Shown: positions 1 through 64,000 of the stretch, piece after piece | Layout: every line of letters starts with the position of its first letter | Position numbering within the stretch: position 1 is the stretch's first letter | DNA from: Polytrichum commune | Taxonomy: Eukaryota; Streptophyta; Polytrichopsida; Polytrichales; Polytrichaceae | DNA length: 64,000 nt | Reading direction: 5' to 3' | NCBI GenBank assembly: GCA_950295325.1 | Contig: OX485809.1 | Span: forward strand, 40,085,081 to 40,149,080 | Position numbers and translations under genes: made by a program | Notes under the pieces: model-generated | Seen by the model: the letters and a program-made list of their open reading frames with translations, nothing else | Databases searched by the model: none | What the model was told of the DNA's origin: nothing

Positions 1-540
1 AATATCACCTCTTCATGGACCCTACTTTTGGACTCAAAATTAGACCCATGGTTGAGGTGCAATTTCTCAATTTGGGTGTAGTTTTATCTTGTGTGGAGAC
101 CAACAAGATTGGGCAGGAAATTGGTGTTACACCAACACCACTTTCATTTTTTAACTTTGAACTCAGACCTTCATGTAAAGTCCTTAGATCTAGAAAATTG
201 TTCTTGACCCATGACTCGATTCTGTAGTTTCTTTGGTCGTGGATGCTGATTTAAACCCATTCTTAAGGTAGATGGGTCTTGCATGGTTACTTTTCCTAAT
301 TAGCTCATTTCCCTTGGCAGATGAAACACGTGATTAGTATGAGATAATTAGCAAGTCCAAATCAAGGCCAAAGCCACTTTCTTAAGGACTTTGGAGCTCG
401 TATGAATATTTTATTTGTTACCAAATTGAAGATTTTCGTGCTCATGAAATGGTCATATGGACTATTGGGACTGGATTGGTTAACATATTTTGAACACGTA
501 GTCCAATCTATTTCAAACACATATTTTGTGTGGTGAAGAA
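1..540. other. No gene recognised
   Basis: AT-rich stretch with only short chance reading frames. I see no recognisable protein motif, RNA gene or repeat. Confidence 0.5.
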
Positions 541-959
541 TGTAACGCACCTCTACGTTACATCCCGGCTCCTACCTGCAACACTTAGCTTCTAAACCTG
601 CACAAAGCCCACAACACATGTTCGTATGCTCAAACTCTCCTTAGATTCCAAGGTTAGTCCAACTCTCATGGGGTCTCCCCAATCTCACCCTTGGGCTATC
701 ACTCATGTTGAGGCCACTTTGTTACCACGGATTTCCCACGTGCTCCGAGTCCCCTTGTTGCTCCTCACAATGCACCAAGACCTAGCCTTGCCGCACCCTT
801 TGCACGCAGTCGTGAATATGGGGCCATCTTGCTGCTCGTGTTAGTCCGTCCACCATTGTGAGTCATCCAACCGGATTCAACCCTTTGCGTTCAAGGATGC
901 AACCACTTGTTGCACACCCAGTTCTCCTCAATGCTTCTCCATACTCAAGGGGTCTTACA
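541..959 (+). repeat. LTR-like dispersed repeat, copy A
   Basis: Starts TGTAACGCAC and ends GGGTCTTACA, the TG...CA form of plant Ty3/gypsy LTRs. It is alignable by eye, with many mismatches, to the reverse complement of 4528-4951; shared blocks include CACCAAGACCTA versus CACCAAAACCTA and an identical GCAACCACTTGTTG. The 5 bases on each side (AAGAA and TCCTC) do not match, so there is no visible target duplication. It could be a solo LTR or another old dispersed repeat. Confidence 0.45.
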
Positions 960-2195
960 TCCTCCCCTATGTAGAGCACTTGATGTCCTCATACAAGTTT
1001 TAGTATGGTGCTCCCCATTCCTTGAATGAAGCATGGTTGTCGCGTTATGGGTTCAAACCACTTCCCCTCACATGGTGAACTCTACGTGAACGTTAATGCG
1101 CACCCTTTCCACCCTTCCCTTGTGCTAGTCCTTGGGTGGCTTCTTTTTTAGCCCACCCATATTTGGGTTTGCCTCCATCCATGCTTTTGCAACCCCACTT
1201 TGCCAGAATGAGTTACAAGCTTCATGTTTATGCCGGCAAGTAGAATACTTTTCTAGGTAGTGACTACCATGTTCATGTCCACCCAATGGGACATGCATGG
1301 ATGCATGTACATGTGCTCCCACTCCGAGATACATTTTTGCAAGAAAGTCCTCACGGCTTGCAACTCAGAGCTCAGTGCCTGCACTTTAGTCTCATCATAA
1401 CCAAGTCGATCTTACTTTGCTTCGATAAATTCCCTTGACAATGCTTGTATCTCCAGTTAGATCTAGGTCCTTTTCAGGCACGTGGACTCTCACCCCTCTT
1501 TACCTTTATATATATATACATATATATAATTTAATTACTACTCGTTCATTTCTAAGTGTTTGGGTCTTCAATGTGGTGTAGTTTTATTCCTCCCCCACTA
1601 AAAGGTGTTTGTGCCTTTATCAACTTATCATGGAATTTAAATATGTCCTTGCCGTCGATACATATTTCACTTGGGCCTCGGAGTTGGGTGTTTATTTTTT
1701 ATAGAGATCAACCACCTCGTTTTAACTCTTGCCTCTTTGTTCTAGCTCAAGATTATGTTATGTGATGTTGTCCTCATCCCCCACAATATCATTGATGTCT
1801 ACAAGGAGCGGTGACTTACCTTATGTGCTTCTTTGCGATGTCTTGCTAAGTTAGTCGCCTTAGTTGTGGCTGTAGCTTTAGCTTCCGCCATCCTCTTTTC
1901 GTCATAAGCTTTTATGAGATGTTTTGCATGAGTTAGGCTACTAGTGTTGACCTACTTGTATTTGTAAGATGAGTGTCCATGCATTAAGCACTTACACCAA
2001 AAGTCCGTGGAGTTCTCTGGAGAAATCGGATAATTTCCTAGTTTCTAGGAGGTTGGTTAGTATTGAAAGTCACGAAATTTGTGTACCATTGCCGGTAGTA
2101 TTAACTACCCCAAACGAACAAGACACATCACTCACACTCGGTGTATTAGGAGAATAGGGATTAGCATAAAAAAAATGGTATTTACTGTCATTCTT
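960..2195. other. Non-coding, degenerate sequence
   Basis: Holds a TA-rich microsatellite near 1508-1530. A short minus-strand stretch at about 1850-1955 reads as a charged, alanine-rich peptide, which may be an old coding relic. No gene can be supported. Confidence 0.4.
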
Positions 2196-2447
2196 CTAAA
2201 GTGGGACAACATCACTGATAATGTCATCTACCCCCTCATTTCGCCATTCCAAAGCTTTTCGCAGTATTGCCTTGAGATTCTTACTGCCCAACTTATTTCT
2301 AACTTTTGTCTTGATCAAATTTTGCACACTAAAAGCACGCTCACACGTCGTTGTAGAAACACATTGCACATGAGCTAACTTTGCAAGAATGAGGAGGTTG
2401 GGGTACAATGCTTGCAAAGCATGATTCCAAGTTATCATACCCCACAA
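2196..2447 (-). pseudogene. hAT transposase fragment (C-terminal dimerisation region)
   Basis: An 83-residue open frame contains HVQCVSTTTCERAFSVQN followed by KTKVRNKLG and a leucine-rich helix. This is the hATC dimerisation signature seen at the C-terminus of hAT transposases and ZNF862-like proteins (S..CERxFS, then K...RN.L). A full transposase is 600-800 residues and neither the BED finger nor the catalytic core is visible nearby, so this is a 3' remnant. It belongs to a different hAT lineage from the fragment at 27.9-28.2 kb, whose motif reads SNFSDAGNTLTKKRS. Confidence 0.75.
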
Positions 2448-3690
2448 ATTCCTTAATTTCTTATCCCCGGAAACTCGGAATGCAAACTCCTAGTCTTGAA
2501 ATGCAAGTTGTGGCGGCTGCGACGCTGCGCGAGTCTACCAATTCACTCCACCCTAAACCACAAGCGAGCAAGGCAACGGTAACTCTAACTATGCATAGTA
2601 TTAAAATAAATTCCTAAAAAGTATGTGTTTAGTCGGCTGCCTGCCGTGAAAAATGCCTTTCAATTGGTAATTTGTCGTGGATAGTCCAGGGCAGCTTGCC
2701 TAAATGCCGAATTTTTTTCCCCTAATTGGCTCATTTCCGAAAACCTTGATTTTTCTTTGAGAACCCTTTCCTAAACATTTCTATTTCATTTGGAAATTCT
2801 CAACATCAACCGACTAGCTTGTAACAAATTGCCGGCACTCCCCGTTCATTGACTTATACTATTTGCCCCTTCCTTGTACTTGTCATGAATCTAAGATTGC
2901 CATGACCTTGTCCACTTTTCATCCCAAAGTTCATATTTAGGTGGGGGGAAGGCATGACTTCTTTTGTCATAAATGCATGTTCTTATCATCTTGATATTGT
3001 TTTTCAACAAGGAAACATGGAATAAGGTAGATGAGGCTAATTTGGTTAGCTTTCTTAACTAGACACCTATTTTTGGCTCCTAATCGGCGGTACAATCACT
3101 TTAATTTGTAGGTAAATAATATATGGTGATTTAGCCGCCACCTTGTTGTTATTTGGGTTAACGACCTTTGCAAAAGTCAAACTACACCCACCATCCTCTA
3201 CAATAAGGAGTGCCATCCACCAAGCTAGGACATGTTTGATTTTTGTGCTCATGATGGGCAAATTAGGAGGCGGCAGGTGGTTGTGAGGTGTGGACTAACT
3301 TGTATTGTGGGTATTCTACATTGAAAAAAAAATCCGGAAACATTTTATCTTATTTGTGACCACTTTAGAGACATAAGACAATCAATATTGGCATTAAACT
3401 TAGTTTTCATTGGCAAATGACCCATGTAAAATGTGTTAATGATGTTGTCCACTTACAAAACAATGAATGATAAAAGAGTCTCCACGCCCCCCCCCCACCC
3501 AATAACACCACATTGGAAAGTAGAGAATCTTGAAATTCCGGAGCCTAGCTCAACCCTTTTCTCAACTCATATTTCAATAATTTTGAATTATTTGAAATTG
3601 ATTTGTAGTTGCTCACATGCTCATGCTTCTAATGCTTGAATGCAGCCGTTGAATAATTCCACAAAGCTAGTGGTGTCCACATTAGGCCTC
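2448..3690. other. Non-coding spacer
   Basis: AT-rich, with a short poly-C tract at about 3487-3497. No domain or RNA gene recognised. Confidence 0.4.
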
Positions 3691-3699
3691 ATCTACCTT

Positions 3700-4520
3700 A
3701 CGGGATGCCAACTCTTGGCCATCTAAGTGTCAATAATCTAAGACATATACGCCAAGGTGAAGTACTTTTCTCACCAAAAACGGACCAATTCATCTAGTGG
3801 ACCACTTGATGGATGCCTCTGTTGGTACTCTTGAGTATGACCATTGACCACACTTTGTCGTCCATTTTGAAGGTTTAATCCCCTCTCTTTATGTTAATTG
3901 GCTTTGCAAAATGATATTGGGCTTCGGCTATTATTGCTTGCATATTATGAAGGATCGCTTTCCTTCTTGTAAACCACTGTGCAACATCAATAAAACTAAA
4001 TCATGAGTTCTTTTTCTTGATTACAAAAAAATTCATAGTAACATAAAACAAGTCATACTACTAGACTGCCTCTTCTGCATAGCAAAGGAAAAATGGTATT
4101 TTCTTTGTCATTCGCAACACTATTGTGTTATAGCAAAGTTCTCCAAGAGGTAATATGGTTGGCCATTCTTGTTGATCTCTTTTGGAAAACGATCTGATGG
4201 ACATGTTGAGGATGTTTGATCATTTTGGTTTGGCCATCCCATTGCGGATGCCATGTCGTCAACATTGATATTCTAATTTCCGTTTTGCATATCATGTGTT
4301 GTCAAAATTAGGTTCGAAACACAAGTCTATGTCACGTACAATATCCCATGGGAAGCCTCGATATTGTACCCAATTGTCGTAGAGCAACTGGGCCACTATA
4401 CCAATAGTGACATTCTTAGTACAAGGCATGAAGGGTGTCCACCTAATCAAGCGACAAACTATGACTATGATTGGAAGATCCTATTTTAGGATTATATGTC
4501 AAGAAGTCCATAATATCGAT
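3700..4520 (-). pseudogene. Degenerate Ty3/gypsy integrase
   Basis: Read on the minus strand, with stops and frame changes, the sequence follows a gypsy integrase in order. It has a start like the family's ISMDFI (here ISIDIMDFL), then VAQLLYDNWVQYRGFPWDIVRDID matching the family's A.LF...V..HG.P..IVSDRD. Next come a block like the family's HPQTDGQTE, then EWPTILPLGELCYNT (family W...LP..EFAYN), and near 3900-3960 a chromodomain-proximal EAQYHFAKPINIKRGD followed by a stop and KMDDKVW. At least four stops interrupt it, so it is dead. It lies directly downstream, in its own sense, of the LTR-like copy B. Confidence 0.7.
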
Positions 4521-4527
4521 TGAAATA

Positions 4528-4951
4528 CCCTTTGACTATAGAGGAGCGCCAAGGAAAACTAAGTGCACAACAAGTGGTTGCATTTTTTCAAACACAAAGT
4601 ACTAGAGCTTGTTGGGCATCTTGCGCTGGTGGGTGGACTAGTGCAAACGGTAAGAAGACAATGTACCCACGAGTAGGTGCGAAAGCTGCAACAAGGTTAG
4701 GTTTTGGTGCACTGTGAGGACCAACAAGGGGATTTGGAGCACTTGAGGGGCGTGTAAGAAATGCATGGTCATGAAGTGGTCTCACCACAAGTGATGGCCC
4801 GACTGTGAGACAAGGTAGGCCCCACAAGAGTTGGACTAACCTTGAAGGTTAATGAAAGTTCGAGCATATTAACATGTATTGTGGACTTATGCAAATTTAG
4901 AAGCTATATAACGAGGGCATGATCACGGGTGTAACATAGAGGCGCGTTACA
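4528..4951 (-). repeat. LTR-like dispersed repeat, copy B (inverted relative to copy A)
   Basis: The reverse complement begins TGTAACGCGCC and can be matched along its length with 541-959. It abuts the decayed gypsy integrase on the same strand, which supports a retrotransposon origin. Copies A and B are about 3.6 kb apart in inverted orientation and clearly diverged. Confidence 0.45.
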
Positions 4952-4965
4952 TGTGACATAAGAGT

Positions 4966-5990
4966 GGTCTAAGCTCGGTATCTCAACAAATTCAACTAAG
5001 CTAACGTGTGGAGCTGGAGCACAAAAATTGAAGACTCCCAAATCCAATCATGAATTCTTCAAAGTTCCTTAAGAGTGAAATGAAGATGTGATGGGAGGAG
5101 ATCTAGGTTGAAAAAATGATAGGGATTTTGGAGAAGGCCTCCTCTTAAGCCGAACAGGGTGGCCCGAGCATGGAATTGCATGGCCACAATTTAATTAATT
5201 AATTAATTAATTTTTTCCATAGACACAAGAGGTCATGGCGGTAATAAAGAGTTGGCACAAGACGATGATAGTTGCGGGGTGCCTCTTGAAAGTCTTAACC
5301 AAATGATAGAAATGGTAAATAAAGAACATGGCGTCCCAAATGAGGGAGGATCTTAGATGAAGATATACGCTAATCATCCACCTGAAGGGTGAGACCTAGG
5401 AGATGTGGGTACCAAAGGGCGTTCTATTGAAATATAATCAATCCTCATTTAAGACATTATAGAAGGGGGGCGGGGTGAAGGTGCGACATCTTCACATTCA
5501 TAAAAAATCACATGTATGCCTAAATAGACATTGTGAGACATCCACGATAAGTGAACCATAGAATCCTTCATCATGAAGTACAACATGCATTATGAATCGT
5601 TAGCATACATTGAAGACAAGCTTTGGATGCAAAGTTTTGGCTGGTTTTTATGGAAGGAGATTGAATTATATTTGCCACTTGGCGGTCAAACTAATCCGAA
5701 ACAATCCCGTGGAAAAGAACTCGAATAAGGGTGGTGGAAACTTCAAGAAAATCACATCAATACTTGTTGGATGTGTTTTCATTGGGAGCAAAGAAATAGA
5801 AGCCGAATTAAAAATAATTCAAGATAGGTGAAAGAATATAAATCTAAGTACCTTCATCACAATTGCAAAATTAATTTGCAATTGGAGATGATGGTCTTGT
5901 TCCTTACGAGTCTTGATTAGCCAATTTAATGTAAATATGGGAGAATAAATATCTCCCCACGACAATGATGAAACTTCTAGATTTTGTTAT
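4966..5990. other. Non-coding spacer
   Basis: Contains a TTAA-unit microsatellite near 5192-5213. A 73-residue plus-strand frame at 5610-5831 may be part of the degraded gag region that follows, but shows no diagnostic motif. Confidence 0.35.
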
Positions 5991-5999
5991 TTGACTAGC

Positions 6000-6660
6000 C
6001 GATGGATGGAAGCTTGGCTGTTTGGAAAACTAAAGCGGATTTAAACTCTTTAAAAGTGCCTTCAATGACAGAGGCCATTAATACAAGTTTCCAAAACAAA
6101 AGTTTAAAGCATTTGAAGGTGATGGCAGCGACTTCAGGAGCAAACTAGTGGTAGCCAAAAGAGTGAAGAAAAAATTCAAAATCAAGGGCACGTTGGAGAA
6201 AAAACTTTGTTTCAAGTGTAAAACTCTAAAACATATAGTTTGCAAATGTCCCAAAAGTGCTAAAGAAGAAACCAATGTAGTGAAACTATTATGCATTGTG
6301 CTCTTATTCATTGAAATATGAGATGGACATATCTTTTGGATGCTTCAAATTAGAGATTATGTACCTTCCAATCGGGACATAAAATCTTTGAGAGCATTAG
6401 GTGTAGAATTTTGGTGTTGGAGGGTGGCTTTGATGATGCCTTCTCCATTATTAACCTAAAGAAGAATTTATTGGTTATTTGAAAGCCAAATTGAATGTTT
6501 CTAATGTTGCTATATTGGTTGACATAAAGACCACCAACTCTTTCACGACACGTCAATGTACAAAGATGTTGGAGTTGAAAATTAAGAAGATGATTGTGAG
6601 CCCAAAATGGTGCCCACATGTGGTGATTAAGTCTTCGAAACCAATTTTAGTGTGACTTTG
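6000..6660 (+). pseudogene. Degenerate Ty3/gypsy gag zinc knuckle and protease
   Basis: At 6208-6249 the plus strand encodes CFKCKTLKHIVCKC, a correct C-x2-C-x4-H-x4-C zinc knuckle in a lysine-rich context, as in Gag nucleocapsid. About 250 bp downstream, near 6505-6580, VAILVDIKTTNSFTTRQC lines up with the retropepsin active-site region (family form LIDSGATHNFI), with the catalytic DSG replaced by DIK. Stops lie between the two. The matching reverse transcriptase relic is at about 8.2 kb, beyond an inserted minisatellite. Confidence 0.65.
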
Positions 6661-7270
6661 ATGTGCTATGATTATTCACAAAACATAAAAAGAGTGAAGT
6701 GTGGTATGGATTTAAGTTTAGGCATTAGAATGTGTTGTGTAGTAATTTCAAGGTTTAACTTCAGTAAGAGGATGCCTTGATTAGGTGAGTGGGGGGTAAG
6801 GTGAAGCAAGGTGAGCTCCGCGAGTTAAATGCCCACTTTTGGATCCACCTTGGTAGTTTGGGAAGAAGGAAGCTTGGTGGATGGGGATTAGTCCCTACTT
6901 TGGAGGAGAGGGTTAAAGGATTGTGATTGGAGGTGCCAATCCTCTCACCCTATCCTCACCTCTTTCCCCCTCTCTCCCTCTCTCCCTCTTTGCTACTTAA
7001 GGTGTTTTTTCTCTCATTTCTCTCTCTCTTCATCAAGCGCTCTCAAGGGAGCAAGCTCTTAAAAGCTTGAGCTACGCGTGTAGGACATTAGTTTTTAGTG
7101 AATTTAATTAGTTAAGTTCTCTCTCTCAATTCCTCTCAAGTGGAGTGAGCTCTTAGAGCTTGAGACAACATGTGGGGATTAGGTAGTTATTTAGTGGAAT
7201 TAGTGGGTTAGATTAATTCATTAGTAAAGGATCGAAAACAAAGACTTAGGGAAATGCTCGATTAGCGGCT
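6661..7270. other. Spacer with pyrimidine-rich tract
   Basis: CT-rich microsatellite-like stretches at 6955-7030, followed by two similar segments (CTCTCAAGGGAGCAAGCTC and a variant about 110 bp later). No gene seen. Confidence 0.4.
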
Positions 7271-7650
7271 AGGGGAGACTGTATCAAGAGGTAACTGGTT
7301 AACTGCGGCTGCGACTGCATCGGAGGCAGCTGGTTAGCTGTGGTTGCGACTGCATTGGAGGCAGCTGGTTAGCTGTGGTTGCGACTGCATTGGAGGCAGC
7401 TGGTTAGCTGTGGTTGTGATTGCATTGGAGGCAGCTGGTTAGCTGTGGCCGGGACTGTATCAAGAGGCAACTGGTTAACTGCGGCTGCGACTGCATCGGA
7501 GGCAGCTGGTTAGCTGTGGTTGTGATTGCATTGGAGGCAGCTGGTTAGCTGTGGCCGGGACTGTATCAAGAGGCAACTGGTTAACTGCGGCTGCGACTGC
7601 ATCGGAGGCAGCTGGTTAGCTGTGGTTGCGACTGCATTGGAGGCAGCTGA
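7271..7650 (+). repeat. 35-bp minisatellite with higher-order structure
   Basis: About 11 head-to-tail copies of a 35-bp unit containing GGAGGCAGCTGGTTAGCTG. Variant units (CAAGAGGCAACTGGTTAACTG) recur every third copy, giving a higher-order period of about 106 bp (for example 7445 and 7551). The array sits between gag/protease and reverse transcriptase relics of a plus-strand gypsy element and interrupts it. It is open in some frames but has no coding signature. Confidence 0.9.
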
Positions 7651-8154
7651 TAAATGTGATTCTCAAAGTCATCACCCGGACTAGGACGCTTAAGGGTGGT
7701 GGATTTGGTCTCACAATGATGCTTTCAGTGAGGGTCAATTTTGCGTAAAGGTCATGTCAAGCGATGGAAGGGAGTTAAAAGAATGTGCTTTAAGGTAGAC
7801 AAAAACAAGTTTGAGGAGGACTTTGATGATTTGTGAGCTTGTAGATGTGCATTAGTTGTTGGGCAATATCTTTCTACATTTTTATAGGGATAGAAGTTGG
7901 GCAAATGTATATATAGTGCGATCGGCGAGGACCTGAAGCCTGAGTCCTTGTAATTCACTAGGTTTAAAGGGTTTAGGTGTCGACATGATTGGTATGGAGA
8001 AGCTTTGTAATTAAAATTAAATCTTTCGTATTTAATTTTGCAAGAGGAAAACTTTGAAGGCAACTATTAAAAACACAAAAAAAACTCCAACACAAGTTGC
8101 ATCCAATATAACGGTCCAAGATTGTGTAAAATAATAGATGTTTTTACAAGTCAA

Positions 8155-8350
8155 TTGATTGCAGAGCTCTCTCCAAAGCGGGAGGTAATCCATAAGAGGC
8201 TACATTCGTTATGGTAAATCTATCTTTGGGGTGCCAAAAGCAAGAAAAATGATAAAATGTAGATGTGCATCGACTATCAAGGCCTCAACAAAGTGACCAT
8301 TAAGAACAACTACATGTTGTCGATGCTAGATGACTTGCTGCAAGAATTTG
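8155..8350 (+). pseudogene. Degenerate Ty3/gypsy reverse transcriptase fragment
   Basis: The plus strand reads, with one stop, FGVPKARKM then [25 protein letters not shown]. This matches gypsy RT block 2 (family form [35 protein letters not shown]). Only this block is left; the YADD catalytic block is not found downstream. Confidence 0.75.
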
Positions 8351-8359
8351 AATTCTTAG

Positions 8360-11300
8360 AACGTGTGTTAAACAGAAAAACTTCAAAGAAAATTCAAACA
8401 ATTCACGAGTAGACAGTCCCACACACGCAAAAGATAATAAGGTTCTTTTGGGGGTTTGTTATTTATTTATTTTTCTCATAATAACTCATTTAATTTTTCT
8501 GATGGAATATTTGTGAAAACTCTTCTTTATAAATTTCAAAATAAAGAAAATATATTGGAGTTAGTGATCATTCAATACAATTGAAGATTAGTGAACTACG
8601 GGTTGGGACTGGTTGGGGCAAGAGATGGTAGGAGTTTTGGTTAAGGGCCCTAAATATGTGTACAGTATGAAGAGATGGTTGGAATCAAACTTTTACCAAA
8701 TACATCCTTTGAGGGTCGAACTCCTTGCTCCCTTCACCTTTACATATTTCTTTAGGCCTTAGTCAGAGGTTGTCGAAAGGAAACTAAAAAAATTGGTAAA
8801 AAATTGAAGATCTCCCTTGAAAAAATAGTGGACTTGATTTTGATGTTCAATTGTGTAAACACCATAGTCCAATTAAATCTTTGGGTATGAAGCCCATTTC
8901 CTATATGATTTTTTATTTTTTTTTTAATTTTTTAATTTTTTTTGGTGAATCTCAATTGATTGTGACAATTTGCTCATGTTGTTTGTTGAATCAATCCTCT
9001 GAAATCTTGGGAATAGAGTATAATTAGTACATTTGTAGTTTGGTAGAGCATTATCTGAAAGGAGTAATTAAGTCAGGTGGAAAATTCTACTGTCTGTGAT
9101 CACACACAGTCTTAATGATTTGTAGGTTTGACAATTGCTTCTGAGTATCTGGATAATCAATTAATTGTCCTACCTCCCAATGACAGAGTGAAGTCAATGA
9201 CATTGCATATTTGAGGAGTAAATTAATTGTGTGAAATTGAGTATCGGATAAGACTTCTTGTTGTGGGCCACTATCTTTCTTTGAGTGTGACACAATGTTG
9301 TATATGCGTAATTGAAGTGTTGATTCTTGAATAATGAATATATAAGCGATTTGAAAATCACCTAGTACTATTATCTATGTGGAGCATGTGGTTGAGAAGC
9401 GAAACTTTTAATAAGTTTTGATTAAATTGGACAAACACTGTAGTTGCAAACTATGACCAACCCGATCTATAGTCGTTTAGCAACTGCAGATTTTTATTTT
9501 TGGTTTAGTGAATGAAATTTCAGGAAACTTGGGGCTTGTAATAAACCATTGAAAACGTCTTTAAAATACCTTATCAACGGTATATTACACGCCCTAAAAA
9601 TCTTAAAACTACAGCCACAAAATGCAAAAAAAAAACTTTGTAGTTGTTTAATGATTGCAGATCAGGCAACCGATTTTGGCTGCGGTTTTTTTAGGCATAA
9701 TTTTCTTCTAGTGAGATTGTCTTGAGAAAGAGAATGGTCTCGTTGAATTAATACGAACTTCAAACGATCCCAGTAACAATGTAAGTAGAAAGGAGAAAGG
9801 GTGTGAAGCTCTGGTTGTGAGGTGACCATTTGCTTTTCTTTGTGTCTGACAGTGATCAATTAATTATCTGTCGATAAGTGTGCAGAGTCCTTAATTAATA
9901 ATACTGCAGAGTAAGAAGCTCTATGTGGAGGACCATAATTTATCACCTTGCTCTAGTATGTGCTGTTGGGATACCTTTCTAATTTCATAAATCCCCTAAA
10001 CTGTGAAGGAGTAATTAATGAGTGTAAGAAGCTTTGAAGATTAATGAGAATTGAGTTCTATGGCAAGCTTATTATGCATAAGGACCATTTGCTTGTGACA
10101 TGTTGTATATATGATCGGGGAGAACCGGCAGTTAGTTATAGATGAACCGGTTGAGTTTGAGAAATAACCGGTTGAAGTTGGAGACTTCAGGAGAATCACT
10201 GGTCATTTAAGAGGAATTTATGGAATATATCTTAATTTAATATAGAAAAACGAGAGGATGTCAACATGTAACTGATTGGACTTGCAAACACTAGGATCTC
10301 AATCGATTATGCTAAAAAATCTCCCCGATCACTGTGTTGTATTCACGAGAGGCAAATAGTTTTGAGCGAAGTGGATCGAATGGCTAAATTGTCGTATCTC
10401 GGGTAGAGGGTAAAGAAGTCTCCGAAGCTTGCATTAATTGTAAGGTAATCATTTTTGTGAGAAAGAGAGCCATATTAATTACCCCTAAAATTTATCCATA
10501 ATCAAAAAATTAGCATTGAGGTCAAAGTTTGTACTTGCTAAAACCACGACACAATTCTAACATCCCAGTTGCTAAAAAATAGGACTGGTCCAAGATGACA
10601 CCTTCTCCACAGTGACTGCAACCTCAACGACACGTGTGCTAGTCACTTAAAAGCGTCAAATTAGTGTCTTTTTTGTGTGGAAAAGGACCATGTTTCCTCC
10701 TAGTGATCACTAGGAGTGTAAAGCTCTGTGAGGACTTTGAGTAGGAAGGCTGTAAATAAGCAAACTGCCGTGTCAAAGATTGATTGTTGCAAATGCTAAA
10801 GGGAGATTGACCCTTGGCAATTAGCAATAGAAGCAAGTGAGCATAGTTATGACATTCATTCACAACTCTATGATACACTAACAAACCTCATACCATTGTG
10901 GTGAATTGTAGTCAAAGCTGCCCACTGAGGTCAGGATTGACCATAGCCTTTGCAATTTTCTAAATTCCTTAAGAAACCCAAGAAAAGAAAGTGAACCTTA
11001 AAGAGCTCAAAGAAATAATGGATCATGTAATTTGAACATCAATCATGAAATTCAAAAACACGGACCGTATTTGGATTAATTTTAAAAAAAAATCTATATT
11101 ACTGGAGTGATTTTCGTGGATTATTATCATAACTACGGAATATCATCATAATCCGAAGGTTTATTATGAGTTACAATTGAAGCTGTTTGACATTGAGAAA
11201 TGAAACATGGCATTGACATATAAACTAAATTGCATTGGTTAATAGCTTTGGAAACAATACTGGATGTAGTTTTTCAGTTGGTCTAGGTGAGGACAATTGT

Positions 11301-14300
11301 TGAACTGATTCATTAAGTTTAACATAAATCAATAAATGTAATAAGATACAGGGTTTATTCTACAATATTTCTTGATTCATTAAATTATTAATCAATTAAG
11401 GAGAGGTCATCGTTTGCATTGGGGTGCTCTTGGTCATGATTACATGTGGTTACTGATATTCCAAAAGATTGTTGATGAGCTCAGATTGCCTACATTGCAG
11501 CCCATGGTATAGTGAGTTGTTTCTACTAGACTAAGGCTGGCTATAAGGGAGAGATTGCGCAATTGCATATATGGCACTAAGAAACCCTCATAGTCCATTC
11601 TTAATCTCATATTATTTCCTAAAAATCACATGAAACAAAGTCTCACCTAGGTTTGGTACCCAAATCCTATTCCAAAGTCATTGTAGCTTACCAATTAACT
11701 TGATAGTGACACTTATTTAACCTTCCATGTGTGGTTTTCATTGAGTGGAACCCAATTCAACCACCTATTTACATGGCTTGCTAACTACTACTGAAAATTC
11801 ACAATGATTTTTTTTAAGGTGGTGGCTATGTTGTTCAGTCTACTTACAAAAGATGGACTAGCAATGAAATGGGACAAAGGATCTGGTGAAGGATAATTAT
11901 ACATGTCTTTTGGTGTCTGTTCTTGAAGCCACATTTAATCGAATACCACACAAATACACTTGTGCAATTGATAGTAATAACCAAATTAGTCACATCTACC
12001 ATTATAAAGTGGATCACATTTTAGCATGCTAGGTTACAATCACACAAGCATGATAGACCATAGACCAATTGTAACCCATCTACAACTGACATTTATTCTG
12101 ATGCCTTTGCACAAAGGAGAGACACAAAGCCAACCCCAAGCAAGCATATCGATGCAACAAAGGCCACAGCAACTACGATAGAAAAATGGCAATTGCCAAA
12201 AATAAGTTGATTTGGCCAAAACGAGTGGCTTGGATTTTGTGCAATGTTCTTTTGAAGATGGAGTAGAGGAAATGATGAGGAATGCAAGTCGTTTTGTAAC
12301 TTTATTCCCTGTGATTAATTAGTTTCATTTTTCAAAGAGGCATGTAAGTCAAATCCCCTACTTGTACAGTAGAGTCTCCCTATTTTGAGCATGAAAGTAT
12401 CCTACTCTACATACAAATGCACACAAAATGATTGACCCAAAGACACTCAAAAGTGATTCTAAGTGATGTGAAACATGACCTATTTGGCCAATCACTGCAC
12501 CTAGCTTATCATTGCATCCTTTTTGGGCCACCACTTTTACAATTAGCCATGCACTAACAACGCCGACTTCCAAAGCTACACGAGAGACACGATGAGAATG
12601 CAAGATGGCCTTCATTTAAAAACAAAAATCAACACAACACACAACTGCCTTTGCAATGTAAAGGACAGTGGCTCCTAACTTTATATTCCTCCTATTCGCT
12701 AACCTCCTTCTTAACCATGGTTATATTTTCTTCAATGGATTTCGGTGGCATCAAAATTACATAATGAATACGAATCGAACCCACTCGGGGAAAACATAAA
12801 AGTATGGATTGGGAGTTCCATAGTAGGCACACTAAACATCGCATTTGGTGCACCTCGTGCTATTTATCATCAACCCACATTATTTGTTTTCAATCATTTA
12901 TTGACAACTAGAGATGATGTCATAATATTCGGTGTCACATGACATGTCATGAAGACCATTCTAATCAGCATGACACACATATATCAAAGCCACACTAGAT
13001 CAAGTGTTTAGTGTAGTGTTGATCCATCCAATCCTACAAACAAAAGGATTGATGTAAACACGTTCCTTCAAAGAAAATAGGGTGAAAGGAAGCCAAGTTC
13101 GTTTTGTGACATATGGAAAGAGTTAACATGAAACTACATTTTCAGTGCACCCAAAAGGGGCCATGTACTTCTAACTTCTAAATGAGCTCTTGATTTGACT
13201 TGGGGGGTCAAAAACCTTATTATGACCCGGAGTAACTTATTAGTTGTCACTTGGATGGATAAACCGTAAATGGGCACTATTTCTTGATTCCACTCAGGCT
13301 ACGCTGGCTGACCCAGGTTGGTTGTATTTTAGAATTCTTTTGCAATTGAATTTTCAATTTATGCCCCCCCCCCCCAAAAAAAAAACTTCTAAATGAGAGC
13401 TCCATTGCAAGAGAGTAGGAGGTAATTTTGGTAGTGGAAGAACCATTGTATTGGCCAGCGGAAATTCAATGAATAGGCCTATAACTAACTGTAAGTAATA
13501 GCAACCTAGTCCACCGAACTAGGTTGTAGGAAATAAGTTAGGAAGTAATCCTTTCATTCCTCGGAAGTATAAAGAGAAGAGAAAGGCTCATTTGAGGGGT
13601 TAGAGGTACTCACTAGACTGTACACTCGTACTTTTGATGCGATTTTTTGGTTTGGTTTCAGTTTATGTGAGAATTATAATTGTTGGTTGATTGTTAAGAA
13701 TTATTGCCTGAGCCAATGAATGTTTATGTGGTCCACACAATATTGATTTGTCTTGTGCTATTCACTTTGATTTTTTTTGGTTGAATTGGGTGGGTGCTGG
13801 TCACAGTGATCGGGGAAAAAAATTATTCCAAGGAATGAAATCTTATGCAATCATGGCAAAGTTTGTAATTTGTGTTCCTGATTTCACCTTTTTTTTTTCA
13901 AAAAAAGCAACCTCTTGTGAAAAATTAAATTTTTTTGATGCAAAATACCACACTCACCTTTGTTGCTGGCACAACATTATTCAACACAAAACTTAGCACT
14001 CACTCAGAAATCTCGACACACATATCAACTATTGAATAATTGTGTTGCGCCTCACTTTCCATTATGCAATTCTTGTGCTAGAAACCAAAGGCAATAACAA
14101 TTGGAATTCCATAGCATTGAACTCCTAGCCACTCCAATAATATATAGATATTTCATAGTTCATAATGTAATTGGAGCGATCTTGAGGAAAACTCGCAATC
14201 ATCAAGCCGGATGAAAGAATTACTCGGAACATGTCAATATTTACCGCCCGGGAGTGAGGGATTTTATGCGTAAAATGCTTGAACACTTCATTGCACTAAC

Positions 14301-14440
14301 GAAATCCAATGGATTTAATGTCATATTTGTTTGTCAACTTTGTGATATTTTAAATTTCTGTTGAGAGAAAGTGTCATATTATTTGTGACATTATTATGCT
14401 CAATATGTTGACATTAACGCAGTCAAAATGCATTAGTGTT
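8360..14440. other. Long gene-poor AT-rich stretch
   Basis: Six kilobases without a supported gene. Reading frames are all under about 90 residues and match nothing I recognise. There are poly-T tracts near 8910-8945 and a poly-C/poly-A junction at about 13364-13385. Confidence 0.4.
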
Positions 14441-14448
14441 GTGCTCTT

Positions 14449-14823
14449 GTGGACATGATCCAATTGAGAAATGAAGAATTGCTTCATCGAAAGTGCTGGA
14501 GTATTGTGCCATTGTTTTGGTCATCCCACCAAAATTTGCCACGTACATTCTCATATGAGCAATGCAAGGCATCCACATATCAAGATCAAGTAATGAAATT
14601 GGCTCCGTATTGGTTCAAAGATGTGCAAGTTGTCTTTGAGAGGATACAAAGTGCACATGCACATAATATGCTTATTGTGGAGTGCAATCCTCACAAAAAA
14701 CATGTTGGCATGTATGTACTTGTCGTTGGTGTTGACCACAAGCCTTTCCCACTTATCCATATGACTACCTCATGTCCACTTTGTAGTTGTTCTTATGGCG
14801 CATTAAGTCTTCGGGAGAACTAA
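14449..14823 (+). CDS. Unclassified open reading frame (doubtful)
   Basis: A 124-residue frame is the longest in the first 25 kb apart from the one at 25.4 kb. It is rich in Cys and His (ending with a CPLCSCSYG stretch) but has no spacing pattern that fits a known finger. It could be a relic of a transposon protein or chance. No promoter, intron or homologous copy is visible. Confidence 0.15.
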   Translation: MDMIQLRNEELLHRKCWSIVPLFWSSHQNLPRTFSYEQCKASTYQDQVMKLAPYWFKDVQVVFERIQSAHAHNMLIVECNPHKKHVGMYVLVVGVDHKPFPLIHMTTSCPLCSCSYGALSLREN

Positions 14824-16859
14824 TGCAATAATACACAGATGTGAGCATCTATGATAATCCAACCACAAAGTCTTCCCATGAAGCCAAATGAGGGAAAAAT
14901 TACATGTAGGATTCAAGAAAGGCTTGTGGCTCTGCGAGCATGAGAGACCATGTATGTTGGCCAAATACATCCCTATGAGAGGGGCAAACAATATATTGGC
15001 TATCTAGGTCTCTATAATGTTATGCTATAATGAGTGAGACAATTGTTGACTTGTTTGTAACTTTATAAGATTTTACATTGATTTCACATAGTCATCGATG
15101 TATCAGTTGATCTTGCGATACAACCATAGTACATGGGTCCAGGCTTCCATACGTTATATAGGTTTTCTCAAAGTCATTTTGTATCTTTGAGGATTTATAC
15201 ATTAAAAAATTGTGCATGTTGACATACATGGCATTTTATTAGTGAGCCATGCGATAAACTTGCCATTTCACTTGTTCTCCAAATGGCATAACCATGTTGT
15301 TAACATGATACCAAGAACATTCATAACACTATTATACATAAATGGCTTGAACATTCTACTCGTACACATGGAATGTCTTATGGACAAAACATTTGTCCAA
15401 ATATACTTGAATGCCAGTTAGAGGCAAACATGGACCATATAGGAAGCTAGAGGGTTATGAGTTAGGAGCATCTGTTTGGAAGTCCTTGTATGAAGTAAAG
15501 GAGATTAGTAATGTGTTTAAGATGTCGATCAATGATATTTGTGTAAGAGAGATGCAAGAGAGACATGGTGAGGCTCCAAAGTAGAAGCTGATTAAGCAAA
15601 TTCAATTTAGGCTAAGTAAATCTGAAACCAAAGTGAAGAGTGTTGGGTGTTGCGGCTCTTATTGTTGTTCGTGCAATGTATCTGCTTACTTCGACCAAAT
15701 GGGACAGCTTGATGAAGGGGTTGGAAACTGATTAAGGTAAGAAACAATGGAAATCGACCCTGACTTTTAGAGAAACTAAACCTACTAAACCAAACAAGCG
15801 AGCAACATTCAGAAGAGCAGACTCAACTATAATCGCCCCCAATATATGTGAAAACCAACATTCAAAGGTCATGGTTGACTGAACCAGAAAATGTTGTTCA
15901 CCTATATAGGAAGATGGGGAGAAGAAAGAACTCGGAAATGGAGGTTGATCAGACAAGCTACTGAGACATTGTTGTTTAGGGTGAAAATTAGGTTCAAGAA
16001 CTCCAAATCTCTATACTATGAAGATATACTCCATCGTTGGAAATATCAACCTACAGCATGAGTGGACACCACAAATTTCACCCCCACAGTAATTGTAGGG
16101 AAATGTGTGGTCAAAGATGTATACACTACTTTCAAAGGAAAATATCTCGGTTATTCATTAATCGCTCATTGACGAATGGAATTGGCTCTTGCACCCAAAA
16201 CATACTCTGAGCTTGGCATTTTGCTGATGGATCACGAAGTATATTCATTTATGTATTAAAGTCCTTGATATTGTGCACAGGAGACGATGCAAATCACTTA
16301 AATCAGTATTGGGAGAAAATAGCAATCTCTGATAGAGTCCTAGCTAGTTTGGAGGAGAATTATACCTAGAAATTGCAGCAAAAGTGGAATGTTTAGCTTG
16401 AGTGAGCCAAAACTGGGTTAGGGTACACCTAATTGGTGCCTATCCGCAGCCCTGATATAGGTGTGGGATGAAACTCATGATGCTTTGACCTCTTCAATTT
16501 CACATGTGCAGTAATCGGCCAAGGCATGTGGATTTTAATTGGCTTGTTTTCCATGTTTCACCGTCGTCTTCTGATGAGCAGATTTACATAACGAAAGATT
16601 TACTTGTGTTACGTTAGCATATCCATGATGAAGCACCGGCAAAAGTCGGATTGAAAATCAGAACTTCCTCAATTGGCTTTGTCTGTAGGACAAAGACTAT
16701 GCATCTACTTCTATGTTTCAAAAGCAAATTTCTTGATCATTTTGTGTTCACACTTGGATGTTACTTGTTCCTGTTATATTTGGTCTAGTTTATTTAACAT
16801 GGATGATGAAAGTTTGCATACCTTGGACAACTAACGAAGTAATTCAACTATTAGTTAAC
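14824..16859. other. Gene-poor spacer
   Basis: No supported gene. A plus-strand stretch at 15420-15740 is purine-rich and almost open, but its short frames show no recognisable domain. Confidence 0.35.
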
Positions 16860-16861
16860 TA

Positions 16862-17199
16862 CACTAAATAGGTAGATTAGTGCTGGAAACACTAATAGTC
16901 GACGAAAACGCTAAATGTAAATTGTCTCTATAGTGTTAGAATACTAAATGTCAACTCTAACACTATTTGTACCAAGTAGTAACTTTAAATATTTACATGA
17001 GCGCATTTAGTGTTAGATAATATTTTGTAAATCTTGGAATAAAGAATTGAAGGAAGAAGAATATGAGAACCTCGTAAAAGGTTTAACTTGTTCAAACCCT
17101 ATTCAAACACTAATTGTAATATCAGTTGAAAATTAGTGTTTTAGGTAACTATTGCATCTAACACTAATCTTCATCTAACACTAATCTACCTATTTAGTG
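16862..17199. mobile_element. MITE-like foldback element 1
   Basis: About 338 bp bounded by terminal inverted repeats of at least 21 bp starting CACTAAATAGGTAGATTAG and ending CTAATCTACCTATTTAGTG. A TA dinucleotide flanks each side (16860-16861 and 17200-17201), as expected for Tc1/mariner-type (Stowaway-like) target sites. The inverted symmetry extends a few bases past the TA, so the exact boundary is uncertain. No coding capacity. Confidence 0.6.
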
Positions 17200-17269
17200 T
17201 AGTTGTCTTTTGTAACTACAGTTGGGCAATTTGACCTGCCAAAAAATGTAGTTTACTATAGTTAATCTA

Positions 17270-17330
17270 AAATGTAGTTAATGATAGTTATATATATATA
17301 TATATAACTATAGTTGGTTGTAGGTATAGT
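17270..17330. repeat. TA microsatellite in a small palindrome
   Basis: ATAGTTA, then alternating TA, then TAACTAT forms a hairpin-capable palindrome near 17286-17313. It lies just outside MITE-like element 1. Confidence 0.6.
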
Positions 17331-17449
17331 AAATAGCCATGGATTGGCATGAGCAAAGTGTATAGCTACAATTATAGTCTTTCATTAGAAAGGACATAGC
17401 CTCACACTTCTACTATTTTCTTGTTTAGTCAAGAATCATGATTATCAAA

Positions 17450-18570
17450 AGTGCACATGTGCTAATTCTTAATCTATACCAAAGTCCTCCCAATTGTGTT
17501 CACTATTGAGTTTAGCATAATTAACATTTTTTAAGGATTAAACAAGTGCCTTTCTTATGTCCATTCTTAGATCCACACCTAACCACAAATCACTAAAAGG
17601 TGCGTGTTTGACTAAGAAAAATATTTGAATAAGGCCAACACACCTTAGACATTGCGCCTGCTCTAGTCACTCAGAGAGACTACTTACACTATAGATTTGA
17701 TTTAGTGTGGCCTTAATACTCGTGTGCCATTTTTAATTAGAGTAATCTCCATGACTTGTCATGGAGCACAAAGTGTCGTATGACATCCTTTCTACTTGCC
17801 ACCAAGCGGTTGCAAGACAATTAGTGTGCACACACTTAGTTTGTGAAAAGATACAAATCCCACTTTTAACATTTACATTCTTGAACAGTGGGACTACATG
17901 AATCCCAAAAACCAATTCCACTCATTTTAACTCACTTCTGTTCAAATTGGAAGCACCCATGCCATTCACCATAAGTCACATGCATCTCAGAATGCAATTG
18001 CCTATCGATTGATTCTGAATCACCCATCACTGCTACATACCTTCAGGTTTTAAGGTATGTGGGTCTTATTCAGTTCCCCTTAATATTCTCCAGCTCCTAC
18101 CAATTACATCTACACAAGAAAGCTTGTGTTGCATTAGCAAATCTATGCTAACGCATCAACAAAAATAGGAATTCAGAATCGAACCTCCCATGATTTGGTT
18201 TTTCTTATATGGAGTGTATGTTTGTTGAGTCGATAACTGAATACATAGGTCCTTCTCAATTGTGTCTGATTAAGAAAAGTAACTGAATAACATCCACTTA
18301 CCACAGTATCTTTATTCCAGTTCTCATTCAATCGGAAGTCAATGTGAAGATTATAGATCTCTTTAAGCAATCACATAGGCTCGACAGTGGATGCAGATTG
18401 AGATACATATGATGGTGTCTAAGCTTTTGAGCACGTAGTCCAATCTCATCGTAACACTTGTCTTTTTGGTGTCCATTCTTAACTGCAAAGCTTGCAATCT
18501 ACCACTCAAACATAGGTGCCTAATCAAGAAGAGTGACCACATAAAACCCACTTACCTTATGCGGTTTCTT
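17450..18570. repeat. Degenerate direct duplications
   Basis: A motif chain (GTCCATTCTTA, then AGGTGC, then a stretch like CTAATCAAGAAGAGTGACC, then CCACTTACC) recurs in altered form around 17555-17650, 18225-18300 and 18465-18555. This suggests an old tandem or dispersed repeat. It is too diverged by eye to give a firm unit length. Confidence 0.35.
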
Positions 18571-21500
18571 GGATACAAACCAAGTGGCTACAACCCAGTA
18601 TAACTCCATTGCAATTTATCTCGGAGGAAAATAATACTGAAGATGTAGCAAAATCTCCCCCATCAGATTCCATGTCAAACCACTGCAACCGAACACAATT
18701 TTTAGTACATATAAAGATGGCCACTCTTAGAAACATAGAAAATGCCTTGGCGGTGGTTGGATGCGGGATCTTAGATGAAGAGGATTGCAAATTATGCTTT
18801 GAGATGGGCAGCATAATCTGCTTATCTAGTATTCAAATAATAAACCTAAGATTCCTAAAATTGAAGGTGGACAGAATAAGGACCAAGCAACAGTCTCTAT
18901 GTCTTCACTTGAATGGAGCTAGCATTTGAAAAGCATTCTGGAAGACAATTTAATTTGTACCATTTTGTCAACATAAGCTAAGTAGGGTTTGTATGGTAGG
19001 TCGCAAATGGCCTTTCCGAAGAAATCAAGGGCAGAGAGAGATGGAGTCCAAACTGTACCCCAGAATTCTACATTATCCATCATAGTGTGAGAATTATATG
19101 ATTATATCTGTCTCTTGCTTGTTGAGGCTGAGTTTTTGGGATTTTGTGTTCTGCAACCTTTTAATCTCACTAGCTCCTTACTGCTCATTGTTTATCATTA
19201 AATATCCAACTAGACAGGTAGTTCAACCTTTACAATTTTAGATTACAACCTAGAAAGCGAGAAAGTTTTGCTCCTTACTAGGGGTGTGCAGGCCTGTCAT
19301 AAGTAGTGTCATTCTGAGGGTGTCAAGTTGTGAATTCTGTGAAATTTCCATATGGACTCATCTATAATTTTGAGATCTTCTAGCTGCAATATGTCTTAGA
19401 TATGAGAATATCTATATGCACAGCTTATACACAAAAATGCAAGAAGGTCCTTGAGTTATATACCTGGACGGATCAATGTGACCAGCATTAGTGGGCATTG
19501 TAGTCACTGACGAATGACATTGTTGTATTGCTGCCAAAAATGAGTCTTGCACGCATATTTGTTCATGTTCCAGCTCTGTTGATTGGCACCTTCCCAATCT
19601 CCACCATCTCATCCTTTTGAGCAATTTATCCAAACATTATCATATACATACATGCAACACTGGTAAGAACTAAATACCAAAACACTTCCCAGAGGCTAGA
19701 CTTTGGCACAGGTCACCAGTTACAGCATTTGGCGGTGCTGATTACAATTGATACCATTAGTACCACCAGTAATATCAAACGCACTGACATATTCTGATTC
19801 ATGGGACTTTGCATGATACACACACACACACACACACATGTACAGATCAACTGTTCTTATTGGTGCTAATAACAGAATGTGAGTTGAATTGAGAGCCCAC
19901 TAAACATTTGATTTTTAAGTGGTGTGAAAAGCACTCAGGTAATTTATGTGATTAAATCATAGGTTGCAAACTTTGACAAAGATCCATTAGCGTCCAAAAG
20001 ATAAGTGATTCGCTTGTGGAGGTCACTGGAAGCATCAAGAGCTGCAAAGGTTAATGACAAGGTTCAAAAGAGCTTTAAGTACACCAAATGATCACCAATG
20101 ATGTTCGTCACACCAATTTTGCGTCCATAATATAAAGGGTACTGAAACGGGACTGGACCTTTGGATAACAAACCTTGGGAGAAAACTTTCCGGAATTGAC
20201 TGGAACTGCTCGATCACAGAATTGACACACATTGTAGAATCAAAGGAGCGAGCAACTCTTTGTAAACTAGATATAAGCTTGCATGAGCCTCTCAGTCACA
20301 GGTTACTCTCAGAATGCATCATTCTCACCACCAGCCAACAATAAATAATAAATAATAAATAAAATATGTGTACATATTCCTGGACGAATTCATTTTATGA
20401 ACCGAGATTCACTTTTCTGAAGATTATTTGTAGTATGAACATCTTGAAGACCATAATCCTAAGACATTCATTAAATTTTCTTGGGAGTGAAACTTAGAGA
20501 CCCACGGGGTCTAGCTAGGTACTCATGACCCTTGCTTTAGAAAGTTAAAGTGGTTCTCAGTGGGTTCACGTGAAATGATTATTGAAAGTGGAAAGGTTTG
20601 GGAAACGCTTTTCAATTCAGACACAAATAATAGCAATGGATTGATCCAGATGCCTTCTTTCTATGTATGTTGCCCCTCTCTGTGAAATTATAAACCATCA
20701 TCATTTCATCAAAAGCATCAGAAGTTATCCAAAACAAACCTCTTCTTCAGGGAAAGTTGCCAGGTTGCAAGGGCCATGAGAGCCCCTTAGGAGAACACTT
20801 AGTAAACTAATTAATAAGTAAGGGTGAACCCTCACCGATCGATTAGATCAGAGTCAGTTCGCCAGCCACATAATGGCAAACAGAGATCCTACAACACCAT
20901 TCTCAAAACACTACAAACGCACCATTGCTGAGAAACTGGGCTGAACCTCATCTTGCATTAAGCATATGCAGACAACATTATCACTCCAAGGCGCTCTTAT
21001 TACATATCCGGCCAAACCACAATGGTCAGAGACTGAATATAGAAGTATGCCTCGATGGAAAATTGAGCCTCTTTCCCTCGCGATTTGCAAGCACAAATTC
21101 ACCCCACAAAGGCAAGGCCCTGCATAGCAAACCATTTGCATGACACTACTACAAATCTCCAGAGTATATTCTCAACCACATTATGTGCTCCTTGTCCACC
21201 CAAACACATGGATACTTTATTCATGAAAAGCTCTTAGGTGTCCATCCCTCGTGATCAAAATCTCCCCGTTCACCTGCTTCCTAGTCTAGCATAGCACATG
21301 TTCACTTTCATTTTCGTCTACATCACCATCCAGAGCTGTCAAGAAACAACTGGCCTCGCCCATGCTTCTTCACTTCAGGCTAACTTAGCCCCATACTAGC
21401 AAAGGAGCAAGGCGTTATATGTTTAGAATCTGCGACAATTGAAAGTAGGCGCATTATGATTCAAGTGACACATTTGCGCAAACAGTGGACGCGTGCAGTT

Positions 21501-21800
21501 GCCTTCTTTGCGAGAATTTGGAAACGGTAGAAAATTACAGCAGAGGAGCACCATGACATCAGATGATGATTCCAGTTCCTAACGGTTGAATTAATCCGGA
21601 GATGTTGGGAAGACCTTGCATCAAGTTGGGAAGCCATTGCATCAACAGCCCTGTTTCCGTTCCGCGACTCGCATCTGGGTGCACATTGCCTTGGAGTTGG
21701 CAAGTGAGTGAACGGGGAGAAATTTGACCCAACTTGGCCACGAATAATGAATGTGGGCCTATTTTGGCACAATTTGGGCCGTTGGATCAGACTGGGAACT
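18571..21800. other. Gene-poor spacer
   Basis: Contains a CA microsatellite at about 19820-19838 and an AAT-type microsatellite at 20337-20362. Short frames on both strands (up to about 106 residues at 18609-18929) have no recognised domain. Confidence 0.35.
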
Positions 21801-21801
21801 A

Positions 21802-22018
21802 CACTAAATAAGATGTTTAGTGTCACTTACTATTTGGAATTATGCAATTCTATAATTGTTTGTTGTACATCTCATTTTTGACCAACAGAGGTTGAATCAG
21901 TTGTTTGGACACTATAGAACATTAACATCTTTACTTGGTAAAAATTTACATCAGTAGTATAAAAATATAGGAATGTGTAGTTCCGAATAGTAAGTGACAC
22001 TTATAATTATATTCAGTA
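21802..22018. mobile_element. MITE-like foldback element 2
   Basis: About 217 bp. The left end CACTAAATAAGATGTTTAG and the continuing GTCACTTACTATTTGGAA match the reverse complement of the right end (TTCCGAATAGTAAGTGAC...ATTCAGTA). TA flanks both sides (21800-21801 and 22019-22020). Its first bases match those of MITE-like element 1, so they are probably the same family. Confidence 0.6.
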
Positions 22019-25000
22019 TAGCGATTACAAATTAACAATTTTTTTTTTATCAAGGGTGAGATGCATAAGTTACAAGAGGTAAGAATGGAGAAAGTCTTTC
22101 TTGTTAAGTGATCACATAAGCTCTCCCAATTGTGTTGACTAATGTGAGTCCAAAATATCCAAAAACGACTTTTGTGTGGTTAAGTGTTATATATATGGAT
22201 AGATGGTACATGAACATTTGAAATCATGTTTTGTATGCAAACTCTTCAAGTTTGTGAGTTAAGTGATATGTATAGTCCATTGGGTTTGCATCATATTGAC
22301 TAGTTGCACATGCATGTTCATGTATTAAAAATCCATTGGATAATTTTATGTGAGATATGCGACCGTTAAATTGGTTTAGCCCAAGCTAACCTAATTGACT
22401 CACAAGGAGTATCAACTTGTCCATTTTGAAAGCTAAGGTCGAATATGACCAAGTTGAAAGCAACGTATCATATAAAGGGTCCAAATAAATGGGACAAAGT
22501 TAACCAAAAAATCACGTAACGGTTCATGTCAGTATGAATAGAACATAATAGAACATTGTGGAACTAAATCAATTCCCACTCTTGAGACAAGGCATGGCGG
22601 ACTATTATAGTATTCATTAAGATTCCTTTGCAATTATTCATGGTTGGTTGGTTCATACTAGACATATTGTTCTGTATTTATTGATTGTTACATGATTGTC
22701 TATGTCCCTAAGACCTTCAGTTGGGGTGACCTCCAACTCAAAACCTATTGAGCAAGGGTACGTTCTAGGGTGTCCTATAGTGGGGCATATGCCATGCCCT
22801 TCACACTTAGGTTTATTCATGGGGCCAAAGTAAGATAAAGCAAACAAAAGTTATACCATGTGAGTTTAGAGGCGCAAGTAGCCACATTTCCTACTTATAT
22901 AACTCAAAACAATAATAAGGTAAGTCATGATGTTCTCATAGATATATTGCAAACTACATGATTTACATCAATAGAAGTAGATTCTAAAGTTTGTAGAATC
23001 TACTTTCATAATTGTCGGTTTTCAGAAAGTGAGGGTGAAGTTGACCTTGAGAAAATGTATTTTGCTTCAAATTTTGTGGCGCACTATACATACAATACGA
23101 TCTTGCCAAATACTTAAAATATACACAAAAATCATAACAAACATTAAAATGAAGTAGGTTTTAGCTCAAATGCACCACCTAGTTAAGGACCTACTTCATA
23201 TGTAGAACCATAATATTAACGAGGCACAAATTTTGTACTATAGTTGGTTCAAACCCACTGAAGGGCTCCATGGTCTTGAAATAACTTTTTGTATAGATTG
23301 AGCCCACTTCCCTTACTATATATGAAAATTGTACCACATTGGAAGGGCATACCACTTTTCTTGTTTACTTTAACATGCTTTGGCTTGAGGTAGTCCGATT
23401 AATTGTGTGTGGCCCTTGGTTATGCAAAGTTAGTGATATTGGGAATTCATTGAGTCCCACTTAGCACCCCCACAATAGGGCCCCTTTAAACTAGAGCCCC
23501 CCCCCCCCCTTTGCTACTTGCCATTTTCTAGTAGTGCCATGGTTAGCTAGAAATGTTTGCACACTTGTAGAGGTACCCCTATTCACATAGCAAAGCCATC
23601 AAAACTAGTTTCACAAAGCTAAGCGCGAGTTTTAGCACGATGGCCTTTGCACTTGTAGTAGTATTAGAAATGCGCTATTGCCATGTTGGGTAGTGACTAT
23701 AGTTGTTTAGCAAAAAAAGATCACTTGCTCCTACAGTCTTAGTGCTTTCAGGATCTCTAGCTTTGTTTAACATCATTAAGGGCAGCAAGCTATGGAAAAT
23801 ACCATCCTCCTCAGCACAAGAGTGGCATAGGTTGCTATAACCTAGAGCCAATTTTGGTGAATACTCACAATGTTCAAGCGTGGAAGGTACTAACACACAC
23901 AAACCTCCTACCTGTCATGCAAATTTGAGTTCGCAATTGTAATTTTCATGGTTGTTGTGGCTGTGGAGTGTCGTCCACCATGTGTTGCTACTTTGCACTA
24001 CTTTATCACATTGCTCACCCTCAAAATGAGACACAAACCTTTATCCAAGCATTTATTATTGAGCTTTCTTTCACATCCACATGTTTGTGCTCATGAACTA
24101 GGTTAGCTTTGTGTGGATAAGTTGCCCCTAAAATGCAGAGGTGGCAAATGTGAAGTTTTGGTTTGTGGACCGGTTTCAATGTCAACTGGTTGAGAGCACA
24201 CTCCCATATTTGAATCAATCCAAAAGTAGCTAACTTTGTGGAATCAGAATTATTCATATAGCAAAATATAGCATACTTGAACATGAACAAGTGGAGTAGT
24301 TAAAATAGTCATAAAACCATTCGAATTAGTGTCAAAGAGGTCTGAACGAATTGCTCACGGCCATATTATGGTTGCGTAGGACATTTGGGGTTCAGAAGAA
24401 AGAAGAATCCTCTTATAACTTCACATCTCTACTCCAATTTCAAAACTTGACATGACAATCTTCATGATTTGCAATTGGATGAGAGAATTCCCAATTTGAT
24501 TCAACAACCACATTTATATGTGAAGTTGAGAGTGGCAATAGTGCAACATACCTTACCTAAGAAGAATTGGTTGCCAAGATCTAGGATTATACGTGAAGAT
24601 ACAATTGCGAATGAGCATAAATTTCAACATCACAAACTTGAGTAGTATAAAGCAACAAACAACAAAAGTAACCAAATAAAGCACATTTGCCTTAAGGTAA
24701 ATGTGGCTAATTTGGCCATGAATCCTAATTGGTCACGTATATTTGAGTGGTGTGTTGTTAGGTGTGGAATTATAAATAGATATTGAAAAGGCACATGCTT
24801 AAAAGAAATTAGACTATATGCACAAACTTTGTTAGCCAATTCTAGATTCAATAGTCAACATAAATGGGGGAGGAGTGTACATGACAGTTTCATGGCTTTG
24901 GCAATTTGACTTTCCAAAATCATACCAAGAACAAGGAAAGTTGAAATATTTCTATAGATTGTTGCTAAAATCTCATATCACTTATGAGGATTCAAGAAGA

Positions 25001-25376
25001 ATCTAAAATTAAAATTCCAAGTTGAAAACCATGACAACCAACCAACACCAACCATTCGACACACATTTACCTTAGTGGTCCACAACAAAATCCTTAAACA
25101 ATTGGTTAGTTGCAAGAGTTCTCTACCCTGGTATTATCTTGCACTTGTGACCAATTATGGTTGGTCGTCCAATCAAGACCAAACTTGGACTCATTTTGAC
25201 GACCATTTTACATTAACCATCACTTGCAACTAAACTCCACTTGAAAAGCGAGTTATTAACACCATATGTGACTGGTTCTAGTTGGTCGCCAAACTTGGGC
25301 CCATTTCAGAGACCACCCCTAGGCCTCCTCCCACAGGGGACAGCCAATAAAAGAAAAAGAAAGAAAACACACCAAG
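22019..25376. other. Gene-poor spacer
   Basis: Poly-C tract at about 23500-23512. Near 25080-25310 a phrase resembling GTGACCAATTATGGTTGGTCG recurs in diverged form. No gene can be supported. Confidence 0.35.
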
Positions 25377-25479
25377 TTGAGTGAGACCTGGACCTGTACA
25401 ACAGGCCGGGTTGGGACGGGCGGGTCCGACACTTTCTTAGAAGCTGGGGATTTGGGTCTGACCCACCCCCTCCGCTATG

Positions 25480-25740
25480 GTCCTCACACGCATGCTTCGG
25501 CTGACCGGCTGACCGAGCCCGCCATGGCCATTAATTCCTCGGCTACTCTCTCTTTCTGCACACCCCTCACCCTACCCTTCCTCTCCAACGCATCGTCTCT
25601 CTTCTCTCTCGCACTCTCTTTCTCACTGCACGCCCTTGCTGCAGAGGTTCTCTCAAGCCACTCCCATCCAAAATTGATGTACATCTCCTCATTCAGGTGC
25701 TTGATCACTGCTTCTTCGCCAACAATCGGTGTATACAAAG
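25480..25740 (+). promoter_or_regulatory. Possible 5' leader of the downstream receptor gene
   Basis: A GC-rich and pyrimidine-rich pocket (CT runs at 25545-25640) stands out in AT-rich surroundings, like the 5' leader of a plant transcript. A possible splice donor (CAAAG|GTACAT) lies at about 25740. The next supported plus-strand gene begins at 30.59 kb and is preceded by a good 3' splice site at 30538, so a transcript starting here with a 4.8-kb leader intron is plausible but unproven. The same stretch is open in two frames without recognisable product. Confidence 0.25.
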
Positions 25741-25854
25741 GTACATGCTACGGACTCCTGCTTGTCGGTTTGTGCTTTTCATGTAATCTTAATGCATGGA
25801 TCGTGTACAGAAACTGTCTTCCTAATAAGTGGCAAGGTCAGGCTAGCTAAAGTT

Positions 25855-26390
25855 CTGTCGGGGTTATTACGGACGTTCTCGTTTGTTTCAGGCGTTCTAT
25901 CTTCTTTTCCCGACCTCTTCATGCATAAGTTAGCACTGATATTTAAGAAGAGGTAATAAGGCCTGAGACCTCCATAGCTGCGGCGGAGGAAAGATCAGTA
26001 GGTCAAATTTTGGTTTGTTTACGTTCTGGTTCCATCGATTTCTTGATGTAGGAATCGTAGTTTGATGCAGTTTGATGTAGGTTTTGTAGTTTTCGCACTA
26101 ATGTGAGTAATTCGACGAGTAAAGTACACTTAAAAGCACGGCTTCTTGATTATGCGATTTAATTGCCGTCTGAAATGTGAGCATACGAATGGTCCAATAT
26201 TGTTCCATCAGGTTAGTTGCTAAGTATGGACCGTTCTCGTTCCTGTCGTTCTACATGCTTTTTCCCGAGCTCTTGATGCATAGTACTGGTATTTGAGAAT
26301 TGATAATAAGGTCCGAGACCTCCATAGCTGCAGTGGAGGAAAGGTCAGTAAGTCACTTTTTGTTTTGTTTACATTCTGGTTCTTTTCTCG
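25855..26390 (+). repeat. 350-bp tandem duplication
   Basis: GAGACCTCCATAGCTGC occurs at 25965 and again 350 bp later. Flanking text on both sides (CGTTCTCGTT, CCCGA.CTCTT, GGAGGAAAG.TCAGTA) is also conserved. The copies are clearly diverged. Confidence 0.8.
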
Positions 26391-26479
26391 TTTGAAATCG
26401 ATTCCTTTGAATTGTTTGGTTCCAACAGATTAAAAATTTGTTCCGTGATGTTTAATTGAAGATTCATTGCATCATGCTC

Positions 26480-26885
26480 ATGACATTAATTGAGGTATTT
26501 GCAACGGTTGCATTGTCTAGCGCGATATGGTGGAATGTTCAGATCCTATTTTCATCTCCTGGGTTACTTGTACGAATTGTCTTGATCAGCTGGATGACAT
26601 TCTGAAAACCAAACTTTTGGTCTATGTTGTATGATGTTTGGCTTCTGATCTTACTATTTAAGAGTGTAGCTCACTTGAAGTTGCTCATTCACAAGTTTTT
26701 TTTAAGTTTTTTTGTTGTTGTAGTGGCATTGAGGTATTTGCAACAGTTGCGTCGTCTGACGCGATATGGTGGAATGTTCAGATCCTATTTTCATCTCCTA
26801 GGTTACTATTTAGGCTTCTAATATTACTATTTAAGAGTGTAGCTCACCTGAAGTTGCTTATTCACAAGTTTTATTAAATTTACTT
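26480..26885 (+). repeat. 239-bp tandem duplication
   Basis: TGAGGTATTTGCAAC at 26491 recurs at 26730, followed in both copies by GCGATATGGTGGAATGTTC and TTTTCATCTCCT. A second shared block (TTACTATTTAAGAGTGTAGC) occurs at about 26651 and 26824. Confidence 0.8.
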
Positions 26886-27439
26886 ATTTTATAAATATAT
26901 TAAAAAATCTTAAAAAATCTTAAATTTATTTTAGTGGCATTAGAGTGTTCCTTCATGTCGATGGGACTTTTCATTGAGAGTTGGTCCTGTATGAGTTTCT
27001 ATTGGTTGTTTTGCATACACTGTCATTACCTTTCTCTTGGGTGTTCTTCCGTCTGTGTGCGGGAGAACGATTTTGGAGAAGCCTTGCAAGGTGCCCAAAT
27101 CTGAGCTAGTTATCGAAATCTCTTCCCACAGGTTTTTGATGATTGCAGCTCCTCCGTGGACGATGGATGTTGAATAGTTACCATTGGTCGAAGGTGGCTG
27201 CGGGGATCAATATTGTTGGCCGGGGCGGGAGGAGTTGCCACATGCGGAATAGAGATCCGTGCAAACAACTGAGACTTGGGAAAAATTGGTCGCAACAACT
27301 TGTAAATATTGATTTGTGTTTATGATATGTATACAATTTAACATGTGAGAAGTTGGTGTTTGTAAGTGCTTATTACTGACCGGAATTGTGTGTGCATGAT
27401 GATGTTTCTGCTACTGATTTGACTATGTGGTGGCGGTTG

Positions 27440-29090
27440 TGGCTCTAGCTTGGATTTGTTTCGAGTTGTTTATTGGATGGTCTCAATCTTTGTGCATAAA
27501 TCTCAGTGGATACATATGCCAATCAACTGTGATCTAATTCAATATTGTCAACTTCGCTTAACGGTGTCCTCATTTTCAAGGATTCTTTTTCTGCTATTGA
27601 TTTCACTCCGTTAAATCCCAAGCAGTTGAATGGCCTTAAATCTCATTCGTTCTATTTCATGTACAATTGTGATGCCAGCTTTTCTCCGGTTTGGGTTTAT
27701 GTTTTCATTGGTTGATTGGATTCCCAATCGATGTGCACAAACCTTAGTGCATACATTGTTCATTCAATGTTGACCAGAGCCCTACATTGGGTGCCCATAC
27801 CCATGCCCACCCATGCCCATGGGTTTTGGGTGGGCATGGGTGCAATATTATTGTTCATGGGTGGGCATGGGTTCGATATTATAATGGGTGAGGATGGGTG
27901 GGCATGGGTGATCATGAGATCATTGTAGCGGTGAGCTTAGCATTGCCAATGAATCGGGATACCACTGCTAAATTTAGTATTCTCTTGTGGTGGAAGCTGA
28001 ACGGAGCCCCCACATTCCCCATCATGTGGCGCGTGGCGCGTTCGGTTTCGTGCATCCCTGCATCCAACTCCAAATCGGAGTCAAACTTCTCGGATGCAGG
28101 GAATACGCTAACCAAGAAGCGCTCCGGGTTGAAGCCAGCGATAATGAACGACCTTTTATTTGTCCGATCCAACCAAGACTTGGTGTTGGTTGATAATACA
28201 CATTACACAATTTTTGAATACATGGGCGCAATTTGAATAGCATGGGTGGGCAGATGTCATGCTATGTGTGGGCATGGGTGGGCATGGGTGCGCACATGTC
28301 ATGCTATGGGTGGGCATGGGTGCGCATAGGTCACTGCTGATGGGCATGGTCTGGGTATGGGTGCAATTTAAAAGGAAAATGTTGGGCTCTGATGCTGACC
28401 TAATTGATTGGTGTCTACTTTGCTTGTGCAGTGTAATTACTTTCAAGGGTTTTATTATGCTACCAAATAAACTATGCAAATTAAAATCCCAGGGAGTCAT
28501 AAGATTAGGGTTTAGGCTATAATGTCTCATTCGTTCTATTTCAAGTACAATTGTGGAGCTGATTTTTGATCCAGTTTGGGATTCTTTCTCAGTTGTTTAG
28601 TGGATCATTTCCCTTTCTTTGCATACATTAGGAATTCAATGCTGACTTAATTTATTAGTGTCAACTTTGCTTTATGGTGAAAATATTGTCAAGGGTTCTA
28701 TTCTTACTAATTCGACCATGCACAATCTCAAGTAGTTGGAGGTTAGGATTTAGGGCATAAGGTCTTATTTAGTTTAACTAGTGTATAAATGTGGTGTCCT
28801 TTTTTGCTCCAGCTTGGGTTTGTTTCCATCATCCCAATCTTTGTGCATAAACCTTAGTGCATACAATAGCCATTAATTTTGACCTAAATCAGCAATGTTG
28901 ACCTAGGCGGTAAAACTATATTTAAGGGTGAAATTTTGCTACCAATTTGACTCTGCAATATCTTAGGCAGTTGGAGGTTTGAATGGGGGCCTTAAAACCT
29001 TATTTGCTTTATTACATGCATGAATGTGGTGTTTGTTGTTGTTTCAACTTGGGTTTGTTTCTAGTTCTTTCTAGGATCATCTCAATCCCT
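27440..29090 (+). repeat. About five diverged copies of a ~240-bp unit
   Basis: The phrase CTCAATCTTTGTGCATAAA and variants, followed by CTTAGTG.ATACA and then a .CAAT.TTGACC block, recurs near 27480, 27718, 28606, 28827 and 29073. Spacing is 220-265 bp once the hAT insertion is subtracted. The repeat makes up most of the presumed leader intron of the receptor gene. Confidence 0.7.
27775..28391 (+). mobile_element. Non-autonomous hAT element with target duplication
   Basis: Terminal inverted repeats CAGAGCCCTACATT (27775) and the complement of CAGAGCCCAACATT (ending 28391). Flanking 8-mers ATGTTGAC (27767-27774) and ATGCTGAC (28392-28399) match at 7 of 8 positions, the size typical of hAT. 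Subterminal GGGTGGGCATGGGT repeats lie at both ends (27786-27910 and 28240-28360). An internal plus-strand frame (about 27925-28180) encodes a piece of hAT transposase C-terminus: LLWWK, then IPASNSKSESNFSDAGNTL and TKKRSGLKP, then a block ending LLFVRSN. A 617-bp element with only that fragment cannot be autonomous. Confidence 0.88.
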
Positions 29091-29212
29091 GGTTTGCAAA
29101 AATATAAACAATTCACACATGAACTCTTCCAATTGAATTCATGTATCAAATTCTACAACCTCTCTATTTCACTTGGTCGTCACCAAGGCACCGAGTATGT
29201 GATGAACATGGT

Positions 29213-29232
29213 TTAGGGTTTAGGGTTTAGGT
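29213..29232 (+). repeat. Interstitial telomere-like repeat
   Basis: Three TTTAGGG-type units in a row. Short tracts like this also occur near 58857-58878, 59586-59620 and 60329-60350. Confidence 0.8.
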
Positions 29233-29239
29233 CTGGCCA

Positions 29240-30538
29240 ATCTTAGACCATCTGTTTCCACTTATGTCCTAGTTGTGGAGGTCTTAGTACACATGCTATA
29301 CAAACATTTGTTTGAATCTTTTTTCTAGCTTTGGAGATGTAGTAGATATTCAAGTCTAAGAATCCATCATTTGGCTATCTGCCAAAAATGTTATTTATAG
29401 TGTCTATTCCTTGTAGTTGTTATTTGCTTCTTTCAAGTTGCTTCCAACTAAGTATGTAACTCTAAACGCCTTGGATGACTTGTTTTTCTTGCTTGTTACT
29501 TTGTGGTTTACTGGTTATTAGAACCTCAAGACTTACAATGATAACCTGTTTAGTTATTGCAATACATGTGATGATTGCGGCAATTGTTGTTGGTGTACTT
29601 AGTTTAGTTCTTGTAAAACAATTATCCTTGTCGACTAAACAATGAATTATTTGAGTGTTGATGTAACTCATAACATGATCATGAACAAGTCTTCATTCTA
29701 TAGGTGGGTGAGGATGTTGGTTGTGCTTTTGGGTATGTTGTAGATTTATTTTGTTAGTTTATTGAGTATTTTGTTTAATTTTTTTGATGTTGAGTTTGGA
29801 GAACGGGGCAGTTTAGTAATTATAAGTGATTCCGGGTTTCAACACTGTGTTGAGAATTTTTTATTTTATTTTGTTTGAGCTAGCTGGGAAGTTTGGGAGT
29901 AGTTTGCTCTTGTTGGTGGTGACAAGAATTTGGAATTTCTTGCATTAATTTTTTTGATGACGAGAATCATCAAAACCTAGTACGGTATGTAGTGTAATTT
30001 GTAGCACATGAGAATTGTCATGGAGTGTAGTTATATTTCTTTTGTTGGCATATATGATGTATGGAAAAATTAGTTTCACTTTTTAGTTGCTTCAAGAAAG
30101 GTTGACCAAGAAAAAACTAAATTAGCCCCATTTAGGGCACAAAACCATGAGTCATAGCATTGGTTGGCAAGGTGCACTTGATTGTTGATTGGCTAAAACT
30201 ATCAATTGGAAGTGGCAATGTGTATCATGTACAACTTTGCATATTATGTATATGTGACCTATTTACATTTTGTTTGTGAAGATAATTGCATTTTGTAACT
30301 CCAAATGATAATTGACATTAAATAATGCTTCTTGTGAGGCTTGAAGTTGTGCAACTACCATGACATTCATTCTTGAGATTATAATAAGAAATTTATTATT
30401 GAGATTGTATTCTTTTTCATCCCCAAATCTGGAGTTTGGAGTTTGACCAAATTTTGCATCGTCTTTTGGAGGGGTTTTTAACTACTATTGTTGCTAATTC
30501 TTTGGAGGTTTTGCTAATTCAAATTTTTTGATTGCAGA
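29240..30538. other. Probable intron, no gene
   Basis: AT- and T-rich sequence ending in a strong 3' splice-site context (T-rich tract then GATTGCAG at 30531-30538), 51 bases before the receptor's start codon. Nothing else recognised. Confidence 0.4.
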
Positions 30539-30589
30539 TTAGGACAATTGTGATTCAAATTAGGGTTGTGGCGTGCAAATCAACCAACT

Positions 30590-32296
30590 ATGTATTGGTG
30601 GATTGTTTTGGAAGATAAGTTGTGTTTCGTCATGGCCAAGACTTTGCAATTCGTTTGCATGATTTGGGGTTTCATAAGTATTTGGTTCATAAAGTTTGGG
30701 ACATATGTAAGAAAACGACAAAAACAAAGCAATGAACTTGGAGATATTTTGAAGTGGCAAAGGGAGGAAGTAACCAAAGTTCAAGAGGTTCTGAAGGTGG
30801 AGCAAGTGTTGAATAAGAAACAATGCATAAATCTTGTCAAGAAGCTTGACCAAATTGCGCTTTATGTGAATGAGATGATCACATCCACTAAGGAGACAAC
30901 TAATAAATTTGGGCTTGTGCTTGGGGAGTTAGGTCGCATTACTCAAAAAGTAAGAATATTGATCCAAGATTGTGGGAAGCAAGAATGGTACAATGCAATG
31001 ACATTCCAAATGAACAATAGAGAGGCCTTTCGAGAACTTGTGGATGATTTGCAGTGTTTTTGGGAAGCAATGTGCGAAAAGTATTTGGCTATCTATGTGG
31101 ATTCACAAAATTTTAGAATCCCATGCATTGATTTTAGTGTGGCCACCTATAACGAAATTGAAAGTGATGAAAAAGCCATGGTGGAAAGGCTTGAAAAGTG
31201 CCTTGAAACGATGCCCAATGATTCCGAGGAGTACAAATTGGCAAAATATTTATTGGGGAGATTGGAATTTGAATTGCCACATGTGAAAGGTGCAGAATTC
31301 GATGTTTTGGAAATTTCAAAGGATGTCGAAAAGCCAGTATTCTTAAAACCAATAGGATGTGGAGCAGAAGGCGATGTGCACAAATCAAAATGGTTGGGAC
31401 TTCAAAGTGCAACGAAAATGTTAAGATTTTTGCCCAACTTTCGCAAAGAGGCTGGCATCTTAGCATGCTTGGGGCATCCAAACCTCGTGAAATTCATTTG
31501 TTGTGGAAGATTCAATGAAACTCATGAGGGAAATGTGGATGGATCAAACAAGGTGTCAAGAAATTTGTTTCTTGTTATGGAGCTCATGGAGATGAGCTTG
31601 AGTGATTTATTGAAGAAGCAAAAGACACATTTACCATATCTTGTTGCAATTGATATGATGCATGAAATCGCAAGGGGCATGTGTTATCTTCATGACATGC
31701 ATGTTGCCCATCTTGATCTAAAGACAAGCAATGTGCTTCTAAACTCGGTGTCTAGACTTGGAGGATTCGAGGGATATATTGGCTATGATTTTGTGAAATT
31801 GACAGATTATGATACTTCCAAAACGGAGGTTCAAAGCAAACCAGAATTACAGGAGTATCCTATCGGTACACCAAAGTACATGGCACCTGAGATGAATAAC
31901 AACAAACAAAAGTCACTTTCAAATATGGCATGCCCTTTTCCAGCTGATGTATGGTCATTTGGTATGACATGCTCAGAGATCCTTTCTTTGAAGGAACCGT
32001 TTTTAAGTACAAGTAGTAGAGAGATTATCTTGCAAACAATAAAAGATGGTTGGAGGCCTGAGCTACCTATCAATTGTGAGGAGCTTACCACTTTGATCAA
32101 AGAATGTTGGATTGAGGATCCTTCACAAAGGCCAACATTTTCTAACATTTGTAAGAGGCTCGCAACCTTGAAGAAGGAGTTCATGGTTGGAAAATATTCA
32201 AATGATTTACCGCAATTTGCCAAAGGTTGGACTTGTTTCCCAAGCACCCACTCGAAGAAGGCTTCTAACCAGATAAATGTCTCTGCTCCCAAGAAG
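30590..32296 (+). CDS. PNL immune receptor, exon 1: helical N-terminus and protein kinase
   Basis: First coding exon of a kinase-NB-ARC-LRR gene. ATG 30590 is the first methionine after an upstream TGA in frame. Residues 18-40 form a hydrophobic, possibly membrane segment. About residues 45-190 are helical, with a DC...W...F..L..DL pattern reminiscent of the MCA/HeLo-like bundles that precede some plant TKL kinases (inference). The kinase has a glycine loop GCGAEGDV (about 256), a lysine in ATKML, catalytic loop HLDLKTSN (about 373), DYD instead of DFG (about 405), APE (about 431) and the subdomain XI W..DPSQRPTF. HRD is HLD, so activity may be altered. Ends in phase 0 at GT 32297. Confidence 0.85.
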
Positions 32297-32998
32297 GTAA
32301 GAACACATTCCTACACAATATGTTTATTGTGTATTTTTGAGAAGTCAGTTTTTAATTGTTATAATTAGCTTAATTTGCTTGTAGTTGAAGACATGATAAT
32401 TGAACCAAAACATAGGATATGGTGCAAGGATGGTCAATTGGACCAATAGATGGGTTTTGTATGTTGAGATCACAAATATCTTGGTCAAAGGCTATAAAGT
32501 AGCACCAAACAATCTTCCAAGTAGATTTATGTAGCCCTTTATAATTGTTACAAGTATTCAAATTTACAATATCAAAATGCTATCTTCAAAATTTATCACC
32601 AAGAATATGTCCACAAATTAACGACTACATTGGGTTCTAGAAGCAAAATTTACGACTTTACATTTAAATATTGAACTTGAATTAATTTTCAAAATAATTC
32701 TTGAGTTCATGATGAATTGGAGGACTCCGTTGAAAAGAGAACTCAAGCAGCCAAATTAATGTATTCAAAGCCTAATTTGTACAAACTTTCTTGACCATGC
32801 AAAATGCTCTTTTAAAATTTGAGTTGCTTCCACCATCTTCCAAGGTATGCACATTACTCTTTTATAGATGTTTTTGGAACAATTTGTTGAAGTTCTTAAA
32901 ACATGTTTTGTAATACCTTTTAGAAAATATTCACAATACTCATAGTTACTGTGCACTTCTTGGTCCAATTGACATGATATGTGAACTTCTTCACATAG
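32297..32998 (+). other. PNL receptor intron 1
   Basis: 702-bp AT-rich intron. Donor AAG|GTAAGA and acceptor CACATAG| are canonical, and phase 0 on both sides joins SAPKK to VDARKTRHEVVVG without loss of frame. Confidence 0.8.
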
Positions 32999-34036
32999 GT
33001 GGATGCGCGGAAAACACGACATGAAGTTGTGGTTGGTCTAGAAAGCAATCTTCCAAAGGTGAAAAACCACCTTGAGCGAGTGAATATTTTGGGTCTCATT
33101 GGTATGGGTGGAATAGGCAAGACCACCTTGGCTAAGGCCATATTTGATGATGTGAGGGCCAAATACGATGCATCATTTTTTATGGAGAATTTGAAAAATA
33201 AAAATTCACTTGAAATCTTATGTGAAATTTTACAAAAGTTTGTAAAGGAGGAAGAGTCCCTTGCGACATTGGTGGATGCACAGAAAATAATGAGGGAGTT
33301 CTTGGCTACGAAGAAAGTCCTTTTAATATTGGATGATCCCAAAGATGCAACTCAAGTGCGTGAAATAATACCAGTAGATGTTTCTTGTGTCAACAATGGC
33401 ACCAAAATTATTATAACAACCCGCGGTTGGGATTTAATTAAAAATTGTGTGGACGTAAATGGTAGGATAGATGTTGGCAAGTTAGATAAAAATGCGGCGA
33501 AAGAACTCTTTGATTCTTACGTTTTTATGGATGGAGCTCAATTGTCACCACAACTCTTTGATCTACGCGACAAAATTATAGAAAAATGTAACGGTTTGCC
33601 TTTGAGCTTGAAAGTCATGGGTGCATTCTTAAGAGGGAAGGAGAGGATTCGAAGTTGGGAGAGGGCTTTCCAAAGGATGAAAAGGGGTAGGCATTTGGAT
33701 GGCGATGAAGGGCTTTGGAGTACTTTGATGATCAGTTTTGATGGATTGGAAAACGTTGAGAAAAATTTGTTTTTGGATCTAGCATGCTTCTTTCCCATGG
33801 ACAATCACAAAAGAACCTTGCATATATGTACCAACTATGGAGGCTCCCCAAATCATGTGATTGATGTATTGGTGGACAAATCCTTGGTTAAGATAGATGA
33901 AATGGGGTATCTAGAAATGCACGACCAATTACGTGACATGGGACGTATGATTGCCGAGACAAACGAGGAATATTTGGGCACTCGAATTTGGAAATTAAAC
34001 ATGATTCCTTTGACAATTGGATCGACACATGACAAG
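32999..34036 (+). CDS. PNL immune receptor, exon 2: NB-ARC domain
   Basis: 346 codons, phase 0 at both ends. Motifs appear in the canonical order: P-loop GMGGIGKTT (about residue 36), RNBS-A-like ASFFMENLK, kinase-2 VLLILDDPKDA, RNBS-B TKIIITTRGWD, GLPLSLKVMG (GLPLAL motif), RNBS-D-like LFLDLACFF and an intact LEMHDQLRDMG (MHD). The nucleotide switch therefore looks functional. The LDD tail resembles TNL-type more than CC-type receptors. The domain is about 300 residues, normal for the family. Donor AAG|GTATGG at 34037. Confidence 0.9.
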
Positions 34037-34263
34037 GTATGGTGCAAATAAAAGAGCTTAATAAGGTTGGATTTTGTGAAATGCAAGTACAAATATGTTG
34101 GTGAAAGTTTGCATTTCTAAGTTGCCTAAATTTGACATTTGACACTTGTGTAATATGTATTGAAATGGTTTTCCCATCTCATCTAAACATAACACTTGAA
34201 TTTCAATACCACTTTAATTAACAAAAAAAAAATTTGACATTTTGTGGTGTCTTTGAAACCCAG
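34037..34263 (+). other. PNL receptor intron 2
   Basis: 227-bp AT-rich intron ending GAAACCCAG|. Phase 0 joining gives IGSTHDK followed by NNKKIEAIYIN, a sensible NB-ARC to LRR linker. Confidence 0.75.
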
Positions 34264-36678
34264 AATAACAAGAAAATAGAAGCAATTTATATAAATGAAG
34301 AAATTTCACAATGGGTCTGGGACAATTTCAAAGACATGAAAGACCATGACCTAAGATCCATTCGACTATTGATATGTGCGGGATTGACAACATTACCGGA
34401 AGCATTCGAGAATTGGATTTCTTTGACAACATTGGTTTTGGATAAATGCTCAAGCATGACAACATTGCCAGAGGGATTGGGGAACTTGACTTCTTTGACA
34501 ACATTGGATTTGTGTGATTGTTGGAGCTTAATGACGTTACCAGAGGAATTGGGGAACTTGACTTCTTTGACAACATTGGATTTGTCTTGGTGTGAGAACT
34601 TGACGACATTACCGGAGGGATTGGCGAACTTGACTTCTTTGACAACATTGGATTTGTCTGGGTGTAGGATGTTGACGACATTACCGGAGGGATTGGGGAA
34701 CTTGATTTCTTTGACAACATTGAATTTGTCTTCGTGTGAGAGCTTGACGACATTACCAGAGGGATTGGGGAACTTGACTTCTTTGACAACATTGGATTTG
34801 TCTAGGTTTAGGATGTTGACGACATTACCGGAGGGATTGGGGAACTTGATTTCTTTGACAACATTGAATTTGTCTTCGTGTGAGAGCTTGACGACATTAC
34901 GGGAGGGATTGGGGAACTTGACTTCTTTGACAACATTGGATTTGTCTTGTTGTTCGAGCTTGGCGACAATACTGGAGGGATTGGGGAACTTGACTTCTTT
35001 GACAACATTGAATTTGTCTTTGTGTGAGAGGTTGACGACATTACCGGAGGGATTGGGGAACTTGACTTCTTTGAAAACATTGGATTTGTCTGAATGTAGG
35101 AGCTTGACGACATTACCGGAGGGATTGGGGAACTTGACTTCTCTGATAACATTGAATTTGGCTTCTTGTTTGAGCTTGACGACATTACCGGAGGGATTGG
35201 GGAACTTGACTTCTCTGATAACATTGAATTTGACTTCTTGTTTGAGCTTGACGACATTACCGGAGGGATTGGGGAACTTGAATTCTTTGACAACATTGAA
35301 TTTATTTTGGTGTGAGAGCTTAACGACATTACCGGAGGCATTGGGGAACTTGACTTCTTTGACAACATTGGATTTGTCTTGGTGTTTGAGCTTGACGACA
35401 TTACCAGAGGGATTGGGGAACTTGACTTCTTTGACAACATTGAATTTGTCTTGGTGTGAGAGCTTAATGACATTATCGGATGCATTGGGGAACTTGGTTT
35501 CTTTGAAAACATTGAATTTGTCTGCGTGTTGGAGCTTGGTGACATTACCAGAGGCATTGTGCAACTTGACTTCTTTGACAACATTGAATTTGTCTGCGTG
35601 TTGGAGCTTGGTGGCATTATCAGAGGCATTGTCCAACTTGACTTCTTTGACAACATTAAATTTGTCTGGATGTAAGAGCTTGACGACATTACCCGAGGGA
35701 TTGGGGAACTTGACTTCTTTGACAACATTGAATTTGTCTGAGTGTAAGAATTTGACGACATTACCTGAGGGATTGGGGAACTTGGTTTCTTTGACAACAT
35801 TGATTTTGTCTTATTGTTCGAGCTTGACGACATTACCAGAGGCATTGGGCAACTTGCCTTCTTTGACAACATCGGATTTGTCTTGGTGTGAGAGCTTGAC
35901 GACATTACCGGAGAGATTGGGGAACTTGACTTCTTTGACAACATTGGATTTGCATCGTTGTTGGAGGTTGACGACATTACCAGAGGGATTGGGGAGCTTG
36001 ACTTCTTTGACAACATTGAATTTGTCTTTTTGTTCAAGGTTGACGACATTACCGGAGGCTTTGGGGAACTTGACTTCTTTGACAATATTGGATTTGTTTG
36101 GGTTTAGGATGTTGACAACATTACCGGAGGCATTGGGGAACTTGATTTCTTTGACAACATTGGCTTTGTATGGGTGTGAGAGGTTGACGACATTACCGGA
36201 GGGATTGGGGAACTTGACTTCTTTGACAACATTGGATTTGTCTAAATGTAAGAGCTTGACGACATTACCGGAGGGATTGGGGAACTTGACTTCTCTGATA
36301 ACATTGAATTTGACTTCTTGTTTGAGCTTGACGACATTACCGGAGGGATTGGGGAACTTGACTTCTTTGACAACATTGAATTTGTCTAAATGTAAGAGCT
36401 TGACGACATTACCGGAGGGATTGGGGAACTTGACTTCTCTGATAACATTGAATTTGACTTCTTGTTTGAGCTTGATGACATTACCGGAGGAATTGGGGAA
36501 CTTAACTTCTTTGACAACATTGAATTTGTTTTGGTGTGAGAGCTTAACAACATTACCGGAGGCATTGGGGAACTTGAGTTCTTTGACAACATTGGCTTTG
36601 TATGGGTGTAGGAGCTTGACGACATTACCGGAGGGATTAGGGAACTTGATTTCTTTCACAACATTGGAATTGTCTTAG
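34264..36678 (+). CDS. PNL immune receptor, exon 3: LRR region, truncated by TAG
   Basis: A linker of about 40 residues leads into 32 leucine-rich repeats of exactly 24 residues, with the core TLPEGLGNLTSLTTL followed by LS.C.SL. This is the sensor region. At the DNA level the 72-bp units are nearly identical, and the pair with SKCKSL then TSCLSL is itself duplicated (units 26-27 and 28-29), a sign of recent unequal exchange. The frame stops at TAG 36676-36678, where sister units have TGG in the same place (LSWCESL), so the stop looks like a single G-to-A change. Six further units follow in the same frame. Joined to exons 1 and 2 this would be about 1,720 residues. Confidence 0.88.
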   Translation, partial: NNKKIEAIYINEEISQWVWDNFKDMKDHDLRSIRLLICAGLTTLPEAFENWISLTTLVLDKCSSMTTLPEGLGNLTSLTTLDLCDCWSLMTLPEELGNLTSLTTLDLSWCENLTTLPEGLANLTSLTTLDLSGCRMLTTLPEGLGNLISLTTLNLSSCESLTTLPEGLGNLTSLTTLDLSRFRMLTTLPEGLGNLISLTTLNLSSCESLTTLREGLGNLTSLTTLDLSCCSSLATILEGLGNLTSLTTLNLSLCERLTTLPEGLGNLTSLKTLDLSECRSLTTLPEGLGNLTSLITLNLASCLSLTTLPEGLGNLTSLITLNLTSCLSLTTLPEGLGNLNSLTTLNLFWCESLTTLPEALGNLTSLTTLDLSWCLSLTTLPEGLGNLTSLTTLNLSWCESLMTLSDALGNLVSLKTLNLSACWSLVTLPEALCNLTSLTTLNLSACWSLVALSEALSNLTSLTTLNLSGCKSLTTLPEGLGNLTSLTTLNLSECKNLTTLPEGLGNLVSLTTLILSYCSSLTTLPEALGNLPSLTTSDLSWCESLTTLPERLGNLTSLTTLDLHRCWRLTTLPEGLGSLTSLTTLNLSFCSRLTTLPEALGNLTSLTILDLFGFRMLTTLPEALGNLISLTTLALYGCERLTTLPEGLGNLTSLTTLDLSKCKSLTTLPEGLGNLTSLITLNLTSCLSLTTLPEGLGNLTSLTTLNLSKCKSLTTLPEGLGNLTSLITLNLTSCLSLMTLPEELGNLTSLTTLNLFWCESLTTLPEALGNLSSLTTLALYGCRSLTTLPEGLGNLISFTTLELS

Positions 36679-37110
36679 TGTGAAAGCTTGAGGACATTAC
36701 CGGAGGCATTTGGGAACTTGACTTCTCTGACAACATTGGTTTTGTTTGAGTTTGAGAGCTTGACGACATTACCGGAGGGATTGGGGAACTTGATTTTTTT
36801 TACAACATTGAATTTGTCTGCATGTTGGAACTTGGTGACATTACCAGAGGGATTGGGGAACTTGACTTCTTTGACAACATTGAATTTGTCTTATTGTAAG
36901 AGCTTGACGACATTACAGGAGGGATTGGGGAACTTGACTTTTTTTACAACATTGAATTTGTTTGCATGTTGGAGCTTGGTGACATTACCAGAGGGATTGG
37001 GGAACTTGACTTCTTTGACAGCATTGAATTTGTCTTATTATAAGAGCTTGACGACATTATGGGAGGGATTGGGGAACTTGGTTTCTTTGATAACATTGAG
37101 ATTGTCTAAT
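34387..37110 (+). repeat. 72-bp tandem array (38 LRR units)
   Basis: Units are colinear with no indels: the first begins at 34387 and the 32nd at 36619, exactly 31 x 72 bp apart. A typical unit contains GACATTACCGGAGGGATTGG and CTTCTTTGACAACATTG. Codon-third positions are almost as conserved as the others, implying DNA-level homogenisation. Confidence 0.95.
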
Positions 37111-37140
37111 ATTCAAGCAATACAAACTCATGAGTTGTAG
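36679..37140 (+). pseudogene. PNL receptor, LRR tail beyond the premature stop
   Basis: Directly continues exon 3 in frame after the TAG: CESL, then six more 24-residue units, ending with HEL and a natural TAG at 37138-37140. No splice donor is apparent that would skip the stop. Either the allele is truncated, or the stop is read through, or the base is a sequencing error. The tail units show more changes (FF for SL, LQEGL, LWEGL) than upstream ones. Confidence 0.8.
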
Positions 37141-37937
37141 ATGCAATTTAATATCAATGTAGTGTTTTTAAGACATATTTTTATATATTATATTTCGTAA
37201 ATTTATAAGTGTGAAAAACCAAGCATGATTGCAAGATTTTAAGGTGTCACCCATGTTATTAAAGCTAGTGGCAATGATCCTAGCAAGTTTGTATAGTCCA
37301 TAAAGTTCTAAAATGGCCAATGTAACATGATTCTAAGTTATACCAAAAGTGTTGTGCACCAGTTTGAATGTTATTGTGGGCAGGTAATGTGCCCAAAAGC
37401 ATGTAATCAATTTATATAAGAAAATATGTCTAAAAACCTCCTCTAAACTTTTTGTTGTTGATTGTATTGGTGAAACCAACCATATATAATGAGGCCATGT
37501 ATCTATTGTTTAAGTCCAAAACAAAAAATAAAATCGCATGCATTGAAAAACATGCAGTATCATTATGTGTTTAATATTATTTTACTAATAATCTCATTCT
37601 TTAACTTAAACATCAATTAAACCAGTACATGTTGCTGTATTGACAATGTGATTTATTCCACCAAACTTGGTAAGTGGATATTAAACAAATCATAGTACCT
37701 AGATACGGAACTGTAGTATATTGTGTGTGTGTGTGTGTGTTTGTGTATTTGGTCTCGTACAAATACATATATTGAAATATATGCTATTTGTATTGATCAC
37801 TATTGTCACATATAGCAATACTTTCACTTATTCTTTGTAGTTAGATCAAATATTTCATTTTCATCTCATAAATGAAGTGAAAACAAATTTGAATTCTTCT
37901 TGGAAGCTTGTACAAATTTTCATGTAGATCATGCAAT
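37141..37937. other. 3' flank of the receptor gene
   Basis: AT-rich, with a GT microsatellite at about 37721-37741. No gene recognised. Confidence 0.5.
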
Positions 37938-39445
37938 CACTACAAGGAAAACACGAAAAATTAATTACAACCATATGACGGGATATGAATATCGGTTTTA
38001 GGGCAGTCATTTTGAACCAAAGTAATGACTAGAAGTGACTGTAGTCATCATATGACTAGGTTTTTAGTCATATTGGACATGACCTAGATGTGAACCATGT
38101 ATAGAACGTGTTGGGAACATGTTCTTTCAATATTTTTATATTTTCATGATAGTCATAACGGACCACATCATTAAGATTAGTACTTAGCTTACAACGATTT
38201 TACAGGTACTAATAGTGAATGTTTTATATTGCATTTGGACTTCCTTCATACTTATTAATGTTGTGAGTCCAAATTCTTTGATCATTTTAGTAAATGGTTT
38301 ATGGCAATGGCATTTTTGTGGGTTTTATATTGTATTTTAACAACACAATCATTTTTTACTTATTTGCAATGCTTTAGAGTTCTATTACTTTTACACAACA
38401 TCCTACTTTATTTCTTGGCTTTGCTATATGCAAATACATAGTCTATATAGTCACAAAAAGAATGATTTACACCTATAGCTACGATCTTTGATATGCGACC
38501 TCCCTTCCTAATGTTAGACAACATGATCTTCCAAATCTGGATGTTCTTCCACAACATCCAACGCTCGGTTCAACATCTTCCATTATTAGAACCCTGCATC
38601 CCCTCAATACAGGGGTATTAGGTGCCATGTCAATGGAAGTGGATATGGGCCTTAGGCCATGATGTTCTTTGGATTTGCCTTACTATAGACTATGCATTTC
38701 AGGTCTTTTATCTACCTTTGATGATATTTTTGAGCTTCGTGGATCTCTTCGTTAAATAATCTTCCACCTTTTTTGTCATCTATAAAAAAACAATTATTGC
38801 ATATGAAGGGGTAATGCAAATGAATCTACTGAATAAGGGATCAATCGATCAAATTTGAAGAGTGTGAATCATCTGCACATGCATAATTTGATACTCAAAA
38901 AATCGTAAAGCAATTTAAGAGAAGAAGCACTGCAATTAAATGCGTTGTTCGATAACCTTCGTATAATGGATTTATTTATTCCTCTAGGACCTTCAATAGC
39001 TTTACCTCCTCGAATTCTTCTTCTTCCATGGCAGTGGCATCTTCGTCATCGTCGAGTCCATCATTAAATATGGTAGGGTTGTTGTTGTACATGCCCAAGC
39101 ACTATGTTATCATTCGTACAACTTGGAATTCTTCATGTTAGCTTTCAGGATTTGGAGATTCCAAAAACTATGTTCAAATTTTGTAGTCATAGAGTCAAAA
39201 ATAAGGTGTACATTTAATTATCCACATAATTTCAAAGCTTGTAGTCCTAGAGTCCAAAACAATGACTACATTTTGTCATCCGTATGGAAGTCGGCTACAA
39301 CAATTTGTTTTAGAGAGGACATCTAAAATCTGGAATTGCTAACTCTTGCTAAACTATGCCAAATGAAGGAGTGGATCCATGCCTCACTCAAGGCCAATAT
39401 AGTGGTTCAATTTATTGGATAATACGTGAATAATTCATATCCCTC

Positions 39446-39751
39446 TTAAATCTCTCGTGTTGCTACAACATAGCATATTCCCAAGCTTTGGGTTCCATGG
39501 TGTAGGCAACGACATACAGTCCTATTGTATATTGGCATCTCCTCCCTCCCAATAGAGTTATAGATGAAACATGAGATGTTTACATTCAAAACATCCCCAT
39601 TTTCGTAGACAATTTTCTTTAGTTGTAGCATATATTTTATAAACCATGGGTTTGCTTTGTACATACTTTCGCATTCCATTTTTTTTAAATGCCCTACAAT
39701 TGACAATAAGTCATCCTTGACCGTTGCTGCTTGTAATGCAAATACACTCAT
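39446..39751 (-). CDS. Unclassified frame inside the CACTA-like element
   Basis: A 101-residue frame, not matched to a family by eye. Its position and strand suggest it is part of the element's degraded gene, downstream of the transposase-associated fragment. Probably a relic. Confidence 0.25.
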   Translation of the reverse strand: MSVFALQAATVKDDLLSIVGHLKKMECESMYKANPWFIKYMLQLKKIVYENGDVLNVNISCFIYNSIGREEMPIYNRTVCRCLHHGTQSLGICYVVATREI

Positions 39752-40012
39752 TTCATGTATGGATGCGCTGACACTCTAACCTCCTACTTCTTATTCCAAT
39801 ATATAAAGCCCCATTGCCTATGAAAAATATCCATCCCAAAATTATGTGCCAACCTTTGTTGGTCGCTAAATGAACTAGGCTCTCCATTCCTTTGAAGTAG
39901 TAGAGTGGTTGAAATTATAAACTGTAAAGCAACAATTGTTGCAGCGTGCACATAATGTCTCTACATTTCCTACATGTTTGAATGCAATATAGCAAACTAC
40001 GCACCATCCCAC

Positions 40013-40222
40013 CTAGACACTCTTTAGAACAAAAAAAACATCAACGATGTCTAGTAAACATATTATGATTGATTTCTTGAATTCAAGATCTCGCTTGTAC
40101 TTTCGAAGATGTTTGCGGATGGTTTCCTTTGATAGCATTTTGGCACATATGCATTTTTTATATGGGCATGCGTAACTTGTGAGTTGTTGTCTATTTGCTT
40201 TCTTCTCCTCTATGTCCCACAA
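40013..40222 (-). pseudogene. Transposase-associated (CACTA) domain fragment
   Basis: Contains YACPYKKCICAKMLSKETI followed by RKHLRKYKRD, matching the CACTA transposase-associated domain pattern (CPC..C.N...., then v..HL...G). A complete gene would continue for several hundred residues; here the frame ends soon after. Confidence 0.5.
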
Positions 40223-40703
40223 TTATAACTGCAAAAGATCCGCTTGTGATCTCGAATCCATTTCCAAATGTTTCCATGCAATTGAAAGGGGTCTAATTTC
40301 TTTTTTGTACACGACAATCTTGCGAATGACATAAACAAGTCTAGTGATGAAGATTAGATTATTTAGAATTTTACTATAAATAAATTTGATCACATCTATG
40401 CCTAGTCCACTTATGACTAGTTGTAGTGTTCAATAAAGCAAATAGATGATTATCAATAATAATCAATGTAATAAGCAATAGAGAAATACCTAAACCTAAC
40501 CGAGGATTTGTGACTAAGAGTAGTCATGCATGTAGGACAACCATGACTAAATGTAGTCATTTTCTTTATAAACTGATGATTACATGTACTCATCAAGAAC
40601 AAACGACTTAAGACCTACATGCAACGTGGATGATATGCAAGAGAAACCCTAAATCCTAATACATCTACCACTTATTAAACACCTAAACTGTAAATCCATG
40701 TCA

Positions 40704-41746
40704 CTAGTCACTTTCATAATCCACCTTGCACAAGAATCTAAACACACAATAAAGATGTTTGCAATACACCCATTTCTCTTTCTTTACCAATTCATGAGAG
40801 AAGATTTTTGTAAAATCTAGACATGTGCAATGCGAGATGTCGCCAATTGTGACACGGTATGTGATATCCTCTTTGGAGACAATGTTGATTATCACTCCAA
40901 AGCCCGAGTATGAAATGATAGTAACTCCAACCACATAGTAACTGTCCATGAGTCCGGCGCTCTCCCATTTGTTTTTGTGATCCGCCGCCGGTGCTATTGG
41001 ATTGCAACGCATTGTCTTTCCAAACCTGAATGTAGAGTGGGCGTCCGAATTCGGTGGCATACAAAAATACGAGGTGGAATGTAGAGGGTTGTGATTGTTG
41101 AAAGCCTATGACGAGGGGACATTGCCTCCCTCTGTTGTAATTGAAATCCGGCGTTTTCAAGCGTCAAAATCTTCTCTCTCGATAGGTTGATTCCTATCTT
41201 CACTCGCCACTTGTTGGGTACTATAGGCCAATCCAACACAAACTTCTTCATATTGTCACTCACACAACGCTTGATGTTGTTAGGGCAAAACCAAAATTCA
41301 TACTCCACATTGTTGGGAGAGAGAAATTTTTTCATGAGCCCTTTGTATGTTGGAGCAAGTGTGACATGTTTGCCAGTCCCAACTTTGGCATTGCAAATAG
41401 TCCATGTAATGGCTTGCAGTGCCCAACATCATTTGGCTGAGTTGGGTGGCAATCTTACAATGTGCCACTTGAAAGCAAGACAATCAGTCTCCAACACAAA
41501 TGTAGTATGAACCACACCATGAAGTGTAGAATTCAACAATTCCTCTATACATTGACGAGTTGCCCGGGTGTTGGGATGAGGAATGGAATAATTTACTTTG
41601 TCGAGTTGATGAGAGTCACAATCAACACATGGTGGTAGGTTGATTTTGTGTTTGGTGGAACCAAAGAGCTCGGACCCTTCCAATGCACAATCTCTGGTGT
41701 TTGTTAAGTACAAAAGCCAGAACCTTATAAACAATTGAAGACACAA
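40704..41746 (-). pseudogene. Broken SWIM zinc-finger gene
   Basis: On the minus strand one frame runs from about 41746 (NTRATRQCIEELLNS..., ending RLPPNSAK) into a TGA at about 41430. The same frame continues (CWALQAITWTICNAK, then MKKFLSPNNVEYEFWFC) to about 41050. The story then shifts frame to MPPNSDAHSTFRFGKT and ends with a SWIM finger: C-T-C, 19 residues, C-K-H (residues about 80-102 of the last frame, near 40750-40825). SWIM fingers occur in MuDR/FAR1-type transposases and their domesticated relatives. One stop and one frame change make it a probable pseudogene; an intron at the frame change cannot be excluded. Confidence 0.5.
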
Positions 41747-43300
41747 ATGTTGGATGCAAGCTCAAAATTAGGGTAGGGTTAAACAAGCAAGGCAAAGGTA
41801 CTAAGCTGCACCAAGAGAAGAAGCAACTAAGAGCACCGAAGAGGGGAGCAACTGGACAGACACTGAGAAAGGGACTGTAGCTGCACACAGGGAGAATGCT
41901 GGAGTACCAAAAGGAAAACACTAAGTCCCGAGAACGGACAGAGGCCGAGGTCATTTGGCCACGGGGTTAGGAGTAGATGCACGGGCTTAGGGCCCTTTTT
42001 TCCGCGGTTTCACAAAGCCTACGTGCGGTTGTAGGCTCTTTTACCCACGGGTTTAAGACCACCGGGGGTTAGTAAGAGGATAGTAAGGAATTAAGCCAAG
42101 GGCAATTAGAGAAATATTATGGGTAATTAAAGAGCTCATAGGAATATGAGATTTTGAGAAGATATGATTATGGAATATATAAGAATCAAGGATGTTTTGG
42201 GTAGATGACTATTTCGGAGAAACATGATAATGGAGTATATAGGAATGTTGGCATATTAGATTAAGAACTATTTTGAAGATGCATCATGAGCATATAGGAC
42301 AAAGGTAGATTCTACTAGTATGTTTTAAATGCAAACCATCGGAATGGAATCAATCAAATATGAAGACTTGATTGGATTCTCAAAAGGAATTACGATGTAG
42401 CCACGACAAGGATATAGTAAAATCTTAGCAATACAAACATTAGAGTGGTAAAACGGTTATAACCGTTTAGGATAGATATCATCTACATATGACGGAGATA
42501 GTTAGTTATCTAGGAAAGTGGAGTTAACAACCATTCTTATTATGGATTTTAAGATAGATAGAAAAGACTATATAAGGGAAACGATTTAGGGAACTAACAC
42601 CTCATTTTCTACACAACGAAATTATTACAAATTTGAGTGTCAACAACACTTGAGTTACTTTTGTATCTCTCCTCTCGGAGGTCTTTTGCAATACATTATC
42701 TTTTCCACAAATGTGTGTGTGACCTTTCTCTCTATCTTTCTCAAATTGAATTACGAGTTGTCAATTGGTACTTGTGACTTAAGTGATTGATAAACGAGAG
42801 GAGAGTAGGTGTTTTGAGAAAGAACTCAAAGTATTAGTGTGAGGGTGAGAACAAAGCGCTCAAGAATAGTTGGAGTATCAATGGAACTTTGAGAGGAGTT
42901 GTTATAAGTAGTAACGTCAATTTAACTTGAACATCAAAATTATAATTAACTCTTAAAAGTGGAACTTATCATTGAACTCCTCAAAAGGGAATTATAAAAA
43001 TACATGTGATTGTATGTTTGAAGAATTATATGCATGTTATAGACGATCAAAGTGAAACTTCTTAACGATTACAAACTCTTTCAAAAGAGGAGGAACTTAT
43101 TATCATAAACTACATAATTGACTTACAAGTATTATGCATATTATATTATATAACATATGTTTGAGTATCGAACTTATGATTAACAAGAATGATGAAGACA
43201 TTAATTTACATCAAAGTTGAATCTATATGAATGAAGTAATATTGATATGAAATAATTTACTTACTACAATTGTTATTGGAACTTCTTTCTTTAAGTTTCT
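41747..43300. other. Gene-poor, LTR-like AT-rich stretch
   Basis: No coding signal. The stretch from about 42590 (CACCTCATTTTCTACACAAC and downstream TTTTGTATCTCTCCTCTC) has the composition and layout of a copia LTR leader, but I could not define ends. Confidence 0.3.
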
Positions 43301-43302
43301 TT

Positions 43303-43580
43303 GTGAGTTGTTGGATGTCATTACAATTTGAAGGATTATCTATTCAAGAGAAGATCTCTCTCTCTCTCTTGAGCAAAACTCAAGAGATATAGGTTTACTT
43401 CTCGTCATCAAGAAACACTTTGTAGTAAAAATATTTTTTCTCTTAAGATACTTTGTGAGTTGTTGGATGTCATTACAAGTGAAGGATCAACTATCAAGGA
43501 GAAAAGTTCTCTCTCTTGAGTAAACTCAAGAGAGTTATAATTACTATCGTCATCAAGAAACACTTTGAAGTTAAACGTGA
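43303..43580 (+). repeat. 152-bp tandem duplication
   Basis: GTGAGTTGTTGGATGTCATT at 43303 and 43455, with the following CTCTCTCTTGAG...CTCAAGAGA hairpin and CATCAAGAAACACTTTG conserved in both copies. Confidence 0.85.
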
Positions 43581-43860
43581 CATTGCAAAACAATCAATGA
43601 TGTGTTCATGAAAATATAACTACTATATGCATACATGTCAAGTTACAATATTATAAGTAGTAACACTTGAGCTTAAAAAGGAAGACTCAAGAATATTAGA
43701 TCTTCTTGGGGCCATTCACGCTTGGGGTACTACTTTTGGGACAAAGGACTTAAAGATTCAGGATATTTGGGTACGTTTAGGGTATTTTTTGTATTTACGA
43801 AAAAATGGTTTATTCCTCTGCCCGATGAAGTACTACCAGTAGCTAGCCCTAATATGCCTG

Positions 43861-44104
43861 GTGTGATCAGGGCCTCCCGCGCGACTGACGTCGTGCTGTC
43901 TGTTGTTCCGACTCAACAACGGCAACATTCTTCTTTGGCTCTCTTGCAAAGCTTCCAAGTTCCCACCAACTTTCAATTTCTGGTGTGATCAGGGCCTCCC
44001 GCGTGACTGTTGCCGCGCTCTCTGTTGTTCCGACTCAACAACGACAATATTCTTCTTTGGCTCTCTTGCAAAGCTTCCAAGTTCCCACCAACTTTCAATT
44101 TCAA
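43861..44104 (+). repeat. 122-bp tandem duplication
   Basis: TGATCAGGGCCTCCCGCG at 43864 and 43986. The two copies are nearly identical through CCCACCAACTTTCAATTTC. They lie just upstream of the RING gene's start and may be its 5' leader or promoter. Confidence 0.9.
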
Positions 44105-44164
44105 GTTTGGGGTCTCCCTCCTTTTAGATTCCCTCCAATCTCTACTCTTGAAGATCATTTAACC

Positions 44165-47100
44165 ATGGCTATTCTCGGAAGATTTCGCATTGACAGTGCT
44201 GCACAATCATTGACAAAGGTGAGTACAAGGACAAAAGGTTTTCATCATTACATTGTGTTTAGGGTTCAGTTATGGGGAAACATGTTTTTGTGATTCCTTT
44301 GTTTAGGGTTTAGGGACTTATGCAAGTTATTCAATAACTCACTCTATGATGAAACCACATGTGTAGGTAAGGGGTAATGGCAACCTTCAAAACTCCCCAA
44401 TGGTTTGAGACAACAAGGGGTCTGCGCAACAATGGATTGGATGTGTTGAGACTTTCAAATAGGGATGTCAGCAGGAAGAGTTGGCACATGCATTTGGTCC
44501 AAAGTCCAGTAAGAATGGGTGGCGTTATGATCACTGCCTCACATCGGAAGCGGCTAGAGAAGTTGAAGAATTGTATTGCAGAGTGACTTCCAAGAATAAA
44601 ATTACTAACAATGAACTTACTCTACAGTTTGCTAGGGGACTCCTTCTTGAGGGTAAGGGTGTTAAGGTCAACTGGGCAGCCTTTGCTGCACATTTTCATT
44701 GTCACAAAGAGAAGGTATGCTCTACGAAAGCAGGAAATATTGATAAGAGGCAAGGTGAACAAGGGTCTAGTGGGGTCCTGTCACATCCCCTTAATGTCCC
44801 TGCTATTAGGTCTTCTGTTGTAGGCAGGGCGTCCTATTCTACTCCCATTTCAGGGTTGCCACCATTTCCTATTAGATCTCAATCCGAAGTTAGAATGGGT
44901 AGAGGGAAAATGACATTCGCAAAGGCTTTAACACCTCCAAATTGGTCGTTGGGGGACATTGAGGCCATGAGAGCCACAGGGGCGAGTAAAAAACAATTGT
45001 GTGCAAGTCTAAAAGAGAAGGCAGAGGTCCTCAGATTACAAGGAGAGGAAAAAAATACTGGGGCTCAAAGGAGTCAACTTTTGTTATCCCAACATGAAGC
45101 CATTTACAATGCAGCATTGTCTGAGTTCGAGAAATCAGATGTTAAAGTTCTTGCAGCCAAGGCTCTTGTCCAGAACTTGGAGACCGGGCTTCAAGACCTT
45201 TTAGAAAAGAAATATGCTTGTTTAGACATTGGGTACAGTGGCTCTGATATTGGGCAGTTTGATTCTGAAATTGGCCAAAAGAATGATGCGCTGAGGTTGG
45301 CTTCTGAGACCCTGAAGGAGTTAGAATGCCAGAAAGCTTGTGAAATGATGACTGAGAGGTATGCAGCAGAGAAGCTTAGGGTTACCAGAGAAGAATCTGA
45401 TGCCCTGCATGAAGGCCAAGGCTCAGACGGCAAGGAGTACAAATCCATTTTGGTCACTATAAAGTCTTTGGAGTCCTTGCTTCCTACTTTCGAGCAGCAA
45501 ATTATGAGAATGGAGAAGGGTGGAGGTGCAATCCTCTATCCACAGCCCCTTTCCTCACAACCATACTCCCCAATGAGACAATTTCCATACTTAACCCTTG
45601 TCCTGTTTGCAATTTGTGGTATGAATGTCATGAGCATTTGGCAGCTAGTTGTGGACACACCTACCATCCATGGTGTTTTACAGAACATGCCAGAAATTCG
45701 CTAGCATGTTTAGTGCCAGACTGTGGAGAAGATTTTGACATCAAATGCCTCACAGCATGGGGAATAAGACCTTCTCATGGAGAACATGTCCGGACGCCTA
45801 CAAGTCTTGCCTTAAACAACATATCTCCTCAATCTGGTGAGCACACTTTCTCTATCTTTGTTGTTTTTTATGTGTTCATTTCTTGTTTGGTTAAGTAAAT
45901 CACCTAAATTCCTTTGCAAACACGATGTAGTACTAATTACTTGCATTCATTTCTACTTATACCTTCTGGATGCTTTGGAGTCTTTGCAAGAGAAAGTCCT
46001 TTCCTTGTGTGCTTCATGCAAGAACATAAATTCCATTCCTGTCATGAATGGAATGTTTATGGACTATGATGACTTCCTTGTAAGTCATGGGTGACTTCTG
46101 TGGGTGTAGGGTTTAGGTCAAAGTAAAGTCTAAGGATGTATGGGGGTCCTTTAACAATCCTCAGGAACTTTCATTGTATACTCTTTGCCAATGGCATATA
46201 GTCCTTTAAGATTACTTGGTACTTCCGGATTATTACTTTAAATTTTCATAGACTACTTGCCTTGTAAGTACTTTACTTTTATTCCTCCCCTCTCCATATT
46301 GAAGTCCTTCAAATGTCCTTCATTTTCCCAAAACTACTTCAGAAATTCCTGAAGTTTCCTTGAGTGACATGTTGGGTTCCTATTTCATGGCAAATTACTT
46401 TCAAGATTCCTGACTTACTACTTTGAGCTTCAATAATCAAACCGCCATAATTGCTTACAACCAGCAATTCAATGAACAATTGGTGATTTACTTCTACTTG
46501 TTGTATTTGCAGATTCTGGGACTATTTCGGAACATGGAGCATCATGTTATGCTCCATCCAACTCACCTTCGACTGCATCACCTCATTCCTTGGTGGGTGC
46601 TCATTTGCTTCGACTCCCCACACCTCATCGAACACCTGAGGAGTCACAAGAAGATTCCTTGGATGATTCACCTCATCTATCAAATGATGAATCACCCAAT
46701 AGTGTTACGACCGGTCCACACATTGCTAAAAAACCTCTACAGCCTTGCAAGATATGCACCAAAAATCTAGCCAAAGTCTGCCTTCAGGTACCTAACCTCT
46801 CAATGTCAATTCTATTGAGTTTCACAATCAATGATCCTTGCAGTATCAATTTGAATTGTTTAGGCCATTAACATGATGTGTGGGTGGTTGCAGGATTGTG
46901 GACATGCAAATTTTTGTTTTCCATGTGTTCAAGGACTACCAACCTGTCCAACGTGTGATAGCACAATTAAAGGGTGGCACTTTCTACAAACCAACTCCCT
47001 CCTGTACAACCCCTGGTCCTATCTTTGAAAGCAGCCTTTAATTCCAACATCACGTGCCACAATTCCACTAAAATGATTAGGAAAAATAAAAAACGAGTGC

Positions 47101-47450
47101 TTCAATGTTTAGAAACAGCAGGGGATGAATTTATTGTAGGTGACAGTTCTCTTGCTGATAGTGACGATGATAATGCAGGATTGGTGACCTAGGCTGCAAG
47201 TTTAGAGAAAGAATATGAAACCCAGGGCAGCAATCTAGAGTCGGAGCCCCAACTGACTACAACTGTGGATAATACAGTTGATGGTCTTGTTCTTCATGAC
47301 GAGAGCCAAGCCACACAAGATGACAACATGAATTTCCCCCAAAAAAAGAAAAGAAATCCCACACAGCCTGCTCCTTTTCCAAGAGTTCAAACCAGGCTGC
47401 GAGGGTGTCCTGCTCCCATAAAAGGCAAAAAAATTGTGAAATTGTCTTAG
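44165..47450 (+). pseudogene. Multi-exon protein with coiled coil and two RING-type fingers
   Basis: Suggested exons: 44165-44218 (ATG, MAILGRFRI..., donor AAG|GTGAGT); 44463-45836 (acceptor ATAG|GGATGT); 46513-46788; 46894 onward. The second exon encodes a basic N-part, a helical coiled-coil stretch, then after a frame change near 45520-45560 a cysteine cluster, C-P-V-C...CGHTYHPWC...C...C. The third and fourth exons join into a C3HC4 RING: CKICTKNLAKVCLQ plus DCGHANFCFPC and LPTCPTC. After the RING the frame breaks (TGA near 47027), and a Ser/Asp-rich then basic frame to 47450 also contains a TAG at 47190. RING proteins are usually E3 ubiquitin ligases. The breaks suggest decay or missed introns. 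Confidence 0.55.
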
Positions 47451-48905
47451 AGGTTTCTGATTCTCTTTTTTGGGTTTGGTAGGCTGTCCTATATTCTGGA
47501 ATTTAGTCAATGTACATCAACAAAACACAGTTTTGCCATTTGGTATTATGTTCATAATGGAAAACCACTTTTTGGATTCAAAGCCCCAACACTTGCCCTC
47601 TGTTCATTGCATGTGCTAATTCTATGACTAATCCACATGTATTTATTTCTCAAATGCCTTCAAGAGCTCTTTGGTTATGTAATTCAGCACACATTTGATT
47701 TAACTTAATTTCTTTTCTTTTCTTTTCTACGTGATGCTAACACAGCTAGTCATGCTGAAAGTTCATAGCTAGATTATGTGTACTAGGTTATGGTTACTAT
47801 GTTATTCCTACTATTATGGCTACTAGGTTATAAGTCTGACAGTACAGCTGGTCACACAGATAGAACAGGTTTTGTTGAGGCAGGGATCTCAACATTTGCT
47901 TGCAAGTGTAGGAGCCTCTGGCTACTTTAGACCTTAACATCAGGAGTAAAATCATGAAGAATTGCTTTCTGTTTGTAGCATCACTACCTGCCTTCTCCAC
48001 TCTAGATGTTTTGAAGGTTTGATTTTTTCCTCATATTAACTGAATTTTGAATCAGCACATCAGGTACATGTAATATCCTTCATGAGGATTCCAACAGGAG
48101 ATTGTAGCAGGCATCGTGTTTGTTTCATGACTTCAGTGATAAGAGTTTGGCTTGTCATATGCCACTGGGAGTGAAATCTTTAAAGGCCAGGGGTACAGGT
48201 CTTGGAAGTTGGAGCTTTTGCTTGAAAGTTCTTGGTCGATGACGTAAAAGCAGGTGTATTTCAGCATCCAGTTTATGGGTCATCTATTTTTGACTTCACA
48301 TGTCTGACATTCTAATTAAACATATGAATCTAGCCATGAAATAAACTCCAAGCATTAAAGGTGTTACTTATGCATAGACTTTTGCAATTTGATGGATCAT
48401 ACATCTGGGTTAGGTTGTAAGCTTAGTCGAGTGTGTTGTGGTGGAATTCTGGATGTTTCATTTTGGATTCAAAGCACTGTCATTATTGCCTTTTAAATGC
48501 ATCAATTGCCATAGGTACACCTCCTACCAGCCAAACTCCCTTGGTATCATTTCAATTTAAGTCAGTGATCATTGTTGTTTAGTACTTCCATTTGCCTCAT
48601 TGAAGTTCAAAGGACCTGATCATGTGGATTAGTTGATTGAGTTGTACATCTACACAATAACCATTATCATTCACATAATGTGCAGGTGTGGGATATAATC
48701 ACTACTCTACATGCATAAGCGTTTGAGATGACACTACTACTTCAGGTTCATTTCTCTACCTGGTCTCTGAAATTTTGTGAGTTCTTGCATTGCTCTTCCT
48801 CTCCTGATTCACCATCTCCCTCCTCCTTGGCTCTCCCTCCCACTCCTCCTCTCCTGATTCACCTTCTCTCTTCTCCTTCTTGGCTTCCTTTCTCTACTAC
48901 TGCAG
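47451..48905. other. Spacer with pyrimidine-rich leader at its end
   Basis: No gene until about 48720, where CT-rich sequence with a duplicated CTCCTCTCCTGATTCACC block (about 48797 and 48845) ends in CTACTACTGCAG, a possible 3' splice site just before the next frame. Confidence 0.4.
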
Positions 48906-48911
48906 GTCAAA

Positions 48912-49268
48912 ATGGTTGAGAGTAGTCGAGGTTCATTCGAGTGGTTTAGGGACCATGTGGGTCTTCCTGGTGTGGGATTGAATCCTAGGAAGGGTGATTT
49001 TGAGGGGCGAGATGGCTTGATTAGAGAGTGTGATAGTTTGTGGGGAGTCAGGGTTGGTCACAATGGATACCATTTCATGGACAAGGGTCCCAAGGAACTC
49101 CAGGAGAGGATTCTGAGTTTGTGGCCTGTGGTTTACCAGAGAGAATGGCCTAAAAACACTATATTCGTTAAATTGAGACTTTTTGGGCATTTTGAGACAT
49201 TCATAGAAATAAGAACAAGGATAAATGGAACACATATTGGTGAAAGTTGTAAGATGCGAACACTTTGA
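48912..49268 (+). CDS. Unrecognised frame, probable truncated exon
   Basis: 118 codons beginning with ATG six bases after a splice-acceptor-like TGCAG. The first about 85 residues (W, G, D, R rich, for example SFEWFRDHVGLPGVGLN and a YHFMDKGPKELQERIL stretch) look like real protein, but I cannot place the family. The last 30 residues run towards the 98-bp tandem array, as if the array or its host repeat interrupted the gene. Confidence 0.35.
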   Translation: MVESSRGSFEWFRDHVGLPGVGLNPRKGDFEGRDGLIRECDSLWGVRVGHNGYHFMDKGPKELQERILSLWPVVYQREWPKNTIFVKLRLFGHFETFIEIRTRINGTHIGESCKMRTL

Positions 49269-49284
49269 AGCGGGTGTTTAGACC

Positions 49285-49690
49285 AAGAACCCCATTAATA
49301 ACTCATATTTGTGATGGTTTAGGGTGGGCAATCGAAACCTTAGACCAAATTGAAGGGGACATCTTAAAACATTCATATTAATGCACACAAAATATGAGAG
49401 CTTGTATGAATATGGTTTAGGTAGGGCAATCCAAACCATAGATCTTATTGAAGGGAAAATCTTAAAACATTCATATTAATGCACACAAAATATGAGAGCT
49501 TGTATGAATATGGTTTAGGTGGGGCAATCCAAACCATAGATCTTATTGAAGGGAAAATCTTAAAACATTCATATTAATGCACACAAAATATAAGAGCTTG
49601 TATGAATATGGTTTAGGTAGGGCACTCCAAACCATAGATCTTATTGAAGGGGAAATCTTAAAACATTCATATTAATGCACACAATAAGGC
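49285..49690 (+). repeat. 98-bp tandem array
   Basis: GCACACAAAATATGAGAGC recurs at 49383, 49481 and 49579, exactly 98 bp apart, with a partial copy at 49677 and a diverged one before. Units also share GGTTTAGGT.GGGCAATCC and CTTAAAACATTCATATTAAT. Confidence 0.93.
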
Positions 49691-49865
49691 ACTCCAAACC
49701 TTAGACCATATGGAAGGGGAAATCATGTCTAACTTATATTATTGCAAAAAAAAACATACAAAGTGTGGCATGTAAAATGCATATCATGCTAACACCACAC
49801 ATCCATTGGATAGTGCGACCCAAAATGTTCTTGCCTATGGCCCAAAACCCTACGCCTACTATGGC

Positions 49866-50183
49866 CTATCTAGCCTCGGATACTACCTCTTTTTCTTTTG
49901 CTTCATTTTCTTTTGTTTTTTTTTCTTTTGCCTCTTTTTCTTTTGCTGCAGCTTCTTTTGCTCGCATTGCTTCAACATTCCTGAAAATCTCCGCCCCGCG
50001 ACTATAGCCATTCTTGGGGTGACCGCCATCCATAACACATTTTGGAGTCCGTCGGCCGCCCGAAATATACGTCGAAGAATTCGAATACGATGAAGTGGAT
50101 TGTCTCGCATTTCTGGTCATGGCGTACATACGCTTGAACTCGATGGACGCACTAGACCGCATAGGTTTACGGGTGGGAGCAAC
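49866..50183 (-). CDS. Last exon of the GC-rich minus-strand locus: charged tail
   Basis: Opens after GCGTTGCAG| at 50184 and ends with TAG at 49866. It encodes VAPTRKPMRSSASIEFKR, a Ser/Tyr/Arg stretch and a C-terminal helix made almost wholly of Lys, Glu and Ala. This suits a nuclear or nucleic-acid-associated protein, but no domain is recognised. Phase 0 matches the exon at 50313-50666. Confidence 0.55.
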   Translation of the reverse strand, partial: VAPTRKPMRSSASIEFKRMYAMTRNARQSTSSYSNSSTYISGGRRTPKCVMDGGHPKNGYSRGAEIFRNVEAMRAKEAAAKEKEAKEKKTKENEAKEKEVVSEAR

Positions 50184-50312
50184 CTGCAACGCGTCAATGC
50201 AAGACCACATGTGTTAGTTTAGGGAGGAAGACCCAAACGTGTCACACGTTCATTTTTTAAGTGCAAAATGATTGTAATGCGCGGTTAACCAGGTTTGGGG
50301 GGGGGGGTTCAC

Positions 50313-50666
50313 CTTGTCACCGGGGGCGTTCCCGTCGGAGTCGGCGAGGAGGGGCAATGCGTCCCGCAAAGGAATAGGAAGGGTTCCACTCTTCGTTGGC
50401 CGAGCGTCCATCCGCAGCCGCCGTTGAGGTGTACTACTGCCGCCGGGCGGAGAGGGGGATGTCCGGACGCATTTGCGATTTATGCCCTTGAGCGGCGACG
50501 GGGACGGAGAATGCCGGAAGATTTGCTTGGGTGGGGGGCTATCGACGACGCCGGCGTCAAGAGGCTCCTTGGAGTAGTCAATGGTCGACGCGGCGTCGTA
50601 GACGGTCTCGTAGAAGAAGCTCCCCAAGTCCGACTCGCTGACGATGTCAATCGAGGGCTCCAAATG
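50313..50666 (-). CDS. Exon of the GC-rich minus-strand locus: Ser/Pro-rich
   Basis: 118 codons between GCGCCAG| and GACAAG|GTGAAC, phase 0 at both ends. The product is acidic at first (SIDIVSESDLGSFFYETVYD), then a Ser/Pro/Arg-rich disordered segment. A stop ends the preceding FCP1-like frame at 50850, so this exon either belongs to an alternative transcript or to a separate gene whose first exon I cannot see. Confidence 0.5.
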
Positions 50667-50763
50667 CTGGCGCAAAAAAGGAAACGAAACAAAACCCAAG
50701 GGAGGAGGGTTTGATAGAGCGCGTGAAAATCAAGATACATATGAAGCATATACTACACAAAAT

Positions 50764-50838
50764 GAAAGGGCGCGCGCGCGCGCCCACACACACACACACA
50801 CACATACATACATACATACATACATACACATACAAACA
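50764..50838. repeat. Compound microsatellite
   Basis: Alternating GC, then CA, then CATA units in direct succession. It lies in the gap between the FCP1-like and Ser/Pro-rich exons and could destabilise the locus. Confidence 0.95.
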
Positions 50839-50849
50839 CACGTAGTGTC

Positions 50850-51662
50850 TCAAATGAGCTTGTTAAATTTCGCGTGAGATAACAACTCTCTGTACAAATG
50901 GTCTCGTGGATCCAAGTATCTCTCGCCTATCGGATTGTTCCTAACAAAATTGTTTACGGGCAGTCCGCTTCCGCAGAGCGCCTGGAGGTATTTACCAAGG
51001 TCTAACAAAAATCGGTCCCGGACCTTCTCGACCGTCCAGGTAGGGCAAACTATGAGGTTGGCCGTCGGGTTCAACATGTTCTTTGCGGCGCTGTCGTCCA
51101 CCATGAGCGTGTTCTCGCGGGTGGGATGGACGTCGTAGGGGACGCCTATCAAGGACGGTCGCTGGTCCCAAAAAATGGGCTTCAAGACCTTGAGGTATTG
51201 GGGGGAAGCGGGGTTGTTTGGTTTTTTGACGACTTTGCCGTCCGGTGTGTACAATATTCTACAGGCTTCCTGTGCTAGGACCATGCACGGGGGCTCGATG
51301 CCCTTGAAGATGAACTCCACGACGGCATTGGTGTTCTCGGCCGTCATGGAGCTCCAAACGACCACCCACCATCGTTGTTGGGCCAGCTGGAGGAAGGTCC
51401 GAAGCCACGGGCGGAGGTGAACTAGCTTGCTCTTTATGAACGTGGGCGGGCCGTCGTAATTCGCGTCCTCGGGCTTGCAAAAGGGCACCGTGGGGGTCCT
51501 CGGGCAATGAACGCATTGGACGAGGACCCCGTTCAGGTCTAACACCAGGAATCGTTTCTTCGGCCGCGGGGGCGGGGCGGGTAAAATCGGGGGCGCCGCC
51601 GCGCTACCCTCTCTGCTCCTTGGAGAAGAGCGTCGGGGAGCCGCTACGCTATGCTCCGAGCC
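50850..51662 (-). CDS. FCP1/NIF-type phosphatase-like exon
   Basis: Begins after ATCCGCAG| in phase 0 with a Ser/Arg/Pro-rich lead, then KKRFLVLDLNGVLVQC. Other family marks are WWVVVWSSM (motif II region), LKVLKPIFWDQR and TLMVDDSAAKNMLNP (the DDS motif). This is the HAD-superfamily FCP1/SCP fold. The usual DLDGTL is DLNGVL: the nucleophile Asp remains, but the acid/base Asp is Asn and Thr is Val, as in several plant FCP1-like proteins, so CTD-phosphatase activity is doubtful. Ends with TGA at 50850. It is in phase with the proline-rich exon upstream, suggesting capture of a host domain into the element's gene. Confidence 0.75.
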   Translation of the reverse strand, partial: GSEHSVAAPRRSSPRSREGSAAAPPILPAPPPRPKKRFLVLDLNGVLVQCVHCPRTPTVPFCKPEDANYDGPPTFIKSKLVHLRPWLRTFLQLAQQRWWVVVWSSMTAENTNAVVEFIFKGIEPPCMVLAQEACRILYTPDGKVVKKPNNPASPQYLKVLKPIFWDQRPSLIGVPYDVHPTRENTLMVDDSAAKNMLNPTANLIVCPTWTVEKVRDRFLLDLGKYLQALCGSGLPVNNFVRNNPIGERYLDPRDHLYRELLSHAKFNKLI

Positions 51663-52175
51663 CTGCGGATACGATCGAGAGAAAACGGTGGGCGACTTAT
51701 GTCATGCTATGTCCAAACGAAGCATTAAAGAAACGAGTGTTCTCGGTGCAAACACAAAACCATTTGATTCATTTTGGAGGGGGTGCAACAAGGGACACAA
51801 GAGAGGCAAGAGCATACAACATACATTCAAACACAGGATACGAGTATAGAGGAGTAAAAAATGGCGATTATATTGTATACAATGCTCTATGTACATCTTG
51901 ATTGGGGGGAGCCGCGTTGAACGATGCGTTCAAACTAGCCTACTTCTACATCTAGCAAAAATTGAAGAGACGGGCCGCCGTGATGAAGACTTCATCGCAA
52001 GCCGGGGGGTATGTGGACGAACGAATGGTCGGGGGGAAGTGGCGAAGGGCGCGAGTGCCGGGGGGGCGACGTGTCCGTGAGTTTAGGGTAGTTAGGGGAC
52101 ACGACCAAGGCAAGAAGACAAAGACCCATGGAGTTTGGGTCGACCAACCCAAACTGAGTGGGGTCAGTGCATTAC
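51663..52175 (-). other. Intron 3 of the GC-rich locus
   Basis: 513 bp between GGCGAG|GTAATG and ATCCGCAG|. It carries one palindrome copy at 52133-52154 (right arm CAACCCAAAC). GC-rich parts could hide a small exon. Confidence 0.55.
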
Positions 52176-53648
52176 CTCGCCTTGGTCGTGCCTTGACGAC
52201 GTGGATGCCGTCATCACGTGCGCTGCCCCACCTTTGTCACCGCCGCCTCCGACGACGACGTCAGCCGCAACCTGCTCCTGCAAAGGCTGACTGTTAGGCC
52301 TTTGTCCCAACCCAACCTCCGCATGCGCATCATGCATTGGTTCATCGACTGGGTTAGGAGTAGAGGTATCACCAGGCCCTTGCGGGCCTTCAACGTTTAA
52401 CATGGGCTCGTCCACCGGGGTCTGGTCGGGGATGGGGTTTGGGTCGGCCGACCCAAACCCTGCTGCTTGGCGAGCGTCGCTCTGGGACGCTGCAACGTCG
52501 GCACTGTTTGGGTCGGACGACCCAAACATGTGGGGGTCGTCCCGCTGGTGGTGTGGGGGCAAGAGGATGGGAGGCCAGAGCGGCGGGGGCGCCAACGGGC
52601 TGGAAGCTCCTGGGACGCGCCAAAGGTTGGGGTCGTCCACCTGCTGGACGGGCGCGTAAGGGCGGGCGTGCGGCTGCAGCAAATGCGCGAAGCTGAAGGA
52701 CTGCTGCGGCACCGGCCGCGGGCGGATATCCTGTGGAGGGAAGCCTGCGGGCAAGTGAGGGAATGAACTCGGGGGAGCCATCACCAATCCCTGCGCCAGC
52801 ATGCCCTGGATCACTTGCGTGATCAGGTCCGCTTGGGACGGAGGTGGGGCCATCGCCCTTTGCCGCTCCTGCTCCAACAGGAGAGCCCTCAACTCCGCGA
52901 CTTCGTTGCGGACCGAGGGCTCCTCGGCGGCGGCCTTTTGCAATCGGACGCGTTGCTCCTCGTCCCGGAGCATCCTCGCGTTGGCCTCCTCCACGGTGAG
53001 GACCTCGGGTTTCACCCTCACCATCCTGGCGAACGCTGTGGGGGAGGCAGGATCCGACCTCAGCCTCTTCGCGAGCTCCATGTCGTCCTCGTCCTCGGAG
53101 CTTATGGCGATCGTCTCCTCCACCGCATAATCGCTGTATAATTTTTTCCCCTTTAGCATTCGCCGCTCCCTGAAGGTGGCCGTCGCGTCCCTCAAATACA
53201 TGTCCTTCGCGTCGGCCACCGTGAGGACGGGCACTAGCTTGCTCTGCGGCGTGGCAGCTCACATGGCCTTCTTCCGCTGAGGGGCCTCGGATTCTTGAGT
53301 GAATCCTGTTGCCCCTTCCTCGACCTCCCCCTCCACTTTCTCTGCTTCCTCCTCATCCTCCTCTTCCTCCCCCTCCTCCGCAACCTCGCCACCTGCTCCC
53401 ATAGAGGGATTGCCCGGATGCAACCCGATGAGCGGCTCTGGCAATTGAACGGGGGCTCGCATGGTGAATTCACCCGGGTTGATTCGCCTCGCCATATCCA
53501 AAGGATTCTCGCCCCCCTCGACGATCTCTTCGACGTAGGATCCGGGTATCCAGTCGAGGATGTCCATTCTCTTGGCCAGCGCCTTCTGGGTCCTGTAGAA
53601 TTGAACATCGGCATCCTCTACATAGGAGTAGATGTTCAACCCAGACAT
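52176..53648 (-). CDS. Exon 3 of the GC-rich locus: acidic and proline-rich, with internal TGA
   Basis: Starts after TTGTGCAG| with ATGTCTGGG (MSGLNIYSYVEDADVQFYR). An acidic low-complexity run (GEEEEDEEEAEKVEGEVEEG) follows, then TGA at 53259. The same frame continues (AATPQSKLVPVLTVADAKDMYL) through a helical Arg/Glu segment and a long Pro/Gln/Asp-rich tail to GAG|GTAATG. Two palindrome copies lie inside this frame and are read as FGSADPN (52437-52458) and FGSSDPN (52506-52527). No known domain. The TGA (possibly CGA to TGA) splits an otherwise clean 491-codon frame, so the locus may be inactive or two proteins may be made. Confidence 0.6.
52437..52527. repeat. Two palindrome copies inside coding sequence
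   Basis: GTTTGGGTCG-GC-CGACCCAAAC at 52437 and GTTTGGGTCG-GA-CGACCCAAAC at 52506. Their 69-bp spacing is a multiple of three, and both read FGS.DPN in the exon's frame. Confidence 0.95.
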
Positions 53649-53858
53649 CTGCACAATCAGAATCAATACTATTAGTATCACCAAATGAACAAATAATGGA
53701 AAGTGACATCCAAAACAAAATAAGAATAGTTAGTTTGGGTCGCTCGACCCAAACTATGGGCATACCTAGTTTGGGTCGAGCGACCCAAACCATGCATGCC
53801 CTAGTTTGGGTCGCTCGACCCAAACCGTCCATATAGTTCCTTCAGGTTATTTGCTTAC
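53649..53858. repeat. Intron 2 with three palindrome copies
   Basis: Copies at 53733, 53769 and 53804 (spacing 36 and 35 bp), with spacers CT, AG and CT. The intron has donor ATG|GTAAGC and acceptor GTGCAG| on the minus strand. Confidence 0.95.
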
Positions 53859-55190
53859 CATGGCTGCGAAAACCGGTTTGGAGCCCCCGAAGACGTTGAA
53901 GATGCAGTCCCCTCTCTTCGTGAGGGTCCTCATCATCCGCAGGTAGAACTCCATGCGCAGCTCATCCGCGGGGTAGTTGGCGTACTTCGCCTCGTCGTAC
54001 AAGCTCCTGCTGGTGCCCAACCTTTCTTGGACTTGGAAGAGCTTCTCCATCCTGGCTATGGGATGGTTTGGCACCTTAAGCAGCTCAGCTTTGTACACAA
54101 AGTACAAGCACAGCACGTTGACGATCTTCGTCTTCTTGTCTTTCAGCGTGCTGTACGCCCCCTCCGCCGGTGCAGCAACGTAGTGAGATTTTGAGACAGC
54201 GTACTCTGGCTGCAATTTCCGCACGATCTCGTACACCTGCTCTGCCCTCCTGTCCTCGACAATCCACAGCCAGACGTCGACCTCCCTGAATTTGGGGCTG
54301 CCGTAATCCACAAACTTCGTGAAGAACGGCTCGTAGAACGGGGTGCTCATTGTCCCCTCGAATGAGGCTCCAGGGATGTTCCTGAAGTCTATCATTCCGA
54401 AGGGGAAGCGGTCCCCGGCTTTTGTCCTGATAGCCTTCCTGGCATCAGAGCCCGGCCATCCTTGGATCTTGAGAGGCTCGAGGGTGACCAAGTTGAAGTA
54501 GGCGTCGCCCTCGAAGCTGACGATCTTCTTCTCATTTATAAAGTTGGAGAAGGCACGCGCGGAGTGTTCGGGAAGCGCTCGGTTCCTCCCCCCCTTCACA
54601 AGCTTGGACTTCAGGAAGTCGTCTCCCGCCTCCCTGATGAGTGCCGCCATTGACGCACTGGTAAACTTGTAGTCGGCTTTGAATGCCCTCCAGTGCGCCT
54701 CGTCGACCTCTCCATCCACTATGAGCTTCCTTTCCGGCACCAGCTTGTGCAGCTCCTGGACGATGGTCGTCTTCTTTTTCCTATTCTCCGTCCATTCCTT
54801 CATGGTGTAGCATGAAGGGACGAAGATTTTGGGCTTGATGAAGACGATCTTCGGGTGAACCCAACATCTCTTCGCCGTCGGCTGCACGTGAAGGATGTGG
54901 GACGCCGCCTTTCCCATCTCTGTCTCCGAGAGACCTTGAAGAGCCCTGAAGAACTCCCTCACCAGAGGCTTCATCTGCTTGAAGCGCGCAGTCTGACTGA
55001 AGAGCATGCCGGTGTCGGGATCCATGAGGTCCCCCGTCTCGTGTTTCTCGAAAACACTCTTCCATCTCCCCCACACGGAGTCAGACGCTGTGATCAAATA
55101 AATTTCTCCTCTTAGCTCGTTGTACTTCTTCTGCTTGTGGGAAGCGTTGTCAATCGAGGAGAATTTGTTGATCATCTGGTATTTGAAGTC
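53859..55190 (-). CDS. Exon 2 of the GC-rich locus: large unrecognised domain
   Basis: 444 codons in phase 0 between CATGTGCAG| and GCCATG|GTAAGC. It begins DFKYQMINKFSSIDNA. The composition is that of a folded enzyme or nucleic-acid protein (many Lys, Phe, Trp, Arg), with segments such as CWVHPKIVFIKPKIFVPSCY, VDVWLWIVEDRRAEQVY and FYLRMMRTLTKRGDCIFNVF. I recognise no family. It is the largest uninterrupted frame of the locus and has no internal stop, so selection on it may be recent. Confidence 0.7.
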
Positions 55191-55438
55191 CTGCACATGA
55201 AGTAAATAACACACGTGAGAAAACTGCGAATGCAAGAGTTTGGGTCGATCGATCCAAACTATAAACCTCACGAGAAAAAGTAAGCAATGTTACAGTTTGG
55301 ATCGATCGACCCAAACTATAAACACGACGAGAAAAAGTAAACAATGTTATAGTTTGGGTCGATCGACCCAAACTATAAACCTGAATCAAAAAGGTAAACA
55401 ATTCAAGAGTTTGGGTCGATCGACCCAAACATACTCAC
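55191..55438. repeat. Intron 1 with a 57-bp palindrome array
   Basis: Four copies at 55238, 55295, 55352 and 55409, exactly 57 bp apart, each followed by ACTATAAAC.... and a CGAGAAAAAGTAA-like spacer. All have AT as the 2-bp spacer. Donor GAG|GTGAGT and acceptor CATGTGCAG| on the minus strand. Confidence 0.95.
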
Positions 55439-56764
55439 CTCCCATTTTGGGTTCTTGTCTTTAGCATTCTCCCTTTCCTTGGGAGGCCTGCCGTAAAACT
55501 CCCACACCTCCCTCGAGGCCATGATGTTCCGAATCCAGGATGCCTGGTACGCCCTCTTCTTGTTTCCCATGTTGAAGAAGCGTGAGATGTCGGTTAGTAC
55601 GGTCTCATTGTCAAACCAAACCACCAATGCCTTCCACACCTTTAGCTTCTCCTTTTGGTTGTTGGGGTCGTCCCACTCGGTCATCAGCTGAATTTTTTTA
55701 GACGCCTCCACACTGTGTTGGCCGTCAATCAGCCAGAAGTCGCCTTTGCATATTGTCGGCCACATTTCAAGCGTCGGCATTCTCTTCAGCCCTTGCGGCA
55801 TGACAACAATTGTCTGCCTATCGTCTTTGAATTGCCCTCCCAAGATCTGAGCGACCATCCAGTCGACGTAGGCGTCCTCCTTGGCTTGGACACACTTCTC
55901 AGGTGGCGCAAGGTGGCACTGTGCAATGTTCACCTCGAACTTGAAGTCCCTGCCCATGAAGAAGCAATGCAGGCACTTCATCTCGAAGTTATCATTGATT
56001 TTCTGTATCTCGCCTGCATCCACCTCTTGGCCAGGTTTCGGCATCCGCAGCTCCGGGGAAACTGGCTCGGTGGTCATGACGGAGGACTCTCTCGCCCTCT
56101 TCGACGGGGTCGTCTGCCGGTTTCCGGACGGTGTGGGCGTCTCGCTGTCAGCCGGCGTTCCTGTAGTGCTAGGCCGTCTGGAGTCTGCAGGGACCGGACA
56201 CGGTATCCTCACAGTTTGGGGTCTGGACGACCCTGCGCCTTCTTCCGCCGTTGCCTTACGCCTCACAGGCTTCTGCGTTTTGGCTTTACTTTGCAGCGCC
56301 TTGTTGAGGACCGTGATGGCCTGTTTCAATTTTGTAAACCTACTTGCAACCTTCGTGTTGGTTACATTGCCATCTATGAAAATTGTCTCCGGTTTAATTG
56401 TTTCAGGCTCCACGCATGACTCCTTGGCGTATATAGTGTCGAATGACTCGGAGAACTGGTGCATGAACATGTGGGCGTTCTGCACGGCGGAGTTCTCGAG
56501 AATTACGTCCACGTAATCCCCGAGGGCTTGGACGGACGCAACCTCCCATCCTGTCAACGTTGTCCAAGTGTGGTTCTCGTGGGTCCCTACTTTTACCACG
56601 AATAGGAGCTTGAACTGGGAGCCCTTTACAACCTGAACTGACCACGCAAGGACAAGCCCATCCTTGGGCACGTATGAGTCGTCCTGGGGGGTTTCATACT
56701 TCTGCCATATTACGTCTGGCGCGAGCATAAAGAACCTTTCTCCAGGTCTCTTCTTGGGGGCCAT
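55439..56764 (-). CDS. Exon 1 of the GC-rich locus: ParB-like DGQH-motif protein
   Basis: ATG at 56764 directly follows a splice acceptor (ACTTACAG|), so a leader intron precedes it. 442 codons, phase 0 end. An N-terminal part of about 165 residues is unrecognised. A Ser/Thr/Pro-rich, basic linker (about 170-235) follows. The C-terminal part has TIVVMPQGLKRMP, then about 20 residues later WLIDGQHSVEASKKI (about 341-355). That matches the ParB/sulfiredoxin-like DG.HR.EA.K motif of nucleotide-dependent DNA-binding clamps and DGQHR proteins, with Ser where Arg is usual. The similarity is short; a profile search is needed. Such a protein could bind the surrounding palindromes (inference). Confidence 0.65.
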
Positions 56765-56791
56765 CTGTAAGTCCAGAAATTAAAACTATTA

Positions 56792-57338
56792 GTTTCGGTC
56801 GATCGACCCAAAGTAGTCGACAATGCATTTAACATTTGGTGGAAATGGAACAAATGTATTTTATTGACCAGCCCGAATTCAAGGTTTGGGTCGATCGACC
56901 GAAACCTTGAACACTTGGTGGCTCGTATTCTTTAAATGTGGAGGCTAGAGTGTTTGGGTCGAGCGACCCAAACATTTCATTAATTTTAAAGCTGATTTCT
57001 AGTGTTTCAGTAGATTTGAAATTGGGGTTTGGGTCGATCGACCCAAACATGAGGCTCTGTGGTTTGGGTCACTCGACCCAAACATTTTATTAATTCTTAA
57101 TATGGTTTCAAGGGTTTTTTTATATTTTGAATTGGGGTTTGGGTCGAACGACCCAAACATTGCAGCCTCATGTTTGGGTCGCTCGACCCAAACATGAGCC
57201 TTTGGGGTTTGGGTCGAGCGACCCAAACATGAGGCTGCAATGTTTGGGTCGATCGACCCAAACATTTAATCAATTTTCAAGCTGATTTTAAATGTTTCGT
57301 TACATTTTAAATTGGGGTTTGGGTCGCCTCCCGAAACT
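56792..57338. repeat. Palindrome array in the 5' leader intron
   Basis: Ten copies: 56792 and 57317 degenerate; 56884, 56952, 57027, 57062, 57137, 57172, 57207 and 57242 good. Spacing is 35 or 75 bp over the last eight copies. Spacers vary (AT, AG, CT, AA) while both 10-bp arms are kept. It lies between a donor-like CAAG|GTATAT at about 57447 and the acceptor at 56765, both on the minus strand. Confidence 0.95.
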
Positions 57339-57449
57339 ACTTAGTTTCCAGAGGCATGTTTAATGTTTAAACATCATATACAATGCATTGTATATGAAAC
57401 ATGATCGTAAAGGAAGTGAAGCAAATTGTGTAGAGTGAAATGATATACC

Positions 57450-57555
57450 TTGTGTTTGAAACTCTTGTAAGCTGCTCTTACAAGCTGATTCTTATAACCA
57501 GAATCCATAAACTCTTGTAAGCTGCTCTTACAAGCTGATTCTTAGATCCAGAATC
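57450..57555. repeat. 50-bp tandem duplication
   Basis: ACTCTTGTAAGCTGCTCTTA at 57461 and 57511. TCTTACAAGCTGATTCTTA is also shared, giving a hairpin-rich unit. Confidence 0.9.
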
Positions 57556-57839
57556 CAGAAACTCTGTGATATCACTAAAAATCAACACTTAGAAACACCT
57601 AAAAATCACTATGAATCTCACAAGCACTCTGAAACCCTCTCACAAACACCCTGATTCTTGCAAGCCTTCTGATCACTACTAATAACAACCTGAAATCACT
57701 CCACAACAACAACAAAACTCTGATGTCACTCACTGCATCCACTCTACAATAAGAAATGAATGACACTCAACTAAAGCGATCCGGACTCACTCAATGCGTG
57801 CACGCTGAACCAGGAAGAGAGAATAAGCCTATAATCCTA

Positions 57840-58330
57840 GAAGAGGACTCGAAGGACTAGAGAGGAGAAGAAGAATGCAAAGGAAGAAGTGAAGAGAAAG
57901 ACAAAGAGGAAAGCGGCGCTTCGCGGGAAGCGGCGCGTCCAAGCAATACCCAATGAGCGCAAGAAGCTATGCGAAAAGACAAACTCACAATCGCTTGGCG
58001 CGTCGCTATGGAAAGCGGCGGCGCTTCGCGCGGAGGGAGAGGAAAGCGAGAAAGAGAGAAAGAGAGAAAGAGAAGGGGAGAGCCGAAGGGGTTCCCCTTC
58101 AGACAATCCTGGCCATGCGATTTCTCGGGCCCATCAACGGCCCAGAAGCCTCGCGGGCCAAAACCCTGCCAGGTGTCCAAACCTCCTTGGTGGAGGTGGT
58201 TGCCCGCGCGGCTTCTGGTGTTGACACATGGCACCCTATGGACATTGCCTTCGGCATTGTCCTTGCCTCTAGGGGCGGGGCATAGGAGGGTCGGCGCCTC
58301 TCTTGGCCGCCCGGCCCCGGCATTCTAACC
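57840..58330 (-). promoter_or_regulatory. GC-rich, pyrimidine-rich probable promoter or leader of the minus-strand locus
   Basis: An abrupt GC-rich island with GCGGCGCTTCGCG repeats and, on the minus strand, CTTTCTCTCTTTCTC runs typical of plant transcript starts. It lies just upstream of the leader intron of the minus-strand locus. Several frames are open here because of composition only, and none looks like protein. Confidence 0.35.
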
Positions 58331-60680
58331 CGATATTCATTACCGGCAATTCAAAAAGCTACATAGACTAAGATGTTGCACAATATTTACACCATCGCCA
58401 ACTCTGATTTTAATGGTGTTGAATTGAATGATCGCCCATTGGAATTGATAATTGATAACATCGTAGCCATTATTTGTTTTGGTATTTCAATAATGTAGTC
58501 GTATGGAATCATATGAGAGTGTTACAAAATCTAAGAGGAGTAATTCATAATTATATTGCAATCTTCAAAGGCAATTACACGGTGCAATAATATAAATATG
58601 GTAACCGTTCACATGGTTAAGGGTATTGGGTTATGTATTCTAATTTCTATGATGGTTGTTGGTAGAGGACAAAGCTCTAGACTACAATGAATACCCTAAC
58701 AAGTAGCATTACAGTGAACATTAACATATGTACTTAGAAGCTCAAATTTGAAGTACATGGGAGAAACAAAATGATAACAAATGTATCTACTTCAACCCCA
58801 TGGACTTCACATATCATATGAAGCCATTTAAACATTCAGTTTTTTGTTCGATGATGCCTAAACCCTAAACCCTAAACACCACAAACCATAAATGAATGGC
58901 ACACACGTCAAATGACAGGGCTTTGGTGCTTGTAGTTCTCAATACAAATGTATATTGTCATCATAACATCCTAATTCACGAAAGAATGAACTCACAAATG
59001 TCATTTGTGATTTATGGTTCCATTCATGACTTCCACATACGTAGGTTAATGTCACACTTGCATGCTTGAGGATGGAGCAATGTTGTGTGCACACATTACA
59101 AACAACATATGTTCTTTTGATTAGCGCAAATTGAAAGTTGGCCAAAATATTCAACTTTGTCATGGCATCAATTCCTTGTTTTCAAAATATAAGTCCTCAT
59201 GTGAGGGTCTAAATAATTGCATTAACTATTATATTTAGTGACTTTTAGTATATGAGGTTTTATAATATTGGCACCTCTTTTGTCAATATATTGTTTGAAT
59301 TATACCACAATGTTTGACTCCAAGTAGAATAAAACCCCTTAGATATAACCTTACATATTGTCATAGGGATATTGGTAATTAGTGTATGCATTCATATTTA
59401 GTGTATCAAACTCTATATATCCAATTTAGTTTTATCTAGTCAATGAAAGTGTTGTAGTGTCACTACAATGAATATGATAATTACACTCAATATGATAGTT
59501 AGTGTTTGATACACTTAATAAGAACGTTTAAAATAGATGTTGTTTGTATATGGGGGCATCAGTGAACCACTACTAAATTTTGGTGTTTAGGGTTTAGGGT
59601 TTAGGGTTTAGGGTTTAGGGGATAGGGTTATAACATATTAATCTATCCAATGTCAATGTATAACATTGTCTTACTCGTGAGAAGAGTCTTATAGGAAGGT
59701 TATAGTGAAGACGATATTGTGTTTATTTGAGACGTTTAAACGCGATATATTGATCGGTCTTGTGTTTATTCAAATAACATGAAATATTGTGGATGTTAAT
59801 AGGGGCTAGGGGTCCAACTTTGGATGTTTCGCTCACTTTAGGGAATCACATATTAGTCGCTAATAAACCATCGTCCATGATGTATTTAATATATGGAATG
59901 TGATGTAAAAGTAAATCGGAGAAGCACAACATCATGTTGTTATTCATTGTTCTCTCCACGTGTATTAGATAATGGAGGAAGATATAACAGATATTGTTTG
60001 CATAATATGAAGAAGAGTCTAATCGGAAGGTCATAGTAAATACAATCTTGATCATGTTAATATGTTATATGGGACGTTTAAACATGATATCCTAATTGGT
60101 TTTGTATTTAGTCAATGCGTATTTCATGTTGTGGATGTTATAAGGGTTTAGTGTCCAATCTTCGATGTTTTGCTCTCACACATTAGTAAACTTGAAGTGA
60201 ACTTGAGGATGGATTCAAGTAACATTAAAATATTGAACTAAAAAGGGACATTGGTAGTTAGTATCCCCTTAACAACGTCCACATACGTTCGTCATTGCCA
60301 CTCTTGCATGCGAGATAATAGAGCAAGGTTCTAGGGTTTAGGGTTTAGGGGAGACAAATAAATATTTCTATTCATCATGACAATGGCCTCAAGCCTTGGA
60401 AACTCTCTCATAATTGCAGCCTCCAAATGGCCCAAACCCCACCTAAATAGGTTTACACTTGAAAGCATTGAATGGAGTTGTGTTTGGGTCTACATATTGG
60501 TTAAAATATACCTTGATGATACTTGAAAAAATTAATGTGGCCGCCACCCTTCCTCCCAACGGCGTATGTCATATCCACACAAGACAAAAAAAAAAGATTA
60601 AATATCATAGACTAAGTCATATGACGGCTGGGGTATGAGAGGGGCATTGATAGATGCGCATTTTCTACTATAAACAGAAA
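58331..60680. other. AT-rich spacer with telomere-like tracts and old duplications
   Basis: TTTAGGG-type tracts at 58857-58878, 59586-59620 (five units) and 60329-60350. A foldback at about 59397-59518 pairs TAGTGTATCAAAC with GTTTGATACACT around a GTAGTGTCACTAC core. Two diverged direct copies about 330 bp apart share GAAGAGTCT...GGAAGGT.ATAGT, GACGTTTAAAC and TTGTGGATGTTA (near 59680 and 60010). No gene. Confidence 0.6.
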
Positions 60681-60772
60681 ACGGGGAATTATGTCAGGAG
60701 GTTTGAAAAAACCGCTGCAGGAGAACAAGGCGGGAAAGGCATCCAATGAGGAAGTCGGAGAAACGGAGGTGG

Positions 60773-60783
60773 ATAGTATAAAG
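60773..60783 (+). promoter_or_regulatory. Candidate TATA box of the transposase-like gene
   Basis: AGTATAAAGGG, followed after about 30 bp by pyrimidine-rich TCCTTTTTTGCTCTTCTCCC, a plausible start region. The coding start is 1.4 kb downstream behind a probable leader intron. Confidence 0.3.
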
Positions 60784-61048
60784 GGACGCACCCCCCAAAA
60801 CTCTGTCCTTTTTTGCTCTTCTCCCACTCTTGAATTCGTAGGGAGAACTCTTAGTCGGAGCTATACTTCAAGGTTCGTGCATGCTGCCGTTCATTACCAC
60901 TTATCCACAACATGCAAGTTCATGAGCACCTATCCACAGCATGGAAGCCCACCGGGAACTTTGCAATGAGCTCAAAATCATATGGGATTTCGGATTATCC
61001 GCCGCATTATCCGCCGGATTTTGAGGGTTTTAGTGTGACTCTTATCAG

Positions 61049-61988
61049 GTTTGGGTCGGTCGACCCAAACCCCTCCGCTAGTGTGGGTGGGTTTCAGCCT
61101 GACCCTTACACAGGTTTGGGTCGGTCGACCGAAACCCCTCCACTCGTGTGGGAGGGTTTCAACCTGACCCTTACACAGGTTTGGGTCGGTCGACCGAAAT
61201 CCCTCCACTCGTGTGGGAGGGTTTCAGCCTGACCCTTAACCAGGTTTGGGTCGGTCGACCGAAACCCATCCACTAGTGTGGGTGGGTTTAACCCTAAACC
61301 CTAAACCAGGTTTGGGTCGGTCGACCGAAATCCCTCCACTCGTGTGGGAGGGTTTCAGCCTGACCCTTAACCAGGTTTGGGTCGGTCGACCGAAACCCAT
61401 CCACTACTGTGGGTGGGTTTAACCCTAAACCCTAAACCAGGTTTGGGTCGGTCGACCGAAACCCATCCACTAGTGTGGGTGGGTTTAACCCTAAACCCTA
61501 AACTAGGTTTGGGTCGGTCGACCGAAACCCCTCCACTAGTGTGGGAGGGTTTCAGCCTGACCCTTACCAGGTTTGGGTCGGTCGACCGAAACCCCTCCAC
61601 TAGTGTGGGAGGGTTTCAGCCTGACCCTTACCAGGTTTGGGTCGGTCGACCGAAACCCCTCCACTAGTGTGGGCGGGTCTCAGCCTGACCCTTACCAGGT
61701 TTGGGTCGGTCGACCCAAACCCCTCCACTAGTGTGGGAGGGTTTCAACCTGACCCTTACCATGTTTGGGTCGGTCGACCCAAACCCCTCCACGAGTGTGG
61801 GTGGGTTCAGCCTGACCGTGATCAGGTTTGGGTCGGTCGACCCAAACCCCTCGACCAGTGTGGGCGGGCTTGACCAAAACCCCTCGACCCCTTGACATAC
61901 AATGTTTGGGTCGACCGACCCAAACCCCAACCCCATCTTGGCCGGCTGGAGGTTGACCATGAGAAGGTTTGGGTCGGTCGACCCAAAC
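61049..61988. repeat. 15-copy palindrome array upstream of the transposase-like gene
   Basis: Copies at 61049, 61114, 61179, 61244, 61310, 61375, 61441, 61507, 61571, 61635, 61699, 61763, 61826, 61904 and 61967. Spacing is 63-66 bp with one 78. All have spacer GT except 61904 (AC). Nine consecutive copies carry CGACCGAA in the right arm, a derived variant spread by local duplication. Three intervening segments contain AACCCTAAACCCTAAAC telomere-like runs in place of the usual CAGCCTGACCCTTA. Confidence 0.97.
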
Positions 61989-62176
61989 CCCTCCCAAAAT
62001 GTTTTTTGGAACTTGCGCAAAGTATTGGGAGTTCACATTGTAGTTGTGTTGCAAATGTCTTTATCCTCGGTGTTCCCATTTATCATGATGTCTTGCATTT
62101 TTTGATATTTGATTCTTTTGAACCCTTACATGGTGTGCATGTTTGTTGAGGTTTCATGTGCATGTGTGTAGGCGAA

Positions 62177-64000
62177 ATGGAGGGAGCTGGTGGAAGAGGG
62201 GATGCCTTCTCTGAAGACATGGGCAACTCCCATTCTTCGTCTGGGGATGACCTAGACATTGTCAGGGAGGATAGTTTTGGTGACAGTGCAGATGAAGGTC
62301 ATTTGGGGAGTCCTTCGCCATCTACCCCTTCTTGCCCCACTGTGGAATGTGCTGGGCTTTCACGAGCTTCATGGGTGAATTTGGATGTGGTACTTGTTAA
62401 TGACAGTGGAATTGCTGTGGCGGAGGGTATTTGTCGTAACACACATCCACAAGATTGCATTGATGAAAACCCCCTTGGCACCGAGGACGTTGGAGTTGTT
62501 ATATTGGAATCACTCGTACATTCCGAAGTGAATCCAACTCATAGGTTCTCGTTGCGAAGGTGGCCGTTGAGGAATGTGACAATTGATGGGGTTAATTTGC
62601 ATGAGCATGAGCGACGACACATCCAAATCCAACAGGAGCTCCAAGCAAACATTCGGCCACGTAAAGGCCTACGGAAGTACGATACATTGGCACGTCCTAC
62701 TCCGTCTGCAAATGAGTGTAAACGTCAAAGGTTGCTCTGTGAGAAATCTATTAGAGAAGTTGTCACAAAGGATTGTTGTGTACATCGTTGTTGCCAATTG
62801 TTCCCAAGGAATAAATTGAAGGCCATCCGCGAGGAAATGTGGCTTGGAGATTTCCGTCTAAGATCCACCAAAAAGCTTGATGTCCATAGGGCGATACATG
62901 TGAACGGAGCGGGTCGAAAGGTCATCACCCTTGAGAGCATAGACGTGTGTTGTACGGCATGGTACACCATTCACGGTGTGTCGAAAGCGGAATTTTATAG
63001 ACAAGCCGCGTATGCCAAGGAAGGACGCCGGTCCCGTCACCATGGGAATACGGGCTTAAAGAAACCAAGGGAAGCAACGAGACAAGCAACAGCCACTCTG
63101 GCAACCATCATTGTCCCCCTTGCCGATGCAATGCTGCACAAAACACGCACACTCTCAACCGGTGAAAAGGTTGTGGAGAAGGTTCTTCCTACAGGCACGA
63201 AATGGAAAGACATATTGTTGGACGTAAACGCAGTTGGCGAGAAGGCTGGGTTGGACCCTATTTCGTTGTCGAAACTAAGTGCAATAAAAAAATCTCACTT
63301 TAGCGAATACATCACAAAAAGACGAGGCGACAAATTTGCCCGTTGTTCCAAATGCGAGAAGTTGAAACGCCTTCAAGATGCACACACGATGGGGACAGAG
63401 TCCTATGCCGCACATCAAATGAACTATTTCAAGCATGTGAACATGCAAAAGGCACACCGTAATGATTACTACACAAATAGAGCTTTGTCCATCTCTAGGC
63501 CTTTGGAGGTCCTTACAATCATCCATGACAAAATGGACCATGCCAAAACAGCCTCACCATGTTTTGCAAATCGAATCAAAGCCACGGACGGCCTTTTTAA
63601 GCTTCATGTATCGGTTACAGGTGATTTCGATAACAATTGCATTGCATTACCTAAACACAAATTTGTGCTTTTAGGTTTGTACTTGGGGCCATAGATGTAC
63701 ACCATGTGAATTTTTTGGTGTTATAGTTGAATATTAAACCATTGGGTTGGCTTTGCAGGGATGATTGCACATGGACACGGTGATGTCAAGTATGCTCATT
63801 ATGCTCTTGATTTGTATCCGGCGGATTCAAACCACACAATAGGGTCATTTGCAAAGCTTTTACGTGATTTGGAGAAACCGCCGTCCTATTCATCAAGATT
63901 GTTATTTGAAAACTCGGGATCAACACCTCTATATGAAGCGGTCTTGGATGGAAGAGATGTATGCGTGCACTCCTTGCCGGAGCCACCAAGTGAAGATGTG
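62177..64000 (+). CDS. DDE-type transposase-like protein (runs off the window)
   Basis: ATG 62177 follows a TGTGTAG| acceptor; an ATG at 62156 is also in frame. Exon to 63620, then GT-AG intron 63621-63758 (GTTACAG|GTGATT and TTTGCAG|), phase 1, rejoining at HVSVTG with MIAHGHGDVKYAHY. Order: acidic N-part; a CCVHRCCQLF cysteine cluster (about 200); VCCTAWYTIHGVSKAEFYR (about 260); CSKCEKLKRL finger-like pair (about 400); IHDKMDHAKTASP (about 450); then HGHGD and LYPADSNHTIGSFAKLLRDLE. This pattern fits large transposase-like proteins (DUF7869-like, first catalytic Asp in D.MD..K...P) seen in invertebrates and early plants. The family name is from memory and not verified. No internal stop, so it may be active. 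Confidence 0.6.

Follow-up and report, generated by a model that had tools for sequence, protein, structure and literature searches.

What could gather so many copies of one short palindrome in a single part of a moss chromosome? The window analysed here is the whole 64-kb stretch (64,000 nucleotides) of Polytrichum commune DNA, for which an earlier note had described about 35 copies of a palindrome between 52.1 and 62.0 kb, none elsewhere, and the spacers AT, GT, CT, AG, GC, GA, AA and AC. A site was defined as two 10-bp arms and a 2-bp spacer (22 bp), counted at up to two arm mismatches. Scanning the whole window, we detected 34 sites at 52133-61988, of which 19 are exact; the rest of the window holds zero sites at this threshold, as do 100 dinucleotide shuffles of the window, and all eight spacers were recovered. 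Within the window, confinement to this region thus stands, but the "two neighbouring loci" of the note proved to be a pair of divergent genes within a single transposon.

The host transposon and its accessory genes

The palindromes lie inside a single 16.6-kb DNA transposon, F1 (Table 1), which extends from 49155 to 1.8 kb beyond the window end; its right end, in L001, is at position 65776 in window numbering and thus 1776 bases outside the window. The left border was taken from two other copies (B and D) and the right border from three (B, C and D). A 4-bp target duplication was found in all three F1 copies with both ends (ACTT in copy B, ATAA in copy D), and the terminal inverted repeat, in which the letters CACTA are present, has 1030 + 1031 genome-wide matches at up to three mismatches. 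The transposase gene has at least 84 genomic matches at 92-100% identity, and its second exon matches Pfam PF25273 (DUF7869, E = 8.8e-38, L001:3-1322), for which no literature was found. The palindrome-like segment of the 98-bp repeats near the left end was left out of the site count; these repeats are possible subterminal transposase sites. TTTAGGG-type repeats also occur in the window.

Table 1. Features of the F1 transposon within the window (positions counted from the first nucleotide of the window).
Feature	Position	Strand	Remarks
4-bp target duplication TAAA	49151..49154	.	repeated beyond right end
F1 transposon, window part	49155..64000	.	homology borders with other copies, inverted ends, target duplication
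Left terminal inverted repeat AACACTATATTCGTTAAATTGAGACTTT	49155..49182	+	1030 + 1031 genome-wide matches, up to 3 mismatches
98-bp tandem repeats near left end	49314..49684	.	include a segment remotely similar to the palindrome, with 4-5 mismatches
NIF-type (FCP1-like) phosphatase reading frame	50853..51701	-	Pfam PF03031, E = 1.6e-14
Palindrome 1	52133..52154	.	1 mismatch, 3′ of frame
Gene 1, 3′ exon region	52164..53648	-	one in-frame stop in window copy
Palindromes 2-3	52437..52527	.	exact, within open frame read as FGSxDPN
Gene 1 intron	53649..53858	-	GT-AG by eye; 3 palindromes at 53733, 53769, 53804
Gene 1 exon 2	53859..55190	-	no family match; methyltransferase-like end by eye only
Gene 1 intron	55191..55438	-	GT-AG by eye; 4 palindromes at 55238-55430
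Gene 1 exon 1	55439..56764	-	contains LIDGQHSVEASKKI, ParB/Srx-like by eye only
Gene 1 inferred 5′ intron	56765..57448	-	9 palindromes at 56792-57263
15-palindrome array	61049..61988	.	period ~64 bp, immediately 5′ of transposase gene
Transposase gene, first long exon	62177..63691	+	second exon with DUF7869 starts near window end and runs on into L001

The sites of the window copy occupy inferred introns, 5′ regions and one 3′ exon, distant from the element ends, and most are held in tandem arrays. Outside the drawn reading frames lie 32 of the 34, the remaining two being inside the 3′ open frame (FGSxDPN), which is uninterrupted in this region in two of the four F1 copies. Stops or frame breaks were found in gene 1 in all four copies read: the frame of its 3′ exon is shifted in copy B and uninterrupted in C and D, where the stops fall in preceding exons. 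Structure prediction without alignment gave mean pLDDT values of 30.5 and 33.5 for the gene 1 exon pieces. A homologue of the F1 NIF-type phosphatase is encoded in another family, F5 (Pfam E = 4.6e-11).

Arms, spacers and family-specific palindromes

The earlier note had described nearly fixed arms around a variable spacer. Three sites that do not belong to arrays were compared between the diverged copies A and D, which differ there at 1 of 60 arm positions, 4 of 6 spacer positions and 260 of 1086 surrounding positions (24%), or 71 of 200 within 40 bp of the sites (p = 4e-6 and 1e-4); at these non-array sites constraint acts on the arms. In a profile of 176 sites, picked by arm match so that only the flanks constitute a free test, arm positions carry 1.5-2.0 bits, the nearest flank 0.49 and the other flanks at most 0.28, which gives a sharp 22-bp boundary. 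The fixity of the arms was thus borne out, but the freedom of the spacer was not: pyrimidine-purine (YR) steps make up only 38 of 9231 spacers, all CA/TG, and no TA or CG spacer was found among these 9231 exact sites of the palindrome. The step is not wholly excluded in a further family, F3, where TA occurs in 2 of 50 sites among the matches listed.

A whole-genome search for the arms, which the earlier note had proposed, showed that the copies are common (9231 exact sites, none for the reversed control pattern) and that their placement is linked to transposons: of the first 100 sites listed, 98 lie in sequence of F1 or of F2, a different, Mutator-like transposon with the same palindrome, and two are unassigned. 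F2 has a 10-bp target duplication in both copies with inverted ends, which fits the 9-11 bp of Mutator-like elements; a scan of its transposase gave a weak SWIM match (E = 0.076) and no MULE domain match. Three further families (F3, F4 and F5) carry three other palindromes, each of two arms and a 2-bp spacer; the palindromes are 18-22 bp long. Genome counts are 9231 for F1/F2, 552 for F3, 85 for F4 and 644 for F5, with 0, 1, 0 and 0 for the reversed-pattern controls, and in a comparison of ten copies no group's palindrome was found in another group. The F5 copy at C1:71779125 matches DUF7869 (E = 6.0e-38).

The accessory exons of F2-F4 are homologous (34-42% identity), yet their palindromes differ, and BLASTP detected no similarity between F1 gene 1 and the F2 accessory protein or exons despite the common palindrome; the site therefore does not simply follow the accessory protein. 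Locus L021, with a 40%-identical accessory exon, contains none of the four palindromes, nor any 2-bp-spacer palindrome family within 8 kb, and a ParB-like gene was not seen in the F5 copy.

The accessory protein as candidate binder

The ParB-like/methyltransferase-like accessory protein is a weakly supported candidate for a palindrome-binding protein. Its DGQHS / GNHR motif was recognised by eye, and in F2 and F4 a methyltransferase-like exon follows the ParB-like one. With a profile of the F2 and F4 exons, the adenine DNA methyltransferases 5hek and 5hfj rank first, at weak E-values of 0.022 and 0.027; NCBIfam gave weak methyltransferase matches (E 0.035-0.2) and Pfam none. The F2/F4 motifs look degenerate, with weak matches (E 0.011-0.027) and a profile comparison probability of 3.8%. 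ParB membership was not confirmed by Pfam, by a genome scan with PF02195, by a PDB profile search or by profile comparison. In the genome scan PF02195 (ParB_N) matched only the small contigs C10, C12 and C23; no ParB was found with the profile or members of seven accessory exons, viral contigs scanned with the accessory-exon profile yielded no relative, and Pfam scans of the F1-F5 accessory frames returned no informative match. The link to ParB-like and transposase-like genes that the earlier note had raised holds insofar as both genes belong to the same element, but the ParB identity of the first was not confirmed.

Readings of the palindromes and known systems

With a probability of roughly 0.6, we consider the palindromes to be putative binding sites of a dimeric, transposon-dedicated protein that acts on the element's own genes. 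A dimeric site, already suggested in the earlier note, fits best because the dyad arms are fixed, constraint holds outside arrays, and one geometry recurs with different letters in each family; the binding itself we infer. A sequence-specific protein of two-fold symmetry would bind the palindromes, its dimer reading the two 10-bp arms, whereas the spacer would not be read base by base but would not be allowed a flexible YR step. Since many sites form clusters in introns or 5′ portions of the accessory and transposase genes, the bound protein would control these two genes, most probably by shielding them from host silencing, in the manner of VANC proteins in VANDAL transposons, or by self-regulated transcription. 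Because each family keeps its own site sequence, the protein would act on its own kind and spare the host; F2, with the same site as F1, may share its factor. The likeliest encoder would be the accessory gene (gene 1).

It is unlikely that the sites bind the transposase itself, as subterminal-type repeats needed for transposition. The F1 and F5 transposases, 34-49% identical, go with different palindromes, and F5 has imperfect sites ~0.2 kb (three mismatches) and ~0.6 kb (two mismatches) from its two ends, as such repeats might; the window copy, however, has no site within 2.9 kb of its left or 3.7 kb of its right end, and the palindrome is common to F1 (DUF7869, 4-bp duplication) and F2 (Mutator-like, 10-bp), in which no similarity to the F1 transposase was found. 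One site in two different transposons could also be accounted for by a host transcription factor exploited by transposons, an idea we rate slightly lower still: 98 of the first 100 listed sites lie in F1 or F2, and in the remaining families the geometry recurs with different letters.

An RNA hairpin acting in introns (through splicing, dsRNA or small RNA) would agree with the presence of the palindrome in all three inferred gene 1 introns and with a symmetric change in both arms that does occur in F3, but is very improbable, given that single-arm changes at 55238, 55295 and 57062 are uncompensated in the other arm and that one intron has both spacer orientations, as expected for recognition at the DNA level. 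We give hardly any credence to a miniature palindrome inserting by itself, the "tiny mobile palindrome" of the earlier note, despite the high copy number and the occurrence in an open frame and two different transposons: site positions are common to F1 copies A-D (about 75-90% identical), site number grows via tandem duplication of longer units, the letters differ in other families, and each of the four F1 copies carries all three 3′-exon sites, which leaves no empty site among them. Equally improbable, and already disfavoured, is an absence of function, in which tandem duplication and gene conversion would have made the copies uniform; the arrays would suit it, but at the three non-array sites the arms persist between changing flanks and around changing spacers, and the arms are identical in two different transposons. 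A 2-bp spacer between inverted arms resembles serine recombinase cores. A crossover core with a 2-bp overlap, akin to the recombinase core mentioned in the earlier note, is the least probable account, as no recombinase match occurred among the proteins scanned, neighbouring sites have unlike spacers, and YR avoidance would not be expected.

For binding by a transposon-dedicated protein, the closest precedent is VANC/VANDAL, the sequence-specific anti-silencing system of Arabidopsis (PMC5735166; PMC10398659), in which motifs lie within introns of VANC and of VANB as well as ahead of VANA, form tandem repeats, are family-specific and in one case are shared by an unrelated transposon (PMC5735166). 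The F1 sites likewise cluster in non-coding parts, spread by tandem duplication, differ by family and are common to the unrelated F1 and F2. Unlike VANDAL, F1 and F5 belong to the DUF7869 transposons; the accessory frames gave no VANC-like match when scanned against Pfam, which may contain no VANC model; and the motif is a palindrome, a word absent from PMC5735166. The ParB-like anti-silencer VirB offers a precedent for palindrome-directed anti-silencing (PMC10653881). As in ParB-parS and VirB, palindromic sites lie within the element encoding the presumed binder, with its by-eye motif, whereas, unlike in ParB-parS, there is no statistical ParB match, the transposons are of eukaryote type and many sites are in arrays. 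ParB-methyltransferase fusions occur in phages and bacteria (PMC12704722), and contig C12 is also cited for one; the F2/F4 accessory genes have the same order, but with degenerate-looking motifs and weak matches.

A more far-reaching version, which we regard as possible but doubtful, is that several transposon lineages of this genome have each evolved a private "address", a two-armed palindrome. It would be recognised by a dimeric accessory protein with ParB/methyltransferase ancestry, which would load at these sites in the element's introns and promoters and lift silencing. Such a protein would be the eukaryotic equivalent of VirB, and VANC-type anti-silencing would have been invented a second time, independently. 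To our knowledge, VANDAL is the only lineage in which sequence-specific transposon anti-silencing is understood in detail. No description of such palindromes was found in the listed titles and abstract openings of the literature on transposon anti-silencing, VANDAL/VANC, ParB, moss DNA transposons and NIF phosphatase. Five element families occur in this genome, with four palindromes that share one geometry, natural site variants by the thousand and a spacer rule; if binding by a dedicated protein is true, it would become possible to test directly how such a factor recognises its family and how changes in the site go along with changes in the protein.

CACTA elements carry subterminal repeats that bind transposase or TNPA, and have a 3-bp target duplication. 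F1 resembles them in its clustered short repeats within a plant-type DNA transposon and in the CACTA letters of its end, but differs in its 4-bp duplication, its DUF7869 transposase and, in the window copy, the distance of its sites from the ends.

The palindromes and their carrier element

The earlier note had claimed about 35 palindromes at 52.1–62.0 kb. Our search of the window, allowing up to two arm mismatches, found 34 sites of GTTTGGGTCG-NN-CGACCCAAAC (19 exact), all inside 52133–61988, and every one of the eight spacers named from the first reading is present. The palindrome had no occurrences across 100 dinucleotide shuffles of the window. The whole 408-Mb genome contains 9231 exact sites, while the reversed-pattern control gave 0.

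Alignment to other copies places the palindromes in one mobile element, at 49155–65776 from the window start, with the left border judged against two copies and the right border against three. This element belongs to a DUF7869 DNA transposon family (F1) with 28-bp inverted ends starting AACACTATATTCG, and the end repeat has 1030 + 1031 genome matches at up to three mismatches. Target duplications of 4 bp were found in 3/3 copies with both ends in hand: TAAA in the window copy (copy A), ACTT in copy B and ATAA in copy D. Its exons were set by eye from reading frames and GT-AG borders rather than from transcripts.

Features of the F1 window copy (positions from window start)
Feature	Position	Strand	Remarks
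Transposase gene		+	DUF7869 domain, E=8.8e-38
Accessory gene 1		-	divergent from transposase gene
NIF-type phosphatase frame	50853-51701	-	E=1.6e-14; also divergent from transposase gene
Palindromes, 3 sites			in or just 3' of gene 1 last exon region
Palindromes, 3 sites	in intron 53649-53858	-	gene 1 intron, borders by eye
Palindromes, 4 sites	in intron 55191-55438	-	gene 1 intron, borders by eye
Palindromes, 9 sites	in intron 56765-57448	-	inferred 5' intron of gene 1, borders by eye
Palindromes, 15 sites			array directly 5' of transposase gene

No palindrome of the window copy lies less than 2.9 kb from its left end or less than 3.7 kb from its right end. The open frame of gene 1 reads through two palindromes as FGSxDPN. 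Copies C and D keep this frame unbroken here; in the window copy a single in-frame stop interrupts it, and in copy B it is shifted. None of the four has a wholly open gene 1, since C and D in turn carry stops in preceding gene 1 exons.

In copy B (C1:610757-628840, L002-L004), the transposase gene is interrupted by a 1.5-kb insertion, which is also similar to L005-L007 and to the flank of the window element. Telomere-like GTTTAGG repeats occur at 59585-59629 in the F1 intergenic region, and about 38 tandem 72-bp repeats, of leucine-rich-repeat type by eye, occupy window positions 34384-37107.

Constraint on arms and spacers

Site positions are common to copies A–D, of which A and D are ~77% identical in gene 1. 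Constraint was assessed pairwise among these copies at three sites outside the arrays, where A and D differ at 1/60 arm positions, 4/6 spacer positions and 260/1086 other positions, with 71/200 differing within 40 bp (arms vs rest, p=4e-6; arms vs spacer, p=1e-4). The A-C, B-C and B-D comparisons are consistent with this constraint, and nothing can be read from A-B (p=0.08) or C-D (p=0.7), both close pairs. In 176 sites with up to two mismatches (copies A–D and loci L005-L008), arm positions hold 1.5–2.0 bits, values raised by choosing sites on arm match, the nearest flank 0.49 and farther flanks ≤0.28. The base just outside the palindrome is C in 4/176 on one side and G in 0/176 on the other.

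Pyrimidine-purine (YR) spacers occur in 38 of the 9231 exact sites, against one quarter expected from equal use of 16 spacers, and these are exclusively CA/TG (TA 0, CG 0). Eight YR sites fall within the stretch spanned by the exact F1 ends listed, and since seven lie between paired ends and six are 3.9–4.2 kb from one end, they probably descend from few events. The non-YR classes are not convertible to YR by transitions; transversions among them were seen (GA/GT, GC/CC), none leading into YR. We read this avoidance as a sign that a bound protein would sense the spacer by indirect readout.

Other transposons and their palindromes

Arrays of the same palindrome with a 32-bp period are part of a second transposon, F2, a 12.3-kb element with ends unlike those of F1 and 10-bp target duplications in 2/2 copies (AGTTGGCATG and CTGCCTACAC). 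These arrays are found 5' of the F2 accessory exon and also in the interval separating two transposase-like frames; the SWIM match of F2 is weak (E=0.076). Among the first 100 genome sites listed, 98 are F1 or F2 sequence, and the other two (C1:475338, C1:475370) have no family assignment. One F2 copy, with a 10-bp target duplication, sits between F1 ends at C1:63977224-64006895 (L017, L018), probably as a nested insertion.

Three further families carry other palindromes. F3 and F4 were reached via relatives of the F2 accessory protein, and with any spacer their palindromes have 552 (GGKTTCGG-GA-CCGAAMCC; control 1) and 85 (AATCCCACGG-AT-CCGTGGGATT; control 0) genome sites, respectively. F5, reached via a DUF7869 genome search with 150 of 1491 candidates scored, is a 22-kb element with its own ends, what looks by eye like a 4-bp duplication (TACA) and a palindrome, CCCACGGGTG-NN-CACCCGTGGG, at 644 genome sites (control 0). 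It shares 34–49% identity with F1 in the transposase and 32% in the NIF frame. F5 has YR spacers in 2/644 sites; among the matches listed, its spacers are AA/TT and AT only, and those of F4 are AT plus one GT. The spacer rule is not absolute in F3, because TA occurs in 2 of the 50 sites listed.

Across ten copies (four of F1, one of F2, two each of F3 and F4, one of F5), no copy carries another group's palindrome at up to three mismatches (two for the F3 palindrome). Of two further loci, L019 runs from an F5 end into an F4 start, with a single site for each of those two palindromes, and L021, with a related accessory exon, has none of the four. L021:1736-2835 holds four CAATGAAGAAGCTTCATTG copies at ~360-bp spacing beside the accessory exon of another relative family, which may be a further private palindrome of different spacing. 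At L013 and L014, the F3 sequence surrounding the accessory exon is made of 85-bp repeat units that hold a second palindrome-like motif, TGAAGCC-NN-GGCTTCA, beside the main one. The NIF/FCP1-type phosphatase gene (tabulated for the window; L028:2590-3411) accompanies two diverged DUF7869 families, its two versions being 32% identical; among the papers listed by our literature search, none dealt with such a phosphatase travelling with DUF7869 transposons.

Docking-site reading and candidate reader protein

Their one geometry, private letters, arm constraint, spacer rule and intron/5' placement are consistent with the palindromes being putative docking sites, at which a dimeric, element-dedicated protein would bind. 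VANC of Arabidopsis is the closest working model: as described in PMC5735166, its motifs are found upstream of VANA and inside introns of VANC and VANB, multiply by tandem duplication, vary from family to family and can also occur in an unrelated transposon. VirB, which is related to ParB, provides a precedent for silencing being relieved at palindromic sites (PMC10653881). We infer that the palindrome system may act in anti-silencing; plain transcriptional self-regulation through the palindromes fits as well.

For the docking protein, the accessory gene product is a weakly supported candidate. The accessory exons of F2, F3, F4 and L021 are homologous (34–42% identity to that of F2), with 35 invariant columns, GNHR among them, and downstream exons of F2 and F3 are also homologous (E 2e-7 to 2e-9). 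A later F2/F4 exon weakly resembles adenine DNA methyltransferases (top two PDB matches E=0.022 and 0.027); against the corresponding motif of a bacterial ParB-methylase fusion it gave E=0.011, with a probability of only 3.8%. Gene 1 of F1 has similar short motifs by eye only, and showed no significant similarity to the F2 accessory protein. No such accessory gene was seen in the F5 copy.

A ParB identity of the accessory exons, a likeness by eye, failed formal tests. Bacterial/phage-type ParB and ParB-DNA-methylase fusion genes occur on the small contigs C10, C12 and C23 (L023-L025), which are probably contaminants; by eye, the C10 frame has an apparent long insert inside the methylase.
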